Origin: Parvicella tangerina
GTDB taxonomy: Bacteria > Bacteroidota > Bacteroidia > Flavobacteriales_D > Parvicellaceae
Reading direction: 5' to 3'
Assembly: GCF_907165195.1 (NCBI RefSeq)
Contig: NZ_OU015584.1
Span: forward strand, 3,358,978 to 3,422,977
Length of the DNA stretch: 64,000 nucleotides
Part shown: in pieces, positions 1 through 64,000 of the stretch
Position numbering within the stretch: position 1 is the stretch's first letter
How the letters are laid out: each line of letters starts with the position of its first letter
Translations under genes and position numbers: made by a program
The notes under the pieces: model-generated
Seen by the model: the letters and a program-made list of their open reading frames with translations, nothing else
Database searches by the model: none
Told to the model about the DNA's origin: nothing

Positions 1-548
1 GTGTTAAGGTCTACTTCATAAATCTCAGACTGGTAGTTCAATACCACGGCTTTTCCATCATCAATTGTGCTTACCCTCATTCGTTGAGGTCCAACAATCT
101 CACTAAGCACCGTAATTTCACCTGTCATAATATCTCCAATACATAAGTTGCTTTGCATATCCACAAAGACAATTTTTTTGTCATCGAGGCAAAAGTCAAA
201 CTCATCAATACTTGAGGCAAATTCTGAAACTAAATCACCCGTTGCTATGTCAAATATTTTGACTGACTCCCCTTCTAAGTGAGCACCAATGTAGGTTGTG
301 GTCTTATCAAACTTAACCACACTAATTCTTTGATTATTATTTGCAATTGTTCGAAGCTCTTTCCCTGTGGACGTTTCAATTATCTTAACGGTCTTGTCTA
401 CGCCTCCTGTAGCGATAAACTTTCCATCATCCGAAATACTAATTGAGTTTACCTGACTTATATGCCCAGTTGACACAACTACTTCTGGCCTTTGACCGAA
501 GACTGAACTAACTACAATTAGATATAGCGATAATAGGAATAGTCTCAT
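1..548 (-). CDS. WD40-repeat exported protein (C-terminus cut by window edge)
   Basis: The reverse complement from the ATG at 548 reads open to base 1, giving about 182 residues of a longer protein. It opens with a signal peptide (MRLFLLSLYLIVVSSVFGQ) and continues with WD40-type blades: a GHISQVNSISISDDGKFIATG stretch, then a TVKIIETSTGKEL blade and a second SVKIFDIATGDLV blade. WD40 propellers are binding scaffolds, and this one should be exported to the periplasm or beyond. A very good Bacteroidota promoter lies just upstream (565-595), so it is probably transcribed separately from the permease gene before it. The binding partner cannot be read from this part. Confidence 0.75.
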   Translation of the reverse strand, partial: MRLFLLSLYLIVVSSVFGQRPEVVVSTGHISQVNSISISDDGKFIATGGVDKTVKIIETSTGKELRTIANNNQRISVVKFDKTTTYIGAHLEGESVKIFDIATGDLVSEFASSIDEFDFCLDDKKIVFVDMQSNLCIGDIMTGEITVLSEIVGPQRMRVSTIDDGKAVVLNYQSEIYEVDLN

Positions 549-564
549 TTTAATTGATTTTAAC

Positions 565-595
565 CAAAGATAGAATACTCAAATATCAAACCAAA
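565..595 (-). promoter_or_regulatory. Bacteroidota-type promoter for the WD40 gene
   Basis: On the minus strand TTTG (595-592) is followed after exactly 19 nt by TATCTTTG (572-565). This matches the Bacteroidota consensus TTTG-N19-TAnnTTTG. The start codon lies 16 nt further on. It is the best promoter match in the window. Confidence 0.7.
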
Positions 596-604
596 AGAAA
601 AGGG

Positions 605-1828
605 TTAGGAACGCTTGAACATCTGACTAAAGTGTCTTTTCACCAAATAATTTACTGGCAAATAAGAAGAAACCACACCAATTATCAAAACAGTAGAGAA
701 GATCATAAGAACATCTTGCCATTTGACAATAACTGGCCAATAATCCGTTACGCTATTTTCCATTTTTACAAAATGAAACTTAATCTGTGCCCAGCAAACT
801 GCAAATCCGACAAAACCTCCTAAAAAAGCACCAATAAAGTTGATCATCAGACCCTCCAGAATAAAAATCTGCTTAATCATCTTTTGTGAAGCCCCCAAGC
901 TGATGAGGGTTTTGATGTCTTTTTGTTTATCTAGTATCAACATAGAGAGCGAGGCAATGATGTTAAAGGTTGAAATGATCATGATGAAACCCAAAATCAA
1001 AAAAACCATCCATTTTTCCGTTTCATTGGTCTTAAATATGATCTCATTAAGTTCGTAACGAGTTTTACCTGTAAAAGTATCGCCAGTAATGCCTAGAATT
1101 TTTTCTTTGACCACAAAGGGATCAAAACCTTTATTTACTTGAACCTCAAACTTGGTGTAGTCACCTTCATACTCCAATAAATCTCGTGCAAAATCGAGTG
1201 AGACTAAAATGAACTTATTGTCAAATTCAGGGTTAACACTAAACACACCTCTCACATAGGCGTCCTGCGATTTAAAAGCTTCCTGGTTATTTTTGGATGC
1301 CTTTTCGGTTCTCAACAAACCATAAACCTTCACCTTGTTGTCATACATATCACTTGCAGCGACCTGAAGTTTACCCTGTACTCCATACCCTACAATGGCG
1401 GTATTGTAATCAACAATACCGCCTTCTCCGTCAAAAATTGATTTTTCGAGCAAACCCGACTGAAAAAAAACATCACCAACGCCTTTCATCGTTGCAAAAA
1501 CATACTGTTCTTCATGTTTTACCATGGTAATTTCTTCTATTACTGGATACGCATAAGCCACCTCTTCTAAGGCCATCAATTGATCAAAATCAATTTCATC
1601 CTCATGGAATGACTTTCCTTTTGCTGGTGTAAAAGTGATATCTGGATCAAAATGACTGTATAGTTCCTTAACCAGCGATTCAATCCCATTAAACCCACTT
1701 AATACAATGATCATAGCAGCTGTTGAAACAAAAATTCCCAGTACGGAAATCGCTGAAGTGATGTTAATGACACTCTTTGATTTTCGAGAAAAAAAGTACC
1801 TACGTGCTATGTAAAAAGTGGTCTTCAC
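605..1828 (-). CDS. LolC/LolE-like ABC transporter permease (FtsX family)
   Basis: This 407-residue protein has the lipoprotein-releasing permease layout: an N-terminal RRYFFSRKSKSVINITSAIS segment leading into the first membrane helix (about 20-45), a periplasmic domain (about 50-270), and three C-terminal helices (about 275-300, 320-350, 375-400). In the Lol system such permeases work with the LolD ATPase to release lipoproteins from the inner membrane towards the outer membrane. No ATPase gene is adjacent, so pairing with an ATPase encoded elsewhere is inferred. The start is GTG. It follows dprA on the same strand after about 33 nt and is probably co-transcribed with it. FtsX-type permeases with other cargo are the main alternative. 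Confidence 0.85.
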   Translation of the reverse strand: MKTTFYIARRYFFSRKSKSVINITSAISVLGIFVSTAAMIIVLSGFNGIESLVKELYSHFDPDITFTPAKGKSFHEDEIDFDQLMALEEVAYAYPVIEEITMVKHEEQYVFATMKGVGDVFFQSGLLEKSIFDGEGGIVDYNTAIVGYGVQGKLQVAASDMYDNKVKVYGLLRTEKASKNNQEAFKSQDAYVRGVFSVNPEFDNKFILVSLDFARDLLEYEGDYTKFEVQVNKGFDPFVVKEKILGITGDTFTGKTRYELNEIIFKTNETEKWMVFLILGFIMIISTFNIIASLSMLILDKQKDIKTLISLGASQKMIKQIFILEGLMINFIGAFLGGFVGFAVCWAQIKFHFVKMENSVTDYWPVIVKWQDVLMIFSTVLIIGVVSSYLPVNYLVKRHFSQMFKRS

Positions 1829-1861
1829 TTGAGCCGTAAAGGTAAATTATTCTTTTGATTC

Positions 1862-2968
1862 TTAAGCCACTTTGAATTTCTTACCTGGCAACTGTTTCAC
1901 AACACCTCTGAGCTCAAGCATCAGGAGTTGTGTGGAAACTTCATTGACTTGTAAGCTACTTGCAACTGCAATTTCATCGATAGTCTTAGCGGCATTCCCG
2001 AGGGTTTCAACGAGTTTTGTCTCCAAGGGAGTCAATTCAAAATTCAGCTTTTTTTGAACGGGAAGACTTTTGGGACTAGCTTTATCCCAATCTAAGATAT
2101 AGGCGATGTCTGAAGCCGAATGAATTAAATGCGCCTGATTAGTTTTAATTAGATGATTACATCCTGCAGAAAACGTATCTCCTATCCTTCCTGGGATGGC
2201 GAAAACATCTCGGCTATAATCGTTCCCAAGTCGAGCTGTAATCATAGAGCCTCCTTTGATGGCTGATTCCACTACAACAATAGCATCTGCCATACCCGCT
2301 ACAATTCGATTTCTCTTCGGAAAGTTTTCTCGATCTGGATTAGTTTTGGTCGGGAACTCTGTTAGCACAGCTCCCTTTTGCAAAATTTGATTGGCCAAAC
2401 TTCTATGTTCACTGGGGTAAACACGGTCTAAACCATGAGCAACGACAGCCACATTATAAAGGTTATTTTCAATGGCTGAGGTATGAGCTTGTGCATCAAC
2501 ACCAAAAGCTAACCCACTTACGATCAACACATCATATTTCTGAAGTTCCTCAACTAGCTTTGCGCATTTTTCTCGCCCATAGCCGGTACAATTTCTGGTA
2601 CCAACAATTGAAACTACTCTTTTTGAATTTAGATTACAATGACCATGCTGATAGAGCACCAAAGGAGCATCCGTGCACTGTTTCAACCTAAATGGATATT
2701 GCTCATTATAAAAGCTCATCACCTGTGCTCCCTTATTCTCACAGAACAAAAGTTGCGCTCTGGCAAAATTGAGCATCTCATCACTTGTTCTTTGTGACAA
2801 GATTTTTTTACCAATATCTCCCAACTCATCGAGCTCCGATTCTTGCGCTTCAATGGCTGCCTTTGCTGAACCAAAATGATCGATCAATTTTCTGGCGACT
2901 ACTGGACCCACATGAGTCATTTCAAGTAGTGCAATTTGATATAGGATATCTTCTGGGGTATCTTTCAC
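1862..2968 (-). CDS. dprA: DNA-processing protein DprA (Smf)
   Basis: DprA binds single-stranded DNA during natural transformation and loads RecA. The protein has an N-terminal helix-hairpin-helix-like region (THVGPVVARKLIDHFGS), then the Rossmann-like DprA core with SGLAFGVDAQAH, the EFPTKTNPDRENFPKRNRI segment and the KGGSMITA loop, and finally a small winged-helix-like C-terminal domain. Length is normal for the family. The reading frame extends up to an ATG at 2992. I prefer the GTG at 2968 (368 residues) because a TATTTTTG box at 2973-2980 would place the transcription start almost on that codon, and because the extra residues MEHYYFCS look unlike a DprA N-terminus. The longer form cannot be excluded. 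Confidence 0.88.
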   Translation of the reverse strand: MKDTPEDILYQIALLEMTHVGPVVARKLIDHFGSAKAAIEAQESELDELGDIGKKILSQRTSDEMLNFARAQLLFCENKGAQVMSFYNEQYPFRLKQCTDAPLVLYQHGHCNLNSKRVVSIVGTRNCTGYGREKCAKLVEELQKYDVLIVSGLAFGVDAQAHTSAIENNLYNVAVVAHGLDRVYPSEHRSLANQILQKGAVLTEFPTKTNPDRENFPKRNRIVAGMADAIVVVESAIKGGSMITARLGNDYSRDVFAIPGRIGDTFSAGCNHLIKTNQAHLIHSASDIAYILDWDKASPKSLPVQKKLNFELTPLETKLVETLGNAAKTIDEIAVASSLQVNEVSTQLLMLELRGVVKQLPGKKFKVA

Positions 2969-2972
2969 GCTA

Positions 2973-2980
2973 CAAAAATA
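2973..2980 (-). promoter_or_regulatory. Possible -7 box for dprA
   Basis: TATTTTTG on the minus strand fits TAnnTTTG. It lies 4 nt before the GTG at 2968, implying a leaderless transcript. No -33 TTTG at normal spacing was found, so the call is tentative. Confidence 0.35.
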
Positions 2981-3084
2981 ATAGTGTTCCACTCAAATTT
3001 CTTACGTTTTGAAAATTATCATTGTTAAAATTTGAACCATTCCTCTTGAGGCTTGTACTATGGTCAAACCTTCAGTTAAAAAAG

Positions 3085-3402
3085 ATGAAAAAATTAATTC
3101 TTACTTGTATAGTCATGAGCGGATTTGGTGCGATGGCTCAAACGAATCGGATCAATCATTACAGTCATAGTGGCAAGCTATCTACCTTAAACATTTTCAA
3201 ATCCAATGACAATATGGGCTTGGGGTGTGGAAGTGTTTACAAAGGAGAGGTTAATCCTAGCCTTGATACGAACACTGTAATCTGGGACTCTACAAAAGTT
3301 GACTCTAACAAAGTTTGTACACCAATAACTCCTGCAAACAGGATGAAAGCAATCAGACCTAAAGTCGACACTTCGAAAGTCTATAACCGAGGGCCAAAAT
3401 AA
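3085..3402 (+). CDS. Small exported protein with VDTSKV motif, function unknown
   Basis: I start this at the ATG at 3085, where a clear signal peptide begins (MKKLILTCIVMSGFGAMAQ), not at the upstream in-frame ATG at 3022. It is 105 residues. The mature part has no domain I recognise. Its C-terminal half repeats a short theme: STKVDSNKV and then KVDTSKVYNRGPK at the end. The same VDTSKV string occurs in another small exported protein at 13106-13363, so the two may belong to one family. Two cysteines (in GLGCGS and VCTPI) could form a disulfide. It is transcribed divergently from dprA. Confidence 0.65.
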   Translation: MKKLILTCIVMSGFGAMAQTNRINHYSHSGKLSTLNIFKSNDNMGLGCGSVYKGEVNPSLDTNTVIWDSTKVDSNKVCTPITPANRMKAIRPKVDTSKVYNRGPK

Positions 3403-3476
3403 TTTTACACATTTTTCTCGATGATTATTGCATAATTAAAAATTATTGGTCACGTTTGTCATGAAATAAAAACACC

Positions 3477-3803
3477 ATGACAACACCATCAAAACCTCGC
3501 ATTGTTAAAGACTACGAAAAGCTAGAACCATCAATCATTGAGCAAATCAAACTTGAATACCCCTACGGGTTCTACCAGCATTTGGTTTCTTATGTTGACC
3601 GAGAAGGGAAGAAACGAATGGCGCTTCCGTTCGAAACAGAGGAGAAGTATTACCTGGTAAGGATGAGTATTCAGGAAGCCAAGGATATTATTGAAGAGGA
3701 TGACGACTATGATGACGATGGAACGCTAAAAGAAGATATCCTTCAGGATTACGCTGAAAAATACGATGATGACATCGATGAAGACGAAGAGGAAGAAGAC
3801 TAA
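3477..3803 (+). CDS. Small acidic-tailed cytoplasmic protein, unknown function
   Basis: A 108-residue protein with no signal peptide. The first 70 residues look like a compact domain (EYPYGFYQHLVSYVDREGKK, then ALPFETEEKYYLVRMSIQEA). The last 40 residues are almost entirely Asp and Glu, ending DDDIDEDEEEED. Acidic tails of this kind occur in proteins that touch nucleic-acid-binding partners, such as the delta subunit of Firmicutes RNA polymerase, but I see no orthology to that protein. Its stop codon interlocks with the stop of the convergent RidA gene (CTAA at 3800-3803). Function unknown. Confidence 0.75.
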   Translation: MTTPSKPRIVKDYEKLEPSIIEQIKLEYPYGFYQHLVSYVDREGKKRMALPFETEEKYYLVRMSIQEAKDIIEEDDDYDDDGTLKEDILQDYAEKYDDDIDEDEEEED

Positions 3804-4240
3804 TTACCTTCCTGAATAACTGCGATACACTTCAGTTCAATCGTAATAGGAGATGGCAAGGCGTTTACCTCAACTGTTGTTCGGCATGGTTGAGCGTCTT
3901 TGAAATATTCTGCGTACACCTTGTTGTAGGTTTTAAAGTCTCTTTTCATATCTGTAAGAAAAGTGGTCACATCAACCAAGTCTTCCCATTTAGCTCCAGC
4001 ATCTTCAAGAATTGTCTTTACATTATCAAAAACGCTTCTACACTGAGCTTCAAAATCAAACTCCTCGTAGTTGCCGTTCTTGTCATACTTTAAGCCTGGT
4101 ATATTTGCTTCTTCAGCTCCAGAACCAGCAGCTCTAGGTCCCACACCTGATAAAAACAAAAGATTACCCACTCTCCTTGCATGTGGATATAGTCCCATTG
4201 GTTTAGGGGCATTATTCGTATTTACTTTGTTACTAGACAT
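3800..4240 (-). CDS. RidA/YjgF/YER057c family deaminase
   Basis: This 146-residue protein has the chorismate-mutase-like RidA fold: an N-terminal PHARRVGNLLFLSGVGPR, a central NVKTILEDAGAKWEDLVDVTTFL, and the C-terminal PCRTTVEVNALP containing the arginine that binds the substrate carboxylate in active RidA enzymes. RidA proteins hydrolyse reactive enamines/imines left by PLP enzymes. This longer subtype, with an insert around GAEEANIPGLKYDKNGNYEEFD, also resembles annotated 2-aminomuconate deaminases of tryptophan breakdown, but no other gene of that pathway is nearby. It lies 51 nt downstream of the OmpA-family gene on the same strand. Confidence 0.88.
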   Translation of the reverse strand: MSSNKVNTNNAPKPMGLYPHARRVGNLLFLSGVGPRAAGSGAEEANIPGLKYDKNGNYEEFDFEAQCRSVFDNVKTILEDAGAKWEDLVDVTTFLTDMKRDFKTYNKVYAEYFKDAQPCRTTVEVNALPSPITIELKCIAVIQEGN

Positions 4241-4291
4241 GATTTGAATTCTTTGTTGAAAGTTTGAAGTTAAAAAAATCTATTACTCGTC

Positions 4292-5998
4292 CTACTTTGC
4301 AAGCAGTTTTACTTCAATCCTTCTGTTCTTATCTCTCCCCCAACGATACGCATTCGGAGCAATTGGGTTGATCGGACCACAGCCTGCAAAAGAGACTCTA
4401 TCCTCTGCAATTCCAGCAGAAACGATATAATCATGAACGGCTTGTGATCGCTGATTGGAGAGCAAAATATTCTTTTCTTCCATTCCGCTGATATCGGTAT
4501 AGCCAATCAGTTCAACCTTTAAGTTTTGATTAGCTTGCAACACCTCGATCAATTCATCCACGGCAAGTTTTGCGGAATCAGACAGCATAATCTCTCCCGG
4601 GCCAAAAACTACCCCATTCAACACGGTACTCTTGCCTACCTCAAGATTCGGCAGCACATTACCAATTGGTAGTAATACTTCCTCATCATCCAAAGTGCCT
4701 TCGTCTACCAAACTGTTCATAGATTCTGCTTTCTTGCTGACAATTCTCACTTCGATTCTTCGGTTTGCAGCTCTGCCATCTTTAGTTTTATTGCTATAAG
4801 CAGGCTTGGCAGAACCTAGACCTTTAAAAGATAATCGCTCTGGAGCAATTCCATTATCGATCAAGTAATTGTAGACAAACTGCGCCCTTTGCTTGGAGAG
4901 TTTTTTATTGGTACTTTCACTTCCCGATCGATCTGTATGACCACTAATTTCAATAACCATTTCGGGGTTCTTGGTCAGTGCGGATAATAAGTTCTTGATA
5001 TCTTCATTCGAACCAGGGGAAGAAAAGGAAGTTTTTCCAGGTCCAAATTTCACGTTTTCCAGAATCATCGTTGTTCCTACTGGAATAGCTTCTGGTACAA
5101 TAGCTAAATGTTCTATCGATATATGCAGTTGCGAACTATCAATAAACTCTGGCATAGGAGGACAAATGGCATTCCCTAAGGAATCCGTAACAATAAACTC
5201 AGAGATAGGCTCAAAGTTCATGATTCGCTCTCTGATATGATTATACCTTGGACTCGTATTTGCTCCGTCCGTTCCGAGGTCCCAGTAGGCAGTTGCCTCC
5301 AGATCACTAAAGCCGCAGAATTGCTTCAAAAGAACAGCACTGATAAAACCACTCGCATGCCAGCCATTCCAACAATGAAGATAAACCGGCCCACGTGTTG
5401 AATCCACAGCACTCTTGTACACAAGTTCTATCATTTCGTAAACGTGCTGGTCATCAAAATAATCATACTGGTAATAGTCCATTTTATTTTGAGCACCATT
5501 TACACAGTCACATTTTTTTAAAGGCGGAGCTGATTCCCAATTCTTTCTATAAAGATATACAGACCCTGAAAATCCTTCCTGACACAGATTCTCTATTCCA
5601 TCATCGGGTAGTGGATTATGATTACTTCTTTTTGCTTCTTTGTGGAAATAGTTATTGGCCCCGCCACGATACGCAACACCATGAAGAATAGGTCTCATAT
5701 TTCTGGCTCCGTACAAGCTATCGTAGCCATTACCCCAATTGTCAACGATTTTATACATGAGGTCTTTTTCGTTATACCTTTCCTTATAGTAATCAGGTGT
5801 GAGGTGATAGGCTGGATTGTATACCCAGTGCTCATAGTCTTCTTCTGGACAGATTTCAGGAAATTCTTTCTCTAAAAGTTCAGCTTCCGTAAGTAGTGTA
5901 TCAACGACATTCGTATCCCCAACTGGAGGGTCATGCTCCTGAATAGCATTAGCAAAAGCAACTACAAGTGTGAATGATATAAAAAGAAAAAACCTCAT
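4292..5998 (-). CDS. Exported pseudo-phosphatase fused to two OmpA peptidoglycan-binding domains
   Basis: A 568-residue exported protein (signal peptide about 1-18). Residues about 95-250 form a dual-specificity/tyrosine-phosphatase-like domain: the P-loop is HCWNGWHASG at 208-217. The nucleophile Cys209 is present, but the arginine of the CX5R motif is Ala215 (codon GCG). Catalysis by the usual mechanism is therefore unlikely. Two OmpA C-terminal domains follow, about 310-420 (GHTDRSGS, ANRRIEVRIV) and 455-568 (GYTDISGM, KNRRIEVKLL), each with the Asp and Arg that bind diaminopimelate in peptidoglycan. It probably anchors a binding or scaffolding domain to the cell wall. A TAACTTTG box lies immediately before the start. 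Confidence 0.85.
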   Translation of the reverse strand: MRFFLFISFTLVVAFANAIQEHDPPVGDTNVVDTLLTEAELLEKEFPEICPEEDYEHWVYNPAYHLTPDYYKERYNEKDLMYKIVDNWGNGYDSLYGARNMRPILHGVAYRGGANNYFHKEAKRSNHNPLPDDGIENLCQEGFSGSVYLYRKNWESAPPLKKCDCVNGAQNKMDYYQYDYFDDQHVYEMIELVYKSAVDSTRGPVYLHCWNGWHASGFISAVLLKQFCGFSDLEATAYWDLGTDGANTSPRYNHIRERIMNFEPISEFIVTDSLGNAICPPMPEFIDSSQLHISIEHLAIVPEAIPVGTTMILENVKFGPGKTSFSSPGSNEDIKNLLSALTKNPEMVIEISGHTDRSGSESTNKKLSKQRAQFVYNYLIDNGIAPERLSFKGLGSAKPAYSNKTKDGRAANRRIEVRIVSKKAESMNSLVDEGTLDDEEVLLPIGNVLPNLEVGKSTVLNGVVFGPGEIMLSDSAKLAVDELIEVLQANQNLKVELIGYTDISGMEEKNILLSNQRSQAVHDYIVSAGIAEDRVSFAGCGPINPIAPNAYRWGRDKNRRIEVKLLAK

Positions 5999-6002
5999 GC
6001 TT

Positions 6003-6010
6003 CAAAGTTA
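6003..6010 (-). promoter_or_regulatory. Possible -7 box for the OmpA-family gene
   Basis: TAACTTTG on the minus strand fits TAnnTTTG and ends 4 nt before the ATG at 5998, implying a leaderless or nearly leaderless mRNA. No matching -33 element was found. Confidence 0.4.
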
Positions 6011-6080
6011 CTTACATAACTTGTTGAGTGCATGAGGTTACTAATGAGTTGTTAACAGACTATTTTTATTAGTCTTAAAC

Positions 6081-7271
6081 TTATTTATTCAATATTTCTT
6101 GAATTATCAGCTCAAGCTCCGCAATTTTTTCTTCTTGCTTTTCTATCATAAGCTGCTGCTCTTGCATCGCTTTTGTTAAAACAGCTATCAGTGCTTGATA
6201 ATTCATGGAACTATATGGTGTTTCAGCCTCCGACCAATCACTTCGCAATTCAGAACTATGATTTGGGTCTAAAATACTATTTTCCGCTACCATATCCGGA
6301 AATATTTGACCAACTTCCTGAGTTAAAAATCCATACTGTAATTCATTGGAAGTACCAAAAGAGGGAAATTCATCATTATTTAGCCTATACGTAACTGGGT
6401 TTAATAACATTACTTTATCAATTGAAGATGTCATTGGAGTAATCTCTTTCTTCAGTCTTGAATCTGAAATTGTAAAATACCCTAATGCCACAGTATTATC
6501 TTCATCGTAAACTCCAAACCTATTATTTGAAGCACTGTTCGTCACTAATAAAGAAAAAGAATTACTACTAGTACTTGTTTTCCAAAACCATCCTGCAGCT
6601 GCAGAACCATCTGTAGTACTCTCAAGAGTGTTATATCCATTTCCTCCGGCATCATTTGAAAAAGTAGCCGCTCCTCCAGTTGTACCTTGATTCCAAGCAC
6701 TTATAGCGTATGGGACGGTTGAATTATCTGACACATATACCGCCATGGGATCTGTATATCCTAAATGATGCGCAGTATTCCTAACGAAAACTTGATCTGA
6801 ACCGCCATCAACCACAAACTGATCGTTGAAATTATTACTTTCTACTCTAAAGTCGATATTTCCACTTGAATTGTTTATCACGACTTCATCTGTTCCAGCC
6901 TCAACCAAATCAAGCATGTCGAGGTTCCCGGCCTCAAATCGAATGCGATCCGTTGTAAACTGCATATAAGTATCCCCATCTCCATTATGATAAAAGAACT
7001 CATTTCCTCCAATATCACCATTTACATCCAACTCATAGGTTGGAGCATTAGTCATTATACCAACACGACCATCCGATCGAACAACCAATTGTTCTGTCCC
7101 TCCACTGTTCTTTACTTTCAAGCCAAAAAAGGTTGAATTAGCTCCCTCAGAGACAACGTCCAAGATAGTATTTGCATCTGGGTTTGCACCAGTAGTATTT
7201 ATCCCTACTCCTTGAGCGATTATTGGAGTTGTGAGTATTGTCGATACAATTATGTGAATTATTCTTTTCAT
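6081..7271 (-). CDS. Exported repeat protein with C-terminal endosialidase chaperone (peptidase S74) domain
   Basis: A 396-residue protein with signal peptide (MKRIIHIIVSTILTTPIIAQ). The middle resembles trimeric tail-fibre/adhesin stalks: short beta repeats such as LVVRSDGRVGIMTNAPTYELDVNGDIGG. The C-terminal third is an intramolecular chaperone of the endosialidase type: Ser269 and Lys274 within SDSRLKKEI match the Ser-Lys dyad that self-cleaves this domain after trimerisation, and a heptad coiled coil (about 365-396) closes the protein. It probably assembles as a surface trimer and releases its chaperone. Unlike its neighbours it has no T9SS sorting domain. It lies 21 nt downstream of the T9SS gene at 7293 and probably shares its transcript. 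Confidence 0.85.
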   Translation of the reverse strand: MKRIIHIIVSTILTTPIIAQGVGINTTGANPDANTILDVVSEGANSTFFGLKVKNSGGTEQLVVRSDGRVGIMTNAPTYELDVNGDIGGNEFFYHNGDGDTYMQFTTDRIRFEAGNLDMLDLVEAGTDEVVINNSSGNIDFRVESNNFNDQFVVDGGSDQVFVRNTAHHLGYTDPMAVYVSDNSTVPYAISAWNQGTTGGAATFSNDAGGNGYNTLESTTDGSAAAGWFWKTSTSSNSFSLLVTNSASNNRFGVYDEDNTVALGYFTISDSRLKKEITPMTSSIDKVMLLNPVTYRLNNDEFPSFGTSNELQYGFLTQEVGQIFPDMVAENSILDPNHSSELRSDWSEAETPYSSMNYQALIAVLTKAMQEQQLMIEKQEEKIAELELIIQEILNK

Positions 7272-7292
7272 GATTACAGGGTATTAGCGTAA

Positions 7293-8603
7293 TTATCTTA
7301 TTACAAGTTTTTTTACAAATGAACTAGATTCGTTTGATATTTGAATTAGGTAATTTCCGAACGCAAGTTGATCGTAGGAGAGGTCGAATCTGTTAAATCC
7401 TTTTTCCACGAACAATAGTTTAGGGGCACTGACTTGTTTTCCGAGCGCATCAAACAAAACCACTTGATACTCTCCTTCCTCAGAAGCATTCCAACTAACT
7501 ACTACGTCTCCATTCATATCTCCAAAGACGTTTAAACCAGCATCACTGTAACAAGCTCCTTCTGAAACAATTGCCATTTCTTCAAAGGTACCATCGTTAT
7601 CATATTGGATTAATTTATAGATGGCTTCTGATGAATTAACCACTTCATCTACAAAACTATAATCTACATTTACACTAGAGTTTCCATGAGATGGAATCGT
7701 TCCAGCCAGTTCAAAATTAATACCATCCAAACTTTTGTAGATCTCAAAATGGCTTGAATTAATCTCTGAGGCTGTTTGCCACGACAGAACTACGCCCTCA
7801 TCTTTACAAGCAGCATCAAAGAAGTTTAATTCTACTGGTAATGGACTCGAAAAATCAGCTAACGTCCAAGTTCTATACCATGATGGAGGTGTAACGCCAG
7901 AAACTAAGCCTGCCCCATTATCAGCTCCCCAGATCCCTGTTGCAGACGCCCCAGAACTGGCTCCGTGCCAATTTTCTCCAACAGGATCAAAGTACTGCGC
8001 TCCTAAATTTCCAACAGTCAAAACATTCCCGTCAGCCGTTTCTGCAGCAGAAGTGTTATAGCCAAAAGTTAAGTTTGGAGTTGGAATAGCTGAATAAGTT
8101 TCCCCAGTTCCTAATGGGTCATCAACATCAATTACCCAAAATCTATCCACAGCATATTCCGAGTTATCAGCGCTTCCATTCGCACCAGCCATGTGAGTTA
8201 CCTCTGATGGGTATCCCAAATTATCAAACTGACCGGGGCCAGTAGAAACATCCCAGGAGGAAAACGCAATGTACCCTGAACCCGTACCTGCTCCAGTGAT
8301 ATTAACAGTTAATGGTAGTTTGTTGTTATCAGCATCAGCCGTAAATGGCACGGTGTATGCGCCTGTGCTCGTACCAATATTCCACTTAATGTAGTCAAAC
8401 TCTCCATGGGTAATGATATTCCCTCCAGTTCCCATAGTGATTATACCGTCTTCGTGCGATTGATTTACAACCATAACAGCTTCATCACCCGCTGTGCCGC
8501 CATTTACAACCAAAAAAGGGTTGTTATTCAAAATGAGTGCGTTATTCTGCGCACAGATTCCGAATAAAACTAACGTTAAACCTATTGTTGTGACTAACCT
8601 CAT
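7293..8603 (-). CDS. T9SS type A sorting domain protein, tandem paralog A
   Basis: A 436-residue exported protein. After the signal peptide comes a conserved N-terminal module (GGNIITHGEFDYIKWNIGTS, then YTVPFTADADNNKLPLTVNI). The middle region about 250-345 has the LPVELNFFDA-x-VLSWQTASEINSSHFEI pattern, a fibronectin-like segment typical of flavobacterial secreted proteins. The C-terminus (about 360-436) is a T9SS type A sorting domain (VVLFDALGKQVSA, FGNYLIQI, KKLVIR), which directs passage through the SprA translocon and attachment to or release from the surface. It is closely related along its whole length to the gene just upstream and starts 1 nt after that gene stops, so the pair is one operon. 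Ligand unknown. Confidence 0.85.
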   Translation of the reverse strand: MRLVTTIGLTLVLFGICAQNNALILNNNPFLVVNGGTAGDEAVMVVNQSHEDGIITMGTGGNIITHGEFDYIKWNIGTSTGAYTVPFTADADNNKLPLTVNITGAGTGSGYIAFSSWDVSTGPGQFDNLGYPSEVTHMAGANGSADNSEYAVDRFWVIDVDDPLGTGETYSAIPTPNLTFGYNTSAAETADGNVLTVGNLGAQYFDPVGENWHGASSGASATGIWGADNGAGLVSGVTPPSWYRTWTLADFSSPLPVELNFFDAACKDEGVVLSWQTASEINSSHFEIYKSLDGINFELAGTIPSHGNSSVNVDYSFVDEVVNSSEAIYKLIQYDNDGTFEEMAIVSEGACYSDAGLNVFGDMNGDVVVSWNASEEGEYQVVLFDALGKQVSAPKLLFVEKGFNRFDLSYDQLAFGNYLIQISNESSSFVKKLVIR

Positions 8604-8604
8604 A

Positions 8605-9930
8605 CTATCTAATTGTAATTTTTTTGGTGAATGACTCTCTATCGTTTACAACTTGAAGTAAATACGTCCCAAAGGCCAAATGGTTGTATGACAATTCGAA
8701 TTGATTAAATCCTTTAACTACTGATATATTTTGTGAAGCACTTACTTGTTTACCAAGTGCATCAAAAAGCATCACGTCATAATCATCCTTGAAACTAGAA
8801 TTGAGTGTAATCACGACATCTCCATTTAATGTACCGTAAGCTTCAAATGTAGCATCACTAACGCAGCCAGAAACCATTGATGAAGACAGCACTCTTCTCG
8901 ATCCATTGTTATCTACTTCGGTAAGACGGTAGGCCATATTGGCAGCGCTTGAGTACTGATCGGTGTAGGAGTAGGTTACAGGGTTGGATGAATTCCCCAT
9001 CGCCTGCACAGTTCCAATGAGCTCATAATCCACACCATTAGAACTTTTGTGGATCTCAAAATGACTAGCATTGACTTCTGATACAGTCTCCCAGAAGACC
9101 ACCACACCTTCTTCTTCACATTTCAAATCAAAATAAGTCAATTCAACTGGCAACGGACTTGAATAATCTGAAAGTGTCCAGGTTCTATACCATTCTCCAG
9201 CAGGTGGTGTCACTCCTGAAACTAACCCAGAAGCATTATCTGCACCCCAAATTCCTGTTGCCGTACCAACCCCTGCTCCTGAGCCGTGCCAATTCTCACC
9301 TACGGGATCAAAATGCTGACCACCCAAAAGTCCTTCTGTCAATAGATTTCCTCCCCCCATTTCGGGAGCATAACCTGTGTTGTAGGTAAAGTTTATTGTT
9401 GGAGACGGAATTGCAGAATAGGTCTCACCAGTACCTAGCGGGTCATTGACATCAATTACCCAAAATCGATCCACAACGTAATCCGAGACGTCAGGGTTTC
9501 CATTCGCTCCAGCCATGTGGGTCACCTGAGACGGCCAAGGTGTATTGTCAAAACCAGCAGGTGAAACGTCCCATGAAGAAAATGCAATATATCCGGCACC
9601 AGTACCTGCACCTGTAATGTTCACCGTTAAGGGGATCTTTGCATTATTGGCATCCGCTGTAAAAGGCACCGTATAGGCTCCTGTACTTGTCCCAATATTC
9701 CACTTCACATAATCAAATTCACCTTGTGTAATTATATTTCCACCAGATCCAGTAGTGATGATTCCATTTTGATGAGGTTGGTCAACAACCAAAACAGCCT
9801 CAGTTCCATTTACCCCTCCATTGATAACAATGTAGGCATTATCATCTATGACGACAGCATTGTTTTGAGCCCAATTTACTAAAGCAAGTCCTAAGAAAAA
9901 CAGTATTTGAATGAATCTTACCATCTTCAT
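8605..9930 (-). CDS. T9SS type A sorting domain protein, tandem paralog B
   Basis: A 441-residue exported protein with the same architecture as paralog A: signal peptide (ending at VNWAQ), the GGNIITQGEFDYVKWNIGTS module, the central LPVELTYFDL-x-VVFWETVSEVNASHFEI segment, and a C-terminal sorting domain (MLFDALGKQVSAS, FGTYLLQV, KKITIR). Long blocks are nearly identical between the two, for example STGAYTVPFTADA and GYIAFSSWDVS, which shows a tandem duplication. Divergence is greatest in the C-terminal third. It is separated by 96 nt from the propeller lipoprotein gene upstream and could have its own promoter. Function unknown; a surface structural or binding protein is likely. Confidence 0.85.
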   Translation of the reverse strand: MKMVRFIQILFFLGLALVNWAQNNAVVIDDNAYIVINGGVNGTEAVLVVDQPHQNGIITTGSGGNIITQGEFDYVKWNIGTSTGAYTVPFTADANNAKIPLTVNITGAGTGAGYIAFSSWDVSPAGFDNTPWPSQVTHMAGANGNPDVSDYVVDRFWVIDVNDPLGTGETYSAIPSPTINFTYNTGYAPEMGGGNLLTEGLLGGQHFDPVGENWHGSGAGVGTATGIWGADNASGLVSGVTPPAGEWYRTWTLSDYSSPLPVELTYFDLKCEEEGVVVFWETVSEVNASHFEIHKSSNGVDYELIGTVQAMGNSSNPVTYSYTDQYSSAANMAYRLTEVDNNGSRRVLSSSMVSGCVSDATFEAYGTLNGDVVITLNSSFKDDYDVMLFDALGKQVSASQNISVVKGFNQFELSYNHLAFGTYLLQVVNDRESFTKKITIR

Positions 9931-10026
9931 CTTATAGTATTTACCATTGTAAAATTATACTATTTTACTCACATGCGTATGATTTTAAACGGACTTACCA
10001 TTTTTTTATGACGAATTGTCAAATTT

Positions 10027-11040
10027 CTATTTTAAACGAAAAACTCCATTGTTTAAAGTGCCTATCCAAAGTGACGATTGGTAATAACAAAGTGCCTCAA
10101 CACCATCATCAGGTAAATTGGTGTTATCCGATGAATAACGAGTCCATTCCGAGCCATTGTATTCATGCAAACCACTTGATACAGTACCCACCCAAATCGA
10201 ATTGCCTGAAGCAAAACAAACTGGTCTAATCAAACCATCTGATAGCGTAGAATTCGTTTGGTCAAAAACCAACCAGTTCTCCGTGTTCAAATCAAACTGC
10301 GCAAGACCTGCATCCGTACCTAGCCAAAGTTTTCCATTCTGGTGCGCAATAGAGTAAACACTATTGTGGGGCAAGCCTGAATTTTGCTTAGTGAACGTGG
10401 TCCAAACACCATTTGAGAACTGAGAAAGGCCACCAGCAGTAGCTATCCAAACATCGTTACCCACACATCTAATATTGCTAACAGAGTTGTTTGGCAAACC
10501 AGAGTTCGCTGGTGTATAACTTTGCCAATTGGTCCCGTCAAACCTCATTAAGCCACCTCCACTGAAGGTTCCGACCCAAATACTCCCGGTTGCATCTTGG
10601 TCTAGTGAACGTATTTTATTTACTAAAAGTGGAGAATTCTGTTTAGTTAAATGCGTCCAACTTACTCCATCAAAGACTGAAATTCCATAGTCCGTGGCCA
10701 CCCAAACTTCTCCTCCAGCAGTCTCCAGGATCGCATTTACAATATTTGAACTTAGCTGAGCGCTAGAAGTATCAACTACTTGCCAGACACCATTTTCCAA
10801 AATGGCTATTCCATTATCCGTGCCTATCCAAATTTGAGTTCCACCAATTGAAGTAATACAATTAATATTATTCGATGTAAGCAGCGAATTTGATGTTGTA
10901 AAGTGATCAAACTCAATTTGCTCTTCTTCAGGAAACTGAGCGACTGGTTCTTCTTTTTTACAAGATACAGTAAATACTACACCCAAATATAAAACTAGAC
11001 TTAAAAAAAAGTTCGTCTTATGTAGTTGGGAAGCCATCAC
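10027..11040 (-). CDS. Two-component-regulator-type beta-propeller lipoprotein
   Basis: A 337-residue protein with a lipoprotein signal (FTVSC, lipidated Cys27, followed by KKEE). The rest is built from about 40-residue repeats of the regulator-propeller type: IWIGTDNGIAILENGVW, VWVATDYGISVFDGVSW, IWVGTFSGGGLMRFDGTNW, VWIATAGGLSQFSNGVW, LWLGTDAGLAQFD, IWVGTVSSGLHEYNGSEW, LWIGTLNNGVFRL. This family normally forms the periplasmic sensor half of hybrid histidine kinases. Here it stands alone as a lipoprotein with no transducer attached, so it may bind a ligand or protein at the membrane. It starts 5 nt after the large T9SS protein gene stops and is clearly in its operon. Confidence 0.85.
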   Translation of the reverse strand: MMASQLHKTNFFLSLVLYLGVVFTVSCKKEEPVAQFPEEEQIEFDHFTTSNSLLTSNNINCITSIGGTQIWIGTDNGIAILENGVWQVVDTSSAQLSSNIVNAILETAGGEVWVATDYGISVFDGVSWTHLTKQNSPLLVNKIRSLDQDATGSIWVGTFSGGGLMRFDGTNWQSYTPANSGLPNNSVSNIRCVGNDVWIATAGGLSQFSNGVWTTFTKQNSGLPHNSVYSIAHQNGKLWLGTDAGLAQFDLNTENWLVFDQTNSTLSDGLIRPVCFASGNSIWVGTVSSGLHEYNGSEWTRYSSDNTNLPDDGVEALCYYQSSLWIGTLNNGVFRLK

Positions 11041-11045
11041 TTGAT

Positions 11046-13109
11046 TTATTTAATCAGAAGTTTCATGACCTGGTTATTAAAATCTCCCTCTACTGTCAGA
11101 TTGTAAACTCCTGAGGGCAGACTCTTGAGCCCATAATCAAAAACTACACGACCCTGACTACAACTCTCAAATTCAGAAAAAATGAGTTCACCTAATGCAT
11201 TGTAAAGAGATATTCTGACATTTTGATCAAGAGAAGAATTAATTACAACACTAATAGCTCCATCTGATGGGTTGGGAAACACATTCGCTTCAAAAATAAT
11301 TTCGTCAAATTTACGGTTGACTGCCACAGCTGCGCTCTTCTGCTTTTTTCCGTCATAATCCACAGACACAATTCTGTAATAAGATCTGGAATGAAGGATA
11401 TCCTCATCTGCAAATTCATATTCCATATTAGAAGAACTGTTTCCTTGCGCGGGCAACACTCCCAATCGATGAAAATCGACACCATTCAGCGACCGTTCTA
11501 CTTCGAAATGACTTACATTGACCTCAGCTGCTGTTTGCCATTTCACGAGGTTCACTTTAGGCAGTTTTTCTACTTCAAAGTTGATAAACTCTACAGGAAG
11601 AGCAATTACATTAGACACTTCTAATGTAAAGTCACACTCAGCGCCCCCATTCCCATCAATAACGAAGAAATAAGTAGTAGGAGAACCATTCGGCAAAGCC
11701 GTAGTATAAGTTCCTCCTGTATTTATTGACTGACAAGCATCAGCAGAAGCATAGGTTCCACCGCAAGCGCCTGTAGAGGAGGTGAAAATTCCAAACTGAG
11801 CACTTGCCCCGTAATAGGTATATCCATTGATAGGTGGTCCGGCAAAAGTCATGTACCCCGAGCTACAGTTCACACCTGTAACATCTACATTTACAGGTGT
11901 TCCACTTCCATCACTCTGAAATTCAACCCAAACTGTATTTTCAATAGAACCCGCACAATAGAGCGTACTTGAAGGAGGTGTGTCAGCACCATCAGGGTCT
12001 GTAGAAGAAGTTGTAAAAGAGCAATTATCTGAGCTAATTGTTTCAGGAGAGCCTGCTGTCATTCCAATCGCTGTTGAGCACTCATCTCCGTATAATGTTG
12101 TAACATCCACTTCATCAACGGTGAGGGTAAATGGTCCTTCATCACCAGCATCTGAATCAACAAACAAATAGTAGGTTCCTGCTGTTTCAAACCAAACGGT
12201 TCTACAAGGTGAATCCGTTCCAGGAACTCCACTTCCTAACGTTGTACCAGTTGTCTGCAAACCACCTTCCCAAGAGCCGTTAGGCATACAAGTAAAAGGA
12301 CCTGAGCAACTTGCTGCTGAGAGTACAGCAACATCCATTACATTTCCAGCATCCGTTCCTGTCAATTGAATACTGTAGTGTGAATCCGCACCAACCGTCA
12401 ACGTAAAGATGACATCTTCTGCACCACCAATAGTTCCAATCCAGTTCCCCTCACATCCACCAGTTACGGAATTGGAAAAACCTACCGTTGTTCCTGAATA
12501 TGTGTAAGGGAATGAAGATATTGGAATTGCCGAGCAAGGGCCACAACCAGAGTTTGGAGCTACAGTATAGGTTAAAGTGATTCGTCCAGCGCCACCATTT
12601 CCTCCAGACTCGCCACCGCCAGCACCACCAGCGCCACCATTTCCGCCAGCACCACCATTTCCGCCAGCGAGAAAAAATGGAGAGTTTCCGTTGCTTCCGT
12701 TGGTAACAGTACCACCAGATCCTCCTCCACCAACTCCTACTGCCGAATACGTACCACCCGTACCACCATTTGCGATGATGGTTGAAAATGAAGTATTACC
12801 CCCGTTAGTTCCAGCGTTCTTACTTCCAACACCTCCAGCTCCAACAGTATAGGCTATGGTATTCCCAGGAGTAACAGCAAGCGTATTAACGACATAGCCA
12901 CCTCCTCCGCCTCCATACCCTTCTGAAGCGGCATTATTGTTGTCGTCTCCAGCACCTGCTCCACCTCCACCCCAGCATTCTACCTGAACTGAGGATACAC
13001 CGCACGGCACGGTCCATGTACCAGAGGAGTTGAATGTTTCAACTGTTTGTCCTTCGATGAAGAAGACTAAAAAAAGCAAAACTACAGATGTACTAAATCT
13101 TAAAATCAT
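11046..13109 (-). CDS. Large secreted protein: glycine-rich module, PPC-like domains, T9SS type A sorting domain
   Basis: A 687-residue exported protein (signal peptide ending FFIEGQ). Residues about 45-180 are a glycine-rich module, with runs such as GGGGAGAGDD and GGNGGAGGNGG preceded by TWTVPCGVSSVQVECWGGGG, as seen in tail-fibre-like and receptor-binding glycine-rich domains. About 185-500 carry cysteine-containing beta domains resembling bacterial pre-peptidase C-terminal domains (YYLFVDSDAGDEGPFTLTV, YFFVIDGNGGAECDFTLEV). About 505-600 have the FINFEVEKLPKVNLVKWQTA segment, and about 610-687 the T9SS type A sorting domain (VFPNPSDGAISV, LPSGVYNLTV). It overlaps the small upstream gene by ATGA, so translation is coupled. 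Probably a surface adhesin or matrix protein. Confidence 0.85.
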   Translation of the reverse strand: MILRFSTSVVLLFLVFFIEGQTVETFNSSGTWTVPCGVSSVQVECWGGGGAGAGDDNNNAASEGYGGGGGGYVVNTLAVTPGNTIAYTVGAGGVGSKNAGTNGGNTSFSTIIANGGTGGTYSAVGVGGGGSGGTVTNGSNGNSPFFLAGGNGGAGGNGGAGGAGGGESGGNGGAGRITLTYTVAPNSGCGPCSAIPISSFPYTYSGTTVGFSNSVTGGCEGNWIGTIGGAEDVIFTLTVGADSHYSIQLTGTDAGNVMDVAVLSAASCSGPFTCMPNGSWEGGLQTTGTTLGSGVPGTDSPCRTVWFETAGTYYLFVDSDAGDEGPFTLTVDEVDVTTLYGDECSTAIGMTAGSPETISSDNCSFTTSSTDPDGADTPPSSTLYCAGSIENTVWVEFQSDGSGTPVNVDVTGVNCSSGYMTFAGPPINGYTYYGASAQFGIFTSSTGACGGTYASADACQSINTGGTYTTALPNGSPTTYFFVIDGNGGAECDFTLEVSNVIALPVEFINFEVEKLPKVNLVKWQTAAEVNVSHFEVERSLNGVDFHRLGVLPAQGNSSSNMEYEFADEDILHSRSYYRIVSVDYDGKKQKSAAVAVNRKFDEIIFEANVFPNPSDGAISVVINSSLDQNVRISLYNALGELIFSEFESCSQGRVVFDYGLKSLPSGVYNLTVEGDFNNQVMKLLIK

Positions 13110-13363
13110 TTGCTCTGAGTTTTTGTTGTTGCTTCTTTCTTCTCCAGTTCATTCAGGTATTCCTCTGTTCTCATCACTTTACCATGAGGTAGGATCTCTC
13201 GATCTATCCTACCACTCCTTTCCTGGCCTGAAACAACCTTCGAGGTATCCACTTTTTCCCCAGTTTTACCAACCAGAGACTTTTGCCCAGTATTAATTTC
13301 CTGCGCCCAACCAGCGCAACAGAATAACCCTAGACATATTGTTAAGATTAGCTTTCTTTTCAT
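13106..13363 (-). CDS. Small exported protein with VDTSKV motif
   Basis: An 85-residue protein with a signal peptide (MKRKLILTICLGLFCCAGWAQ) and a short charged mature part of about 64 residues. It includes GEKVDTSKV, a motif also found at the C-terminus of the small exported protein at 3085-3402, and a Glu/Lys-rich helical tail (MRTEEYLNELEKKEATTK). It is the first gene of a minus-strand run and overlaps the next one by ATGA. Coupling to a T9SS client suggests a helper or partner role, but this is inference from position only. Confidence 0.7.
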   Translation of the reverse strand: MKRKLILTICLGLFCCAGWAQEINTGQKSLVGKTGEKVDTSKVVSGQERSGRIDREILPHGKVMRTEEYLNELEKKEATTKTQSK

Positions 13364-13489
13364 ATCATTTAATTCATTTCTTCTTGGTCATTGATTTTGC
13401 TCACCCATTTATCAACTATCATTTCACCGATGTTAACCCACGGATATTTCCAACTTCAAAAACTTTTCCATCTATTGCAAATGACTAGC

Positions 13490-13507
13490 ATAGGTAAAAA
13501 TACCTAT
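13490..13507. repeat. Short perfect inverted repeat in a 280-bp intergenic region
   Basis: ATAGGTA (13490-13496), an AAAA spacer, then TACCTAT (13501-13507). It sits in the 13364-13643 gap between ompH (which ends there) and the start of the secreted-protein run. There is no T tract long enough for a terminator. It could be an operator. The rest of the gap is AT-rich and I see no gene in it. Confidence 0.35.
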
Positions 13508-13643
13508 ATTGTTCTTCATTTACAAATATTTAGATTAATTCTAATTAATTCAGACCCAAAACAACAGTCTGATTATCAATAATTTCAGGAATTAGAAATA
13601 ATAGCTTTGGGCTTTCTACATACAGAGAACTGCAACCTCATAT

Positions 13644-14174
13644 TTAGAGGCCCAACTTCGCTTTGACTAGACCTAGCACATTGTCATCATCATTTCTTGC
13701 GTAAACAATGTTTCCATAGGCAGCGTCAAGAATGTAATCATATCCATTCTCTTTTGCAACCTCATCGATAGCTTTCTGCATTTTTTCTCTTATGGGGTTG
13801 TAAAGTTGCTCTTGCTTCTTTGCTAATTCATCATTAGCAGCCTTTGGCATGGCTTGTAGATTTTCTTGTTGTTGTTGCAACTTCTGCAACGTTTGTTTCT
13901 TTACAAGTTCTGTCATACTGGCACTATCCTTAACAAAGGTATTCACACCTATCTCAAACGTTTTTTGCTCCTGTTGATAGTAAGTAACCATCTGCTCTTC
14001 CATCTTTTTCAGTTCTTCATCCGCAGCCTGTTTCTCAGGCATAAGCACCCAAAGTTCATTGGTATTAATATAGCCAACTTTTGATTTAGGTCCAGTGCTC
14101 TTTGCAGCTACAAAAACAACCACCAACAATGCAATTCCAAGAAAATATTGCCAACGTTTTGACTTCAATGACAT
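13644..14174 (-). CDS. OmpH/Skp-family periplasmic chaperone
   Basis: A 176-residue protein with an N-terminal membrane or signal segment (about 9-24), then VGYINTNELWVLMPE, the short beta start typical of Skp/OmpH, followed by a long charged coiled-coil region (about 50-135: ADEELKKMEEQMVTYYQQEQ and onwards) and the C-terminal return (YDYILDAAYGNIVYA). Skp chaperones hold unfolded outer-membrane proteins in the periplasm. The N-terminus is less like a cleaved signal (no clear AxA), so it may stay anchored. It is transcribed divergently from mpl, and both have -7 boxes in the gap between them. Confidence 0.85.
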   Translation of the reverse strand: MSLKSKRWQYFLGIALLVVVFVAAKSTGPKSKVGYINTNELWVLMPEKQAADEELKKMEEQMVTYYQQEQKTFEIGVNTFVKDSASMTELVKKQTLQKLQQQQENLQAMPKAANDELAKKQEQLYNPIREKMQKAIDEVAKENGYDYILDAAYGNIVYARNDDDNVLGLVKAKLGL

Positions 14175-14200
14175 AGTAATACTTTTTTAATATTTGGAGA

Positions 14201-14208
14201 CAAAGGTA
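14201..14208 (-). promoter_or_regulatory. -7 box for the ompH/skp gene
   Basis: TACCTTTG on the minus strand fits TAnnTTTG and lies 26 nt before the start codon. No -33 TTTG at consensus spacing was found. Confidence 0.45.
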
Positions 14209-14259
14209 CACTAATTCTAATTCGTTTCATAATCAACCTTCTGCAGGAAAATCTCACAG

Positions 14260-14290
14260 CTTTCCGTTTATAACTCATTAAAACGGAAAG
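14260..14290. repeat. 10-bp perfect inverted repeat between divergent promoters
   Basis: CTTTCCGTTT (14260-14269), an 11-nt spacer, then AAACGGAAAG (14281-14290). It lies between the -7 boxes of ompH (14201-14208) and mpl (14312-14319). Neither side has a T tract, so it is not a terminator. Its placement suits an operator for a dimeric regulator. Confidence 0.45.
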
Positions 14291-14311
14291 TAATTCATAG
14301 GCCGTGATTAT

Positions 14312-14319
14312 TACCTTTA
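14312..14319 (+). promoter_or_regulatory. Possible -7 box for mpl
   Basis: TACCTTTA differs from TAnnTTTG only in the last base. It lies 17 nt upstream of the mpl start codon, just downstream of the inverted repeat at 14260-14290. Confidence 0.3.
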
Positions 14320-14336
14320 ACTAAAACCACAGTTTT

Positions 14337-15695
14337 ATGAAAGTCCATTTTATTGCGATCGGAGGGAGTGCTATGCATAATTTAGCAATTGCCCTACATT
14401 TAAAAGGCTATGAGGTATCTGGATCAGATGATGAGATCTTCGACCCGTCTAAAGGTCGTCTGGCCAAATACGGACTTCTTCCTGATTCGATAGGATGGGA
14501 TCCTGCGCGAATTTCAAAAGATATAAACTCCGTGATACTTGGAATGCATGCTAGAGCAGATAACCCTGAGCTTGCCAAAGCACAGGAACTGGGAATCCCT
14601 ATTTTTTCATACCCCGAGTACCTATACGAGCAGACAAAGAACAAGAAGCGTGTCGTAATTGGTGGTAGTCACGGAAAAACTTCGATTACATCTATGATAT
14701 TGCACGTATTGCAGCACAATCATGTGAAACACGATTACATGGTTGGCGCACAATTAGAAGGATTTGAGTGTATGGTTAGTTTGAAAGAAGATTCCACAAT
14801 AGCCATTCTGGAGGGAGATGAATACCTTTCTTCTCCGATTGACAGAAGACCGAAATTCCACCTCTATCAACCCAATATTGCTTTACTGAGTGGTATTGCC
14901 TGGGATCACATCAATGTTTTTCCCACCTTTGAAAACTACGTTGAGCAGTTTCAAATTTTTGTAGACAAAATCGAACCTAATGGCGATATCATCTACTATG
15001 ATGGTGATGAAAACGTAAAGCTTGTTGCACAAAAAAGCCGAGCCGATGTATCTCAAATTCCCTACGACACCCACCCTCACCGAATTGAGAAGGGAATAAC
15101 ATACCTTCTTGATGAAGAACGAGAATATCCACTCCATATTTTTGGCGAACATAATCTGCAGAATGTTTCAGGCGCTTTAAATGTGTGCTTGCGTATCGGC
15201 TTAAGCAAAGGGCAATTCTATGCAGCAATAATAAGTTTTAAAGGTGCTTCGAAAAGACTTGAGTTAGTTACACAGACCTCATCATCTTTGATGTATAAAG
15301 ACTTTGCTCATTCTCCTTCTAAATTGAAGGCAACGACCCAAGCTTTGAAAGATCAATTTCCAGACAGAAAACTTATCGCCTGTATGGAGCTGCACACCTT
15401 TAGCAGTTTGAACAAAGATTTTTTGGATGAGTATGATGGAGCTATGAAGGATGCCGATGAAGCTTTTGTCTATTTCAATCCGCATACGATTGCTCACAAA
15501 AAACTCACTCCAATATCTAAGGAGGACGTGAAAAAGGCATTTAATTCTGAGAATGTTCGTGTTTACACTTCTTCGGAAGAATTGACGAACCTACTTAAGG
15601 AAAAAGATTGGAATGATACTAATCTACTGATGATGACAAGCGGCACTTTCGATGGGGTTGACTTTAAGAAATTAGGAGAAGAACTCTTTACTTAA
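14337..15695 (+). CDS. mpl: UDP-N-acetylmuramate:murein peptide ligase (Mpl-like Mur ligase)
   Basis: A 452-residue Mur ligase. The N-terminal UDP-binding Rossmann domain starts MKVHFIAIGGSAMHNLA and has the GYEVSGSDD stretch. The ATP-binding P-loop GGSHGKTS is near residues 109-116, and EGDEYLSS is the catalytic-domain acidic motif. The third domain has KGASKRLE and YKDFAHSPSKLKATTQAL, where the HSP replaces the HHP of MurC. This is typical of Mpl, which attaches recycled L-Ala-gamma-D-Glu-meso-DAP tripeptide to UDP-MurNAc. Bacteroidota often carry this Mpl-like paralog alongside MurC, so MurC itself is a less likely alternative. It converges with the DUF4199 gene with an 8-nt overlap. Confidence 0.85.
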   Translation: MKVHFIAIGGSAMHNLAIALHLKGYEVSGSDDEIFDPSKGRLAKYGLLPDSIGWDPARISKDINSVILGMHARADNPELAKAQELGIPIFSYPEYLYEQTKNKKRVVIGGSHGKTSITSMILHVLQHNHVKHDYMVGAQLEGFECMVSLKEDSTIAILEGDEYLSSPIDRRPKFHLYQPNIALLSGIAWDHINVFPTFENYVEQFQIFVDKIEPNGDIIYYDGDENVKLVAQKSRADVSQIPYDTHPHRIEKGITYLLDEEREYPLHIFGEHNLQNVSGALNVCLRIGLSKGQFYAAIISFKGASKRLELVTQTSSSLMYKDFAHSPSKLKATTQALKDQFPDRKLIACMELHTFSSLNKDFLDEYDGAMKDADEAFVYFNPHTIAHKKLTPISKEDVKKAFNSENVRVYTSSEELTNLLKEKDWNDTNLLMMTSGTFDGVDFKKLGEELFT

Positions 15696-16254
15696 GCTTT
15701 GCTAGTACCAGTCTATTAAAGGCCGTAATTAAAAAAGAGTACACCATTCCGAGCAGCAGGAGTGAAAAGAGGGCGATGGGAAATATTCGAACAGGAGTAA
15801 GGTTGTGCTCTGCGTTAGCTATGTTCTGTTCAATCATATCATCCAATGATTTCCCTTTAAAGGTGTCAGGGTTTGCTCCCATCTGTTCTTCAAGTTTTTC
15901 AATTTCCTTTGGATCTTGATAGCGCTCAATGATTTCCTCTTTACGTCTCTCTACAAAATCATCATCTATCTTAGAAAAATAAAGTACTAAAAAAACAGCA
16001 ATGAGCAACGCAAAAACAGCCGATGACGTCAGACCTGTTTTAATATCCACCAACATACTTAGTCCACCCTTCTTGTTTCTATTATAGTTGATCAGGATGC
16101 TCAACGCCACTCCGATAAACAAGCAGAAAGTTCCTATACCAACCATGATCTGCATGAAATCACTTCTCAGATTCACTTCTGCCATAAACAAGCTCATGAT
16201 GATGATGATGAACCCAAGGCTAGTGTATACCCCGAACTTTAAACCAATTTTCAT
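15688..16254 (-). CDS. DUF4199-family membrane protein
   Basis: A 188-residue membrane protein with four predicted helices (about 5-25, 32-52, 72-92, 155-178) and a charged loop between the third and fourth (DDDFVERRKEEIIERYQDPKEIEKLEEQM). This layout matches DUF4199, a family nearly limited to Bacteroidota and of unknown function. Its start overlaps the stop of lspA by ATGA, so translation is coupled, and it may act in the same envelope process. No catalytic residues are apparent. Confidence 0.75.
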   Translation of the reverse strand: MKIGLKFGVYTSLGFIIIIMSLFMAEVNLRSDFMQIMVGIGTFCLFIGVALSILINYNRNKKGGLSMLVDIKTGLTSSAVFALLIAVFLVLYFSKIDDDFVERRKEEIIERYQDPKEIEKLEEQMGANPDTFKGKSLDDMIEQNIANAEHNLTPVRIFPIALFSLLLLGMVYSFLITAFNRLVLAKLK

Positions 16255-16898
16255 GACTTCTTCCTTTTGAATACCGAGAAATCTCCTTTGCCTTCTCCAA
16301 AGAACCTCTTATTGAAGACCAACATCGTAATTACGCCAGTTGAAACCGCAACGTCCGCAACGTTAAAAATTGGAGGAAAAACCTCAGAACCTCCCAAGCC
16401 AAAAGGCATCCAATCTGGCCAGTAAAATTCAAAATAGATCATATCAACAACACAACCCTGAAGCATTCCTGCATAACCTTCAAAGTTCATTTGAGCTTCT
16501 CCAGCATAACCGACCCATTTGTTAATTTCTGGGTTCCATGTTGTTCCTTGATCAAACATTAACCCATAAAAGGCGCTATCCAAGAGATTACCTACTGCAC
16601 CTGCAAATACCAGTGCTACAGAAAAAACGAGTCCTTTATGTGCCTTATTCTCAACAAGGTTTCGAATAACAAATGCGATGGCAATAATCGCTATGATACG
16701 GAACGAACTCAGCAAGAGTTTACCCCAAAGACCTCCCAGCTCCCAGCCAAAAGCCATTCCCGGGTTCTCAATAAATTGAAACTTGAGAATACCAGCCTCA
16801 AAGATAACATCGCCAATGGCGGCATTCGCCTTTACCCACAACTTTAACCATTGGTCTAGGACTAACGTTACTATGATTGTAATCAGTGCTGTTCTCAT
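16251..16898 (-). CDS. lspA: Lipoprotein signal peptidase (signal peptidase II)
   Basis: LspA removes the signal peptide from diacylglyceryl-modified prolipoproteins in the inner membrane. The 215-residue protein keeps the family landmarks: Asp14 in the first helix, the FIENPGMAFG motif, and the two catalytic aspartates Asp107 (GNLLDSAFYG) and Asp182 (NVADVAVS). It is about 50 residues longer than E. coli LspA because of an insertion (about 115-172) between the two active-site segments, a form common in this phylum. Lipoprotein substrates in this window include the M1 peptidase and the propeller lipoprotein. The gene follows dksA after a strong terminator-like hairpin and overlaps the DUF4199 gene. 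Confidence 0.95.
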   Translation of the reverse strand: MRTALITIIVTLVLDQWLKLWVKANAAIGDVIFEAGILKFQFIENPGMAFGWELGGLWGKLLLSSFRIIAIIAIAFVIRNLVENKAHKGLVFSVALVFAGAVGNLLDSAFYGLMFDQGTTWNPEINKWVGYAGEAQMNFEGYAGMLQGCVVDMIYFEFYWPDWMPFGLGGSEVFPPIFNVADVAVSTGVITMLVFNKRFFGEGKGDFSVFKRKKS

Positions 16899-16908
16899 AA
16901 AATAAAAC

Positions 16909-16944
16909 GAAGAAGAGTCAGGTTAAATGTCCCGACTCTTCTTC
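16909..16944 (-). terminator. Rho-independent terminator or attenuator between the DksA-like gene and lspA
   Basis: A perfect 11-bp stem: GAAGAAGAGTC (16909-16919) pairs with GACTCTTCTTC (16934-16944) across a 14-nt loop. In the minus direction it is followed by GTTTTATTTTATG, a T-rich tract ending near the lspA start. It probably ends or attenuates transcription coming from the DksA-like gene. Confidence 0.7.
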
Positions 16945-16962
16945 ATACAAGCTGTTCAGCTA

Positions 16963-17340
16963 TTATTGCATTTTTTTGGCTTCAATACTTAGGGTAGCGT
17001 GAGGAACCAATCTCAATCTTTCTTTAGCGATTAATTTACCAGTTACACGACATACACCATACGAACCGTTTTCAATTCTAATCAGCGCTAACTCCAGGTT
17101 TTTGATGAACTTTTCCTTTCTGTTTGCCAGGTTCGCCATTTCTTCTCTCATCAAGGTTTCAGAACCATCTTCCATCATATTAAATGATCTTCCGGTATCA
17201 TCAGTTCCATGATCGTCTTTATGTGTAAGCGATCCTTTCAACATTTCAAAATCCTCTTTCGCTTCAGCGATCTTCTTCAAGATAATCTCTTTGAACTCCT
17301 GAAGTTCTGATTCACTGTATTTATTTTTTTCCTTTGCCAT
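16963..17340 (-). CDS. TraR/DksA-family regulator with degenerate zinc finger
   Basis: A 125-residue protein with an N-terminal coiled coil (about 8-80) and the C-terminal signature LIRIENGSYGVCRVTGKLI then KERLRLVPHATLSIEAK. This is the DksA/TraR zinc-finger region, but only one cysteine of the usual four remains (CRVT in place of CxxC, and no second pair). DksA proteins reach into the RNA polymerase secondary channel and modulate initiation with ppGpp. Loss of the cysteines in this subfamily is known from flavobacterial homologs as I recall them. It lies between ileS and lspA on the same strand, 11 nt after ileS in the map but transcribed after it would be read the other way: its start is just below the ileS stop at 17352, so ileS and this gene are probably co-transcribed. 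Confidence 0.85.
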   Translation of the reverse strand: MAKEKNKYSESELQEFKEIILKKIAEAKEDFEMLKGSLTHKDDHGTDDTGRSFNMMEDGSETLMREEMANLANRKEKFIKNLELALIRIENGSYGVCRVTGKLIAKERLRLVPHATLSIEAKKMQ

Positions 17341-17351
17341 AGTTAAATAGT

Positions 17352-20300
17352 TTAGTCAGCTTTAATCAATTCTATTTCTGAATTAATATCAGCATCAATT
17401 TCTACTAAAGTTTTATTTTCACTTAGTTCATTGGCGAGTGTGAGGTTATCTGCCAAAGTTTCCGAGCAAATATAATCTAAATTGTTTTTGATCGCTTCGT
17501 TTATTTTCTCATCGGATTTAATTGTTAATAAAATTCGATCCGTCACCTCTAAACCACTGTCTTTACGCAGGTTTTGAATTCTGTTCACAAACTCCCGAGC
17601 AATTCCTTCTTCTCTCAGCTCATCAGAAAGCGTTACATCCAATGCAACCGTTAAGTCATTATCATTGGCTACCAACCAGCCTGGGATATCTTGCGTTAAA
17701 ATTTCAAAATCATTCAAATCTAGCGTAACTTCCTCCCCCTCTACTTCTCCTTTCCAACCTTGGTTTCTTTCGATTTCTGCGATATCACCCTGATCAAATC
17801 CGTTGGTCAGACTAATGATCGGCTTCATGAGCTTCCCATACTTTTTACCGATGGTCTTAAAGTTGGGCTTGATCTTTTTAGTCAACATCTCATTTGACTC
17901 ATCAATGATCTCTAGTTCTTTCACGTTTACCTCTGAGAGAACAAGCTCCTTTACATCATTAATTGCATCAACCAGCTTACTATCGAGTGCTGGAATCATC
18001 ATTTTTTGCAACGGCTGACGAACTTTGATCTTCTCTCTTTTTCTGAGACTTAACACTAATGAACTCGCGCGTTGAGCAATGTTCATTCTATATTCAAGGT
18101 CTTTATCAATTTGTGCCTCATTTACTTTTGGGAAGTTTGCCAAATGCACTGAATCACATGTGTACCTACCAGTAACATCATTCAAATCACTGAACAATCG
18201 ATCCATAAAAAACGGAGCAATTGGTGAAGCCATAATAGCCACCTTTTCTAAACAGTTGTATAGGGTTTGATATGCTGAAATCTTGTCTGTGGTATAATCA
18301 CCTTTCCAAAATCGTCTTCTGCACAGACGCACATACCAATTACTCAACTCATCGTTTACGAAATTCTGGATTAATCTTCCTGCTTTTGTAGGCTCAAAAG
18401 TTTCATAAGCTTCTTGAACCTCTTTTACAACCGAATTCAGACGAGATAAGACCCATCGATCAATTTCTGGACGATCAGCAAACGGCACTTCCTCTTCTTC
18501 ATATTTAAAACCATCTATGTTTGCGTAAACCGCAAGAAAACCATTGTATGTATTGTATAGCGTTCCGAAAAATTTACGCTGTACCTCAACAATCCCTTCT
18601 TCGTCAAACTTCAAGTTATCCCAGGGCTGTGCATTGGTAATCATGTACCAGCGTGTTGCGTCAGGCCCATATTTTGAAAGTGTTTCAAACGGATCAACTG
18701 CATTCCCCAAACGCTTAGACATTTTATGACCATTCTTATCCAAAACGAGACCGTTAGAAATCACATTTTTATAAGCCGTTCTTCCAAAAACCATCGTAGC
18801 AATTGCGTGCAACGTATAGAACCAACCTCTCGTTTGATCAACTCCCTCAGCAATGAAATCTGCCTGACCAAAACCTTTTTCATCGATAAGCTCTCTATTT
18901 TCGAAAGGATAGTGATGCTGTGCTACAGGCATCGACCCAGAATCAAACCAAACATCAATTAAGTCAGCTTCTCGCTTCATCGGTTGACCTGACTCACTCA
19001 CTAATGTAATGGCATCCACATAGTTTTTGTGTAAGTCAAATACATTATAGTTGTCTTCTGACATATTCCCAGGAATGAAATCCGCCAATGGATTAGTTTC
19101 CATAAAACCAGCATTAACTGCTTTTTCGCATTCATTCTTCAGTTGTTCTACCGAAGAGATACATTTTGCTTCCTTACCGTCTTCCGTTCTCCAAATCGGA
19201 ATTGGAATTCCCCAGAATCGGCTTCTTGATAAGTTCCAATCATTTGCATTCTCTAACCAATTACCAAACCTTCCTGTTCCTGTACTTTCTGGCTTCCAGT
19301 TAATGGTTTGATTGAGTGCAAACATCTTCTCCTTTACTTCTGTAACCTTGATAAACCAGGAATCTAACGGATAATAGAGCACAGGCTTATCTGTCCTCCA
19401 ACAATGCGGGTAACTGTGTTCATAGGTTTCTTTCTTAAAGAGCTTTCCTTCTTCCTGAAGTTTCAGAACAATTCGCTTATCCACATTTAAGTATTCTTTG
19501 AGTTCTTTGATCTTTCCTTCTCTTTCAAGAATTTCTTTCTGCTTCAAAAACTCTTCTGACTTTTCATCCTCATCCAGATAATCCTCTTTCACATATTCTC
19601 CTCCATAAAGAAAAACACCATCACTGATCTCCGCTCGGAACTTCCCTTGTAAGTCTACCAGAGGAACAAGATTGTCATTCTCATCCTTTACCAACATGGG
19701 AGGAACACCAGCGTCTTTAGCCACCTGGGCATCATCAGCACCAAACGTGGGCGCAATGTGCACAATACCAGTACCATCTTCCACCGTCACAAAATCTCCC
19801 CCAATTACCCTAAATGCTTTGTCAGGATTTTCAGCGGGTAAGGCAAAAGGTAATAATTGTTCGTATTCTATTCCTACTAGGTCTGTTCCTACGAACTCTT
19901 TTACAATTCGATAAGGAATTTTCTTATTTTCTTTAGAAAAGTCGGCTACTTGATTCTCGTCATTCTCCTCAACATATTTACCACTAAGTTGTTTTCCCAA
20001 CAAGTTTTTGGCTAGAACGACATTCATTTTCTCAAATGAATATTGGTTAAACGTCTCAACTAAAACATACTCAATCTTTGGTCCAACGGCCAAGGCAGTA
20101 TTCGATGGTAGCGTCCAGGGTGTGGTTGTCCAGGCAATTAAAAAAGTCCCATCGGGTAACAGCTCATTCGGTTTCGTTTTGAACTGAGCAATAGCTGTTG
20201 CATCCTTCACATCTCTATAGCATCCTGGCTGGTTCAACTCGTGAGAAGAAAGGCCTGTTCCTGCCTTTGGCGAATATGGCTGAATGGTGTAGCCTTTATA

Positions 20301-20822
20301 CATCAGACCTTTATTATATATCTCTCCCAACAGCCACCATACAGATTCAATGTATTTGTTTTCATAAGTGATATACGGATCATCCATATCCACCCAATAC
20401 CCCATCTTCTCCGTAAGATCATTCCACACATCCGTATATTTCATCACTGCCTTTCTGCATGCAGCGTTGTATTCCTCAATGGTTATTTTCTTTCCGATAT
20501 CTTCTTTGGTGATACCCAGTTCCTTCTCAACACCAAGTTCAACAGGCAGTCCATGGGTGTCCCAACCTGCCTTTCTGTTTACTCTATAACCTTGAAGGGT
20601 TTTGTACCTGCAAATAATATCTTTGATCGCTCTGGCCATTACATGGTGAATACCAGGAAGACCGTTAGCACTTGGCGGACCTTCAAAGAACACGTAGTTC
20701 TTATCTTCTGGTCTGGAGGTCATACTTCGCTCGAAGGTATTGTCTTCCTTCCATTTCTTCAGGACTTCTTCAGCAACGTTTGGTAGGTTTAACTGACTGT
20801 ATTCTCTATACTTATCCGCCAT
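17352..20822 (-). CDS. ileS: Isoleucyl-tRNA synthetase
   Basis: A class I aminoacyl-tRNA synthetase of 1156 residues that charges tRNA-Ile. The HIGH-type motif is in PPSANGLPGIHHVMARAIKD near residue 50, the large CP1 editing domain follows (TTTPWTLPSNTALAVG; GDFVTVEDGTGIVHIAPTFG), and the KMSKR loop appears as NGHKMSKRLGN. The anticodon-binding domain and a long C-terminal extension follow, as in the eukaryote-like IleS type that is longer than E. coli IleS. A promoter-like TTG-N20-TATTTTCG lies upstream (20846-20876). Downstream the dksA-like gene and lspA follow on the same strand. Confidence 0.97.
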   Translation of the reverse strand: MADKYREYSQLNLPNVAEEVLKKWKEDNTFERSMTSRPEDKNYVFFEGPPSANGLPGIHHVMARAIKDIICRYKTLQGYRVNRKAGWDTHGLPVELGVEKELGITKEDIGKKITIEEYNAACRKAVMKYTDVWNDLTEKMGYWVDMDDPYITYENKYIESVWWLLGEIYNKGLMYKGYTIQPYSPKAGTGLSSHELNQPGCYRDVKDATAIAQFKTKPNELLPDGTFLIAWTTTPWTLPSNTALAVGPKIEYVLVETFNQYSFEKMNVVLAKNLLGKQLSGKYVEENDENQVADFSKENKKIPYRIVKEFVGTDLVGIEYEQLLPFALPAENPDKAFRVIGGDFVTVEDGTGIVHIAPTFGADDAQVAKDAGVPPMLVKDENDNLVPLVDLQGKFRAEISDGVFLYGGEYVKEDYLDEDEKSEEFLKQKEILEREGKIKELKEYLNVDKRIVLKLQEEGKLFKKETYEHSYPHCWRTDKPVLYYPLDSWFIKVTEVKEKMFALNQTINWKPESTGTGRFGNWLENANDWNLSRSRFWGIPIPIWRTEDGKEAKCISSVEQLKNECEKAVNAGFMETNPLADFIPGNMSEDNYNVFDLHKNYVDAITLVSESGQPMKREADLIDVWFDSGSMPVAQHHYPFENRELIDEKGFGQADFIAEGVDQTRGWFYTLHAIATMVFGRTAYKNVISNGLVLDKNGHKMSKRLGNAVDPFETLSKYGPDATRWYMITNAQPWDNLKFDEEGIVEVQRKFFGTLYNTYNGFLAVYANIDGFKYEEEEVPFADRPEIDRWVLSRLNSVVKEVQEAYETFEPTKAGRLIQNFVNDELSNWYVRLCRRRFWKGDYTTDKISAYQTLYNCLEKVAIMASPIAPFFMDRLFSDLNDVTGRYTCDSVHLANFPKVNEAQIDKDLEYRMNIAQRASSLVLSLRKREKIKVRQPLQKMMIPALDSKLVDAINDVKELVLSEVNVKELEIIDESNEMLTKKIKPNFKTIGKKYGKLMKPIISLTNGFDQGDIAEIERNQGWKGEVEGEEVTLDLNDFEILTQDIPGWLVANDNDLTVALDVTLSDELREEGIAREFVNRIQNLRKDSGLEVTDRILLTIKSDEKINEAIKNNLDYICSETLADNLTLANELSENKTLVEIDADINSEIELIKAD

Positions 20823-20845
20823 TCTTTCGTGTTTTTTGAGGATTG

Positions 20846-20876
20846 CGAAAATAGCCTAAAATTCTGGAACCCGCAA
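20846..20876 (-). promoter_or_regulatory. Possible ileS promoter
   Basis: On the minus strand TTG (20876-20874) is followed after 20 nt by TATTTTCG (20853-20846), one mismatch from TAnnTTTG. It lies 23 nt upstream of the ileS start. Confidence 0.4.
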
Positions 20877-20895
20877 GGCTAAGCGAGATGATTGG

Positions 20896-20937
20896 AAACA
20901 AAAAACCCCTGACGCTTTTGACAGCAGCCAGGGGTTT
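20896..20937 (-). terminator. Rho-independent terminator after the tonB-like gene
   Basis: AAACCCCTG (20903-20911) pairs perfectly with CAGGGGTTT (20929-20937). Read on the minus strand the hairpin is followed by TTTTGTTTCC. It lies 20 nt after the tonB stop and separates that gene from ileS. Confidence 0.75.
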
Positions 20938-20956
20938 GTAATTATTGTGAACTCAA

Positions 20957-21655
20957 TTAGTTGATCGTAAAGTTGATTGGGATGGTATATCTTACCCTCA
21001 CCGCTTTTCCTCTTTGTTTACCAGGTGTCCATTTTGGCATTCCTGATACTACTCGGATTGCTTCATCATCCAAAGTTCCGTGAACTCCTTTGATCACATT
21101 TACATCCGTAATTGAACCGTCTTTTTCAACGACAAACTGAACGTAAACTTTTCCTTGGATGTTATTATCCTGAGCCATTTGAGGATACTTAATCTCATCA
21201 CCCAGATACGAATACATTTCTGCCATTCCTCCTGGGAATTCTGGTTGTTCCTCAACCACATCGAAGATTTCTTCAACCACTGGTTCTTCTTCAACTGGTG
21301 GTGGTGGCGGTGGGGGTGGTGGTGGCGGAGCATCAGACTCCTGATCCATCACAGTAACCTCTGTTTCTTCTTCATCATCATCCGCTATTTCAACCTCATC
21401 CGCAACTGGTGGCGGTGGTGGTGGCGGTGGTGGTGGTGGCGGTGGTGGTGGCGGTGGCGCAGCCATGTTTACTACGAAACTCTCTGGCGCCTCGTCATTA
21501 CCCTCTGCTTCCAGCTCCGTTTGAATCAATTCAAAACTGGTATATTCCATGTAGCAGAGTGTAAGAGCCAGTGCAAACACACCTCCAACAGAATAAAACC
21601 CAAGCTTATTTGCCAGGTTATCCATGTTAGCCGATTTGCTCTTCTTTAATTCCAT
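20957..21655 (-). CDS. TonB-family energy transducer with double polyproline linker
   Basis: TonB couples the proton-motive force, through ExbB/ExbD, to outer-membrane transporters. The 232-residue protein has one N-terminal membrane helix (about 20-38), a periplasmic linker with two polyproline runs (17 prolines, then 11, separated by an acidic stretch ADEVEIADDDEEETEV), and a C-terminal TonB domain (about 145-232: QPEFPGGMAEMYSYL, GKVYVQFVVEKDGSITDV, RYTIPINFTIN). The PEFPGG start of the domain is typical of Bacteroidota TonB. A terminator follows. It lies after gcvH and vanZ-like on the same strand. The proline codons make the DNA a GGT/GGC repeat, which explains a large spurious frame on the other strand. 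Confidence 0.92.
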   Translation of the reverse strand: MELKKSKSANMDNLANKLGFYSVGGVFALALTLCYMEYTSFELIQTELEAEGNDEAPESFVVNMAAPPPPPPPPPPPPPPPPPVADEVEIADDDEEETEVTVMDQESDAPPPPPPPPPPPVEEEPVVEEIFDVVEEQPEFPGGMAEMYSYLGDEIKYPQMAQDNNIQGKVYVQFVVEKDGSITDVNVIKGVHGTLDDEAIRVVSGMPKWTPGKQRGKAVRVRYTIPINFTIN

Positions 21656-21758
21656 ACTAAAGATTTTTTGTAAAATTAATATTATTTTTTCATTCTCAAA
21701 CTATAATACACCACCAATTGAAATTCGTTCACACCGTTCACTCAACGAGAGGAACCGT

Positions 21759-22151
21759 TTACTCATTAGTGACTTTCCAGGGCCATTTTTTATCTTTAAA
21801 TCTGAAAAATAAGACCGACAAAAACACGCCCAAGGTGTTAGCAATCATGTCTGGTAAATCTCCTGATCGATCAACAAGGAAAACACCCTGAACAATTTCA
21901 GTAAACAACCCAAGAAACAAGCAAAAGCTAACACTTAAAAGCACCAGACGAGCGTGCCCGATCATTTTTCGCTCCTGAATAGGGATAAAAAGCAGCGTGA
22001 ATAACACGGCATATAAAAACGCATGCACCCACTTATCAAGTTTGAACCAATCCATCCAATCGGCTGACGGGAATGATTTTCCAGGCATAAAACTCAGCCC
22101 CAGAATTAGCAGGGTCCAGCATATTGCAGGCCAGAATGACCGAAACTTCAC
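21759..22151 (-). CDS. VanZ-like membrane protein
   Basis: A 130-residue protein with four hydrophobic helices (about 7-22, 45-62, 70-90, 105-120) and VanZ-like features: LILGLSFMPG early on, KWVHAFLYAVLFTLLF, and GLFTEIVQGVF followed by RSGDLPDMIANTLGVFLSVLFF. The D-x2-N-x2-G pattern in the last helix is characteristic. VanZ proteins are associated with glycopeptide tolerance in enterococci, but the broad family is of unknown function. It starts 10 nt after gcvH stops and is co-transcribed with it. Confidence 0.8.
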   Translation of the reverse strand: MKFRSFWPAICWTLLILGLSFMPGKSFPSADWMDWFKLDKWVHAFLYAVLFTLLFIPIQERKMIGHARLVLLSVSFCLFLGLFTEIVQGVFLVDRSGDLPDMIANTLGVFLSVLFFRFKDKKWPWKVTNE

Positions 22152-22161
22152 TTGAGAAAGA

Positions 22162-22539
22162 TTATCCTACTAGCGACTTGTAGTCGTCTGCTGAAAGCAA
22201 CGCATCAATTTCAGCTGTATCAGCAAGTTTCACCTTGATCATCCATCCGTCTCCATACGGATCACTATTCACGACTTCTGGATTTGCTTCAAGTTCTTCG
22301 TTAAATGCCATCACTTCTCCACTAACTGGCATGAATAAGTCAGAAACTGTTTTAACAGCCTCAACTGTTCCAAACACTTCTTCCTGATCTAAAGTTTCGC
22401 CCTCAGTTTCTACCTCTACGTATACGATATCTCCCAGCTCTCCCTGAGCAAAATCAGTAATTCCGATAGTGGCAACATCACCTTCAACTTTGACCCACTC
22501 ATGATCTTTTGTGTACTTTAATTCAGCAGGAATATTCAT
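22162..22539 (-). CDS. gcvH: Glycine cleavage system H protein
   Basis: The 125-residue H protein shuttles the aminomethyl group from the P protein to the T protein on its lipoyl arm. The lipoylation lysine is Lys63 in [12 protein letters not shown]-terminal [14 protein letters not shown] and C-terminal [15 protein letters not shown] are standard family landmarks, and the length is normal. gcvP and gcvT are not in this window. gcvH next to sprA is an arrangement I recall from other flavobacteria. It is followed by the VanZ-like gene. Confidence 0.97.
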
Positions 22540-22621
22540 CTTAATTTGATTTAAAAAGTTACCGATGCGAACTTAGGAAAATTATTCGAACTAGCTTCAA
22601 CTCAAGAAACAAATAATGCTG

Positions 22622-25600
22622 CTACAACTGGAACCTGAGTGCCACACCAGAGTTTGTATTGGCCGTAGGGTAGGAAGTTGAGATAAATGGTTTATTGACT
22701 ACCCTATCAAAATACGCCCTCAACTGAAACTTATCTGTGAGTTGATAGGAAGCTGAAAACTTAATCGATATAATCTTCTGACCTGCTGTTGGTTGATTTT
22801 GATCTTCAGCAATCTTCCTAATGATCGTTTTATTATCTCTCATTGAAATATCCAATCGCAATATCAGATCGTTGGTAACTGTTTTCTCCTTTATTTTAAT
22901 CGGAAACTTAATATCTCTCCAGGTGTACCCTGAACCAATCGTGAGTTCAGTTCCTTTTATCTCTGTAATTTGAGCATTTGCCAAACCAAGACCTATATTT
23001 CTATCTTTTTTAAACTCAAATTTTGCTGTTAGATCATTCTTCAATGTGACGTCTATTCCCAATAATGGAGCGAATTGTTCTGAAATAGAGACTTGCATAA
23101 TCTGTTTTTGAGCAATTACATTTCCGTTAAGATCAACTACTGCCTGGTTATTATCATAATTCAAGTTTGTGGTGTAACCCGCAATATTCAAGGTACTTCG
23201 ATAAGCATGGTTAAAGGTAATCCGCTTGAACCATTTCTTCACGAATTTCAAATTGGTCAACCCGTCAAACGTTACTCTCCAGTTTGGAAGCGGCATTCTG
23301 TTAAAGATATTGGTAACCGACTTGTGTCCTGGGTCAACCCCAGTATATGCTGCAATAAATGAACCTATCAGAACATTCTGTTGTAGTCCGTTAAACCCAT
23401 CTGCATAGCCACCTCCAGAACTCACACTATCCTCAGCGATATGATTGAAGTTGAAATCATTACTAATAGTTTGGTCACTGATCACTTGTGAAACTTCCGG
23501 ACGAAGATCCAGCATGTTTGCAAATGTTGAATTAAATAAAGAATTCTCATCACTTCCTTGATCTTTGACAAAGGCTGTTCTCCAACTGATAATCGTTTTA
23601 CTAAACATTCCACTAAACTGAGGATTTAATAGTGCAAAATCATCAAAACCGTCTCCATCAAGATCTTCATAACCCAGGGTTGAATTGGTATTCTCAGATA
23701 AATTGAAATTACCATCAAGATCAATTTTCAATCCATTAAAAGGCTTGAGCGTTGCTTTGAAATTCGCCTTCTCAGAGTGATTGACCATGTACATTGTAGG
23801 AATGTTAGGAATGAATCGATTGGTGGTATCGTTATCAGAATCTATCAACCATCCACTACTATAAGCTGTATTGGCAAAGGAAAGTACACCTTGATTAGTA
23901 GGTCTTCCAAACATATCGTACTCCTGATTTCCTCCAAAGACGTACTCATAAGGTGTATTTGCTATTGAGTTATTAACTGGACTTAGACCCAAAACATTTG
24001 TTTGGTTGCCATAACCTGGCAACATGATTCCATCCGTAGTTGAATAACTAGCCGTAACATTGTCTAATGACATAACTAGACGTGCAATCTGGTCTAGAAC
24101 AATAATCCCTACTCCATCCTTGTCCTCATCCTCTTCGTCTTCTTCCTCTTTCTTGTTATTTCCGGCACCTTTGCCACCCCCTTTCATTTTGGACTTACTG
24201 AAGGGAGACCTACCTTTTTTATACTTCTTATTAACGTCTTTGAGGTAGGGGATTTTATCGTATAGCCTTGACATCGTCAACTTTCCATTCCAGCTGATTT
24301 GTCTAGAGTTCTGCACGATGTGTCCCACAGGCATCGTATCAGGAACAGCCAACGGCTCTCTGGTCCAGTCAAAAGAACCAGTATATCTGGTTGTTAATGA
24401 AATCCATTCAGTCAACGGAAACTTATTGAATGGCCACTTGTAGCTCACATTCACATTATGGCTATAATTCATGTTTTCCCCAAACGTCTTTAGACTATTC
24501 CATGTTGAATCTTGCTTATTCTGGTCTTCATAACCAAACATTCCATAATCTACCTGACCAAAAGGTTCGTTAATAAATGATCTATTTTTGGCGCTTAAAT
24601 CAAAAGACAAGGCTTTTGTTAGGTCATATTTGAAAGTATAATCCCTATCCCAGTTGGAGGTTTTATTGTACTGTGGAAACTCCAGATTCTCACCTCCGAT
24701 AAAGTTATAACGAACAGCATACTCATTGTAGGTTCGATTCATTGTTGTTTTGAAACCAATCTGTTTCGGTGCCAGATAGATATTAAAGTCTCGAAGTAAT
24801 CTTAGCCAATCTGATTTACGAATGAAGTTAATCCCTTTGAAAGGCTCCCATGGACGCGGAGATTTGGAAAAGCTGTAATTAAACCCTACCAGATAGTTCT
24901 TGGTGTTGTTGTAACGAGTGTTAATGTCTTTCTTATTGACTTCGTTATAGGATAGGTTTAGTGCAAAATTTGAAATATTCCAAAAATGTGGTTTTGGTGC
25001 GGACCCATCCTTTTTCTTTGGGGAAAATGAGACATTTGTAAAGTTGATTGCCCTCCTTTCAGTAAGGTCAATAGAATTATCCAGATAATCATACCAATCC
25101 TGATCTTCCATTCCTTCTTGTCTCTCCAGAATTAAATCAGGATTAAGCGGGTCATAGAGTGGTCGAATCACATTTCTTGAATAGCCTAAATAAACAGGCA
25201 GTCTAAGCCCCACACGATCACCAAAGAAATTACCGAGTTGAACAGTAGTGCTTGCGTCAAAACCATAAATGTGTTCTTGTTGTCTTTCGGAAACACTCTT
25301 TTCAATACTCCCCCAACCGGGCGAAGAGTAGTTACCAGCAAGTGACACATCAGCGAAATCAGCCAATTGGGCATTTACCCTACCAATGGTAGCCCACCCT
25401 GGCGACTCGTTGAAGTCACTCAGACGTAATTCGTTCACCCACACCTCTGCACATTTGTCTTGCCCGTCATCGGGTAGCCACTGGTTGTAAGGATCATCTC
25501 TTTTTGGGTTCCTAACACCAATCATAACCGTCTTCATGGCCTGTAAGTTAGGATTACCAACTACAGTTACATTTCTATCGGGTGCAGTGGTATCTGATTT

Positions 25601-28600
25601 CGTATAACGTTCAAAAATGCTGAAATTAATTCTGTTTCGTTCTTTCTTAAGGTCTTTCAGCACATTCAGGTCAATGACCATATTATTCTCAACTGGCCAT
25701 ATACTTTCTTGTTTATGGTTATACCACTCACTAACCTTTACTGGCATTTCATATTCATAGTAGTTTTGGTTAAAATCGGTTCCAAGTCGAACAAAAACAG
25801 TTATCTCATCATCCTTCAAGTCTTCCTCAACATCTGTTCCAGACTCTGCATGAACGTACATTTCTATTTTGTTGTAATTCCGAACATCAAACTGAACATT
25901 TCTAAATGCTGCTCTGGCATCTCCATCTTTAAGGCCACAGACATCGAGCACCAAGGATTGTTCGTTTTGCTGAGCAAGGTTTGCAGTTTGATAATTGATC
26001 TGCCTATTTACATTTGGTGGCAGGTTATAATTAATCGGCAACTTACTACCGTTATCTTCTAGGTTCACAGCCGTTACATCAAACGAAGTTCCACTCTCCT
26101 CCCCCTGAATATATTCACCAGGTGTAAATAACTCACCCAGGTAAGGCCTCCATTCGCCACGTACCAATTCAAGTCTTGCAAATCTTAAAACAGCCTCTTG
26201 CGACCAGCCTTTCATAAATAGTCTAATGAAACGAATTGCTCTAAAGTCCTGAATACCATTAACAGTAGAAGAGTATTCATTGATCGGTATTCTAAACTGA
26301 TACCATGTTACTTTCTTACCACTTTGATCATCGGTACCTTCAATTTTGTCTACAATAAAGTTAGTTCCTACTTCCATATTCTGAGGCTTCAAATTAACCT
26401 TATACTGGAAGTAAGCTTCAGTTTCATTGAGGTTGTTATCTCCATTAATATCTTCAATATTGGGCAATGTAGTTGCACTAGTGGAATACCCATCATCATT
26501 AATGTTTGCAGAGATCTCAGATGTCGGTGAATTTCCATCAGGGTTATTATACAACTTATAGCGGGTTAAGATATCCGCCTGTTGATCATCCCACCTGTCA
26601 TCCCTAAAGAAGCGATAATTATCATTACTAGGATCTTCTTCTATGGCTGCCTGAACATCAGCATTAACATTTAAAGAGTTTAAGTAATCTTCAAAAAACG
26701 CAGCCTCCAAATCATTGCGAAGTCCATCCAATCCAACATCCTGATTCAATCTTGAGTCCAAATCATTATCAAATGCCGTAACAACGACTTGTGTTGTAGG
26801 CATCCATCCCCAAGCCGTTTCCGTCACATCGCCATTGGTGTATTGCCCATTATCGTCAGGACCAGCAGCTGGAATACCATTTTCAAATGACTTTCGTCCA
26901 TCCTTCAAGATGTCTTCACTCACATTTCCCAGGTTGAAATACAATTCTCCTCCTGTTGTATTCGGAGAATCTTCGTTGGTCCCATTTGGATGATTTTCAC
27001 TAAAGGGATCCATCATCCAGAATTGGATATAAGCGATGTTGGCCGCCTCGAAGTCATTAATTGTGATGGTTCTCATGATCCCTGCCCATCTATCCTCTGG
27101 GTTAGTGAACTCTCCCGTAGCTGGATCCACATTTTGTGTGTCAAAATTATATGGTCCTCTTTCTGAAGGGTAATAAGCCAAGTCGAGGACTGGAATATTG
27201 TTCAATGATCCTGTAGCCAATTGTTTGTTGGGAAAAACTTCATTTACCAATACTTGTCTCATTCGATGATCTGATTGCATCGGACTGTTTCTGATATGAT
27301 CAGGAGTCAGGTTATTATTGTTAAAGAACAATGGATCAATCACATACCAGGCAATTTTTGATCTGTTATACCCGTACTCAAGATCATTACTTAAGGAAGC
27401 CTCTGGAAAAAGATCGGGCTGACCCTGCGGAACCGATGCCAGCACCCATGTATTAAAAGACCGGATATCAATACTGGACTGTGAACCTTCAAAATCATCA
27501 ATAAATGAATTACCGGTTTTACCAATCGCTTTATTATGTCCAGGTAATAGAGCCGCAACTTCACCAGAGAAGTTAACGGTTGACATCTCCTTGGTATCAA
27601 TAAAAGGAATCATATCAACCATCTTGGTCAAAAAAGGCACATCTTTTTTGAAACTTCCATCTAGTCCAAGCATCGTATTCGCTATCGGCTCATCACCTAC
27701 ATTTACTTTTTGCGTCAACGGTTTTTCAGTTAGGCGCATGATGGTTCCTCCAATTTGCGCATCCTTGCTGATCTTATAATCTAAGTGGGTTCCAATGAGT
27801 GACTTCTGTTGGATGGTAAAAAGCGAATTACTCTCCATCTGTATCTTCACCGGTGTTCCTGAACTGAGGATTCCATCATTCAAAATTTTAACTCTTCCCA
27901 GGTTATAATCAACGGTATAATCTGTGCCTTCTGTCAACATCCTTCCACCAGCTGTAACCTGCACAGATCCCTGAGGTATATTTAGCGCATTCAAAGAAAT
28001 TTCACTACTTACCGATGACTGATAGGTTCCTTTAATCTTAAAACGGTTCAACTCTGGAATCTGCTGAGCTGCTGTTTTCGTACTGTCATAAAGTTGAGGA
28101 AATATGATTGCATCCACAACACTTTGACTCAAGCCTACATTCTGCAAGGATTCCTCTAATGTTTTGCCAAAGGGCTCCTTGGTTGTAAAGTAGAGTCGAC
28201 CGTTTTGCGGGTTAATTGTTCCAACCGTAGTCACTTTACCGCTGGAGGCACGGACTGGAATAAAATCGAAAACACCATCACTATAGCGCGCTTGCTGCTG
28301 GTTGAGCTGATCTAACTTCAACATCTGAATTAACAAGCGTATATTCTCGGTACCTGCTTGAGGAATATAGTTTACATCAACACCAGTACTTGGGTTATTG
28401 TACCATACGTCCAGTCTAAAGTTAGCTGGATCAACCTGATAAGCTCCCAACGAATAAACGTTTTTCATCATCAGATCCCAAAGTTGATTTTTCGGGTTTC
28501 TGACTGTTGATTTCAACAGCTTCAAGTAAAGAGCACTTTGTCCACCTACTCCATCTGTACTAAACTCCCCAACCTGATAAGTTTTTCCTTTATACGTGTA

Positions 28601-29992
28601 TTGGTATGCCACTGCCAGCACCTCATCATTATTCAACGATTGGTTCAACGAGATAAAACCGAGCAAACTATTGTAGGAGTATTCGTTTTCAGCCAATAAT
28701 CTAGCATTTTCAACTTTTTCGTAATCAACGCTCTGCTGCATCCCAAACGAACTATTCAACTGGCTTGAGGCGTTAACATAATTACGAATTGATGCGTTAT
28801 TATTTAATTGCTGATATAGTGTATTGTGACCGTTATCTGGATTAGCAGGACTTCCATTTGCAAAACTTGGGTTTTCCATGTGATTTGGATCTGACTCTCC
28901 TAAATCTGCAAATGCTAAAATATTCCTCGTATCGGTGTAGGTATTGGTTCTATTAGTGATCCACACCTCCATACGCTGAATTTGCACCTGACTTGCTGGA
29001 ACTGGCAAGGTAGCCATACTTTGATCATAGGTGTCATGGAAATGATAACCTACAAAAAAGTGTCTGTTTTCTTCATAGTTATCAACCTTTATTTCAAACT
29101 CTTGGACTTGAGCACCTCCCGAAACTTCAATCTCCTTTTTCTGACCTCTATCTTGTGAGAGAATGGTTGTTACACTTAACCTCCCGAATCTTAACTTTGA
29201 CTTTATACCGAACAAGCTCTGTGACCCTTGGATCAAGGAAGAGTTTAGGGGCATACTCACGTTACCAGCCTCCAACACTTCAATAATTTCATCTTCGTCA
29301 CCAGCATAGTTTAACTTCAATTGGTTTTCAAAATCGAACGTAGCTTCAGTATTGTAATTAAACCCAATCTTCATGAAATCTCCAATCTTTCCGGTAAGGT
29401 TCATTTGAATCTGCTGATCAAAATCAAACGTGGTGATTCTTCTTTGTTTCACAGGAAGAACAGGATTGTCGGTTCTACTAATGTTAATTCCAAATTTCAA
29501 TTCGGCAGACCCCTGCGGTTTTATCGTAATAAAATCAGATCCAGGAATCTTAATCAGCGATTCTTCCGTGATATCATTTTCAAAATCAGGGATATCAGCT
29601 TCCTTTCCTCTTGCGTCATCCACCTGTTCATTAACCTTATCTTGCCAATACTGACGATTACTCTGATCATTCTGATACTGGATATACTCCTCAAACGTCA
29701 TTGAGCTCGGAGGAACTACATTTGTTCCATCTGGCAATGTCTGGGTAAAAATGTAAGTATTTGTAACGGGATCATATACTACGTTCGTCTCAACGTTGCT
29801 CGGATTTATATCAACTGTTCCTCCAGAAGGTACCGATGGATCACTTGACCCAGAGATGGGATAGATCAAATCGACCTCAGGGGAGTCAATGGCCAGATCT
29901 TTAAAGAGCCATTTTTCTTCCTCTGCAGCAAACGCTTCTCCAGCTCCAAATAATATTAGGAGCCCAAAGAGCCGCTGTAAATATGTGTTCAC
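22622..29992 (-). CDS. sprA: Cell surface protein SprA, T9SS outer-membrane translocon
   Basis: SprA (Sov in Porphyromonas) forms the very large outer-membrane beta barrel through which type IX cargo leaves the cell. The 2456-residue length suits the family. A signal peptide (MNTYLQRLFGLLILFGAGEAFA) is followed by the conserved N-terminal blocks, including IPGSDFITIKPQGSAELKFG, an FTIQQKSLIGTHLDYK segment, and DRWAGIMRTITINDFEAANI. The C-terminal half is rich in alternating barrel strands and ends RFQL, as expected for an outer-membrane barrel. A Lys/Gly then Glu/Asp low-complexity stretch (around residues 1930-1965, KSKMKGGGKGAGNNKKEEE) sits in a presumed loop. The clients encoded at 7293-13109 and 58083-59386 need this machine. 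ruvA lies just upstream. Confidence 0.96.
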   Translation of the reverse strand: MNTYLQRLFGLLILFGAGEAFAAEEEKWLFKDLAIDSPEVDLIYPISGSSDPSVPSGGTVDINPSNVETNVVYDPVTNTYIFTQTLPDGTNVVPPSSMTFEEYIQYQNDQSNRQYWQDKVNEQVDDARGKEADIPDFENDITEESLIKIPGSDFITIKPQGSAELKFGINISRTDNPVLPVKQRRITTFDFDQQIQMNLTGKIGDFMKIGFNYNTEATFDFENQLKLNYAGDEDEIIEVLEAGNVSMPLNSSLIQGSQSLFGIKSKLRFGRLSVTTILSQDRGQKKEIEVSGGAQVQEFEIKVDNYEENRHFFVGYHFHDTYDQSMATLPVPASQVQIQRMEVWITNRTNTYTDTRNILAFADLGESDPNHMENPSFANGSPANPDNGHNTLYQQLNNNASIRNYVNASSQLNSSFGMQQSVDYEKVENARLLAENEYSYNSLLGFISLNQSLNNDEVLAVAYQYTYKGKTYQVGEFSTDGVGGQSALYLKLLKSTVRNPKNQLWDLMMKNVYSLGAYQVDPANFRLDVWYNNPSTGVDVNYIPQAGTENIRLLIQMLKLDQLNQQQARYSDGVFDFIPVRASSGKVTTVGTINPQNGRLYFTTKEPFGKTLEESLQNVGLSQSVVDAIIFPQLYDSTKTAAQQIPELNRFKIKGTYQSSVSSEISLNALNIPQGSVQVTAGGRMLTEGTDYTVDYNLGRVKILNDGILSSGTPVKIQMESNSLFTIQQKSLIGTHLDYKISKDAQIGGTIMRLTEKPLTQKVNVGDEPIANTMLGLDGSFKKDVPFLTKMVDMIPFIDTKEMSTVNFSGEVAALLPGHNKAIGKTGNSFIDDFEGSQSSIDIRSFNTWVLASVPQGQPDLFPEASLSNDLEYGYNRSKIAWYVIDPLFFNNNNLTPDHIRNSPMQSDHRMRQVLVNEVFPNKQLATGSLNNIPVLDLAYYPSERGPYNFDTQNVDPATGEFTNPEDRWAGIMRTITINDFEAANIAYIQFWMMDPFSENHPNGTNEDSPNTTGGELYFNLGNVSEDILKDGRKSFENGIPAAGPDDNGQYTNGDVTETAWGWMPTTQVVVTAFDNDLDSRLNQDVGLDGLRNDLEAAFFEDYLNSLNVNADVQAAIEEDPSNDNYRFFRDDRWDDQQADILTRYKLYNNPDGNSPTSEISANINDDGYSTSATTLPNIEDINGDNNLNETEAYFQYKVNLKPQNMEVGTNFIVDKIEGTDDQSGKKVTWYQFRIPINEYSSTVNGIQDFRAIRFIRLFMKGWSQEAVLRFARLELVRGEWRPYLGELFTPGEYIQGEESGTSFDVTAVNLEDNGSKLPINYNLPPNVNRQINYQTANLAQQNEQSLVLDVCGLKDGDARAAFRNVQFDVRNYNKIEMYVHAESGTDVEEDLKDDEITVFVRLGTDFNQNYYEYEMPVKVSEWYNHKQESIWPVENNMVIDLNVLKDLKKERNRINFSIFERYTKSDTTAPDRNVTVVGNPNLQAMKTVMIGVRNPKRDDPYNQWLPDDGQDKCAEVWVNELRLSDFNESPGWATIGRVNAQLADFADVSLAGNYSSPGWGSIEKSVSERQQEHIYGFDASTTVQLGNFFGDRVGLRLPVYLGYSRNVIRPLYDPLNPDLILERQEGMEDQDWYDYLDNSIDLTERRAINFTNVSFSPKKKDGSAPKPHFWNISNFALNLSYNEVNKKDINTRYNNTKNYLVGFNYSFSKSPRPWEPFKGINFIRKSDWLRLLRDFNIYLAPKQIGFKTTMNRTYNEYAVRYNFIGGENLEFPQYNKTSNWDRDYTFKYDLTKALSFDLSAKNRSFINEPFGQVDYGMFGYEDQNKQDSTWNSLKTFGENMNYSHNVNVSYKWPFNKFPLTEWISLTTRYTGSFDWTREPLAVPDTMPVGHIVQNSRQISWNGKLTMSRLYDKIPYLKDVNKKYKKGRSPFSKSKMKGGGKGAGNNKKEEEDEEDEDKDGVGIIVLDQIARLVMSLDNVTASYSTTDGIMLPGYGNQTNVLGLSPVNNSIANTPYEYVFGGNQEYDMFGRPTNQGVLSFANTAYSSGWLIDSDNDTTNRFIPNIPTMYMVNHSEKANFKATLKPFNGLKIDLDGNFNLSENTNSTLGYEDLDGDGFDDFALLNPQFSGMFSKTIISWRTAFVKDQGSDENSLFNSTFANMLDLRPEVSQVISDQTISNDFNFNHIAEDSVSSGGGYADGFNGLQQNVLIGSFIAAYTGVDPGHKSVTNIFNRMPLPNWRVTFDGLTNLKFVKKWFKRITFNHAYRSTLNIAGYTTNLNYDNNQAVVDLNGNVIAQKQIMQVSISEQFAPLLGIDVTLKNDLTAKFEFKKDRNIGLGLANAQITEIKGTELTIGSGYTWRDIKFPIKIKEKTVTNDLILRLDISMRDNKTIIRKIAEDQNQPTAGQKIISIKFSASYQLTDKFQLRAYFDRVVNKPFISTSYPTANTNSGVALRFQL

Positions 29993-30009
29993 CTGGTTTT
30001 TCAGACCTG

Positions 30010-30017
30010 CAAAAGTA
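30010..30017 (-). promoter_or_regulatory. Possible -7 box for sprA
   Basis: TACTTTTG on the minus strand fits TAnnTTTG and lies 17 nt before the sprA start codon, in the short gap after ruvA. No -33 match at consensus spacing was found. Confidence 0.4.
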
Positions 30018-30025
30018 AAAATATT

Positions 30026-30610
30026 CTACAACGATTTCAGGGTTAGTTTAACCAATTCCTCTACTGATAAATCCCCTCCATTATCGGCCAATGCCTTTGA
30101 GATAATCTTATCAGCCCGCTTCTTATCTACCCCTAAAACAACTAATGCAGATAACGCCTCATTTTTAATAGTATTGTTTGAAGAGAATAATTTTTCACCA
30201 ACTACGAGATCAGCGTCCACCTTGTTCTTCAGATCCACAATGATTCTTTCTGCGGTTTTGGCTCCAATTCCTTTGACACTTTTAAAGGTTGCGACATCTT
30301 CGTTAACAATGGCTCCCGCGCATTCCGAAGCAGTCATACCAGACAGCACCATTCTAGCTGTGGACGGTCCTACTCCGGAAACAGAGATCAAATGCCTGAA
30401 CATTTCTCGCTCCTCTTTTGAATGAAAACCAAAAAGCACATGCGCATCTTCTCGGATAGACAGATGAGTAAACAACCTCACACGACCCTTATCTGGTAGA
30501 GCTGAAAAAGTGTTCAACGAAATGTGTAACATGTATCCAATACCATTCACATCTATCACAGTAAATGCCGGATTCTTTTCCTCTAAAACTCCATCAATAT
30601 GCGTTATCAT
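30026..30610 (-). CDS. ruvA: Holliday junction branch migration protein RuvA
   Basis: RuvA binds four-way DNA junctions and positions the RuvB motors. The 194-residue protein has the N-terminal OB domain (MITHIDGVLEEKNPAFTVIDVNGIGYMLHISLNTF), the two helix-hairpin-helix motifs (SVSGVGPSTARMVLSG and SVKGIGAKTAERIIVDLK) and the C-terminal three-helix domain that contacts RuvB (NEALSALVVLGVDKKRADKII). Length is normal. It is followed 33 nt later by sprA on the same strand. Confidence 0.97.
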   Translation of the reverse strand: MITHIDGVLEEKNPAFTVIDVNGIGYMLHISLNTFSALPDKGRVRLFTHLSIREDAHVLFGFHSKEEREMFRHLISVSGVGPSTARMVLSGMTASECAGAIVNEDVATFKSVKGIGAKTAERIIVDLKNKVDADLVVGEKLFSSNNTIKNEALSALVVLGVDKKRADKIISKALADNGGDLSVEELVKLTLKSL

Positions 30611-30633
30611 TTTGGCTAATTTTCAGTAAGTCA

Positions 30634-30641
30634 CAAATATA
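30634..30641 (-). promoter_or_regulatory. -7 box for ruvA
   Basis: TATATTTG on the minus strand fits TAnnTTTG and lies 23 nt before the ruvA start codon. No -33 TTTG at consensus spacing was found. Confidence 0.4.
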
Positions 30642-30681
30642 GGGATTTAACCCTACTGGGAAGAGCAGGAAAAGCTTAATT

Positions 30682-31425
30682 CTAAAATAGGTTCAAGTAT
30701 TCATCCATGAATTCGGTTGTAGTAGATGGTTTATCATCTAATACAAAACGATGATCAGGAATCGGAATAGAAAAGATAGCAAACGAAAATCGCTCAATTA
30801 CACCTTCAGGTTGACGAACTCGGTGTTCCACAGCTTTAATACTTCCTTTTGAAATGCGTTCTATCAGATATCCTGGGAAAATAATCACTTCCTTAAGCGC
30901 ATCAGCAGACTCCCAAGAATCATTTACTAAAAACTCTAGATCTCGATCTACGCCAAAAGGAAAAACTGTGAACATAGATACGTCTTTATGCATGGAAAGT
31001 CTTTCTTGGCCAAGACAACATTCAGCAGGGTAATAATTGGCAGACATCATGTGACCAATATGACGCTCGTAGAATTTCACAACCTCATTATCTCCAATCT
31101 TCTCGAGAACCTGTCGTTCTAAATTTTTCACCAAGCCAAGTATCTTGTCCCATGGCTCAGTTAGCAATGGTCTAAATTCATCAGGGAAATCATCAAGATT
31201 ATTAAATCTTGAAAGCACAAATGAATGTAGTTGATCAAAATCATACTGGTTCAAACTATCTTCTTGACCAAGATAGGAATACCCATCGATGCTCTTTTTG
31301 AAATGCTTTTGTAAAAAGTTTTCTCGATAGCTGAAGTCCTTTGAAACAAAGTTTTTGAAGGCTTTCTTAAAAGCGTCATCATCTAAAGCTTTAATTCCTG
31401 TTTTATGATAACCGTTTCTAAACAT
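30682..31425 (-). CDS. 2-oxoglutarate/Fe(II)-dependent oxygenase, substrate unknown
   Basis: A 247-residue protein with the jelly-roll oxygenase signature: the iron ligands His146 and Asp148 in SMHKDVSMFTVFPFG, the distal ligand His201 in KAVEHRV, and the 2-oxoglutarate-binding pair Arg212 and Ser214 in ERFSFAIFSIP. The order and spacing resemble the isopenicillin-N-synthase-like branch. Enzymes of this group hydroxylate or cyclise small molecules, and the substrate cannot be predicted. It is divergent from pnuC, and the two upstream regions overlap, so they may be regulated together. Confidence 0.8.
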   Translation of the reverse strand: MFRNGYHKTGIKALDDDAFKKAFKNFVSKDFSYRENFLQKHFKKSIDGYSYLGQEDSLNQYDFDQLHSFVLSRFNNLDDFPDEFRPLLTEPWDKILGLVKNLERQVLEKIGDNEVVKFYERHIGHMMSANYYPAECCLGQERLSMHKDVSMFTVFPFGVDRDLEFLVNDSWESADALKEVIIFPGYLIERISKGSIKAVEHRVRQPEGVIERFSFAIFSIPIPDHRFVLDDKPSTTTEFMDEYLNLF

Positions 31426-31433
31426 TACATTTG
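31426..31433 (+). promoter_or_regulatory. Possible -7 box for pnuC
   Basis: TACATTTG fits TAnnTTTG and ends 4 nt before the GTG at 31438, again implying a leaderless transcript. No -33 match was found. Confidence 0.4.
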
Positions 31434-31437
31434 TCGT

Positions 31438-32064
31438 GTGAGTGTAAATTTAGATACATTACTGGAATGGAGCAGTGTAATCTGTGGATTACTCTACCTT
31501 ATTTTAATCATTTACGAAAAGATATGGTGCTGGTTTTTTGGAATATTGGGATCGGCATTAAGCATTTGGTTATTCTATCGAACACAACTTTACTCGGAGT
31601 CCATATTGTATATTTACTATGTAATTATAGGCTTTTACGGATGGTATATTTGGAGCAAAAAAAGTATTGCTAAAGCAGCTAATGATTTAGATCTATCAAC
31701 CGACTCAAAAAGCACAGAAGTTCAAGAGAGTTTTAAAGAATGGCCAATCCTACATCACCTTATCTCAATTCTTTCTTGTGGGGTTCTTTCCTTAGGCGTT
31801 GGATACCTCTTTAGCAATTATACCAATGCCAGAAGTGCCTACCTTGATGCTTTTACAACTGTATTTAGTTTTTTCGCATCCTTTTTAGAAGCTAAAAAAG
31901 TAGTCAGCGCATGGCTTTATTGGATTATTCTAAACGGAATTACCATCTACCTCTATGACTTGAGAGAACTAGACAAATATAAGCTACTTACCGTGGTTTA
32001 CTTTGTCGCCTCATTCATTGGATTCTATCAATGGAACAAAAAATATCAACTTCAAAAAAGTTAA
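31438..32064 (+). CDS. pnuC: PnuC-like vitamin (nicotinamide riboside) transporter
   Basis: PnuC proteins let vitamin precursors such as nicotinamide riboside cross the inner membrane by facilitated diffusion. This protein of about 208 residues has six to seven helices, with the family stretches YEKIWCWFFGILGSALSIWL, YYVIIGFYGWYIW and WLYWIILNGITIYLY (the last has a W-x3-N pattern seen in the substrate site of riboside transporters). I use the GTG at 31438, which gives the short N-terminus usual for PnuC. An ATG at 31405 in the same frame would overlap the divergent oxygenase gene. A thiamine-specific relative (PnuT) is possible, but no thiamine gene is nearby. It converges with maeB with a 2-nt gap. 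Confidence 0.88.
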   Translation: MSVNLDTLLEWSSVICGLLYLILIIYEKIWCWFFGILGSALSIWLFYRTQLYSESILYIYYVIIGFYGWYIWSKKSIAKAANDLDLSTDSKSTEVQESFKEWPILHHLISILSCGVLSLGVGYLFSNYTNARSAYLDAFTTVFSFFASFLEAKKVVSAWLYWIILNGITIYLYDLRELDKYKLLTVVYFVASFIGFYQWNKKYQLQKS

Positions 32065-32066
32065 TC

Positions 32067-34337
32067 CTATTTTCTTGTCTGCACGTCTGCCACCGCAACG
32101 ATAATCATATTCAGAATCTCTCTCACTGATGACCCAATCTGAAGGACGTGAACTGGCTTTTTCATTCCAAGCAGAATTGGACCTATGGCTTCCGCATTAC
32201 TCATCTCCTGAACCAGCTTGTAGGCAATATTTCCAGAAGAAAGTGTAGGGAAAATCAAGGTGTTCGCTCCTTTTTTACTCAGCTCGCTAAAAGAGAAGAA
32301 ATCTCTCATCAACTCTTCGTTCAACGCAAAGTTTGCCTGCACCTCACCGTCAACTACAATACTTGGGTGATCACGATGTAGTATCTTCACGGCTTCCCTC
32401 ATTTTTACTGCATGAGGACCCTCCGTTGAGCCAAAGTTAGAGTAGCTCAACATAGCAATTCGTGGTTTAACTCTAAATCGTTGAACAATCTTTGCTACTA
32501 ACAAGGTGATATCCACCAAATCTTCAACCGTTGGATCCATGTTCACCGTAGTATCCGCAAAGAAAATTGGACCATCTTTTGTCATTAAGATGTACATTCC
32601 TGCTATTTTACTTACTCCTTCGTCTACACCAATAATCTGTAAAGCAGGCTTAATGGTATCCGCATAATTTCTGGTTAATCCTGAAATCATGGCATCTGCT
32701 TCACCCGTTTCTACCATTGCTGCAGCAAAGTAATTTCGTTCTCGCAATTCCTTTCTTGCTTCATACTGAGTTAGCCCTCGCCTTTTTCGTTTCTCGAAGA
32801 GAATTTCGGCAAACTCATATCGTTTCTTTCTATGCTGCTCTTCACGAGGATCTATGATCTCGCAATCAGGAAAATCCAATCCAAACTCTTCTATCATAGA
32901 CTCAATGCGATCAACCTTTCCTAACAGAATAGGTTTACAGATTCCTTCCTCCATGGCCATGTGAGCTGCCTTAAGAATCTTGTAATGATCTGCTTCGGCA
33001 AACACCACTGTTTTTGGATTTTTTCTGGCTCTCGCAACAATGTTCTTCATCAGTTTATTGTCCAAACCAAGTCTTTTCATGAGTTCATTCTCATAGGCCT
33101 CCCAGTCCTCGATAGGTTCCGTAGCCACACCCGACTCCATTGCAGCCTTAGCAACCGCTGGAGCCACCCAATAGATCAACCTTGGATCTAAGGGTTTTGG
33201 TATAATTTGCTCCCGACCGAAAGATAGGTTCAACTCATCGTATGCCTGATTCACCTCATCCGGAACAGTTTCTTTTGCCAGTTCCGCAATTGCACGCACG
33301 GCAGCCAACTTCATCTCCTCATTAATCTTCGTTGCACGAACATCTAATGCTCCTCTGAAGATGTAAGGAAAGCCAAGGACGTTATTCACCTGATTCGGAT
33401 TATCACTTCGACCCGTTGCCATAATAATATCATCGCGAACATCTGTTGCTTCATCATAAGAAATCTCTGGTTCGGGATTTGCCAAAGCGAAAACGATGGG
33501 GTTTTTCGCCATTGATTGGATCATCTCTTTACTCACTATACCTCCTTTAGATAACCCAAGAAAAACATCCGCTCCTTTCATCAGCTCAACCAATGGAATA
33601 TCATCACAATCTTGTTGAAACAATTGCTTATACTTATCGGTATTATCTCTTTTACTGGTAATCAAACCTTTCGAGTCAAGCATGAAAAGGTTCTCTTTTT
33701 TCACCCCAAGAGCTACATAAAGCTTGGCGCATGATATTGCCGCAGCTCCAGCTCCATTCACGACCACTTTAACATCTTCGATCTTCTTTTGGGCGATCTC
33801 TAAAGCATTAATCAGCGCAGCACTGGAGATGATAGCAGTTCCATGCTGATCATCATGCATGATAGGAATATTCAACTCTTCCTTAAGTCTTTCTTCAATC
33901 TCAAATGCTTCAGGCGCTTTAATATCTTCTAGGTTAATCCCCCCGAAAGTTGGAGAAATCGCTTTGACGGTCTGAATAAACGTTTCCACGTCTGAGGCAT
34001 CTACCTCAATATCAAAAACATCAATATCAGCAAATATTTTGAACAAAAGACCTTTTCCCTCCATCACTGGTTTTGATGCTTCCGGACCAATATCTCCAAG
34101 TCCCAAAACAGCTGTACCGTTTGAGATCACAGCTACCAGATTCCCCTTTGAAGTGTATTTGTAAACATCCTTTCTATTATCTGCAATTTCTTTACAAGGC
34201 TCAGCAACCCCTGGAGAGTATGCTAAAGACAAATCTCGTTGGGTACTGTATGGCTTACTTGGTATTACCTCTATCTTACCGGGTCTTCCCTGAGCGTGAT
34301 AATCTAATGCATCCTTTTTTCTTGGCTTTCTGCCCAT
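32067..34337 (-). CDS. maeB: NADP-dependent malic enzyme with C-terminal phosphotransacetylase-like domain
   Basis: A 756-residue MaeB-type malic enzyme that decarboxylates malate to pyruvate with NADP reduction. The N-terminal malic domain (about 1-155) has [11 protein letters not shown] and [20 protein letters not shown]. The NAD(P)-binding domain (about 160-400) has [16 protein letters not shown] and [15 protein letters not shown]. The C-terminal part (about 430-756) is a phosphotransacetylase-like domain ([49 protein letters not shown]) that in known MaeB proteins is regulatory, sensing acetyl-CoA. Upstream are a good promoter (34401-34433) and two overlapping hairpins (34340-34378). Confidence 0.96.
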
Positions 34338-34339
34338 AA

Positions 34340-34378
34340 GCTAAAACTTTTTTAGCCATTTCAACATCCTAAAATGGC
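34340..34378 (-). repeat. Two overlapping hairpins in the maeB leader
   Basis: GCTAAAA (34340-34346) pairs with TTTTAGC (34350-34356). GCCATTT (34355-34361) pairs with AAATGGC (34372-34378). The two stems share bases 34355-34356 and sit in the mRNA leader just before the maeB start. They could be alternative structures, or chance in AT-rich DNA. Confidence 0.35.
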
Positions 34379-34400
34379 GTTCGTGTGTAAGTATTTGATG

Positions 34401-34433
34401 CAAATTTAACAGAAATGTTCGTCCTGAAACAAA
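34401..34433 (-). promoter_or_regulatory. maeB promoter
   Basis: On the minus strand TTTG (34433-34430) is followed after 21 nt by TAAATTTG (34408-34401), a good Bacteroidota promoter. It implies a leader of about 60 nt that contains the two hairpins at 34340-34378. Confidence 0.55.
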
Positions 34434-34535
34434 ACAGAATGTTAAGCTATATTAATTCAGAAGATTAACAGCTTCGTCTAATCAACAACTGTAAATAGAA
34501 GCAAGATTCAGCGCACCTTAGTTAATTGAGAGCTT

Positions 34536-37208
34536 TTATTTCGGCATGTACTGCAAAATGTTCGGATCTTTCTCCTTAGACTTTAATGTTTCAAGTTTAC
34601 CGCTGATCTGACTTTTCTGAGATAAACAAAACTGCTTAGCTTTATCAAGTTCAATTTTATCGGTCTCAGATAAACTGCCATCTTTTTCTAAGCTAGCCAT
34701 TTCATTATCAATTTGATTAGCTCTTTTCTCGAAATGCCCTTGCAGACCATTTAACAACTGATAACCTGCTAATCTCTCGTACCATAACCCATCACTTTCA
34801 ATCACATTGACAAACACTTTAATCCCTTCTGCCGTTGTTTTATCATCCTGATTCTTAAGAAAGGTGAAGTAGTGAGATAAAAATGTAAACTTGTTGAATC
34901 CAGACATTTCACCATAATTTTGAGTGAAAAAATCCTTTTCAGCAGGTGTTCCATAATTAGCATAAATATCTGCCACAGCCAATTGCACCTTTGCGGATTC
35001 TTCAGATTCATAGGTTTTTGCTTTTGCCAATCCTTTTTCTCCATTATGCTTAGCATAAGCCTTAAGAGAGGCTGCTACTACCTGCAACGACTCATCCTTT
35101 AGTCCTTTTTCAAATATTGGATTCAATTGACTGAGGTCTTGATAATTCTTACCTAAGAACTCAATAATCTCCGCTCTTACCGCTGGATGCTTCTCCTTAG
35201 CTAACATCGAAATTAATGCTTTCTTAACCTCCTCTGGTCTATTCTTAAGAGTGGCATCAAGGGAGTTGATTGCCATTAACCTTACATCATAGAAATCATG
35301 ATTAAGTGACTTCATTACCGCATCCATCGCATCAGGGTTATTGCTCTTCTCTATTTTGTCAAAAGCCTCTTTCTTATCCAGCCATAGAGGTGCATTATTC
35401 AATTGATAAATCCATTGTTCTGTGTCTTTAATATCTGTTTTCTTCCAAAGTGTTGTTTTTGTGGCATCAACATTTACAAGGTCTGGTGCTCTATCTGCTT
35501 TGAAACTAAATTCATTAATTTCATCCTTAACCCACACTCTTTCTCTTCTAACTTTTCCATTAATATAGATATCTATGTCAATTGGTAGCTGGTACAGTGG
35601 CCATTCTTCCAAATCCTGTTTCTGACTGATGGAAACCACTAATTCTTGAGAAATTTCATCGTAACTCTGATTGATACTCACGACTGGATGACCGCTTGCT
35701 AGAAACCATTGGTTAAAGAACCAATTCAAATCCTCTCCACTAGCTTTCTCAAATTGCATGCGTAACTCGTGAATCTCAGTCGATGTATAAGCGTTCTCCT
35801 GTAGGTAGTTCTTTAATGCTCTAAAGAATATTTCATCCCCCAAATAGGTTCTCAGCATGTGGAGAATACGCCCCCCTTTGTTATACGAGTGACCATCAAA
35901 CATGTCTTCTTTGCTTTCGTAGTCAAAACGGATCATATCTACATGACCTCCTTGCTGTGCTGAAAGGAAATACCCATCCATTTCTTCATAGGCATTCATA
36001 TCTGCCTCCATTCTGCCATACTCATATTCATCCCAGAGGTATTGACTATAATTGGCAAAAGACTCATTCAATGGTAGGTTAGCCCAACTCTCACAAGTAA
36101 CTAAATCCCCAAACCAATGATGAAATAGTTCGTGCGCAATAATTGACTCATTATTGTCATCAATCAATTCTCTTTTCGTTTTATACAAGAAGTCACCGTG
36201 AATCGTTGCTGTGGTGTTTTCCATTGCCCCAGATACATAATCTCTAACGACTATCTGGCTATATTTGGGCCAAGGATATTCTACTCCCAATAAATCAGAA
36301 AAATAACCAATCATTTTTGGCGTCTTCCCAAAAATATCTTTAGCATAAGGGGCATACTTTTCCTCCACATAGTAATTCACTTCCATGGTCGAACTGTCGC
36401 TTCTCGTCCATTCATCTTTCACTACTTCAAACTCACCTACGGCCATCATAAATAGATAGGGAGCATGAGGCTGGTCAAGTTTCCAATGATCAGTTCGAGT
36501 GCCATCATTATTTTGCTTGGAATCCATCAATAGACCATTTGATAATGTCGTATACTTATCTTTAACCGTTATGTAAATTTCCTCCGTTGTTTTCTCGTTA
36601 GGACTATCAATTGTTGGAAACCAGGTACTACTCGACTCTGTTTCTCCTTGAGTCCAGATTTCCATGTGTTTTTTGGGATTGCTCCCATCGTGATTAATAA
36701 AGTAAAGTCCTTTAGCTTCAACTATGGCCGCACTTCCCTGTTGCTCTACTTCTTCCGGGTTAGCAATATACCTAATTGTAACGGAGTACTCTTCCCCTCG
36801 AACATATTGTTTAGGAAGCTTAATCCTCAACGACCAGCCATCATATTTATAATCTAAATCCTTCATCTTTGATGTACCATCACCTAGCGTTACACTATTG
36901 ATATCCATTGCTTTAGCATCCAGAATTAAACTATCAACTGGTCTTGCGTAGGGTGTTAACGTTAACGTAGCAACACCAATTAACTGACGGTTTGCCCAGT
37001 CAAAGCTCACCTTCAATTTTGTGTGTAATAAATCATTCACCCTTGTCTCAGAAGGATTGTAAACAGGCTGAACCGCAGGTTCATTTTTCTCAGGTTCTGT
37101 TGTAGTGACATCCACCTTTACATCACCAGAATCAACTGATCCTTTCCTTGGGTTGCAAGAAAACATCGACCATCCAATTGCTATTACGACAAGAAACTTA
37201 CTATTCAT
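34536..37208 (-). CDS. M1-family zinc aminopeptidase lipoprotein
   Basis: An 890-residue exported peptidase. The lipoprotein signal is MFSC with lipidated Cys18. The catalytic core has the M1 exopeptidase motif SGAMENTTATIHG and the zinc site HELFHHWFGDLVTCESWANLPLNE as HExxH-x18-E (around residue 356). About 600-890 form a HEAT-like helical domain (DAVMKSLNHDFYDVRLMAIN and following), common at the C-terminus of Bacteroidota M1 enzymes. It probably trims peptides at the periplasmic or surface face. The promoter region is shared with the divergent biotin carrier gene. Lipoprotein processing would use LspA (16251-16898). Confidence 0.93.
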   Translation of the reverse strand: MNSKFLVVIAIGWSMFSCNPRKGSVDSGDVKVDVTTTEPEKNEPAVQPVYNPSETRVNDLLHTKLKVSFDWANRQLIGVATLTLTPYARPVDSLILDAKAMDINSVTLGDGTSKMKDLDYKYDGWSLRIKLPKQYVRGEEYSVTIRYIANPEEVEQQGSAAIVEAKGLYFINHDGSNPKKHMEIWTQGETESSSTWFPTIDSPNEKTTEEIYITVKDKYTTLSNGLLMDSKQNNDGTRTDHWKLDQPHAPYLFMMAVGEFEVVKDEWTRSDSSTMEVNYYVEEKYAPYAKDIFGKTPKMIGYFSDLLGVEYPWPKYSQIVVRDYVSGAMENTTATIHGDFLYKTKRELIDDNNESIIAHELFHHWFGDLVTCESWANLPLNESFANYSQYLWDEYEYGRMEADMNAYEEMDGYFLSAQQGGHVDMIRFDYESKEDMFDGHSYNKGGRILHMLRTYLGDEIFFRALKNYLQENAYTSTEIHELRMQFEKASGEDLNWFFNQWFLASGHPVVSINQSYDEISQELVVSISQKQDLEEWPLYQLPIDIDIYINGKVRRERVWVKDEINEFSFKADRAPDLVNVDATKTTLWKKTDIKDTEQWIYQLNNAPLWLDKKEAFDKIEKSNNPDAMDAVMKSLNHDFYDVRLMAINSLDATLKNRPEEVKKALISMLAKEKHPAVRAEIIEFLGKNYQDLSQLNPIFEKGLKDESLQVVAASLKAYAKHNGEKGLAKAKTYESEESAKVQLAVADIYANYGTPAEKDFFTQNYGEMSGFNKFTFLSHYFTFLKNQDDKTTAEGIKVFVNVIESDGLWYERLAGYQLLNGLQGHFEKRANQIDNEMASLEKDGSLSETDKIELDKAKQFCLSQKSQISGKLETLKSKEKDPNILQYMPK

Positions 37209-37218
37209 GATTTTATAC

Positions 37219-37226
37219 TATTTTTG
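37219..37226 (+). promoter_or_regulatory. Possible -7 box for the biotin carrier gene
   Basis: TATTTTTG fits TAnnTTTG, about 70 nt upstream of the ATG at 37300. It overlaps the M1 peptidase leader on the other strand. No -33 match was found. Confidence 0.3.
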
Positions 37227-37236
37227 TTCGCAATCG

Positions 37237-37244
37237 CAAAGATA
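37237..37244 (-). promoter_or_regulatory. -7 box for the M1 peptidase gene
   Basis: TATCTTTG on the minus strand fits TAnnTTTG and lies 28 nt before the start codon. A weak TTTC lies 18 nt upstream in place of TTTG. Confidence 0.45.
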
Positions 37245-37299
37245 ATATTCTAAGGTTCATCTGAAATGAATTTATGATTTGCGGCAAAAACGAGAACTT

Positions 37300-37818
37300 A
37301 TGGAGATTAAAAGTACGATTGACGGTAATAAAGAAATTTCATTTGAAACTTCAGGAGATAGTGCACTCTCTTTCACTTTCAACAACAAGGAGAGTATGCT
37401 CAAGATCTTAAATCAGTCAGAAGATAGAAAAGCATTTATCTTAAATAAGGATGGTAGAAAGTACGAAGCTAGAATCCTGAAGGTAGACCCTGTCAAAAAA
37501 GAACTTTTAATGAAGGTCGATGGCTCTTATCTAACCGTGAAAATTGAAGACGAATACGATCTACTTTTAAAATCAATGGGGATGGGTGCAGGTGCTGTTA
37601 AGAAGATCAATGACATGAAAGCACCGATGCCAGGTGTGGTCTTAGACATTAAAGTTAAACCTGGACAAGAAGTTGTGAAAGATGAACCTATCGTAGTATT
37701 GGAAGCTATGAAAATGGAAAATCTTTTGAAGTCTCCAATTGACGGAACAATCAAGAGTATTGAAGTTGAAAAAGGTGATACGGTTGAAAAAAATCGTGTT
37801 CTAGTGAACTTTGAATGA
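37300..37818 (+). CDS. Biotin carboxyl carrier protein of an acyl-CoA carboxylase
   Basis: A 172-residue protein whose C-terminal domain (about 105-172) is a biotinyl domain: MKAPMPGVVLDIKVKPGQ, then the biotinylation site EAMKMEN with Lys138, then GDTVEKNRVLVNFE. The N-terminal 100 residues form a separate beta domain typical of propionyl/acetyl-CoA carboxylase carrier subunits in this phylum. The carrier moves CO2 between biotin carboxylase and carboxyltransferase. Neither partner is encoded in this window. I start at the ATG at 37300. An in-frame TTG at 37279 would add seven residues unlike the family. Confidence 0.88.
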   Translation: MEIKSTIDGNKEISFETSGDSALSFTFNNKESMLKILNQSEDRKAFILNKDGRKYEARILKVDPVKKELLMKVDGSYLTVKIEDEYDLLLKSMGMGAGAVKKINDMKAPMPGVVLDIKVKPGQEVVKDEPIVVLEAMKMENLLKSPIDGTIKSIEVEKGDTVEKNRVLVNFE

Positions 37819-37878
37819 CCATCCATTACTTTGTAAATAACTTTTTTACGCAACTCTTTAACGTTAGTCTTTCTTGAG

Positions 37879-37886
37879 TAACTTTG
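37879..37886 (+). promoter_or_regulatory. -7 box for the PcrA/UvrD helicase gene
   Basis: TAACTTTG fits TAnnTTTG and ends 7 nt before the helicase ATG, implying a leader of at most a few bases. No -33 TTTG at normal spacing was found. Confidence 0.4.
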
Positions 37887-37893
37887 AAGTTCT

Positions 37894-40239
37894 ATGGAGT
37901 ACTTGAAAGAATTGAACGATCCCCAGAGGGCGGCCGCATCGCATTTGGAGGGTCCTATGATGGTCATTGCAGGGGCAGGATCGGGAAAAACCAGGGTGTT
38001 AACTTATCGCATTGCTCATTTAATCGACAATGGCGTTGATCCCTTTAATATCTTGGCACTTACCTTTACGAACAAGGCTGCCAAAGAAATGAAGGAGCGT
38101 ATTGCCAATATGATTGGCGGTCATGAAGCAAGAAACATTTGGATGGGTACATTTCACAGTATTTTTGCCAGAATACTTCGCTCCGAATATGACAAAATTG
38201 GCTATCCAAGTAACTTTACTATCTATGACACTCAGGACTCCAAGAGCTTACTAAAGACCATCATTAAAGAAATGGGGTTGGATGACAAACTCTACAAAAC
38301 GAATATTGTTTATGGTCGTATTTCTTCGGCAAAAAACAACCTGATCTCTCCGCAAGCTTATTTAAAAAATGTCGAGATCGTATCGGAAGACCAATCGAAC
38401 GCAAGGCCAAAAATGGGAGATATTTATCTAGAGTATGCTAAAAGATGCTACCGGGCGGGAGCAATGGACTTTGATGACCTTCTTTTCATCACGAACGTTC
38501 TGCTCAAAAAACATCCTGACGTTCTGCTAAAATATCAAGAGAAGTTCAAATATATTTTGGTGGATGAGTATCAAGATACTAACTACTCTCAATACTTAAT
38601 CGTTAAACGACTTGCAGCTCGTTATGAGAACTTATGTGTGGTAGGGGATGACGCACAAAGTATCTACGCCTTTCGTGGAGCAAACATCCAAAACATTCTT
38701 AACTTCAAAAGAGATTATCCAGATTACAAACTCTATAAGTTAGAACAAAACTATAGGAGCACACAGACTATTGTTGATGCGGCAAATAGTATAATCGACA
38801 ACAACAGAGATCAGATCAAAAAAGATGTTTGGACTTCAAACCCTGAGGGAGACAAAATAAGGGTAGTTAGAACCTACTCTGACAATGAGGAGGGTAAATT
38901 TGTAGCAAACGACATTTTCGAGTCTAAAAATAACCTTCAGGCCAGTGATAACGATTTTGCCATTTTATACAGAACTAATGCGCAATCAAGATCGATGGAG
39001 GAAGCCTTGAGGAAATTAAATATTCCTTATAAAATTTATGGTGGTCTATCTTTCTATCAAAGGAAAGAAATTAAAGATCTATTGGCTTATTTTCGACTTG
39101 CAGCAAACCCTAAAGATGAAGAGGCTTTCAAAAGAATTGTTAATTACCCCAAAAGAGGCATTGGCAACACAACTATTGATAAGCTCACTATTGGTGCTAA
39201 TAACGCTGGTGCTTCACTTTGGAATGCAGCATGCAACCCAGCTGAATTTGGAGTTCAACTGAGCTCGGGTGTTTTCAATAAACTTCAGCAGTTTACCTTA
39301 ATGATGAAAAGCTTTGCATCAAAACTTGACAACACAAAGGCTTTTGAGTTGGCCGATGAAATCGCAAAGGTGTCTGGCATTTATAAGGAACTATATGCTG
39401 ACAAGACTCCAGAAGGAGTTGCTCGCTATGAGAATATCCAGGAACTACTTAATGGAATTCAAGAATTTACAGATAACGAATCCACAGATGAAAAGATAGT
39501 TACGCTACCTGACTTCTTGATTGATGTTGCTCTCTTAACTGATGCGGACAATGAAAGCGAAGAAGATAAAGACAAGGTAACACTGATGACCATTCACAGT
39601 GCAAAAGGCTTAGAATTTCCGTATGTCTACATTGTTGGCCTTGAAGAAAACCTCTTTCCTTCACAACTATCTATTAGCACAAGAAGCGAACTAGAAGAAG
39701 AAAGACGCTTGTTTTATGTTGCGGTGACTCGAGCGGAAAAAAAGTGCACGCTGAGTTACGCCACTAGCAGATATCGATGGGGACAACTTTCTCAATGTGA
39801 ACCCAGCAGGTTCATAGAAGAAATCGATTCCAGATTTCTAGACACCAGCTTGACAAACCAGGAAAAATCACCCATGCACCTCGGTGATGATGATTTCGAT
39901 TTTGGTGGTTTCAACGGTGGACAAAAAAAGAAGCAGCCAACGTATCTGGATAAATACAAGAATCAATCACAGAAATACTCCAAAAAATCTTCATCTACTG
40001 GAACCTCTGCACCATCAAAACCCAACTTCGGTGTTCCAAAAAACCTCAAAAAAGTTTCTGGAACTACCAAGGCTGCAAAAGTTGACGTAAGTAAAGTTAT
40101 CCCTGGAGTTCAAGTAATGCACGACAGGTTTGGAAAAGGAAAAGTACTAACGGTAGAAGACGGCAAAGCCACTGTATTCTTCCCTTCGCATGGACAAAAG
40201 CAACTTCTCCTACAGTTTGCGAAGTTAGAGGTTCTTTAA
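37894..40239 (+). CDS. pcrA: ATP-dependent DNA helicase of the UvrD/PcrA group
   Basis: A 781-residue superfamily 1A 3'-5' helicase for repair and replication-conflict processing. It opens with LNDPQRAAASHLEGP (Q motif) and AGAGSGKT (Walker A). Further motifs are LTFTNKAAKEMKERI (Ia), VDEYQDTN (II), GDDAQSIYAFRGA (III), LEQNYRS (IV), VTLMTIHSAKGLEFPYVYIVG (V) and EERRLFYVAVTRAEK (VI). The C-terminus ends with GVQVMHDRFGKGKVLTVED and AKLEVL, the Tudor-like RNA-polymerase-binding domain of PcrA. It converges with the ABC ATPase gene with a 4-nt overlap. UvrD and PcrA cannot be told apart by name alone, but the tail favours PcrA type. Confidence 0.95.
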   Translation: MEYLKELNDPQRAAASHLEGPMMVIAGAGSGKTRVLTYRIAHLIDNGVDPFNILALTFTNKAAKEMKERIANMIGGHEARNIWMGTFHSIFARILRSEYDKIGYPSNFTIYDTQDSKSLLKTIIKEMGLDDKLYKTNIVYGRISSAKNNLISPQAYLKNVEIVSEDQSNARPKMGDIYLEYAKRCYRAGAMDFDDLLFITNVLLKKHPDVLLKYQEKFKYILVDEYQDTNYSQYLIVKRLAARYENLCVVGDDAQSIYAFRGANIQNILNFKRDYPDYKLYKLEQNYRSTQTIVDAANSIIDNNRDQIKKDVWTSNPEGDKIRVVRTYSDNEEGKFVANDIFESKNNLQASDNDFAILYRTNAQSRSMEEALRKLNIPYKIYGGLSFYQRKEIKDLLAYFRLAANPKDEEAFKRIVNYPKRGIGNTTIDKLTIGANNAGASLWNAACNPAEFGVQLSSGVFNKLQQFTLMMKSFASKLDNTKAFELADEIAKVSGIYKELYADKTPEGVARYENIQELLNGIQEFTDNESTDEKIVTLPDFLIDVALLTDADNESEEDKDKVTLMTIHSAKGLEFPYVYIVGLEENLFPSQLSISTRSELEEERRLFYVAVTRAEKKCTLSYATSRYRWGQLSQCEPSRFIEEIDSRFLDTSLTNQEKSPMHLGDDDFDFGGFNGGQKKKQPTYLDKYKNQSQKYSKKSSSTGTSAPSKPNFGVPKNLKKVSGTTKAAKVDVSKVIPGVQVMHDRFGKGKVLTVEDGKATVFFPSHGQKQLLLQFAKLEVL

Positions 40240-42218
40240 GCTACGATACCTTTTGGTATAGCTTCAATTAGCGATTGTGTATATAACGACTTAGGGTTTT
40301 TGTATATCTCATCAGCGGTTCCAACCTCCTCAATTTTCCCCTTGTTCATTACGATAATACGATCACTCATAAACTTAACTACTGAAAGATCGTGGGATAT
40401 AAACAGGTAAGTCAATCCAAATTCATTTCGAAGTTCGTTAAGCAAGTTCAATACATCAGCCTGAACAGAAACATCCAGAGCAGATACGGATTCATCACAT
40501 ATTACAAACTTTGGTTTTAAAGCAATACTTCGAGCTATACAAATCCGCTGTCGCTGGCCTCCTGAGAACTCGTGAGGATAACGATCAAAATGTTCTTCCT
40601 TAAGCCCCACTCTCACCAACAATTCCATTACCTCCTGTTTTCTCTGAAAATCATTGTCGCAAATCCCATGAACTCTCATTGGCTCCATGATCGCTTCTCC
40701 AATTCTCATTCTGGGGTTCAAAGAGGAATAAGGGTCCTGAAAGATAATTTGAACATCTTTTCTCAACTTCCTCGACTCTTCTTTTTTCATGTTAAGCACA
40801 TCCAGTCCTCCAAAGGATACCTGTCCTCCTGTAGCCTCAACTAATCTAAGTAAGGTCCTACCAAGTGTAGTTTTTCCACAACCTGATTCACCTACGAGCC
40901 CCAGTGTCTCACCAGGGTAGACATTAAAAGAAACATCATCTACTGCCTTCACAAAATCGGTAGGTTTCCCAAAAACATTCTTCTCCATAGGAAAATGAGT
41001 TTTTAGCCCCTCAACTCTTATCAAAGGATCAGCAGCATATAGGATTTCATGCTTCATTTTGATCTCACTTTCATCCACCTTTAACTCCTCAATGAGTTCC
41101 TCAATATTTTTTGACGTCTGTACCAATACCCCTTGCTCATTTTCGTGAACGAAATATTTCCTGGTAGGCAATTCACTCAAGCGTATATCCAAAGGCGGTC
41201 TACACGCCAATAAGCCTTTTGTATATGGATGCTTAGGCTTGAGGAAAACATCCCTAACAGAACCCTGCTCCACAATTTTACCTTTGTACATGACCGCAAT
41301 TTCATCAGCCAATTCAGCAATCACAGCCAAGTCGTGAGTAATGAAGACCACCCCCATTTCAAACTCCTTCTGAAGATCCTTTATAATATCAAGAATTGTC
41401 TTTTGCACCGTTACATCCAAAGCAGTTGTGGGCTCATCGGCAATCAGCACTTGAGGATTACAAGACAACGCCATAGCGATCATAACCCGTTGCTTCTGAC
41501 CTCCAGAAATCTGATGAGGGTAACTACTAAATATCTTCGAAGGCCTCGGAAGCATCACTTTCTTAAAAAGCTCGAGGGTCTTTTCTTCGGCACGTTTTTC
41601 TGCCTTCGTACGATATCCAGCAAACGGCTGAAGAACCAATCGTTTGGATGCTTCAGAAAACCGTTCACCTTTGCTACGATAAAAAATAGGATATACAAAC
41701 AATAGCTTCAGTACAAATAAAGCTACATTAATCATTATGATAAGAACATTAACAACCGGTTTTATCGTTAAATTAACTATCGTCTTAAGCAATTTCTCTG
41801 CCCAAAAAACAATTAGAGACTGTGATGCCAATTGCTTGTCATGTCTGAGAATAGATTCTACCACTTGCTCTCCACAGGTGTAAACAGGATTAAGTGAAGT
41901 CATCGGCTCTTGAAATATCATGGCAATTTCATTCCCTCGAATCGCCTGAAACTGACGTTGGGTAAAATTCACTACATTTCTCATCTCTCCTTTTACACGG
42001 AGCCAAATGTTGCCATTTTCAATCTTTCCAGGTGGAGATGGAATCAACCCCATAGCCGATAAAGAGGTTACTGATTTCCCCGAACCTGACTCACCCACAA
42101 CACCAAGGATTTTACCCTTCTCCAACTTCAAACTAACGTTATCAACAGCCGTAGTCTTTCCACTCTCAGTAGTAAAAGTAGTCGTAAGGTTTTCTATATG
42201 CAGTAACAGATCAGACAA
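40236..42218 (-). CDS. Double-ATPase ABC protein (OppD-OppF fusion) with hydrophobic insertion
   Basis: A 660-residue fusion of two ATPase domains of the oligopeptide/dipeptide importer type. Domain 1 has Walker A GESGSGKS (42-49), the Q-loop IFQEPMTSLNP, the signature ISGGQKQR (237-244) and Walker B VLIADEP. Domain 2 has GLVGESGCGKTT, IFQDPYSSLNP, FSGGQRQR and FVICDES. The C-terminal HPYTKGL segment after domain 1 is typical of OppD. Between the Q-loop and signature of domain 1, residues about 129-205 are inserted. They include a strongly hydrophobic stretch (VNVLIIMINVALFVLKLLFV) that ordinary OppD lacks. No permease or binding protein is adjacent, so this is an orphan ATPase gene. Confidence 0.9.
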   Translation of the reverse strand: MSDLLLHIENLTTTFTTESGKTTAVDNVSLKLEKGKILGVVGESGSGKSVTSLSAMGLIPSPPGKIENGNIWLRVKGEMRNVVNFTQRQFQAIRGNEIAMIFQEPMTSLNPVYTCGEQVVESILRHDKQLASQSLIVFWAEKLLKTIVNLTIKPVVNVLIIMINVALFVLKLLFVYPIFYRSKGERFSEASKRLVLQPFAGYRTKAEKRAEEKTLELFKKVMLPRPSKIFSSYPHQISGGQKQRVMIAMALSCNPQVLIADEPTTALDVTVQKTILDIIKDLQKEFEMGVVFITHDLAVIAELADEIAVMYKGKIVEQGSVRDVFLKPKHPYTKGLLACRPPLDIRLSELPTRKYFVHENEQGVLVQTSKNIEELIEELKVDESEIKMKHEILYAADPLIRVEGLKTHFPMEKNVFGKPTDFVKAVDDVSFNVYPGETLGLVGESGCGKTTLGRTLLRLVEATGGQVSFGGLDVLNMKKEESRKLRKDVQIIFQDPYSSLNPRMRIGEAIMEPMRVHGICDNDFQRKQEVMELLVRVGLKEEHFDRYPHEFSGGQRQRICIARSIALKPKFVICDESVSALDVSVQADVLNLLNELRNEFGLTYLFISHDLSVVKFMSDRIIVMNKGKIEEVGTADEIYKNPKSLYTQSLIEAIPKGIVA

Positions 42219-42335
42219 CTTGCTTGTGTTTCCAATTCACCGTGAAAGTAGGATTATTGGATTGAACCCCCAAATATTAAAAAAACATTTAGATTTATTT
42301 AGCGATTTTGTAGACAAAAATTCCATTTCAACACT

Positions 42336-42343
42336 TATTTTTG
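42336..42343 (+). promoter_or_regulatory. -7 box for the ferritin gene
   Basis: TATTTTTG fits TAnnTTTG and lies 37 nt before the ferritin ATG. The nearest TTTG upstream is 25 nt away, longer than consensus. Confidence 0.4.
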
Positions 42344-42380
42344 TATACTTTCAAAAAATTAAGAATTAAAAAAGAAAAAC

Positions 42381-42890
42381 ATGCTTAAACCAAAAATAGA
42401 AAAAGCGCTGAATAAGCAAATAGAACTTGAGGCTTCCTCCTCTCAATTTTACCTTGCAATGGCTTCGTGGGCGGAAACTCAAGGAATGAATGGAACGGCA
42501 GCATTCTTGTACAAACATAGTGATGAAGAAAGAATGCACATGTTAAAATTAATCAAGTTTATTAATGAAAGAGGCGGAACAGCAGTAATTCCTCCATTAA
42601 CGAAACCGCCAGCAGAGTTTGAGTCAATCAAAGAGATTTTCGAATCACTTCTCGAACACGAACTTAATGTTACCGACAGTATCAATAATGTTGTGGATGT
42701 TTGCTTAAGTGAAAAAGACTACACCACCCATAATTTCATGCAGTGGTATGTATCAGAACAACTCGAAGAAGAAGCATTAGCACGAAACATCATTGATAAA
42801 TTGAATATGATCGGGAATGACAAAGGAGGACTATATCTTTTTGACAGAGACTTAGAAAACCTTGCTGCTCAGCCCATCAACATGGCCTAA
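42381..42890 (+). CDS. Ferritin (non-heme iron storage)
   Basis: A 169-residue four-helix-bundle ferritin of the bacterial FtnA type, which oxidises and stores iron in a 24-subunit shell. Ferroxidase residues are visible: Glu17 (IELEASSSQFYLAMASW), the EERMHMLKL segment with Glu50 and His53, Glu94 in LLEHELNV, and EQLEEEALA. Length is normal. No heme-binding methionine pattern of bacterioferritin is apparent. It is followed 10 nt later by the lysine-rich exported protein, probably on the same transcript. Confidence 0.95.
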   Translation: MLKPKIEKALNKQIELEASSSQFYLAMASWAETQGMNGTAAFLYKHSDEERMHMLKLIKFINERGGTAVIPPLTKPPAEFESIKEIFESLLEHELNVTDSINNVVDVCLSEKDYTTHNFMQWYVSEQLEEEALARNIIDKLNMIGNDKGGLYLFDRDLENLAAQPINMA

Positions 42891-42900
42891 AAATTATTGA

Positions 42901-43320
42901 TTGAGAGTTAGTGTTGTCATATTTAGTTTAATTGCCTTTTTTGCCATCGGCAACCTTACTCACGTATCCTACGGTCAATACCGCGACCCTTCCGCTGGGA
43001 AGCATAAGACCAAAAAGAAGAACAAAAAGTTTAAGAAGAAGAAGGTCAAAATGCTTTCTGAGGATCAGGATGCATTCAAGCAAAAAAAGAAAAAGAAAAA
43101 GGTCAAAAAAAATCCTTATTCTGGAAAAAACCCGCACAAGTACAAAAAACCGAAAAAGAAAAAAAGGCCCAAACAACCCAAACTAAAAGAGAAGGACTCT
43201 TTCAAACAAGGTAAGAGCAATTCTCATTTTAATAAAAAATATAAAAAGAAGAAAAGTAAGGGCAAGAACAAGCCTCCAGGTAAGAAGAAAAAATGGAAAT
43301 TATTTCAAAAAAAGAAATAG
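42901..43320 (+). CDS. Extremely lysine-rich exported small protein, unknown
   Basis: A 139-residue protein with a signal peptide (MRVSVVIFSLIAFFAIGN, cleavage probably near SYGQ). By my count about 52 of its residues are lysine, nearly half of the mature chain, in runs such as KQKKKKKKVKK and KKYKKKKSKGK. Start codon is TTG; no ATG fits the signal peptide. A secreted, very basic peptide could bind DNA, polysaccharide or acidic envelope components. Nothing here shows which. It directly follows ferritin. The complementary frame is poly-Phe/Leu and is an artefact of the lysine codons. Confidence 0.7.
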   Translation: MRVSVVIFSLIAFFAIGNLTHVSYGQYRDPSAGKHKTKKKNKKFKKKKVKMLSEDQDAFKQKKKKKKVKKNPYSGKNPHKYKKPKKKKRPKQPKLKEKDSFKQGKSNSHFNKKYKKKKSKGKNKPPGKKKKWKLFQKKK

Positions 43321-43391
43321 TTGAGCCTGTTGTACTTTTTGGCATAGTTTTAGTTAGGTGTTAAATAACTGAATAAAACAATAAAATTTTA

Positions 43392-43399
43392 TAGATTTG
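43392..43399 (+). promoter_or_regulatory. -7 box for the YfiR-like gene
   Basis: TAGATTTG fits TAnnTTTG and lies 27 nt before the GTG start of the YfiR-like gene. No -33 match was found. Confidence 0.4.
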
Positions 43400-43426
43400 T
43401 AACCTAATTGCTGAATCCTAGTAAAA

Positions 43427-43951
43427 GTGAAACGCATCATTCAAATAGCTATATTTATCTTGTTCTCCACTGGAGTAGCATGGGGACAAGGTGCTGCTGG
43501 TGGTGCGAACCTTAAGCTAAAAAGCATGTTTGTGTACAATTTCATCAAAAATGTAGAGTGGCCCTCCTCTCAAAAAAGTGGAGACTTTAATGTAACTGTT
43601 TTAGGGGATAAGGATCTGTACCAAATGATGAATAGTACGTACGCTGGGAAAGAGATTAACGGTCAAAAAATCGTCTTTTCTTATGTGGATGCTTACAGTG
43701 AAGTGGGCACAGCTCACATCTTATACATTGCCCCAAAATTCAGCTCTGACTTGGCCAAATATTCACAGAAACTGAGAAAAAACAAAACGTTAGTTGTCTC
43801 TGACAAAGGAGGCCTGCTCTATGATGGCTCTGTAATAAATTTTGTAGTTAGTAACAATAAATTACTTTTTGAAATTAGTAAATCAAATGCTGAGTTGGTC
43901 CCATTAACAATTGGACCTTCTTTGCTTAAAATGGCGACAACGGTGATCTAA
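43427..43951 (+). CDS. YfiR-family (DUF4154) periplasmic protein
   Basis: A 174-residue exported protein (signal peptide MKRIIQIAIFILFSTGVAWGQ, GTG start). The mature part reads as YfiR/DUF4154: LKSMFVYNFIKNVEWPSS near the start, FNVTVLGDKDLYQMM, HILYIAPKFSSDL and LVVSDKGGLLYDGSVINFVV, then the closing FEISKSNAEL. In Pseudomonas YfiR is a periplasmic inhibitor of the diguanylate cyclase YfiN. In Bacteroidota members sit beside other membrane signalling proteins. Here the stop overlaps the start of a TPR gene by one base, and a HAMP-SpoIIE phosphatase follows, which suggests it tunes that sensor. Confidence 0.85.
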   Translation: MKRIIQIAIFILFSTGVAWGQGAAGGANLKLKSMFVYNFIKNVEWPSSQKSGDFNVTVLGDKDLYQMMNSTYAGKEINGQKIVFSYVDAYSEVGTAHILYIAPKFSSDLAKYSQKLRKNKTLVVSDKGGLLYDGSVINFVVSNNKLLFEISKSNAELVPLTIGPSLLKMATTVI

Positions 43952-44895
43952 TGATGTGGATTAAAAACATATCGATTTTTATTCTGATGCTGACATTAAA
44001 TCTCTCGATTTTTAGTCAGGATAAGAATAAGTATTGCATCTATGATCAGGTGGCTATAGAGAAGTACGGCAATAAAGAGTTCAAGGACGCTCTAGCCTAC
44101 ATTGATACAGCTATCACAATGTGTAAAGAATTGGAGAGTGACCCTTACGTTTATCACATTAAAGGTTTTATTTGCTATGAACTCTACAAGTCAGAGGAGT
44201 TAGATGATCCGTATTCTAACTATAGAGCTCAGGCTTTTGAAGCTTTTCTTAAATCCAACGAATTAGATGAAGGCAAAGAGTTTACGAGTAAAAACACCAA
44301 AAGCCTCAGAAATATTTGTATTCGAATTCAAAAGAACATTGCGCAAAGTTTAGATACCGTAAATTATAAGGAGGCTTTGAAATTAGACAAGCTTTATCAT
44401 CAATCTGTTGAACGATCAGGTGTGAAACTTGACCTCAAAGAACACGACATTACGTTTAATAATATGATTGGAAGTATTTTCGTTGAGCTTTATGAAAACC
44501 AAAAAGGTTCGAGAGAAGACTTTGTAGATTCAGCAATTGTTTACTATGAAAAAGCATTATCAATCGATACGCTAGGGTTTGACGCGAATAAAAATTTAGG
44601 ATACCTATATCATAATCTGTCGATTGACATTATTTTGAATATGGATCCAGAAGACGACATCCTGACGATGTATGAGAATCAGGAGAAGTCGAGTGCACTT
44701 GGTCTAAAATCATTACCTTATCTCAAACGGGCACATGAGCAACAACCTAAAAACAGAGATGTTCTGTACGGATTAGCTGGTATTTACTTCATGCTTCAGG
44801 AAAAGGAAAAGAGTGATTTTTATCAGAAGTTATACGATGAACTGACGAAGGAGCAACAAGGCGATGGAATGTCTCCTCCGAACAATGATAATTAG
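43951..44895 (+). CDS. Exported TPR-repeat protein
   Basis: A 314-residue protein with a signal peptide (MMWIKNISIFILMLTLNLSIFSQ). Tetratricopeptide-like helical repeats fill the mature part: YGNKEFKDALAYIDTAITM, YRAQAFEAFLKSNELDEG, DSAIVYYEKALSIDTLGFD, SLPYLKRAHEQQPKNRDVLY. These are protein-protein scaffolds. It is translationally linked to the YfiR-like gene (1-nt overlap) and followed by a terminator hairpin. It probably bridges YfiR and a membrane partner. That role is inferred from position only. Confidence 0.8.
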   Translation: MMWIKNISIFILMLTLNLSIFSQDKNKYCIYDQVAIEKYGNKEFKDALAYIDTAITMCKELESDPYVYHIKGFICYELYKSEELDDPYSNYRAQAFEAFLKSNELDEGKEFTSKNTKSLRNICIRIQKNIAQSLDTVNYKEALKLDKLYHQSVERSGVKLDLKEHDITFNNMIGSIFVELYENQKGSREDFVDSAIVYYEKALSIDTLGFDANKNLGYLYHNLSIDIILNMDPEDDILTMYENQEKSSALGLKSLPYLKRAHEQQPKNRDVLYGLAGIYFMLQEKEKSDFYQKLYDELTKEQQGDGMSPPNNDN

Positions 44896-44918
44896 TTTTA
44901 AAAAAATTATTTTGCAAT

Positions 44919-44948
44919 AAAGGAATCCCGATTGATTCCTTTTTGTAT
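44919..44948 (+). terminator. Rho-independent terminator after the TPR gene
   Basis: AAAGGAATC (44919-44927) pairs perfectly with GATTCCTTT (44934-44942) across a 6-nt loop, followed by TTGTATTTT. It ends only a few bases before the SpoIIE-family start codon, so that gene needs read-through or an unusual promoter. Confidence 0.7.
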
Positions 44949-44956
44949 TTTAGGGC

Positions 44957-46771
44957 ATGCGATTTACAGTAGGAAGGAAAATAGGTCTCGGATTTATTGT
45001 TGTAGGGATATTGATATTCGCTGTTTTCGGCTACACGATCTCTATAGTTAATGGTGCTAAGATCACCTTAGATTCATACGGTCAATCAAACAAACAGTAC
45101 AACGAAATCGGTGAGCCAACTGTTCAGGGTCTCGAGTCACTTGAGGAAGATATTGATGACCTTTCTTTTCACGTGAATAACTGGGTATACAACACCACTA
45201 ATGACCTTAGCTCGCTTCATGCGATGAACAAAATCCTCGACACGCTGCTATACGAAGACCTGAAAGCGTTAGATGAGGTCTCGACCAAATGGGATAAAGA
45301 GGCCGACATTGAGACGTATGACGAGATAAAAAAAGACCTTGAAGTTCTTAAGGAAGATATCGATCTGAACATTCGTATGGTGTTGACTGATTTTGCCTCG
45401 AAAGCTGATGTGACTAACTTGTTCATGGCTCAAACAGCTATTGATGACATCAACCCTAAATTGGATGATATTCTCTCTAAAACACATGAGCTGAGAGAGA
45501 AGAAGGAAAGCGAATCCGCTCAGCAAAAGGAGACCATGAATGTAAAGTTCACGGAAACTTCTGATGGATTCTCTTTTCTGTTTAAACTAATCATTGTTGC
45601 CCTCTTTGTGCTTGTTGTCGGAACCATGATTATTGCCCTGTTTACCACTCGAAGTATCACGCGTCCGGTAACTCAACTAAAGGGAATTTTGATCAACCTT
45701 GGTAAAGGAATTTTCCCTAAACAAAAAGTCGATCCAAGCAATGATGAAATTGGTGAGATGTCAATTGCAATGAACCAATTAGTTGACGGTTTAAAGCGAA
45801 CTACAGATTTTGCCAATGAGGTTGGAAAAAGCAACTTTGACTATCCCTACACACCTTTGAGCAGCGAAGATGTTTTAGGACACGCACTAGTAAAAATGCG
45901 TGACGAACTTGCTGAAAACGAAAGAATATTAGAGCAAAAGGTAAAAGAACGAACAGCTGAGGTTGTTCGTCAAAAAGAAGAAATTGAGCGGCAAAGTGAA
46001 AAACTGGAGGAACTTTACAAAGATGTAACCGACAGTATTAGATATGCAAAGCGATTGCAAGACTCCATACTTCCACAGAACTCACTAATTGAAAGGTTAT
46101 TACCCGAATCTTTTGTACTCTTCAAACCGAAAGATATTGTCTCTGGAGATTTTTATTGGGTGAGTGAAACCGATGAGAAGATACTTTTCTCTGCCGTGGA
46201 TTGTACAGGCCATGGTGTTCCTGGAGCATTTATGAGTTTGATTGGAGCAAATGCACTCAATCAGATCATCAATGAAAAAGAGGACAAACCTGCACATATC
46301 CTAAATAAGTTGAACAAACTTTCATCCGAAGCTCTTAACAAGTCAGAAGAAGGAATTAAAGTACGAGATGGTATGGATTTGGCGCTATGCGCAATTTCCA
46401 AAGACATGAAATCATTAGAGTACTCTGGTGCAAACAATCCTCTTTACTTGGTTAGAGATGGTGAAATTTCCATAACTAAAGCCGATAAGTTTGCCATTGC
46501 AAGTTTCGAAGATGGAGAACACCATTACACGAATCATGAGTTCGAACTAAAAAAAGGAGACCTCGTCTATGTTTTCTCTGACGGTTATGCTGACCAGTTT
46601 GGTGGTGTTAAAGGAAAGAAATTCATGTACCGTCAGTTCAGAGAGCTACTTGTTTCCCTTAAGGACGAACCGATGCATAGGCAAAAGGAAATCCTTAACG
46701 ACAAGATTGAAGAATGGAAAGGGACTTTCGAACAGGTAGATGATATCCTCGTAATCGGTGTTCGTATTTAG
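44957..46771 (+). CDS. Membrane sensor phosphatase: HAMP plus SpoIIE-type PP2C
   Basis: A 604-residue protein. A first helix (about 8-28), a periplasmic helical sensor domain (about 30-205), a second helix (about 208-230), HAMP (about 231-285, starting TTRSITRPVTQL), a coiled coil (about 315-360) and a SpoIIE/RsbU-type PP2C phosphatase (about 375-604). Metal-binding motifs are intact: SGDFYWV near residue 396, DCTGHGVPGAFMS near 414, SDGYADQFGG near 540 and the final DDILVIGVRI. Such phosphatases act on anti-sigma-factor antagonists or other Ser/Thr phosphoproteins. No anti-sigma or antagonist gene is adjacent. A terminator hairpin ends about 14 nt upstream of the start. Confidence 0.93.
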   Translation: MRFTVGRKIGLGFIVVGILIFAVFGYTISIVNGAKITLDSYGQSNKQYNEIGEPTVQGLESLEEDIDDLSFHVNNWVYNTTNDLSSLHAMNKILDTLLYEDLKALDEVSTKWDKEADIETYDEIKKDLEVLKEDIDLNIRMVLTDFASKADVTNLFMAQTAIDDINPKLDDILSKTHELREKKESESAQQKETMNVKFTETSDGFSFLFKLIIVALFVLVVGTMIIALFTTRSITRPVTQLKGILINLGKGIFPKQKVDPSNDEIGEMSIAMNQLVDGLKRTTDFANEVGKSNFDYPYTPLSSEDVLGHALVKMRDELAENERILEQKVKERTAEVVRQKEEIERQSEKLEELYKDVTDSIRYAKRLQDSILPQNSLIERLLPESFVLFKPKDIVSGDFYWVSETDEKILFSAVDCTGHGVPGAFMSLIGANALNQIINEKEDKPAHILNKLNKLSSEALNKSEEGIKVRDGMDLALCAISKDMKSLEYSGANNPLYLVRDGEISITKADKFAIASFEDGEHHYTNHEFELKKGDLVYVFSDGYADQFGGVKGKKFMYRQFRELLVSLKDEPMHRQKEILNDKIEEWKGTFEQVDDILVIGVRI

Positions 46772-46827
46772 TGTAACCTCGAGACCAGAAACATCGTATC
46801 ACTTAAACAACCTTAACAAAAACAACT

Positions 46828-47391
46828 ATGAGCGAATGGTGGAGCGGCTTAGAGCTTCTTGAAAAAGTATATTGGATCACAACCTTAATTGGGTCGTTAT
46901 TCTTTGTTTTCATATTAGTAATGACCTTTCTTGGCGGTGACGCTGACGAAATAGGTGATAGCGACTTTGATGGAGGTATTGATTTTCAGTTCTTGACTTT
47001 TAAAAATGTTGTCGGATTTGTAACCATCTTTGGATGGTCTGGTTTGGCTTGTCTTTATTCAGGATATAGCCCTGGAACAACCATAACCATTTCTCTTGTT
47101 TGTGGAATCTTAATGATGTTGGCCATGGCCGCACTATTCTACTTCCTAAGAAATTCTGGTGAAAGCGGCACACTTGATCTGAATAACGCAGTTGGCGTGA
47201 TTGGTGAGGTTTATCTTCCAATTGGTGCTAATCGTAGTACAATAGGTAAAATTTCTATTCGAGTACAAGGCACCCTTAGAGAACTTGAAGCACTAACGGA
47301 TGAAGAAGAAGACTTACAAAGGGCCAATGTTATCCGCGTTACAAAAGTGGTATCTGACGAAATCGTGTTGGTTGAAAAAGTACGGAACTAA
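46828..47391 (+). CDS. NfeD/YuaF-like membrane protein with OB-fold tail
   Basis: A 187-residue protein with three hydrophobic helices (about 12-33, 57-75, 80-105) and a soluble C-terminal beta domain (about 112-187: LNNAVGVIGEVYLPIGANRSTIGKISIRVQG and VIRVTKVVSDEIVLVEKV). This matches short NfeD proteins such as Bacillus YuaF, which pair with flotillins in membrane microdomains. It lies 106 nt upstream of a flotillin gene, the expected partner, which supports the call. No serine protease domain is present, so it is the short form. Confidence 0.85.
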   Translation: MSEWWSGLELLEKVYWITTLIGSLFFVFILVMTFLGGDADEIGDSDFDGGIDFQFLTFKNVVGFVTIFGWSGLACLYSGYSPGTTITISLVCGILMMLAMAALFYFLRNSGESGTLDLNNAVGVIGEVYLPIGANRSTIGKISIRVQGTLRELEALTDEEEDLQRANVIRVTKVVSDEIVLVEKVRN

Positions 47392-47468
47392 ACGCAGTTG
47401 CAGTCCTTTCTTTTTATTTCTCTTTTTTTGCGGATAAACTGTCCTCGTACGTGATAATATCCTATATT

Positions 47469-47476
47469 TACGTTTG
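47469..47476 (+). promoter_or_regulatory. -7 box for the flotillin gene
   Basis: TACGTTTG fits TAnnTTTG and lies 21 nt before the flotillin ATG, suggesting a second start inside the NfeD-flotillin pair. No -33 match was found. Confidence 0.4.
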
Positions 47477-47497
47477 TGAAATACTAAACGTAAACCT

Positions 47498-49171
47498 ATG
47501 AATTTTGCTTTATTAGAATCTAGTTTTCAGCCTGACGGTTTTTCTTTTGCACTGGTTGGGATATTGGTAGCTGTTCTTTTCCTCGTTGTCATTATTCTCA
47601 CTTGGATCAGACGTTATAAAAGATGTCCTTCGAACAAAATTTTAGTGATCTACGGTAGAGGAAGTGACCCTGGCAAATCGGCAAAATGTATATCAGGTGG
47701 AGCTGCGTTTATTTGGCCAGTTATTCAAGACTATGCTTTTCTAGATCTGGCTCCAATATCACTTGAAGTGGAGTTAAAAAACGCTTTGTCGAAACAGAAT
47801 ATTCGTGTTGATGTTCCTTCAAGTTTTACGATTGCTATTTCAAATGAGACAGGCACCATGAATAATGCTGCCGAACGACTTTTGATGTTGACTAAAGATG
47901 ATATTAAATCAATCGCCCGAGACATCATTTTTGGTCAGTTACGTTTGGTGATCGCAACCATGGATATCGAAGAAATTAACTCGAATAGAGATAAATTCCT
48001 TGCTAACATTACACACAATGTAGAAGCCGAGTTAAAAAAGATTGGTCTTAAACTAATCAACGTTAACATTACGGACATTAAGGACGAGTCTGGCTATATT
48101 GAAGCGCTAGGTAAAGAAGCTGCTGCTCATGCAATCAATGAGGCACGAAGATCAGTTGCTGAGAAGAATAGAGATGGATCCATCGGTGAAGCAAACGCTG
48201 TTCAAGAGCAAAGAGTTAAGGTTGCTGAAGCTACGGCTAAGGCAAAAATTGGTGAAGCAAATGCTCAACAAACTGAAAGGACACAAGTGGCTGCAGCCAA
48301 CGCTCAGGCGAAAATTGGTGAAGCTCAAGCTCTTCAAAATGAAAGAGTACAAACAGCAGATGCAATGGCTCAGGCGAAAATTGGTGAAGCAAAAGCTTTG
48401 CAGAATGAAAGAATTCAAACTTCTGCTGCCAATGCCAAGGCAATTGAAGGTGAAAACACCGCAAGAATAGAGATCGCTGAGTCAGATGCTTTGCGAAGGG
48501 AGAAACAAGCTGAAGCAGAAAAAAGAGCGATTGCTGCTGAGAAAGTTCAAGCCGCTCAAGCTCTTCAAGAAGCTTATGTTGCAGAACAAGAAGCGGAAAA
48601 CAAACGTGCTCAAAGAGATAAGGCCTCTCAGTATGCTGACATTGTGGTTCCTGCTGAAATTGAAAAAAGCAAAATCGAAATTCAAGCTGAAGCGCAGGCT
48701 GAAAATATCAGAAGAATTGCCAAAGGGGAAGCGGACGCTATCTTAATGAAGAAGCAAGCTGAAGCGCAAGGTCTTTATGAAATTCTTACCAAGCAAGCTG
48801 AAGGTCTGGATAGAATTGTTAATGCTGCTGGAAATGACCCTAAAGATGCTGTACTACTTCTAGTTGCTGATAAGTTACCTGAATTGGTCAAAACACAAGC
48901 AGAAGCGATTAGTAATATCAAGATCGATAAAGTTACTGTTTGGGATGGCGGCCAAAATTCCAATGGAAAAACATCCACAGCAAACTTCCTTAGCGGTATT
49001 TACAAGTCTGTCCCTCCTCTGGAGGAAATGTTTAATATGGCGGGTATGCAACTACCAAATTATTTAGGGAATAAACAAGAGGATCCAACCAGCGAGGTTC
49101 AATCACCCGAACCAAAGGAACAGGATCAAGGTGACAACGTAGAAGATCAGGATGATCCTAAGGCCGAGTAA
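47498..49171 (+). CDS. Flotillin-like SPFH-domain protein
   Basis: A 557-residue membrane scaffold protein of the YuaG/FloT type. One N-terminal helix (about 13-38), an SPFH domain (about 45-225: NKILVIYGRGS, SFTIAISNET, IEEINSNRDKFLANI), then a long Ala/Glu-rich coiled coil. Residues 229-316 of that coil are four direct repeats of 22 residues, each starting IGEA. The C-terminal part has GLDRIVNAAGNDPKDAVLLLVADKLPEL, the flotillin C-terminal segment, and an acidic tail. Flotillins organise membrane microdomains and can recruit signalling proteins. Its neighbours are an NfeD-like protein, a PP2C sensor and a cyclase sensor. Confidence 0.94.
   Translation: MNFALLESSFQPDGFSFALVGILVAVLFLVVIILTWIRRYKRCPSNKILVIYGRGSDPGKSAKCISGGAAFIWPVIQDYAFLDLAPISLEVELKNALSKQNIRVDVPSSFTIAISNETGTMNNAAERLLMLTKDDIKSIARDIIFGQLRLVIATMDIEEINSNRDKFLANITHNVEAELKKIGLKLINVNITDIKDESGYIEALGKEAAAHAINEARRSVAEKNRDGSIGEANAVQEQRVKVAEATAKAKIGEANAQQTERTQVAAANAQAKIGEAQALQNERVQTADAMAQAKIGEAKALQNERIQTSAANAKAIEGENTARIEIAESDALRREKQAEAEKRAIAAEKVQAAQALQEAYVAEQEAENKRAQRDKASQYADIVVPAEIEKSKIEIQAEAQAENIRRIAKGEADAILMKKQAEAQGLYEILTKQAEGLDRIVNAAGNDPKDAVLLLVADKLPELVKTQAEAISNIKIDKVTVWDGGQNSNGKTSTANFLSGIYKSVPPLEEMFNMAGMQLPNYLGNKQEDPTSEVQSPEPKEQDQGDNVEDQDDPKAE
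48182..48445 (+). repeat. Four tandem 66-bp repeats inside the flotillin gene
   Basis: Four consecutive 22-codon units encode IGEANAVQEQRVKVAEATAK, IGEANAQQTERTQVAAANAQ, IGEAQALQNERVQTADAMAQ and IGEAKALQNERIQTSAANAK, each with two further residues. The DNA units share stretches such as GCGAAAATTGGTGAAGC. Copy number could vary by slippage. The unit length of 22 residues fits coiled-coil periodicity. Confidence 0.85.
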
Positions 49172-49207
49172 CCTGAATAAAAAATTGTTGTGACCCCAAA
49201 CAACATT

Positions 49208-52200
49208 ATGACGAAACTTGAGAGACTATCATATATAGTTCTGTTTAGCCTGATAACTACATCAGGCTTTTTCGCACAAACCATCAGATTTAATACACTC
49301 ACTATTAAAGATGGTCTCTCACAAAGCGTGATCAATTGTGTTGGCCAAGACCCTCTGGGATATATGTGGATTGGTACTCAAGATGGTCTGAACCGGTATG
49401 ATGGCATCAACTTCAGGATCCACAAACATATTGTCAATAACACGAACAGCTTAACATCGTCCTTTATCCTGACCTTCGTTTCTGATACACTCTCTGGTAA
49501 AATGTATCTCGGAACTCAAAATGGCGGTGTTAACGTTTATGATCCTGTTCATAAAAAATTTGAGAGTCCAAAAACCTTAGGGAAGATCTCCACCTCTACT
49601 ATCAATGATCTTATCCTGATTAATCAAAAACTATACATTGCCACTTCAAAGGAAGGGCTTTGGGTATGGGATGTAAAAACTGGACAAACCAAAGTTTTTG
49701 ACAAAACCAATGACTTTCCAGGGTCAAAAATTTCCAAGCTATCTAGAATTGATAATACCCTGTGGGTAGGAACAGATGGTCAGGGAGCCATCTTATTTGA
49801 TTTAGACACTGAAAAATACACGCATTTTCAGTCTGTCAACAATAAATCGTCATTGCTAAATAATAATGTATCTGCAGCTGTGCAGTACTCTCCTAACGTT
49901 GTCCTTTTGGGAACACAGTCTGGTCTTAATTTAATAGACTTGTCACTACCTATACCCAAATTCTCTGTCCTGAAGCCCAACAAAAAAGACTTCACACTCA
50001 ACTCTGTTGAAGATATTTTGAAACAGAACGACACCACTTTTTGGGTCGCAACAAGTGGGAATGGTGTATTTAAAATAAACATAGAAGGTGGTAAGCCCAA
50101 ATTTACCAACTACCTCTCAAGTGATCTGAACAATTACTCCATTCCTCACAACATCGTCAACGATATTTTTCAGGATCGTACAGGTTCAATCTGGATTGGT
50201 ACTCAGGATGGTTTAGCCTACTTTGACCCAGTAAAACAAGGGTTTAACTCCTATGCGTACGAATTTGGAAGCAAAAAGAGTCTTTTAGACAAAACGGTTT
50301 GGTCTATTCACCCTACTGACACAATTATCTACGTGGGAACCAGACAAGGGATTACAGCTATAAATCGGATAACCAATCAGTATTTTCAATACCCATTTAA
50401 AAGTAGTAATCTGAATCAGCCTAACAACAATAGTATTTACTTTATTAATATAGATCGATTTGGCAAGATATGGACCGCAACATCTAGTGGTGTTTTCTTA
50501 CTGAATGTAAACGCGGCTGACCCCAGTAAATTCAACTACCATAAAGTGAACTTCAGAGCAGAACCTGATGAATGGGACGATGATCATTGCTATTACATCA
50601 AGTTTGACGATAAAGACTATGCCTGGGTTGGTTGTAAGGAGGGATTGGCTCGTATCCACATTATAGACCTGGCCGCAGAACACTTTGTGCATGACCCCAA
50701 TAACTCATCATCCGTTACTGGAAACGATATTCGGGTTGTTTTCATTGATAGTCAGGGTAATCATTGGACGGGTTCAGCAGGTGGAGGCCTTTCTAAATTT
50801 AACCCAATTGCAATCGATGGAAAAACCACGTTAAAATTTGAACACTACCTAAACAATCCAAACAATTTAAATAGCCTAAGTAATAATACTGTTTTATCTA
50901 TTCACGAAGAACCCGAAGGCACACTGTGGATCGCAACTTACGGAGGAGGATTGAATAAATTTGACATTGACACTGAACAGTTTGATGTATTTACCGAAGA
51001 AGATGGTCTGGCGAACAACGCAACTTATGGTATAACTGGAAGCAGTCTTAAAAACACGATATGGATCAGCACCAACTTTGGGCTCTCCAGTTATAATTAT
51101 AAAACAAAAACATTTGAGAATTACACCGAGAACGATGGTCTTCTTAGCAATGAGTTTAACACTGGAGCCTATTTTGAAGCTGAGAATGGAGAGCTGTTTT
51201 TTGGAGGGATTAATGGATTCAACTCCTTCTTTCCTGAGGACATAAAACCCAACACCGTTGCACCTGAAGTAGTTATCACTGACATTCTTATCTATAATCG
51301 TCCCATAGAACAAGAAGTCGAGGGAATTGGAGCCATCTCTTTTCTCGATGAATTGGAACTAGGCTATGAACAGAATAACCTTACATTCAAATTTGCTGCT
51401 TTACACTACACCTTTCCAAAAGGAAATAAATACAAAGTATTAATGGAAGGGGTGGATAATGAAGAAATACTCATAAACGACCTTCAACAAATTAACTACT
51501 CCAATTTATCTCCAGGTGTTTACACCTTTAAGGTTTGGGCGAGTAATAGTGACGGGATATGGAGTAAAGAGCCTAAAACGCTAATCATCAGAATAAGTGC
51601 GCCTTACTGGAGCACCTGGTGGTTCATCACCGTTTGCGTGGGTGTTTTAGCCTTGATTATTTACCTATTCTACCTATGGAGAATCAGGAGCATGAAGTCC
51701 CAAAAGGAGCGATTAGCCTTTCTGGTTGAAAAGCGTACTAAAACAATTACCCAACAAAAAGAACAACTTGAAAACCATCAAAAGGAACTCGAGGTTCAGA
51801 AAGAGAAATCAGACAATCTTTTACTTAATATCCTACCAGCAGAAACGGTTGAAGAGCTCAAAAACAAAGGAAAAACGAAACCTCGTTATTACCGAATGGT
51901 CACTGTTCTATTTACAGATATCAAAGGCTTCACGAAGATCGCTGAAGCCTTCAAACCAACGGAGTTAGTAAAAAGGCTGGATAATCTATTTCGGGAAATT
52001 GATAAGATCATTGAAAAGCATCAAATCGAAAAGATTAAAACCATTGGAGATGCTTACATGGCTGCAGGTGGTGTACCATTAAGAGACAAAGAAAACCCTA
52101 TTCACTGTGTACTTGCCGCCTTAGAGATTCAGCGGTTTATGGAAAAAGAAGCTAAAAGGTATAAAGACGAGGAACCCTGGCAATTGAGAATCGGTCTTCA

Positions 52201-53110
52201 TACTGGTGATGTAATTGCTGGTGTGATTGGGACTAAACGTATTGCCTACGACATTTGGGGGAACACGGTGAATGTTGCCAACAGAATGGAAATGGCGAGT
52301 GAACCAGGTAAAGTGAATATTTCAGGTCGAACCTTTGAATATATTAAACCTTATTTTGACTGTACCTATAGAGGAAAGGTTCCAGCCAAAAACAAGGGAG
52401 AAATTGACATGTACTACGTGGAGGGAATCAAACCTCATCTGTCAAAAGGGGGTAGAGGGACAGTTCCCAACAAAAAATTCACGGATTACGTTCACTTACA
52501 TATTTACAGTAGCATCAACTACCGTAAAGCCGAACGACACATCATGAAGATTCTTAAAGCAGAACTCTCTCCTAACCTTCATTATCACGGGATTCATCAT
52601 ACTTATGATGTTGTAGACGCAGTGGAACGATTGGCAATCATGGAAGGCGTTCTTGATGAAGATATTTTTGTGTTGAAATCTGCTGCTACTTATCATGACG
52701 CAGGCTTTGTGGAACAATATGACAAGAACGAACCTATTGGAGCGAGAATGGCCTCAGAGATCTTACCGCTTTATGGTTACACCGAGGAACAAGTTAGTTT
52801 GGTGCATCGCCTAATCTATGCCACTATCGTACCTCACAACCCGCAAACTAAGTTAGAAGAGATCATTTGTGACGCAGATCTTGACTATTTAGGACGAGAT
52901 GACTTCCACCAAATTGCAGATACACTAAGGCGTGAGCTTCGAGACCACGGAAAAATCAATAGTGATAGAATGTGGGATGAAATTCAGATTAAATTTTTGG
53001 AGCAACACCGGTACTTTACGAAATCTGCTATCAAGCTTCGACAAGAGAAAAAACTAAAACATATTGAAGAAATAAAGCAGCGTCTTAAAGAAAACAACTA
53101 CAAAGATTAA
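49208..53110 (+). CDS. Propeller sensor - membrane helix - class III nucleotide cyclase - HD phosphohydrolase fusion
   Basis: About 1300 residues from the ATG at 49208 (a GTG at 49190 is also in frame). A signal peptide (ending GFFAQ) is followed by regulator-propeller repeats (IWIGTQDGLAYFDP type, about 30-720), a Y_Y_Y domain (about 725-798), one membrane helix (about 801-825), a coiled coil, a class III cyclase (about 890-1065) and an HD domain (about 1095-1240). Cyclase residues are complete: metal ligands Asp904 and Asp948, adenine-selecting Lys944 and Asp1015, and catalytic Asn1022 and Arg1026, so cAMP is the expected product. The HD domain has HYHGIHHTYDVV (1125-1136), His1163-Asp1164, His1200 and Asp1222/Asp1224, resembling class I phosphodiesterases. 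It may both make and degrade cAMP. Confidence 0.9.
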   Translation: MTKLERLSYIVLFSLITTSGFFAQTIRFNTLTIKDGLSQSVINCVGQDPLGYMWIGTQDGLNRYDGINFRIHKHIVNNTNSLTSSFILTFVSDTLSGKMYLGTQNGGVNVYDPVHKKFESPKTLGKISTSTINDLILINQKLYIATSKEGLWVWDVKTGQTKVFDKTNDFPGSKISKLSRIDNTLWVGTDGQGAILFDLDTEKYTHFQSVNNKSSLLNNNVSAAVQYSPNVVLLGTQSGLNLIDLSLPIPKFSVLKPNKKDFTLNSVEDILKQNDTTFWVATSGNGVFKINIEGGKPKFTNYLSSDLNNYSIPHNIVNDIFQDRTGSIWIGTQDGLAYFDPVKQGFNSYAYEFGSKKSLLDKTVWSIHPTDTIIYVGTRQGITAINRITNQYFQYPFKSSNLNQPNNNSIYFINIDRFGKIWTATSSGVFLLNVNAADPSKFNYHKVNFRAEPDEWDDDHCYYIKFDDKDYAWVGCKEGLARIHIIDLAAEHFVHDPNNSSSVTGNDIRVVFIDSQGNHWTGSAGGGLSKFNPIAIDGKTTLKFEHYLNNPNNLNSLSNNTVLSIHEEPEGTLWIATYGGGLNKFDIDTEQFDVFTEEDGLANNATYGITGSSLKNTIWISTNFGLSSYNYKTKTFENYTENDGLLSNEFNTGAYFEAENGELFFGGINGFNSFFPEDIKPNTVAPEVVITDILIYNRPIEQEVEGIGAISFLDELELGYEQNNLTFKFAALHYTFPKGNKYKVLMEGVDNEEILINDLQQINYSNLSPGVYTFKVWASNSDGIWSKEPKTLIIRISAPYWSTWWFITVCVGVLALIIYLFYLWRIRSMKSQKERLAFLVEKRTKTITQQKEQLENHQKELEVQKEKSDNLLLNILPAETVEELKNKGKTKPRYYRMVTVLFTDIKGFTKIAEAFKPTELVKRLDNLFREIDKIIEKHQIEKIKTIGDAYMAAGGVPLRDKENPIHCVLAALEIQRFMEKEAKRYKDEEPWQLRIGLHTGDVIAGVIGTKRIAYDIWGNTVNVANRMEMASEPGKVNISGRTFEYIKPYFDCTYRGKVPAKNKGEIDMYYVEGIKPHLSKGGRGTVPNKKFTDYVHLHIYSSINYRKAERHIMKILKAELSPNLHYHGIHHTYDVVDAVERLAIMEGVLDEDIFVLKSAATYHDAGFVEQYDKNEPIGARMASEILPLYGYTEEQVSLVHRLIYATIVPHNPQTKLEEIICDADLDYLGRDDFHQIADTLRRELRDHGKINSDRMWDEIQIKFLEQHRYFTKSAIKLRQEKKLKHIEEIKQRLKENNYKD

Positions 53111-53204
53111 TTACATGGATTATTGTAAATAACCGTTCACTAGCGAAATCTACCCGAAAAGTAGTTATTTACTACTTGAACGATTTTACATTTATAAAAA
53201 ATAT

Positions 53205-53212
53205 TACATTTG
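53205..53212 (+). promoter_or_regulatory. -7 box for the membrane protein gene at 53253
   Basis: TACATTTG fits TAnnTTTG and lies 40 nt before the ATG at 53253. No -33 match at consensus spacing was found. The 142-bp gap after the cyclase gene otherwise holds only a weak AGTAG/CTACT inverted repeat. Confidence 0.4.
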
Positions 53213-53252
53213 TACATTACAAAAGGAAAGAATAAATTTATAGACTTCAGAG

Positions 53253-54158
53253 ATGTTAGAACAGTTAGGCCTTTTTACTAAAAAATACTTGTTTGCCACA
53301 CTACTAATTATCATTGGTATTGTGTTAGTTGCAGTTGCGGTTATTCCGCATGAAGCATTACAGCGTACGCAATCAGGTGAATTCCTTCTTGGAGGGATTT
53401 CAATCTTGATCGCAGGGATTGTTTCACTCTTGTATTCCCTGGAGTTGATTAACAAGCTCATCCATTTTTCTGTGATGATCATCTTATTCGTGTTCTGCGG
53501 AATTCTCACTGTTTTATCTATCCAATCTCTTCAAGATACGATCGAAAAGAAGAAAGCTTATGAGCAATATGTTAAAGAGGTTAAGCAGTCATTGGACGAT
53601 ATCAGACAGGTGCAATTAAAGTACAAAAAGAAGTATGGAAAATTTGCCACGAGTTTTGATGAATTAAAGCGATTTTTGACGAAAGATCAAGTTTATAACA
53701 CCATCCCTGTGGTTTTACACCCATCTGGACAAATACCAGATAGGCAGCCAAAAGGTTGGGAATTAGATACGCTTGGATATGATCCATTTGAAGATGAAGC
53801 GCTTATTCAGGATGGGATTGATGAAGAAGAAGCGATTAAATTAGGTTACTTTAGAGTGGACACAATGTGGGTACCGGTTATGGAAGACCTTTTCTACAGT
53901 GAAGAAGCAAAAAAGAATGCTGAAGAAAGAGAGTTTGAATTTGACCCTCAAAAACTGGATGTAATCAGAAATACTGGAGATAAAACGTATCAGTTCAAAC
54001 TGGTAACAAAGGAGTTAGACTCACTATCTAATGCCATGCTAGTGATCGATACGTATGCTTTCAATCCGTTCAAGGAAGACGGTCAGCCTAGAGACACCAT
54101 GAAATTGGGTAGTCTTGATCTTTCTGACGAAAGCACCAATGGTAGTTGGGAACAGTAA
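53253..54158 (+). CDS. Membrane protein with long soluble C-terminal domain, unknown
   Basis: A 301-residue protein with three closely spaced N-terminal helices (about 13-31, 46-64, 68-90), then a soluble part. A coiled coil (about 92-130) leads into KYKKKYGKFATSFDELKRFL, a segment resembling the post-pilin helix region of type II secretion pseudopilins, then repeated DTL/DTM phrases and an acidic stretch. Function is not recognised. It is followed on the same strand, 18 nt later, by the DUF3822 gene, then rsmD and coaD, an order I recall from other Bacteroidota genomes. Confidence 0.7.
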   Translation: MLEQLGLFTKKYLFATLLIIIGIVLVAVAVIPHEALQRTQSGEFLLGGISILIAGIVSLLYSLELINKLIHFSVMIILFVFCGILTVLSIQSLQDTIEKKKAYEQYVKEVKQSLDDIRQVQLKYKKKYGKFATSFDELKRFLTKDQVYNTIPVVLHPSGQIPDRQPKGWELDTLGYDPFEDEALIQDGIDEEEAIKLGYFRVDTMWVPVMEDLFYSEEAKKNAEEREFEFDPQKLDVIRNTGDKTYQFKLVTKELDSLSNAMLVIDTYAFNPFKEDGQPRDTMKLGSLDLSDESTNGSWEQ

Positions 54159-54176
54159 TCCTTTTCCTCTCATTTC

Positions 54177-54911
54177 ATGAATATTTACCAATCATCTTCT
54201 TTATCCAATCTGGAGGAAGGAGGGAAGACGTTTGTATTTCCTTTTAACCAAAAGTTTCTCTTGGTTTCTTCATCGTCAAAAGGCATACAGGTAGCAGAAA
54301 TTCTTGATTCTTCAGAAATTCAAGAAACTCCAAATGAGTTCTATTACTTTGATTTGGGAATCAAGTTCAACCTGCTTCCACAACTTTCAGATGAAATGAT
54401 CGATGAAGCCGCCTTGATCGATTTTATGAATTGGGATTCAAATCAACGTGTTTATAGTCAGTTTATCAACAAGCACAATATTGAACTTCAATTCCAAACC
54501 TCAGCGATCGAAGATCATACAATTACACAAGTTATTCCCTCAGTTAAAAAACACCACATAGCCTCTTTGCTTCTGAGTATTACAAAAACGGACGGTGTAT
54601 ACTTACTCATTTATCTCAACAAAATCTTCATAACAGTTGTATCAGATCAGCAGATTAAACTATGTAATATCTTCGATGCAAAAACCGATGAAGAAGTGCT
54701 CTATTACCTGATGCTCATTTATCAGGAATTATCACTTTCTCAAGAAGATACGGCAACTATTTGCTATGGTGAATTTCCAGAACAGCCTTCACTCAGCGCA
54801 GCCTATTTATCCAAGTATATCCGAAATTCAACCGTATTAACTTTTGATGGTGTGGATAGCCAATTTAAAGGAATCTTAAAATTACTGGATACCTACCATG
54901 AGAATCATTAG
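54177..54911 (+). CDS. DUF3822-family protein
   Basis: A 244-residue cytoplasmic protein that looks like the DUF3822 family of Bacteroidota. It reads as an actin-like/ASKHA-type two-lobed protein without the usual nucleotide motifs: FPFNQKFLLVSSSSKGIQVAEIL at the start, HHIASLLLSITKTDGVYLLIYLNKIFITVV in the middle, and YYLMLIYQELSLSQEDTATICYGE late. No catalytic residues are evident. Its 3' end overlaps rsmD by 14 nt, so the two are translated from one mRNA. The role is unknown. Confidence 0.7.
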   Translation: MNIYQSSSLSNLEEGGKTFVFPFNQKFLLVSSSSKGIQVAEILDSSEIQETPNEFYYFDLGIKFNLLPQLSDEMIDEAALIDFMNWDSNQRVYSQFINKHNIELQFQTSAIEDHTITQVIPSVKKHHIASLLLSITKTDGVYLLIYLNKIFITVVSDQQIKLCNIFDAKTDEEVLYYLMLIYQELSLSQEDTATICYGEFPEQPSLSAAYLSKYIRNSTVLTFDGVDSQFKGILKLLDTYHENH

Positions 54912-55425
54912 CGGAAAGTTCAAAGGGAAACGGATCATTGCACCAAAAAGTATAAAAGCAAGACCAACAACAGATTTTGCCAAAGAAAGTCTGTTTAACA
55001 TCTTAGAGCATAAGTTTGACTTTCAAGGAGCTGATGTTCTCGACTTATTTGCTGGTACGGGCAATATTAGCTACGAACTAATATCGAGAGGAGCTGCTCA
55101 TGTAACAGCCGTTGATGTTTCGCTGGCAAGTTATAAGTTCATTAACACCTTTGCGCATGAGAACGAAATGAATATCAAATGCATTAAGGCTGATGTGTTC
55201 AAGTTCTTAAAACGGCAACAAAACTCCTATCCGCTTATTTTTGCCGACCCTCCTTATGCGCTAAAGGAAATATCCCAATTACCCAACCTTATCTTTGATC
55301 ATAATTGGCTATCAAGTGAAGGACTATTGATCATTGAACATAGCCAGGAAACTAGCTTTAAAGATCACCCCAGACTTATCGATCATAGAAAGTACAGTAG
55401 GGTCAATTTTTCATTTTTTGAATAA
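54898..55425 (+). CDS. rsmD: 16S rRNA (guanine966-N2)-methyltransferase RsmD
   Basis: RsmD methylates G966 of 16S rRNA on the assembled small subunit, using SAM. The 175-residue protein has the N-terminal MRIISGKFKGKRIIAPKS and RPTTDFAKESLFNIL phrases, the SAM loop DVLDLFAGTGNISYELISRGA, and the catalytic DPPY motif in IFADPPYAL. Length is typical. It overlaps the DUF3822 gene by 14 nt, and coaD follows 81 nt downstream. Confidence 0.95.
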   Translation: MRIISGKFKGKRIIAPKSIKARPTTDFAKESLFNILEHKFDFQGADVLDLFAGTGNISYELISRGAAHVTAVDVSLASYKFINTFAHENEMNIKCIKADVFKFLKRQQNSYPLIFADPPYALKEISQLPNLIFDHNWLSSEGLLIIEHSQETSFKDHPRLIDHRKYSRVNFSFFE

Positions 55426-55506
55426 TTAACTACATTCATTCAAAGTAATAGATTCTCCTGTAACTTTATTGCCATTTATAAGTTAAACAAGCACAAACTA
55501 AGAATC

Positions 55507-55965
55507 ATGTCTAGAATTGCCGTTTTCGCTGGATCGTTTGACCCCATTACCTTGGGACACTTCTCAATTGTTGAAAAGGCACTCCCTCTGTTTGACAAGA
55601 TTTATGTTGCCGTAGGAACCAATACGAGTAAACAGTATTTATTTGATGCTGATCAGCGTTTTGATATGGCCCAGAAAAGTTTCTCAACATTTCAAAAGGT
55701 AGAAATTGCTGCATTTGAAGGTCTAACGGTTGACTTCTGTAAAGATGTAAACGCCAACTTTTTGCTCAGAGGTCTGAGGAATAACATTGACTTTGAATAC
55801 GAAAAGCCTATTGCAGAAATGAACAAAAAACTATACCCTGATCTTGAAACCGTATTTTTCATCACAGATGCCGAAATGAGCTGTATTTCTTCCTCTATTG
55901 TTAGAGAACTAATCAAGAACAATGGAAATGTGGAGCGATTCTTGCCTCCTGGTTTAAAACTATAA
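55507..55965 (+). CDS. coaD: Phosphopantetheine adenylyltransferase
   Basis: CoaD adenylates 4'-phosphopantetheine to dephospho-CoA in coenzyme A synthesis. The 152-residue protein has the nucleotidyltransferase T-x-GH motif in GSFDPITLGHFSIVEKA, the substrate region NFLLRGLRNNIDFEYE and the ISSSIVREL motif (ISSTxxR type) near the C-terminus. Length is normal. Adjacent rsmD and coaD are common across bacteria. Confidence 0.96.
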   Translation: MSRIAVFAGSFDPITLGHFSIVEKALPLFDKIYVAVGTNTSKQYLFDADQRFDMAQKSFSTFQKVEIAAFEGLTVDFCKDVNANFLLRGLRNNIDFEYEKPIAEMNKKLYPDLETVFFITDAEMSCISSSIVRELIKNNGNVERFLPPGLKL

Positions 55966-55971
55966 ATTCGT

Positions 55972-57435
55972 TTGACTAAAAAGATTCTACATATCACCCT
56001 CATTATTCTGATGGGCATCAATATCATCGCTCAGCAGACCATCAAATGCTATGCCCCATCATTTAAGGGACAAATTGCCTCATTAGTAACTTTTGAGGAT
56101 TACATTTCCTACGAATATAGAATTCTGGATCGCGGTATTGTTGATGAAAACGGCTACATCACTTTTGAAGCTGATCCCAAAAAAGGAATGAAAGCGATCA
56201 TTCAAATTCAGGACAAATCAGGAGCAATCTACCTCGACCCTAAAACGCCAGAATATAATGTAAGCTTTCCACTAGAAGTTGAAAATGTGCAGAAGCTAAA
56301 TGGTAATACAGTAAGGTTGGTATTTGACAACCTACCTAAGAACGATCTCAACACGCTTATTTTAGAGTTTAACTTGCGATTTGATTACTTTCTTTACGGA
56401 GACACGGCAAGAGTTATGCTTACTGCTTCACAAAGTAAGGTCTTTCAGGACTCGCTAGCTAATTTCACTTCCAGAACATTTGACATCTACAAGGATATTG
56501 ACAACCCATATTTCAAGAACTACTTTAAATACAGCATTGCTTCAATTGCATTGTATAGTAATCGGCAAGACCCGGCAAAAAACAAGTATATTATTTTTGA
56601 AACTTTCATTAAAGGGAATCCTATTCTCTATCATAATGATGCCTATATGAGTTTCATCAAGGACTTCTATCGAGATGCTCTTTCTGATGTCATTTTATTT
56701 GATCGTGATAAGATCATGTTTGCCATCAACAAACTTTCGTCAAGAGAAGCACTCGATGAAGCAATGGCTTCACACTATTACTTAAAAAATGATGTTTTTA
56801 GAGAGTTCATCATGGTGAATGCTTTGATGGAAGGATATCATACCACATTTTTTGAAAGAAGAAACATGCAAGAAATTCTCTGGAAAATTGTTGAAGACCC
56901 TGTTTCAGAAAAGCATGCGGACATCGCTAAAAATGTACTTGACTTTCAGAATAAACTTTTGATCGGATCCGATGCACCACAACTATCCTGGACAGAAAGA
57001 AATGGAGAAACCGTTAATCTTCGTTCTCTACGAGGAAAACACGTTTACCTCCAATTTTGGGCAAGTTGGAATAAGCCCAGTATTCAGGAAATGCTGATCA
57101 TGAAAAAGCTAAAGGAAAAGTATGGAAAGTACGTCACTTTTGTAAGTATTTCATTGGATGCTAACCCAGAAGATTATGAGCAGTTCATGAAAAACAATAC
57201 GCAGGGTATGGACTGGCATTTTGGGCATTACAACGGTGACTCCAAAATACTTGATGATTATAACCTTAGAAATGTTCCCATCTACTTTTTTATTGATGAT
57301 AAGGGGCGCTTGAAACAGTCTCCCGCTTTATCTCCTTCTCCTAATGGAACCTACAAATCAATTGATGAATCCTTTTTCTACTTGAAGAAGAAGTTGGAAC
57401 CAAAAGCTGAGTTTCAGATAGGAGGACGGAATTAA
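55972..57435 (+). CDS. Exported TlpA-like protein with thioredoxin fold but no active-site cysteines
   Basis: A 487-residue exported protein (TTG start, signal peptide MTKKILHITLIILMGINIIAQ) beginning 6 nt after coaD. The first 330 residues form an N-terminal region of the type found in Bacteroidota TlpA-like proteins. The C-terminal domain (about 335-487) is thioredoxin-like: GSDAPQLSWTERNGETVNLRS, LQFWASWNKPSIQEM, NVPIYFFIDDKGRL. The CxxC active site is replaced by Asn367-Lys-Pro-Ser370, so disulfide chemistry is not possible in the usual way. It probably binds rather than reduces or oxidises partners. Confidence 0.85.
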   Translation: MTKKILHITLIILMGINIIAQQTIKCYAPSFKGQIASLVTFEDYISYEYRILDRGIVDENGYITFEADPKKGMKAIIQIQDKSGAIYLDPKTPEYNVSFPLEVENVQKLNGNTVRLVFDNLPKNDLNTLILEFNLRFDYFLYGDTARVMLTASQSKVFQDSLANFTSRTFDIYKDIDNPYFKNYFKYSIASIALYSNRQDPAKNKYIIFETFIKGNPILYHNDAYMSFIKDFYRDALSDVILFDRDKIMFAINKLSSREALDEAMASHYYLKNDVFREFIMVNALMEGYHTTFFERRNMQEILWKIVEDPVSEKHADIAKNVLDFQNKLLIGSDAPQLSWTERNGETVNLRSLRGKHVYLQFWASWNKPSIQEMLIMKKLKEKYGKYVTFVSISLDANPEDYEQFMKNNTQGMDWHFGHYNGDSKILDDYNLRNVPIYFFIDDKGRLKQSPALSPSPNGTYKSIDESFFYLKKKLEPKAEFQIGGRN

Positions 57436-58080
57436 TCACTTTAGTTTTCGAGCAACCATTAGCCCGTCACGAATCGGCATCAGCACATTTTCAAAGCGGT
57501 CATCCTCCTGAACGAACTGATTAAACTCTTGTAGTGCCTTGGTATCCATATCCTTCTCGTTAGCTAGCTTAACCACCTTTCCACTCCAAAGCACATTATC
57601 CGCAATGATATATCCTCCTACCTTGAGTTTAGGATAAACCTTTTTCAAATAGTTCAAGTAGTTAGACTTATCCGCATCGATAAAAACAAGGTCTATTTGT
57701 TCATTGATCGTATCAATAGTCTGCATGGCATTTCCCACGACTACTTCAATCTGTTCCGCATATTCAGATGCCTCAATAAAATCCTTCGCAAACTCTGCAA
57801 TCTCAGGATCTATTTCAATACTAAGCAACTTTCCTCCCATTGCTAACCCCTCAGCCAAGCAAAGGGCACTATACCCAGTATATGTACCAATCTCGAGAAT
57901 ATGTCTAGGCTGAATCATATTCGACAACATACTTAACACACGTCCCTGGAGATGACCTGAAAGCATTCTTGGTTGTAGCACTTTCATGTTGGTTGCTCTA
58001 TTCAATCGGTATAACAACTCTGACTCCTTTGAGGTGTGAGTTACGGCATAATTATCAATCTCTTCTGGTAAAAAATCCAT
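57436..58080 (-). CDS. SAM-dependent O-methyltransferase (catechol-type)
   Basis: A 214-residue class I methyltransferase of the catechol/caffeoyl-CoA O-methyltransferase family. The SAM loop is ILEIGTYTGYSALCLAEGL, followed by LLSIEIDPEIAEFAKDF, and the metal and catalytic region QIDLVFIDADKSNYLNYL and GGYIIADNVLWSGKV, with the Asp-Asp-Asn metal ligands. Members methylate catechol-like hydroxyls, and the substrate here is unknown. It abuts the thioredoxin-fold gene convergently with no gap, and starts 2 nt after the Kelch gene stops on the same strand. Confidence 0.92.
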   Translation of the reverse strand: MDFLPEEIDNYAVTHTSKESELLYRLNRATNMKVLQPRMLSGHLQGRVLSMLSNMIQPRHILEIGTYTGYSALCLAEGLAMGGKLLSIEIDPEIAEFAKDFIEASEYAEQIEVVVGNAMQTIDTINEQIDLVFIDADKSNYLNYLKKVYPKLKVGGYIIADNVLWSGKVVKLANEKDMDTKALQEFNQFVQEDDRFENVLMPIRDGLMVARKLK

Positions 58081-58082
58081 GT

Positions 58083-58742
58083 TTACTTTTTTACAAATTT
58101 ACTTCTAAAAAACTGTCCATTGCCTTCAGCTATCAACAAATATACACCCGAAGACAAGTCATGAACATCAATTAACTCTGAGGTTGTTCCGCTATCCATC
58201 AATTGACCAGATTGCGATATGATCTTATATGAAATGATGTTCTCTTGAGGGGAAATATTGATAACGTCTTCGGCTGGATTAGGATAGCAGTCCAGCTCTT
58301 TCCAGTCGATTTCTAACAAACCACCAATGATCGGGTCATAAGTTAGTAAGTACGTTTTATTGCTTACCTGTTGATTACTCTCCATTCCTCCGCAAATAAT
58401 CCACTGATTGCTTGCGATTTTCGCAATACCCCTGAGGTCCATCACACTAAATGGTGTTCCCAGTCCTTCATCCCATAGATCTGTAGCTGCATTAAATTGA
58501 AGGATTCGATCCAGTGGCTCCACTCCCCCACCACCAGCATAAGCTTGACCATTAAAATTATAGGCAGTTCCGGCACCTCCTAACCAAAAGACCTTTTCTT
58601 GATAGTTAGAACATGCCATTCTATAACCTTTACTTCCTGGGTTATCAGCAGTTTGGCTCCAGGTGATTTGGGTTGGGTCTTGACTGTCGATGACTCCTTT
58701 TCTTGTAAATGCAACCGATGCAAAATTAAATCCTCCTCTCAC
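58083..58742 (-). CDS. Kelch/T9SS protein, C-terminal part after a frameshift
   Basis: This 219-residue frame is the second half of a gene whose first half is at 58739-59386. It continues the Kelch propeller (GVRGGFNFASVAFTRKG, KVFWLGGAGTAYNFNG, RGIAKIASNQWIICGG) and ends with a T9SS type A sorting domain (CYPNPAEDVINISPQ, LIDVHDLSSGVYLLIAEG, SKFVKK). Alone it would begin at GTG inside a blade and has no signal peptide, so it cannot be a free-standing exported protein. Reading across the break, GDTIF followed by YNGGVRGGF is continuous if one T is added to the ATTTTTA run near 58753-58759. Confidence 0.8.
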   Translation of the reverse strand: MRGGFNFASVAFTRKGVIDSQDPTQITWSQTADNPGSKGYRMACSNYQEKVFWLGGAGTAYNFNGQAYAGGGGVEPLDRILQFNAATDLWDEGLGTPFSVMDLRGIAKIASNQWIICGGMESNQQVSNKTYLLTYDPIIGGLLEIDWKELDCYPNPAEDVINISPQENIISYKIISQSGQLMDSGTTSELIDVHDLSSGVYLLIAEGNGQFFRSKFVKK

Positions 58743-59386
58743 GCCTCCATTATAAAAATAGTATCCCCTAAAATAACTCCTGAAGCACCAAACGCTTTAT
58801 AATAATTATCGTTCGGTGTGGGTGTTCCAACGGACCATTCATCCAAAGCTGGGTCATAGATTTGTACGTCAGGAACATTCGCTGTGTTGCTCCAACCCGT
58901 AATCACGTAAATCAAGCTATCCTTATAAACGCACTGTACTTGATCATCTATCGGAACAGGTATATTTGCTCCATCTGGCTCATAACTGTTCGTTGTGATG
59001 TTAAAAATATGTACCTTGTTTGAAGAAACTTCTCCTCCTCCAGCCAAAACATGATAACCTCCAATGATATAAAGTTTATCACCTACTCTACTTACTCCAG
59101 CAGCAATCTTGCCCAAGGTATCCGGTAAATCTGGAAGTGTGGTCCAAACATCATTCCCCACATCATATCTATATGCTCCTAAATTTATTCCGCTGTAGAG
59201 TTTGGTAGTATCTATTCCTGCAAAAGAATACACAAAGGCATCGTTTCCGATAAACCCCTCTACCACAGCATTGTTACTTACTTTTTCTGGCATGGGCGTC
59301 AATTCTTGCCATGTCCATCCTGTCTGCGCAGTTATATTCGAAAAGAAATATAACAAGGTAAAAAATACTAGAATTCTATTTTTCAT
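58739..59386 (-). CDS. Kelch propeller protein, N-terminal part ending at a frameshift
   Basis: The ATG at 59386 begins a signal peptide (MKNRILVFFTLLYFFSNITAQ). An in-frame ATG at 59446 would extend it needlessly. Kelch blades follow: WTWQELTPMPEKVSNNAVVEG, VWTTLPDLPDTLGKIAAGVS, KLYIIGGYH, QVQCVYKDSLIYVITGW, VQIYDPALDEWSVGTPTP. The frame then stops with ...FIMEA just where the next frame takes over in register with the same fold. The stop and the next start overlap by ATGA, which looks like coupling but is better explained by a one-base deletion. The intact product would be about 430 residues, exported by Sec and then T9SS. Confidence 0.8.
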   Translation of the reverse strand: MKNRILVFFTLLYFFSNITAQTGWTWQELTPMPEKVSNNAVVEGFIGNDAFVYSFAGIDTTKLYSGINLGAYRYDVGNDVWTTLPDLPDTLGKIAAGVSRVGDKLYIIGGYHVLAGGGEVSSNKVHIFNITTNSYEPDGANIPVPIDDQVQCVYKDSLIYVITGWSNTANVPDVQIYDPALDEWSVGTPTPNDNYYKAFGASGVILGDTIFIMEA

Positions 59387-59400
59387 AAGAGGCAATTTAG

Positions 59401-59408
59401 TACTTTTG
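59401..59408 (+). promoter_or_regulatory. -7 box for the small membrane peptide gene
   Basis: TACTTTTG fits TAnnTTTG and lies 17 nt before the ATG at 59426. No -33 match at consensus spacing was found. Confidence 0.45.
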
Positions 59409-59425
59409 TAAAAAAGTAATTCACC

Positions 59426-59524
59426 ATGGCAGACAAAAATTTTCACGGTAGTACAGCAGGTATTGGTTACATCTATGTTGGGCTTGTATTATTGATCATC
59501 TTCGGAATTGTTATTTTCGGATAA
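59426..59524 (+). CDS. 32-residue single-helix membrane peptide
   Basis: A short open frame reads MADKNFHGSTAGIGY then IYVGLVLLIIFGIVIFG and stops at TAA. It has a soluble N-terminus of about 12 residues and one hydrophobic helix (about 13-32) that reaches the last residue. A -7 box lies 17 nt upstream, and the frame fills the gap between the divergent Kelch gene and the GH3 gene. Such small membrane proteins often bind and regulate larger membrane complexes, but the partner is unknown. It is below usual gene-calling length limits. Confidence rests on the promoter, the clean helix and the position. Confidence 0.55.
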   Translation: MADKNFHGSTAGIGYIYVGLVLLIIFGIVIFG

Positions 59525-59549
59525 TCTGCACCTCTATATTTTCTGACTT

Positions 59550-61085
59550 ATGGGTGCACCTTTTAACTCGATTTTTTCGTGGTTGATCAAGAAGCGTGTA
59601 CACCAAATAGAATTATTCAAGAAACATCCTGATGAGGTTCAACGGGAGTTATTAAGTAATCTGATCAGTCAATCATCATCAACGGAGTTTGGAAAGAAGC
59701 ATCGTTTCGACTCTCTAACTGCAGTTTCTGACTTTCAGCAAAATGTTCCTCTACAACATTATGACGATGTATTTCCTTATGTTGAACGATTAAAAAATGG
59801 TGAGCAGAACCTATTGTGGCCAGGTGACATCCTTTGGTTTGCAAAATCATCTGGTACGACTAATCAGAGAAGTAAACTTATTCCAGTCAGTAAAGAGTCT
59901 TTACAAGAATGTCATTATAAAGGAGGGAAAGACCTTTTAGGTATCTACTATAATAATCATCCCGACACACGACTTTTTACCGGTAAACACCTTATTGTTG
60001 GTGGGAGCTCAGAAATCAATTACCTAAACCAAAAATCATACTTTGGTGACTTATCTGCAATTATTGTAAAGAATTTACCATGGTGGTGTGAATGGAGGCG
60101 TACGCCTAGTAGAGAAACTGCATTACTTAGTCAGTGGGAGGAGAAACTCTCTAGAATGGCCAAAGAGACTGTCAATGAGGATGTACGCATACTGGCAGGG
60201 GTACCTTCATGGACACTCGTATTACTGAAGAGAGTTTTAGAAGAAAATGGGACCAACAACATCTTCGATATTTGGCCCAACCTGGAGTTATATATGCACG
60301 GAGGTGTCAATTTTGGCCCTTATAAACAACAGTTCGAACAGTTGTTACCTCGTGCAGAGATGAACTATGTACAAACTTATAATGCTAGTGAAGGCTTTTT
60401 TGGTATTCAGGACCTTATTAAGAGCGAAGACATGCTACTAATGCTGGACTATGGTGTCTTCTATGAATTTATACCTAAAGAAGAGTGGCAAAAAGAAACC
60501 CCTGAAACCATTCTACTTAATGAGGTAGAACTCAACAAACCCTATGAATTAGTTATCTCTACCAATGCAGGTCTCTGGAGATATCGAATTGGCGATGTGA
60601 TTAGTTTCACGAACAAACAACCGTTCCGCTTTAAGGTGGTAGGTCGAACCGCTCAATACATCAATGTTTTTGGTGAAGAGTTGATGATTGACAACGTGGA
60701 GAAAGCACTGACTATGACTTGCGAAACATTACATTGCAGTGTAAAAGACTTTACAGTCTGCCCAATTTTTATGACTACGGACAAGTCTGGTGGACATGAA
60801 TGGCTAATTGAGTTTTCAGAACCCCCAGCTTCCTTGCAACAATTTTCAGAACACTTAGACGTTAACTTACAAAAAGTAAATAGTGACTATGCAGCCAAAC
60901 GTTCTAATGACTTATCTTTACAGAAACCAACGGTAAAAGTCATGAAAAATGGCACATTCTATGCTTGGTTAAAGAAAAATAATAAACTTGGAGGTCAAAA
61001 CAAGATACCACGATTACGGAATGATAGAAGTTTTGCAGAAGAAATTCTTGCTAGCTCTCCTGCCGTTGATCACCTTCGTAACTGA
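59550..61085 (+). CDS. GH3-family acyl-adenylate/amido-synthetase-like protein
   Basis: A 511-residue protein of the GH3 family, which in plants adenylates carboxylic acids such as auxin or jasmonate and joins them to amino acids. Visible blocks: SSSTEFGKKHRF near the start, ILWFAKSSGTTNQRSKLIPVS (the ATP phosphate-binding loop), EMNYVQTYNASEGFFGIQD (second ATP motif), and YELVISTNAGLWRYRIGDVISF then GRTAQYINVFGEELM at the hinge. The C-terminal lid is present. Bacterial members are common in Bacteroidota and uncharacterised as far as I know. Its 3' end overlaps the next gene by 65 nt. Confidence 0.9.
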   Translation: MGAPFNSIFSWLIKKRVHQIELFKKHPDEVQRELLSNLISQSSSTEFGKKHRFDSLTAVSDFQQNVPLQHYDDVFPYVERLKNGEQNLLWPGDILWFAKSSGTTNQRSKLIPVSKESLQECHYKGGKDLLGIYYNNHPDTRLFTGKHLIVGGSSEINYLNQKSYFGDLSAIIVKNLPWWCEWRRTPSRETALLSQWEEKLSRMAKETVNEDVRILAGVPSWTLVLLKRVLEENGTNNIFDIWPNLELYMHGGVNFGPYKQQFEQLLPRAEMNYVQTYNASEGFFGIQDLIKSEDMLLMLDYGVFYEFIPKEEWQKETPETILLNEVELNKPYELVISTNAGLWRYRIGDVISFTNKQPFRFKVVGRTAQYINVFGEELMIDNVEKALTMTCETLHCSVKDFTVCPIFMTTDKSGGHEWLIEFSEPPASLQQFSEHLDVNLQKVNSDYAAKRSNDLSLQKPTVKVMKNGTFYAWLKKNNKLGGQNKIPRLRNDRSFAEEILASSPAVDHLRN

Positions 61086-61824
61086 GCCTCAGGCACAGGA
61101 AGTCCTCCAATATCAGACCGATATTCAGGGAAACAGTTACACCATCTTCGATCAGGAAATAGTCAAGTTTAATGCAGCATCAAAAGAAGAGTTTAGATAC
61201 AGCAACAAACTGCTTGGAAACATATCTATTCTCGATGTCACTAATCCACTTAGGCCTTTGATCTTCTATGAAGATGTTCAAAAACTCGTGATCACGGATA
61301 ACACACTCAGCAAACAGAACCAGCAAGTCATCAATTTTGAAGACCTAAGCATGTTTCAAATTAAGTGTGTCGCTACGAGCAGAATAGATAATGGCACCTG
61401 GGTGTACGATCAAGAAAGTCTTCAAATTGTCAAGTTGAACAGGACACTGGAACGCGTAGTTGAAACGGGTAACCTATTGCAATTACTTCACCTTTCTGAG
61501 TTTCACCCCACCAAAATGGTCGAAAAAAGTGGGTACTTATATGTTTATTGTCCTGTTAATGGATTTCTGATCTTTGATATCTATGGGACTTTCTACAAAA
61601 CTATTCCTATCACCGAGGTTGCTGTTTGGAATATCATTGACGAACAAATTCTTTACGTTAAGCATCGTGAAAGTTTTGTTTATCACCTGAAAGATTTTGT
61701 GAGCGAACCACTGGCCACTACTTATCCAAAGTCGAATAAGATCCTTTGGATCGATAAACAGTATTTGTACCACGGAGAAGGAAATGAAGTTTTCAAAACT
61801 CCTTTGATAGCACCCAAGAAATAG
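61021..61824 (+). CDS. Exported protein of unknown function, overlapping GH3
   Basis: A 267-residue protein from the ATG at 61021, with a signal peptide (FLLALLPLITFVTEPQAQ). The longer in-frame start at 60988 would precede this. The mature chain has repeated beta phrases (QEIVKFNAASKEEFRYS, ISILDVTNPLRPLIFYED, SGYLYVYCPVNGFLIFDIYG, QILYVKHRESFVYHLKD) that suggest a propeller. I do not recognise the family. It begins inside the GH3 gene (65-nt overlap), so the two are probably co-translated. A TTG at 61033 is an alternative start. Confidence 0.65.
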   Translation: MIEVLQKKFLLALLPLITFVTEPQAQEVLQYQTDIQGNSYTIFDQEIVKFNAASKEEFRYSNKLLGNISILDVTNPLRPLIFYEDVQKLVITDNTLSKQNQQVINFEDLSMFQIKCVATSRIDNGTWVYDQESLQIVKLNRTLERVVETGNLLQLLHLSEFHPTKMVEKSGYLYVYCPVNGFLIFDIYGTFYKTIPITEVAVWNIIDEQILYVKHRESFVYHLKDFVSEPLATTYPKSNKILWIDKQYLYHGEGNEVFKTPLIAPKK

Positions 61825-61947
61825 AACGGATTATTGGCAGGTGTTAAAAGCATGCTTAAATCGGCTATTCATCAACTATTTTTTCCACATTCCAATCTTG
61901 AATTAAGAATTATTTTTACCTTAGAAGTTCAAAAATTTTGAAGAAAA

Positions 61948-62562
61948 ATGCATATAGCTGTAGGTGGAAATATTGGAGCAGGTAAAACAACCTTAACGGA
62001 ATTATTATCAAAGCATTACGGATGGCAAACGCATTATGAAGATGTGGATACCAATCCTTATCTTTTAGATTTCTACGATGACATGCAGCGTTGGGCATTT
62101 AACCTTCAAGTGTACTACTTGAACAGTCGTTTTACGCAAATTCAAGAAATTAAGGAAAGTGAGAAGACTATTATTCAAGATAGAACGATCTATGAAGATG
62201 CATTCATCTTTGCACCGAACTTACACTCCATGGGGTTGATGACTACCAGAGATTTTGAAAACTACTTCTCTTTATTCAATTTGTTGGAATCGTTCATTTC
62301 TGCACCAGATCTACTGATCTACCTGAGAGCAAGTGTACCAAAATTGGTGCAAAACATCCAGAAACGAGGAAGAGAATACGAAGAGTCTATTCGTATCGAT
62401 TACCTGAAAAGGTTAAATGAGCGTTATGAGGCGTGGATATCTACTTATGATAAAGGGAAGGTTTTGATTGTGGATATTGATGAGAACTCCTTCCATGATA
62501 ATCCTGAGGATTTTGGTAAGATCATCAACATGATTGATGCGGAATTGCACGGATTGTTTTGA
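61948..62562 (+). CDS. Deoxynucleoside kinase
   Basis: A 204-residue kinase of the deoxyadenosine/deoxyguanosine-kinase type for nucleotide salvage. The P-loop is GGNIGAGKTTLTELL, the substrate region YEDVDTNPYLLDFYDDMQRWAFNLQVYYL, the DRTIYED motif (the DRS-like catalytic motif), and the lid RGREYEESIRIDYLKRL. Length is normal. Which deoxynucleoside is preferred cannot be said from this alone. A bidirectional hairpin terminator follows. Confidence 0.92.
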   Translation: MHIAVGGNIGAGKTTLTELLSKHYGWQTHYEDVDTNPYLLDFYDDMQRWAFNLQVYYLNSRFTQIQEIKESEKTIIQDRTIYEDAFIFAPNLHSMGLMTTRDFENYFSLFNLLESFISAPDLLIYLRASVPKLVQNIQKRGREYEESIRIDYLKRLNERYEAWISTYDKGKVLIVDIDENSFHDNPEDFGKIINMIDAELHGLF

Positions 62563-62586
62563 TCCAAAAAGATTATTATTAGCACA

Positions 62587-62615
62587 AAAAAGCCTACTCA
62601 ATGAGTAGGCTTTTT
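62587..62615. terminator. Bidirectional rho-independent terminator
   Basis: AAAAAGCCTACTCA (62587-62600) pairs perfectly with TGAGTAGGCTTTTT (62602-62615), with a tight loop and T tracts on both strands. It lies between the deoxynucleoside kinase gene (plus) and the convergent DUF3127 gene (minus) and can serve both. Confidence 0.88.
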
Positions 62616-62632
62616 CTTTAGTCCGTATTCCA

Positions 62633-62989
62633 TTAGAATGGTAGGTCGTCTTCTTCCTCACCAAATGACTCAATTGCTGTATCTGGTTTTTCTGGCATAG
62701 GAGGCGTAGCTGGTGCTCCTGCCGTAGCCTTCTGAATTCTCCAAGCCTGAAGATTAACATAGTACTTACCATTATATTCATTTCCTCTTACGTTAAAAGA
62801 AACGTCAACATCGTCACCAACTGCCACTGTATCAAGTTGGGCTGCTTTATCCTTTATCGCTTCAAACTTAACATCCTGTGGGTACTGTTCTTGAGTAGTT
62901 ACAACGAACTCTCTTTTTGAAAAACCAGAATCCCAAGTTTGTAAATCATAGATTACTTTAATTTTTCCTGTTAGTTTTAATTCACTCAT
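62633..62989 (-). CDS. DUF3127 protein with SSB-like acidic C-terminal tip
   Basis: A 118-residue protein. The N-terminal 90 residues match DUF3127, an OB-fold-like domain of Bacteroidota (MSELKLTGKIKVIYDLQTWD, REFVVTTQEQYPQDVKFEA, DVDVSFNVRGNEY, YYVNLQAWRI). A flexible Ala/Pro linker (GAPATPPMPEKP) leads to the last residues FGEEEDDLPF. That end closely resembles the SSB C-terminal tip (DDDIPF), which recruits repair and replication proteins. It may therefore be a second single-stranded-DNA-type hub. The binding is inferred. Confidence 0.85.
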   Translation of the reverse strand: MSELKLTGKIKVIYDLQTWDSGFSKREFVVTTQEQYPQDVKFEAIKDKAAQLDTVAVGDDVDVSFNVRGNEYNGKYYVNLQAWRIQKATAGAPATPPMPEKPDTAIESFGEEEDDLPF

Positions 62990-63013
62990 TTCTTATTTTA
63001 TTTCTGCTTGTTA

Positions 63014-63907
63014 CTAATTATTAAATGAAAGGATGGCTTTCCAGGCCTCCTCAATGTTCTCCTCAAGTAAATACTTTTTTGCGATCTTATACAACTCTTT
63101 CTCCAACTTTATGGGATCATCTTCCAGTTCCACAAAGAGATCGCTCAGTTCAATTAATTTGAAATCATTGACAGCTGTTTCATCAGGCAATTCTTCTATA
63201 CCCCCCAATTGCCCCAATTCATTAGGACTAAACTCACCACTATTAAGAACCTCTTCAGGAATTGCATCAACCCCTATCCCACAAGTGGTGATTGGCTTTT
63301 TGATCTCAAACATTGAATTTTCATCTGCTCTACAATACCAGTTACCGCCCATTCTGGCAACTAAATCAATTTTTTGCTGATCAATCATCTGTTCTTCATT
63401 CAACACCTCGTCAGCAATGTGAATTTTCAGCACCTCACAAATAACCAGGTTTCCTGCTCCTCCGCCTTCACCAAGCGCTTTTACCTCCAATACTTTACAC
63501 TCCATTTGAACAGGACACTCTTTTACTCTGTAAGGTCTAATCGACTCCGATGCTATAGGCGTCAACCCACTTTTGACAAATTCATCCACCTGCTTTTCGT
63601 ATGGCGAGCTTGACAACGACATCTGGTGTACCACATCGTAATTAACAATGTTGATCACCACCTCGGGTACTTCCTTAACATTGAGTAAAGTATCCTTAGG
63701 CAACCCAGTTCTACCACTATTAGCTGGTGAAAATACAGCAATAGGAGGATTAGAACTAAATACGTTGAAGAAACTAAACGGTGCCAAATTGCGATTACCA
63801 TCACGATCAACAGTACTCGCAAAACAGATCGGTCTGGGTCCTACCGCTCCCAGCAAGTAGTGATGAAGTTTAGGATTTTTCGTTACCGATGTGTCAATTG
63901 TAAGCAT
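63014..63907 (-). CDS. Flavin reductase-like (FMN-binding split barrel) protein
   Basis: A 297-residue protein whose first 200 residues are a flavin reductase-like split barrel: HHYLLGAVGPRPICFASTVD (FMN-binding start), NLAPFSFFNVFSSNPPIAVFSP, DTLLNVKEVPEVVINIVNY, and VQMECKVLEVKALGEGGGAGNLVICEV. These proteins reduce or bind FMN. The C-terminal 95 residues (after ITTCGIGVDAIP) form an acidic, helical extension not found in the short family members. It lies 24 nt downstream of nothing on its strand and is followed by the DUF3127 gene. The electron acceptor is unknown. Confidence 0.88.
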   Translation of the reverse strand: MLTIDTSVTKNPKLHHYLLGAVGPRPICFASTVDRDGNRNLAPFSFFNVFSSNPPIAVFSPANSGRTGLPKDTLLNVKEVPEVVINIVNYDVVHQMSLSSSPYEKQVDEFVKSGLTPIASESIRPYRVKECPVQMECKVLEVKALGEGGGAGNLVICEVLKIHIADEVLNEEQMIDQQKIDLVARMGGNWYCRADENSMFEIKKPITTCGIGVDAIPEEVLNSGEFSPNELGQLGGIEELPDETAVNDFKLIELSDLFVELEDDPIKLEKELYKIAKKYLLEENIEEAWKAILSFNN

Positions 63908-64000
63908 AACTTCTCTCTTAAAGGACTACAAAACTAGTAGGATGAATTCACTTTTTAAAACGAAGTTGATAACTTTTATTTGAGAAGCCTACCTTTTTCC

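Follow-up and report, generated by a model that had tools for sequence, protein, structure and literature searches.

Gene and domain organization

We analyzed a 64,000-nucleotide stretch of Parvicella tangerina DNA (hereafter the window), in which 1 forward-strand gene joins a predicted periplasmic sensor to a putative adenylate cyclase and an HD domain. The features of this gene, together with those of a gene cluster lying upstream of it, were located as follows.

43427..43951, + strand: YfiR/HmsC-like (DUF4154) gene (E 5.6e-31)
43951..44895, + strand: TPR protein gene of the upstream cluster (conserved gene order)
44957..46771, + strand: HAMP-SpoIIE (PP2C-type) phosphatase gene (conserved gene order)
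49208..53110, + strand: whole gene, encoding propeller sensor, Y_Y_Y, transmembrane (TM) helix, predicted adenylate cyclase, and HD domain, 1300 aa (ORF and Pfam)
49208..49279, + strand: signal-peptide-like N-terminus, residues 1-24, sequence MTKLERLSYIVLFSLITTSGFFAQ
49280..51367, + strand: Reg_prop two-component-regulator-type beta-propeller, predicted periplasmic, approximately residues 25-720 (Pfam E 2.8e-18)
51407..51595, + strand: Y_Y_Y domain, residues 734-796 (Pfam E 6.6e-13)
51620..51679, + strand: single TM helix, approximately residues 805-824 (hydropathy)
51887..52423, + strand: predicted class III adenylate cyclase domain, residues 894-1072 (Pfam, conservation, and structure match)
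52463..53107, + strand: C-terminal HD domain, residues 1086-1300 (Pfam, alignment, and structure model)

The matches to Reg_prop, Y_Y_Y, Guanylate_cyc, and HD were all above their Pfam cut-offs, and together with hydropathy they bear out the layout proposed in an earlier sequence-only reading of this DNA, with a propeller outside the membrane followed by a TM helix, a cyclase, and an HD domain. The start codon is the ATG at 49208, with a GTG at 49190 likewise in frame. Following the TM helix, a coiled-coil or signaling helix extends up to approximately residue 885, with a weak Pfam match to HNOBA at residues 844-884.

The YfiR-like, TPR, and HAMP-SpoIIE genes also precede the cyclase-HD gene at other loci (L096, L099, L102, L124, and L156), and the HAMP-SpoIIE gene lies directly upstream of cyclase-HD in the orthologues having the cluster. 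In the window, the cluster and the cyclase-HD gene are separated by a SPFH/flotillin gene and by a gene with no Pfam match that we take to be NfeD-like. At locus L148, a free-standing HD occupies the slot of the cyclase-HD gene after the same cluster.

The cyclase half

The Guanylate_cyc profile (PF00211) matched residues 894-1072 with an E-value of 3.6e-53 (180 bits against a cut-off of 21.9), and the Foldseek match of this half was to solved adenylyl cyclases. All 6 cyclase residues named in the sequence-only reading were present where it had placed them, namely the metal-binding Asp pair Asp904 and Asp948 (conserved in 66 and 69 of 69 cyclase-HD fusions, respectively), the transition-state residues Asn1022 (69) and Arg1026 (63), and the Lys + Asp adenine (ATP-type) specificity pair Lys944 (69/69) and Asp1015 (64/69). 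By profile and residues, the window protein is thus a class III cyclase, and it is predicted to form cAMP. Both class III cyclases of the P. tangerina genome are HD-fused, and the genome encodes 6 cNMP_binding proteins, which are possible cAMP receptors. PADLOC matches of PycC to the window cyclase fail to separate it from other class III cyclases.

The HD half

On its profile match (PF01966, residues 1129-1224; E 1.8e-5, 25.4 bits against a cut-off of 22) and its H...HD...D pattern, the C-terminal domain is a member of the HD superfamily. Its first motif, HYHGIHHTYDVV, starts at residue 1125, and the metal His within it is His1131. The landmarks of the domain include Y1126-H1127-G-I-H1130-H1131-T-Y-D-V, H1163-D1164, N1174, T1206, D1222/D1224, and E1243, followed by W1256, Q1260-x-x-F1263, and H1267. 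An HD-GYP c-di-GMP phosphodiesterase was rejected as a candidate, with neither a GYP motif in the domain nor an HD-GYP Pfam match.

Across the 69 fusions, His1127, His1131, Asp1164, and Asp1222 were conserved in all 69 proteins and His1163 and Asp1224 in 68 each; T1206, P1209, P1212, E1243, W1256, H1267, and K1282 were likewise conserved. Among the HD residues singled out by the sequence-only reading, His1163-Asp1164 and Asp1222 stand as conserved, whereas His1200, correctly positioned, is variable (Lys in 26 of the 69 fusions, Val in 9, and others in the remainder) and was rejected as a metal ligand. Judged from conservation, a better ligand set would comprise His1131, His1163, Asp1164, and Asp1222/1224. 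The C-terminal Asp of phosphodiesterases (PDEs) aligns with Asp1224, not Asp1222, in 2 profile alignments, both Asp residues being near-invariant. Position 1174 is His in the wider family and Asn in the window protein and 58 of the 69 fusions, a replacement that might weaken a second metal site.

Both halves of the protein are under constraint, their active-site residues being conserved, a pattern not expected of an inactive passenger domain. The conservation bears on whether only the cyclase side is functional, with the HD domain serving as a structural or dimerization module. Elsewhere, some domains of the HD family lack catalysis, in keeping with such a role, but the catalytic-type HD residues are kept more strictly than the remainder of the domain, and we regard this explanation as very improbable.

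Distribution of cyclase-HD fusions

Scanning 1 genome per prokaryotic species with the HD alignment yielded 80 loci. The layout recurs: propeller-Y_Y_Y-cyclase-HD was identified at 46 loci from public Bacteroidota genomes, mostly as proteins of approximately 1300 aa with the HD domain at the end. The same scan gave 19 further ORFs with cyclase-HD and other N-termini and 16 free-standing, truncated, or otherwise fused HDs. Since no HDs are closer to that of the window than these 80, the fusion is over-represented among them. The named sources were Flavobacteriales/Crocinitomicaceae MAGs, Bacteroidales such as Labilibaculum and Perlabentimonas, and 1 Chlorobiota MAG. On viral contigs, only 1 relative was found.

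When 396 Bacteroidota genomes were sampled evenly, the HD family was identified in 131, and cyclase fusions were few, comprising the 2 of the P. tangerina genome and those of genomes G041 and G150. A quick HD tree separated a PycTM-side clade of 61 rows from a cyclase-side clade of 111 rows. The cyclase-fused label required 9 changes on this tree, with at least 4 forced by well-supported branches, so the fusion or its loss occurred several times.

Linkage of the HD family to cyclases and PycTM

We compared 57 unfused HD loci with the class III cyclases that their genomes encode. At 15 of these loci, a class III cyclase lay no more than 3 kb from the HD, against 0.26 expected under random placement, and none of 200,000 simulations gave more than 5 HD-cyclase pairs. 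These 15 neighbors span approximately 9 families, some being close relatives, and 2 of the 15 cyclases fell below the strength needed for the table and were added by direct reading of the neighborhood. In another branch of the family, the HD is joined to PycTM (PF18967, E 4e-30), the Pycsar effector domain, with 27 such proteins in the set; a PycTM gene also adjoins the HD at loci L044, L057, and L070, and at L070 the cyclase, PycTM, and HD genes stand in a row. Cyclase linkage and PycTM fusion together tie this family of HD domains to cyclic nucleotides.

Such a tie could also reflect binding of a cyclic nucleotide by the HD domain with no efficient turnover. The domain would then provide feedback sensing for the cyclase and serve as the input through which PycTM senses its ligand. 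The direct fusion to PycTM, where a signal-sensing input would be expected, and the Asn that replaces His1174 in most fusions are consistent with this explanation. However, His1127, His1131, His1163, Asp1164, Asp1222, and Asp1224 are near-invariant in all branches, more than binding needs, and the cyclase-HD proteins are mostly direct fusions without an effector; we consider a pure binding role rather unlikely.

Likeness to class I phosphodiesterases and HD hydrolases

The AlphaFold model of the HD domain had a pLDDT of 96.9 and a pTM of 0.92. Searched against the PDB with Foldseek, it matched 2pq7 best (E 4e-4), followed by YpgQ (E 1e-3) and similar HD hydrolases, and 1 of the YpgQ entries matched carries ADP. 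Among the 50 best PDB matches, 38 were class I PDEs (PDE2/4/5), with E-values of only approximately 0.007. Normalized by query length, TM-scores reached 0.69 for the PDE matches and 0.64 for the HD hydrolases; normalized by PDE length, those of the PDE matches were 0.39-0.54.

A PDB search with the single HD sequence gave no useful match. The HD alignment profile, run against PDB chains, matched 2pq7 (2.6e-7), YedJ (1.5e-4), and, weakly, the class I enzyme PDEB1 (0.044), and YedJ was a clear profile match to the HD family (E 6.6e-9). Profile-profile comparison with PDE4D/5A/9A gave an E-value of 1.9e-6 and a probability of 89.5% over the region bounded by the first motif and the final Asp; hhalign against PDE4D alone aligned with confidence the first motif only, and the use of 3 PDEs improved it. 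The 3 PDE sequences agreed with the PDB chains, 2 being identical and 1 differing at the first residue only. Compared with the class I motif H-N-x-x-H-A-x-D-V, the window segment YHGIHHTYDVV keeps both His residues and the Asp-Val and has G in place of N and T in place of A, and a motif of the HxxxH type is found in YedJ and 2pq7 too.

PDEase_I (PF00233) was not listed on the window protein at E-values up to 1, and membership of its HD domain in class I was rejected at this profile threshold. Over the 396 Bacteroidota genomes, PDEase_I gave 7 matches, 6 of them in the HD family (5 clear members and 1 distant), and no genuine class I PDE emerged from the scan. The best PDEase_I scores of the HD family were 22-25 bits against a cut-off of 24.8, with nearly all members below it. 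Modeling and the weak profile alignment support a fold resembling that of PDEs, in which the metal residues follow a His/His-Asp/Asp pattern. The reading that we favor is that the window HD would act like class I PDEs without belonging to the class.

As modeled and by profile, the HD domain is also similar to YpgQ and YedJ in fold and sequence. Its activity might be that of a YpgQ-type nucleoside triphosphate pyrophosphohydrolase, or of some other phosphohydrolase acting on non-cyclic nucleotides, as its closest Foldseek structures and the clear YedJ match would suggest. That function would leave unexplained the ties to class III cyclases and PycTM as well as the similarity to class I PDEs, and we judge it unlikely.

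The Gln-x-x-Phe signature

In class I PDEs, the base is held by an invariant Gln together with a Phe 3 residues further on. In the window HD, the helix that follows the metal-Asp segment carries Q1260-x-x-F1263, and 2 profile alignments, both low-confidence there, placed these residues on the PDE Gln and Phe. Among cyclase-linked HDs, Q1260 was conserved in 85 of 91 and F1263 in 89 of 91; in PycTM-linked HDs, position 1260 was Asn, Thr, or Ser in 27 of 29. In YedJ, too, the aligned residue is a Gln. The signature may mark a base pocket, and we treat it as a lead only. The split between Gln and Asn/Ser/Thr was rejected as independent evidence of specificity, as it follows 2 deep clades and is essentially 1 historical change. 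Unfused cyclases beside Gln-type HDs had Lys + Asp/Thr wherever the site was complete, and 2 of the 3 beside non-Gln HDs were without this pair, a suggestive pattern in too few cases.

Proposed function

The domain order, the intact and conserved active sites of both halves, and the recurrent linkage of HD to cyclase can be read directly from the sequences. The best explanation, which we consider probable, is a sensor-controlled adenylate cyclase and a class I-like cAMP phosphodiesterase in one receptor, for which we infer catalysis. In this single-pass receptor, the periplasmic propeller and Y_Y_Y would control the cytoplasmic class III adenylate cyclase, and the adjoining HD domain would be a class I-like cyclic-mononucleotide phosphodiesterase hydrolyzing the cAMP made beside it. 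The receptor would then set local cAMP in both directions, with the balance set by the propeller. The role of cAMP as both product and substrate, the sensing of a ligand, and any bias of the signal toward one activity are what we infer here.

The sequence-only reading had likewise proposed 2 opposing enzymes in one protein. That proposal gains from the recurrent fusion and adjacency, the conserved sites, the structural likeness to class I PDEs, and the PDEase_I matches on the family; it is tempered by the scores below the PDEase_I cut-off, by nearest structures that are HD hydrolases (including ADP-bound YpgQ), and by the error over His1200. For the family as a whole, we tentatively suggest, at somewhat less than even confidence, an undescribed class I-like cyclic-mononucleotide phosphodiesterase family of Bacteroidota. 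Its Gln-1260 branch would be a cAMP off-switch working with adenylate cyclases, often in the same polypeptide, and its Asn/Ser/Thr branch, with PycTM, the sensor or off-switch of a cyclic-pyrimidine defense.

Relation to known systems

The sequence-only reading knew of no characterized protein with this exact layout, which fits our findings. However, CAPE (COMBINED AC with PDE), found in liverworts as well as other streptophytes, is a described fusion of a class III adenylyl cyclase and a cAMP phosphodiesterase in one polypeptide (PMC8115329). CAPE is eukaryotic, its N-terminal part being a true class I PDE and its C-terminal part the cyclase (PMC8115329), whereas the window protein is bacterial and is ordered as propeller sensor, cyclase, and a shorter HD domain. 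A 2016 study of nucleotide cyclase-like proteins listed phosphohydrolase domains (PF01966) fused to cyclases and the neighboring cyclase/PF01966 gene pair HSW_3800/HSW_3799 (PMC4886424). Those cyclase-like proteins are different and divergent, and they were assigned to "nucleic acid metabolism, signal transduction" only, with no phosphodiesterase proposal (PMC4886424).

GGDEF-EAL and GGDEF-HD-GYP proteins offer a functional analogy, with one receptor making and degrading one second messenger, but they act on cyclic di-GMP and use a different cyclase family, and the window protein has neither a GYP motif in its HD domain nor an HD-GYP match. The window HD resembles class I PDEs in its HD-type metal site, its YHxxxH motif, and its fold match to PDE2/4/5 (partial when scored by PDE length), and its Gln-x-x-Phe aligns with theirs at low confidence. 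It differs in its length of approximately 215 aa, against approximately 320 in class I PDEs, in scoring below the PDEase_I cut-off, and in having a short loop where class I PDEs have a long segment between the last helices. The hybrid two-component systems (HTCS) of Bacteroidota share with the window protein the Reg_prop propeller and Y_Y_Y periplasmic sensor and a single TM helix; their output is a histidine kinase, receiver, and HTH, whereas the window protein has cyclase-HD, with the HTCS output absent from the Pfam scan.

We found no description of a bacterial HD-type cAMP phosphodiesterase in the open-access literature. If our reading is true, the HD domains would be a candidate cAMP phosphodiesterase family for Bacteroidota, which carry class III cyclases, and bacteria would have built one-protein cAMP make-and-break receptors, as GGDEF-EAL proteins are for c-di-GMP. 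In evolution, the family might then stand as an intermediate, with bacterial HD hydrolases on one side and eukaryotic class I PDEs on the other. As for Pycsar, no PycTM was found in the window protein or elsewhere in the P. tangerina genome. PycTM is fused to the same HD family in many Bacteroidota proteins, and the same reading would suggest a ligand that could be tested on the HD domains of these PycTM proteins.

Gene order upstream of the cyclase-HD genes

The order YfiR/DUF4154, TPR and HAMP-SpoIIE phosphatase was conserved in the window (43427-46771) and at 6 loci carrying relatives of the HD domain (L096, L099, L102, L124, L156, and L148), with a cyclase-HD gene downstream or, in L148, a free-standing HD gene instead. 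In the window, an SPFH/flotillin gene and a neighbor that we take to be NfeD-like are interposed between this set and the cyclase-HD gene.

Other members of the HD family

We identified a second cyclase-HD protein of 460 aa in the window's own genome (G000:C1:2050314-2051507; L040:6312-7691), in which a transmembrane sensor was not seen. The cyclase half of this protein had a far lower score, and some of its catalytic positions appear to have diverged.

Numerous Bacteroidota proteins, each roughly 400 aa long, joined the HD family to the Pycsar effector domain PycTM (PF18967; L024:1492-2730, L021, L029, L030, L032, and L176-L195), and their HD domain could be a cyclic-nucleotide sensor or off-switch in a Pycsar-like system. 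HD, PycTM, and cyclase were encoded by 3 consecutive genes at L070:5527-8855, the cyclase (653 aa) being without the usual adenylate specificity Lys.

A YitT/DUF2179 membrane protein was fused to or paired with HD at L039, L045, L047, L051, L053, L072, and L073, with an adjoining cyclase gene of approximately 346 aa; at most of these loci a response-regulator-like protein was encoded by a preceding gene. HD also formed the end of TPR proteins about 860-880 aa in length (L036:1887-4463, L037:5102-7741, and L171); these themselves lacked a cyclase domain, their middle resembled the FlgO/TolB-TPR tail of certain cyclases, and a cyclase gene adjoined in L037 and L171. A single 1865-aa chain (L038:5166-10760) combined protein kinase-like, AAA, GAF, cyclase, and HD domains.

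Profile comparison placed Escherichia coli YedJ (NC_000913.3 yedJ; L209:2385-3080), annotated as a putative HD phosphohydrolase, among the family's nearest solved relatives.
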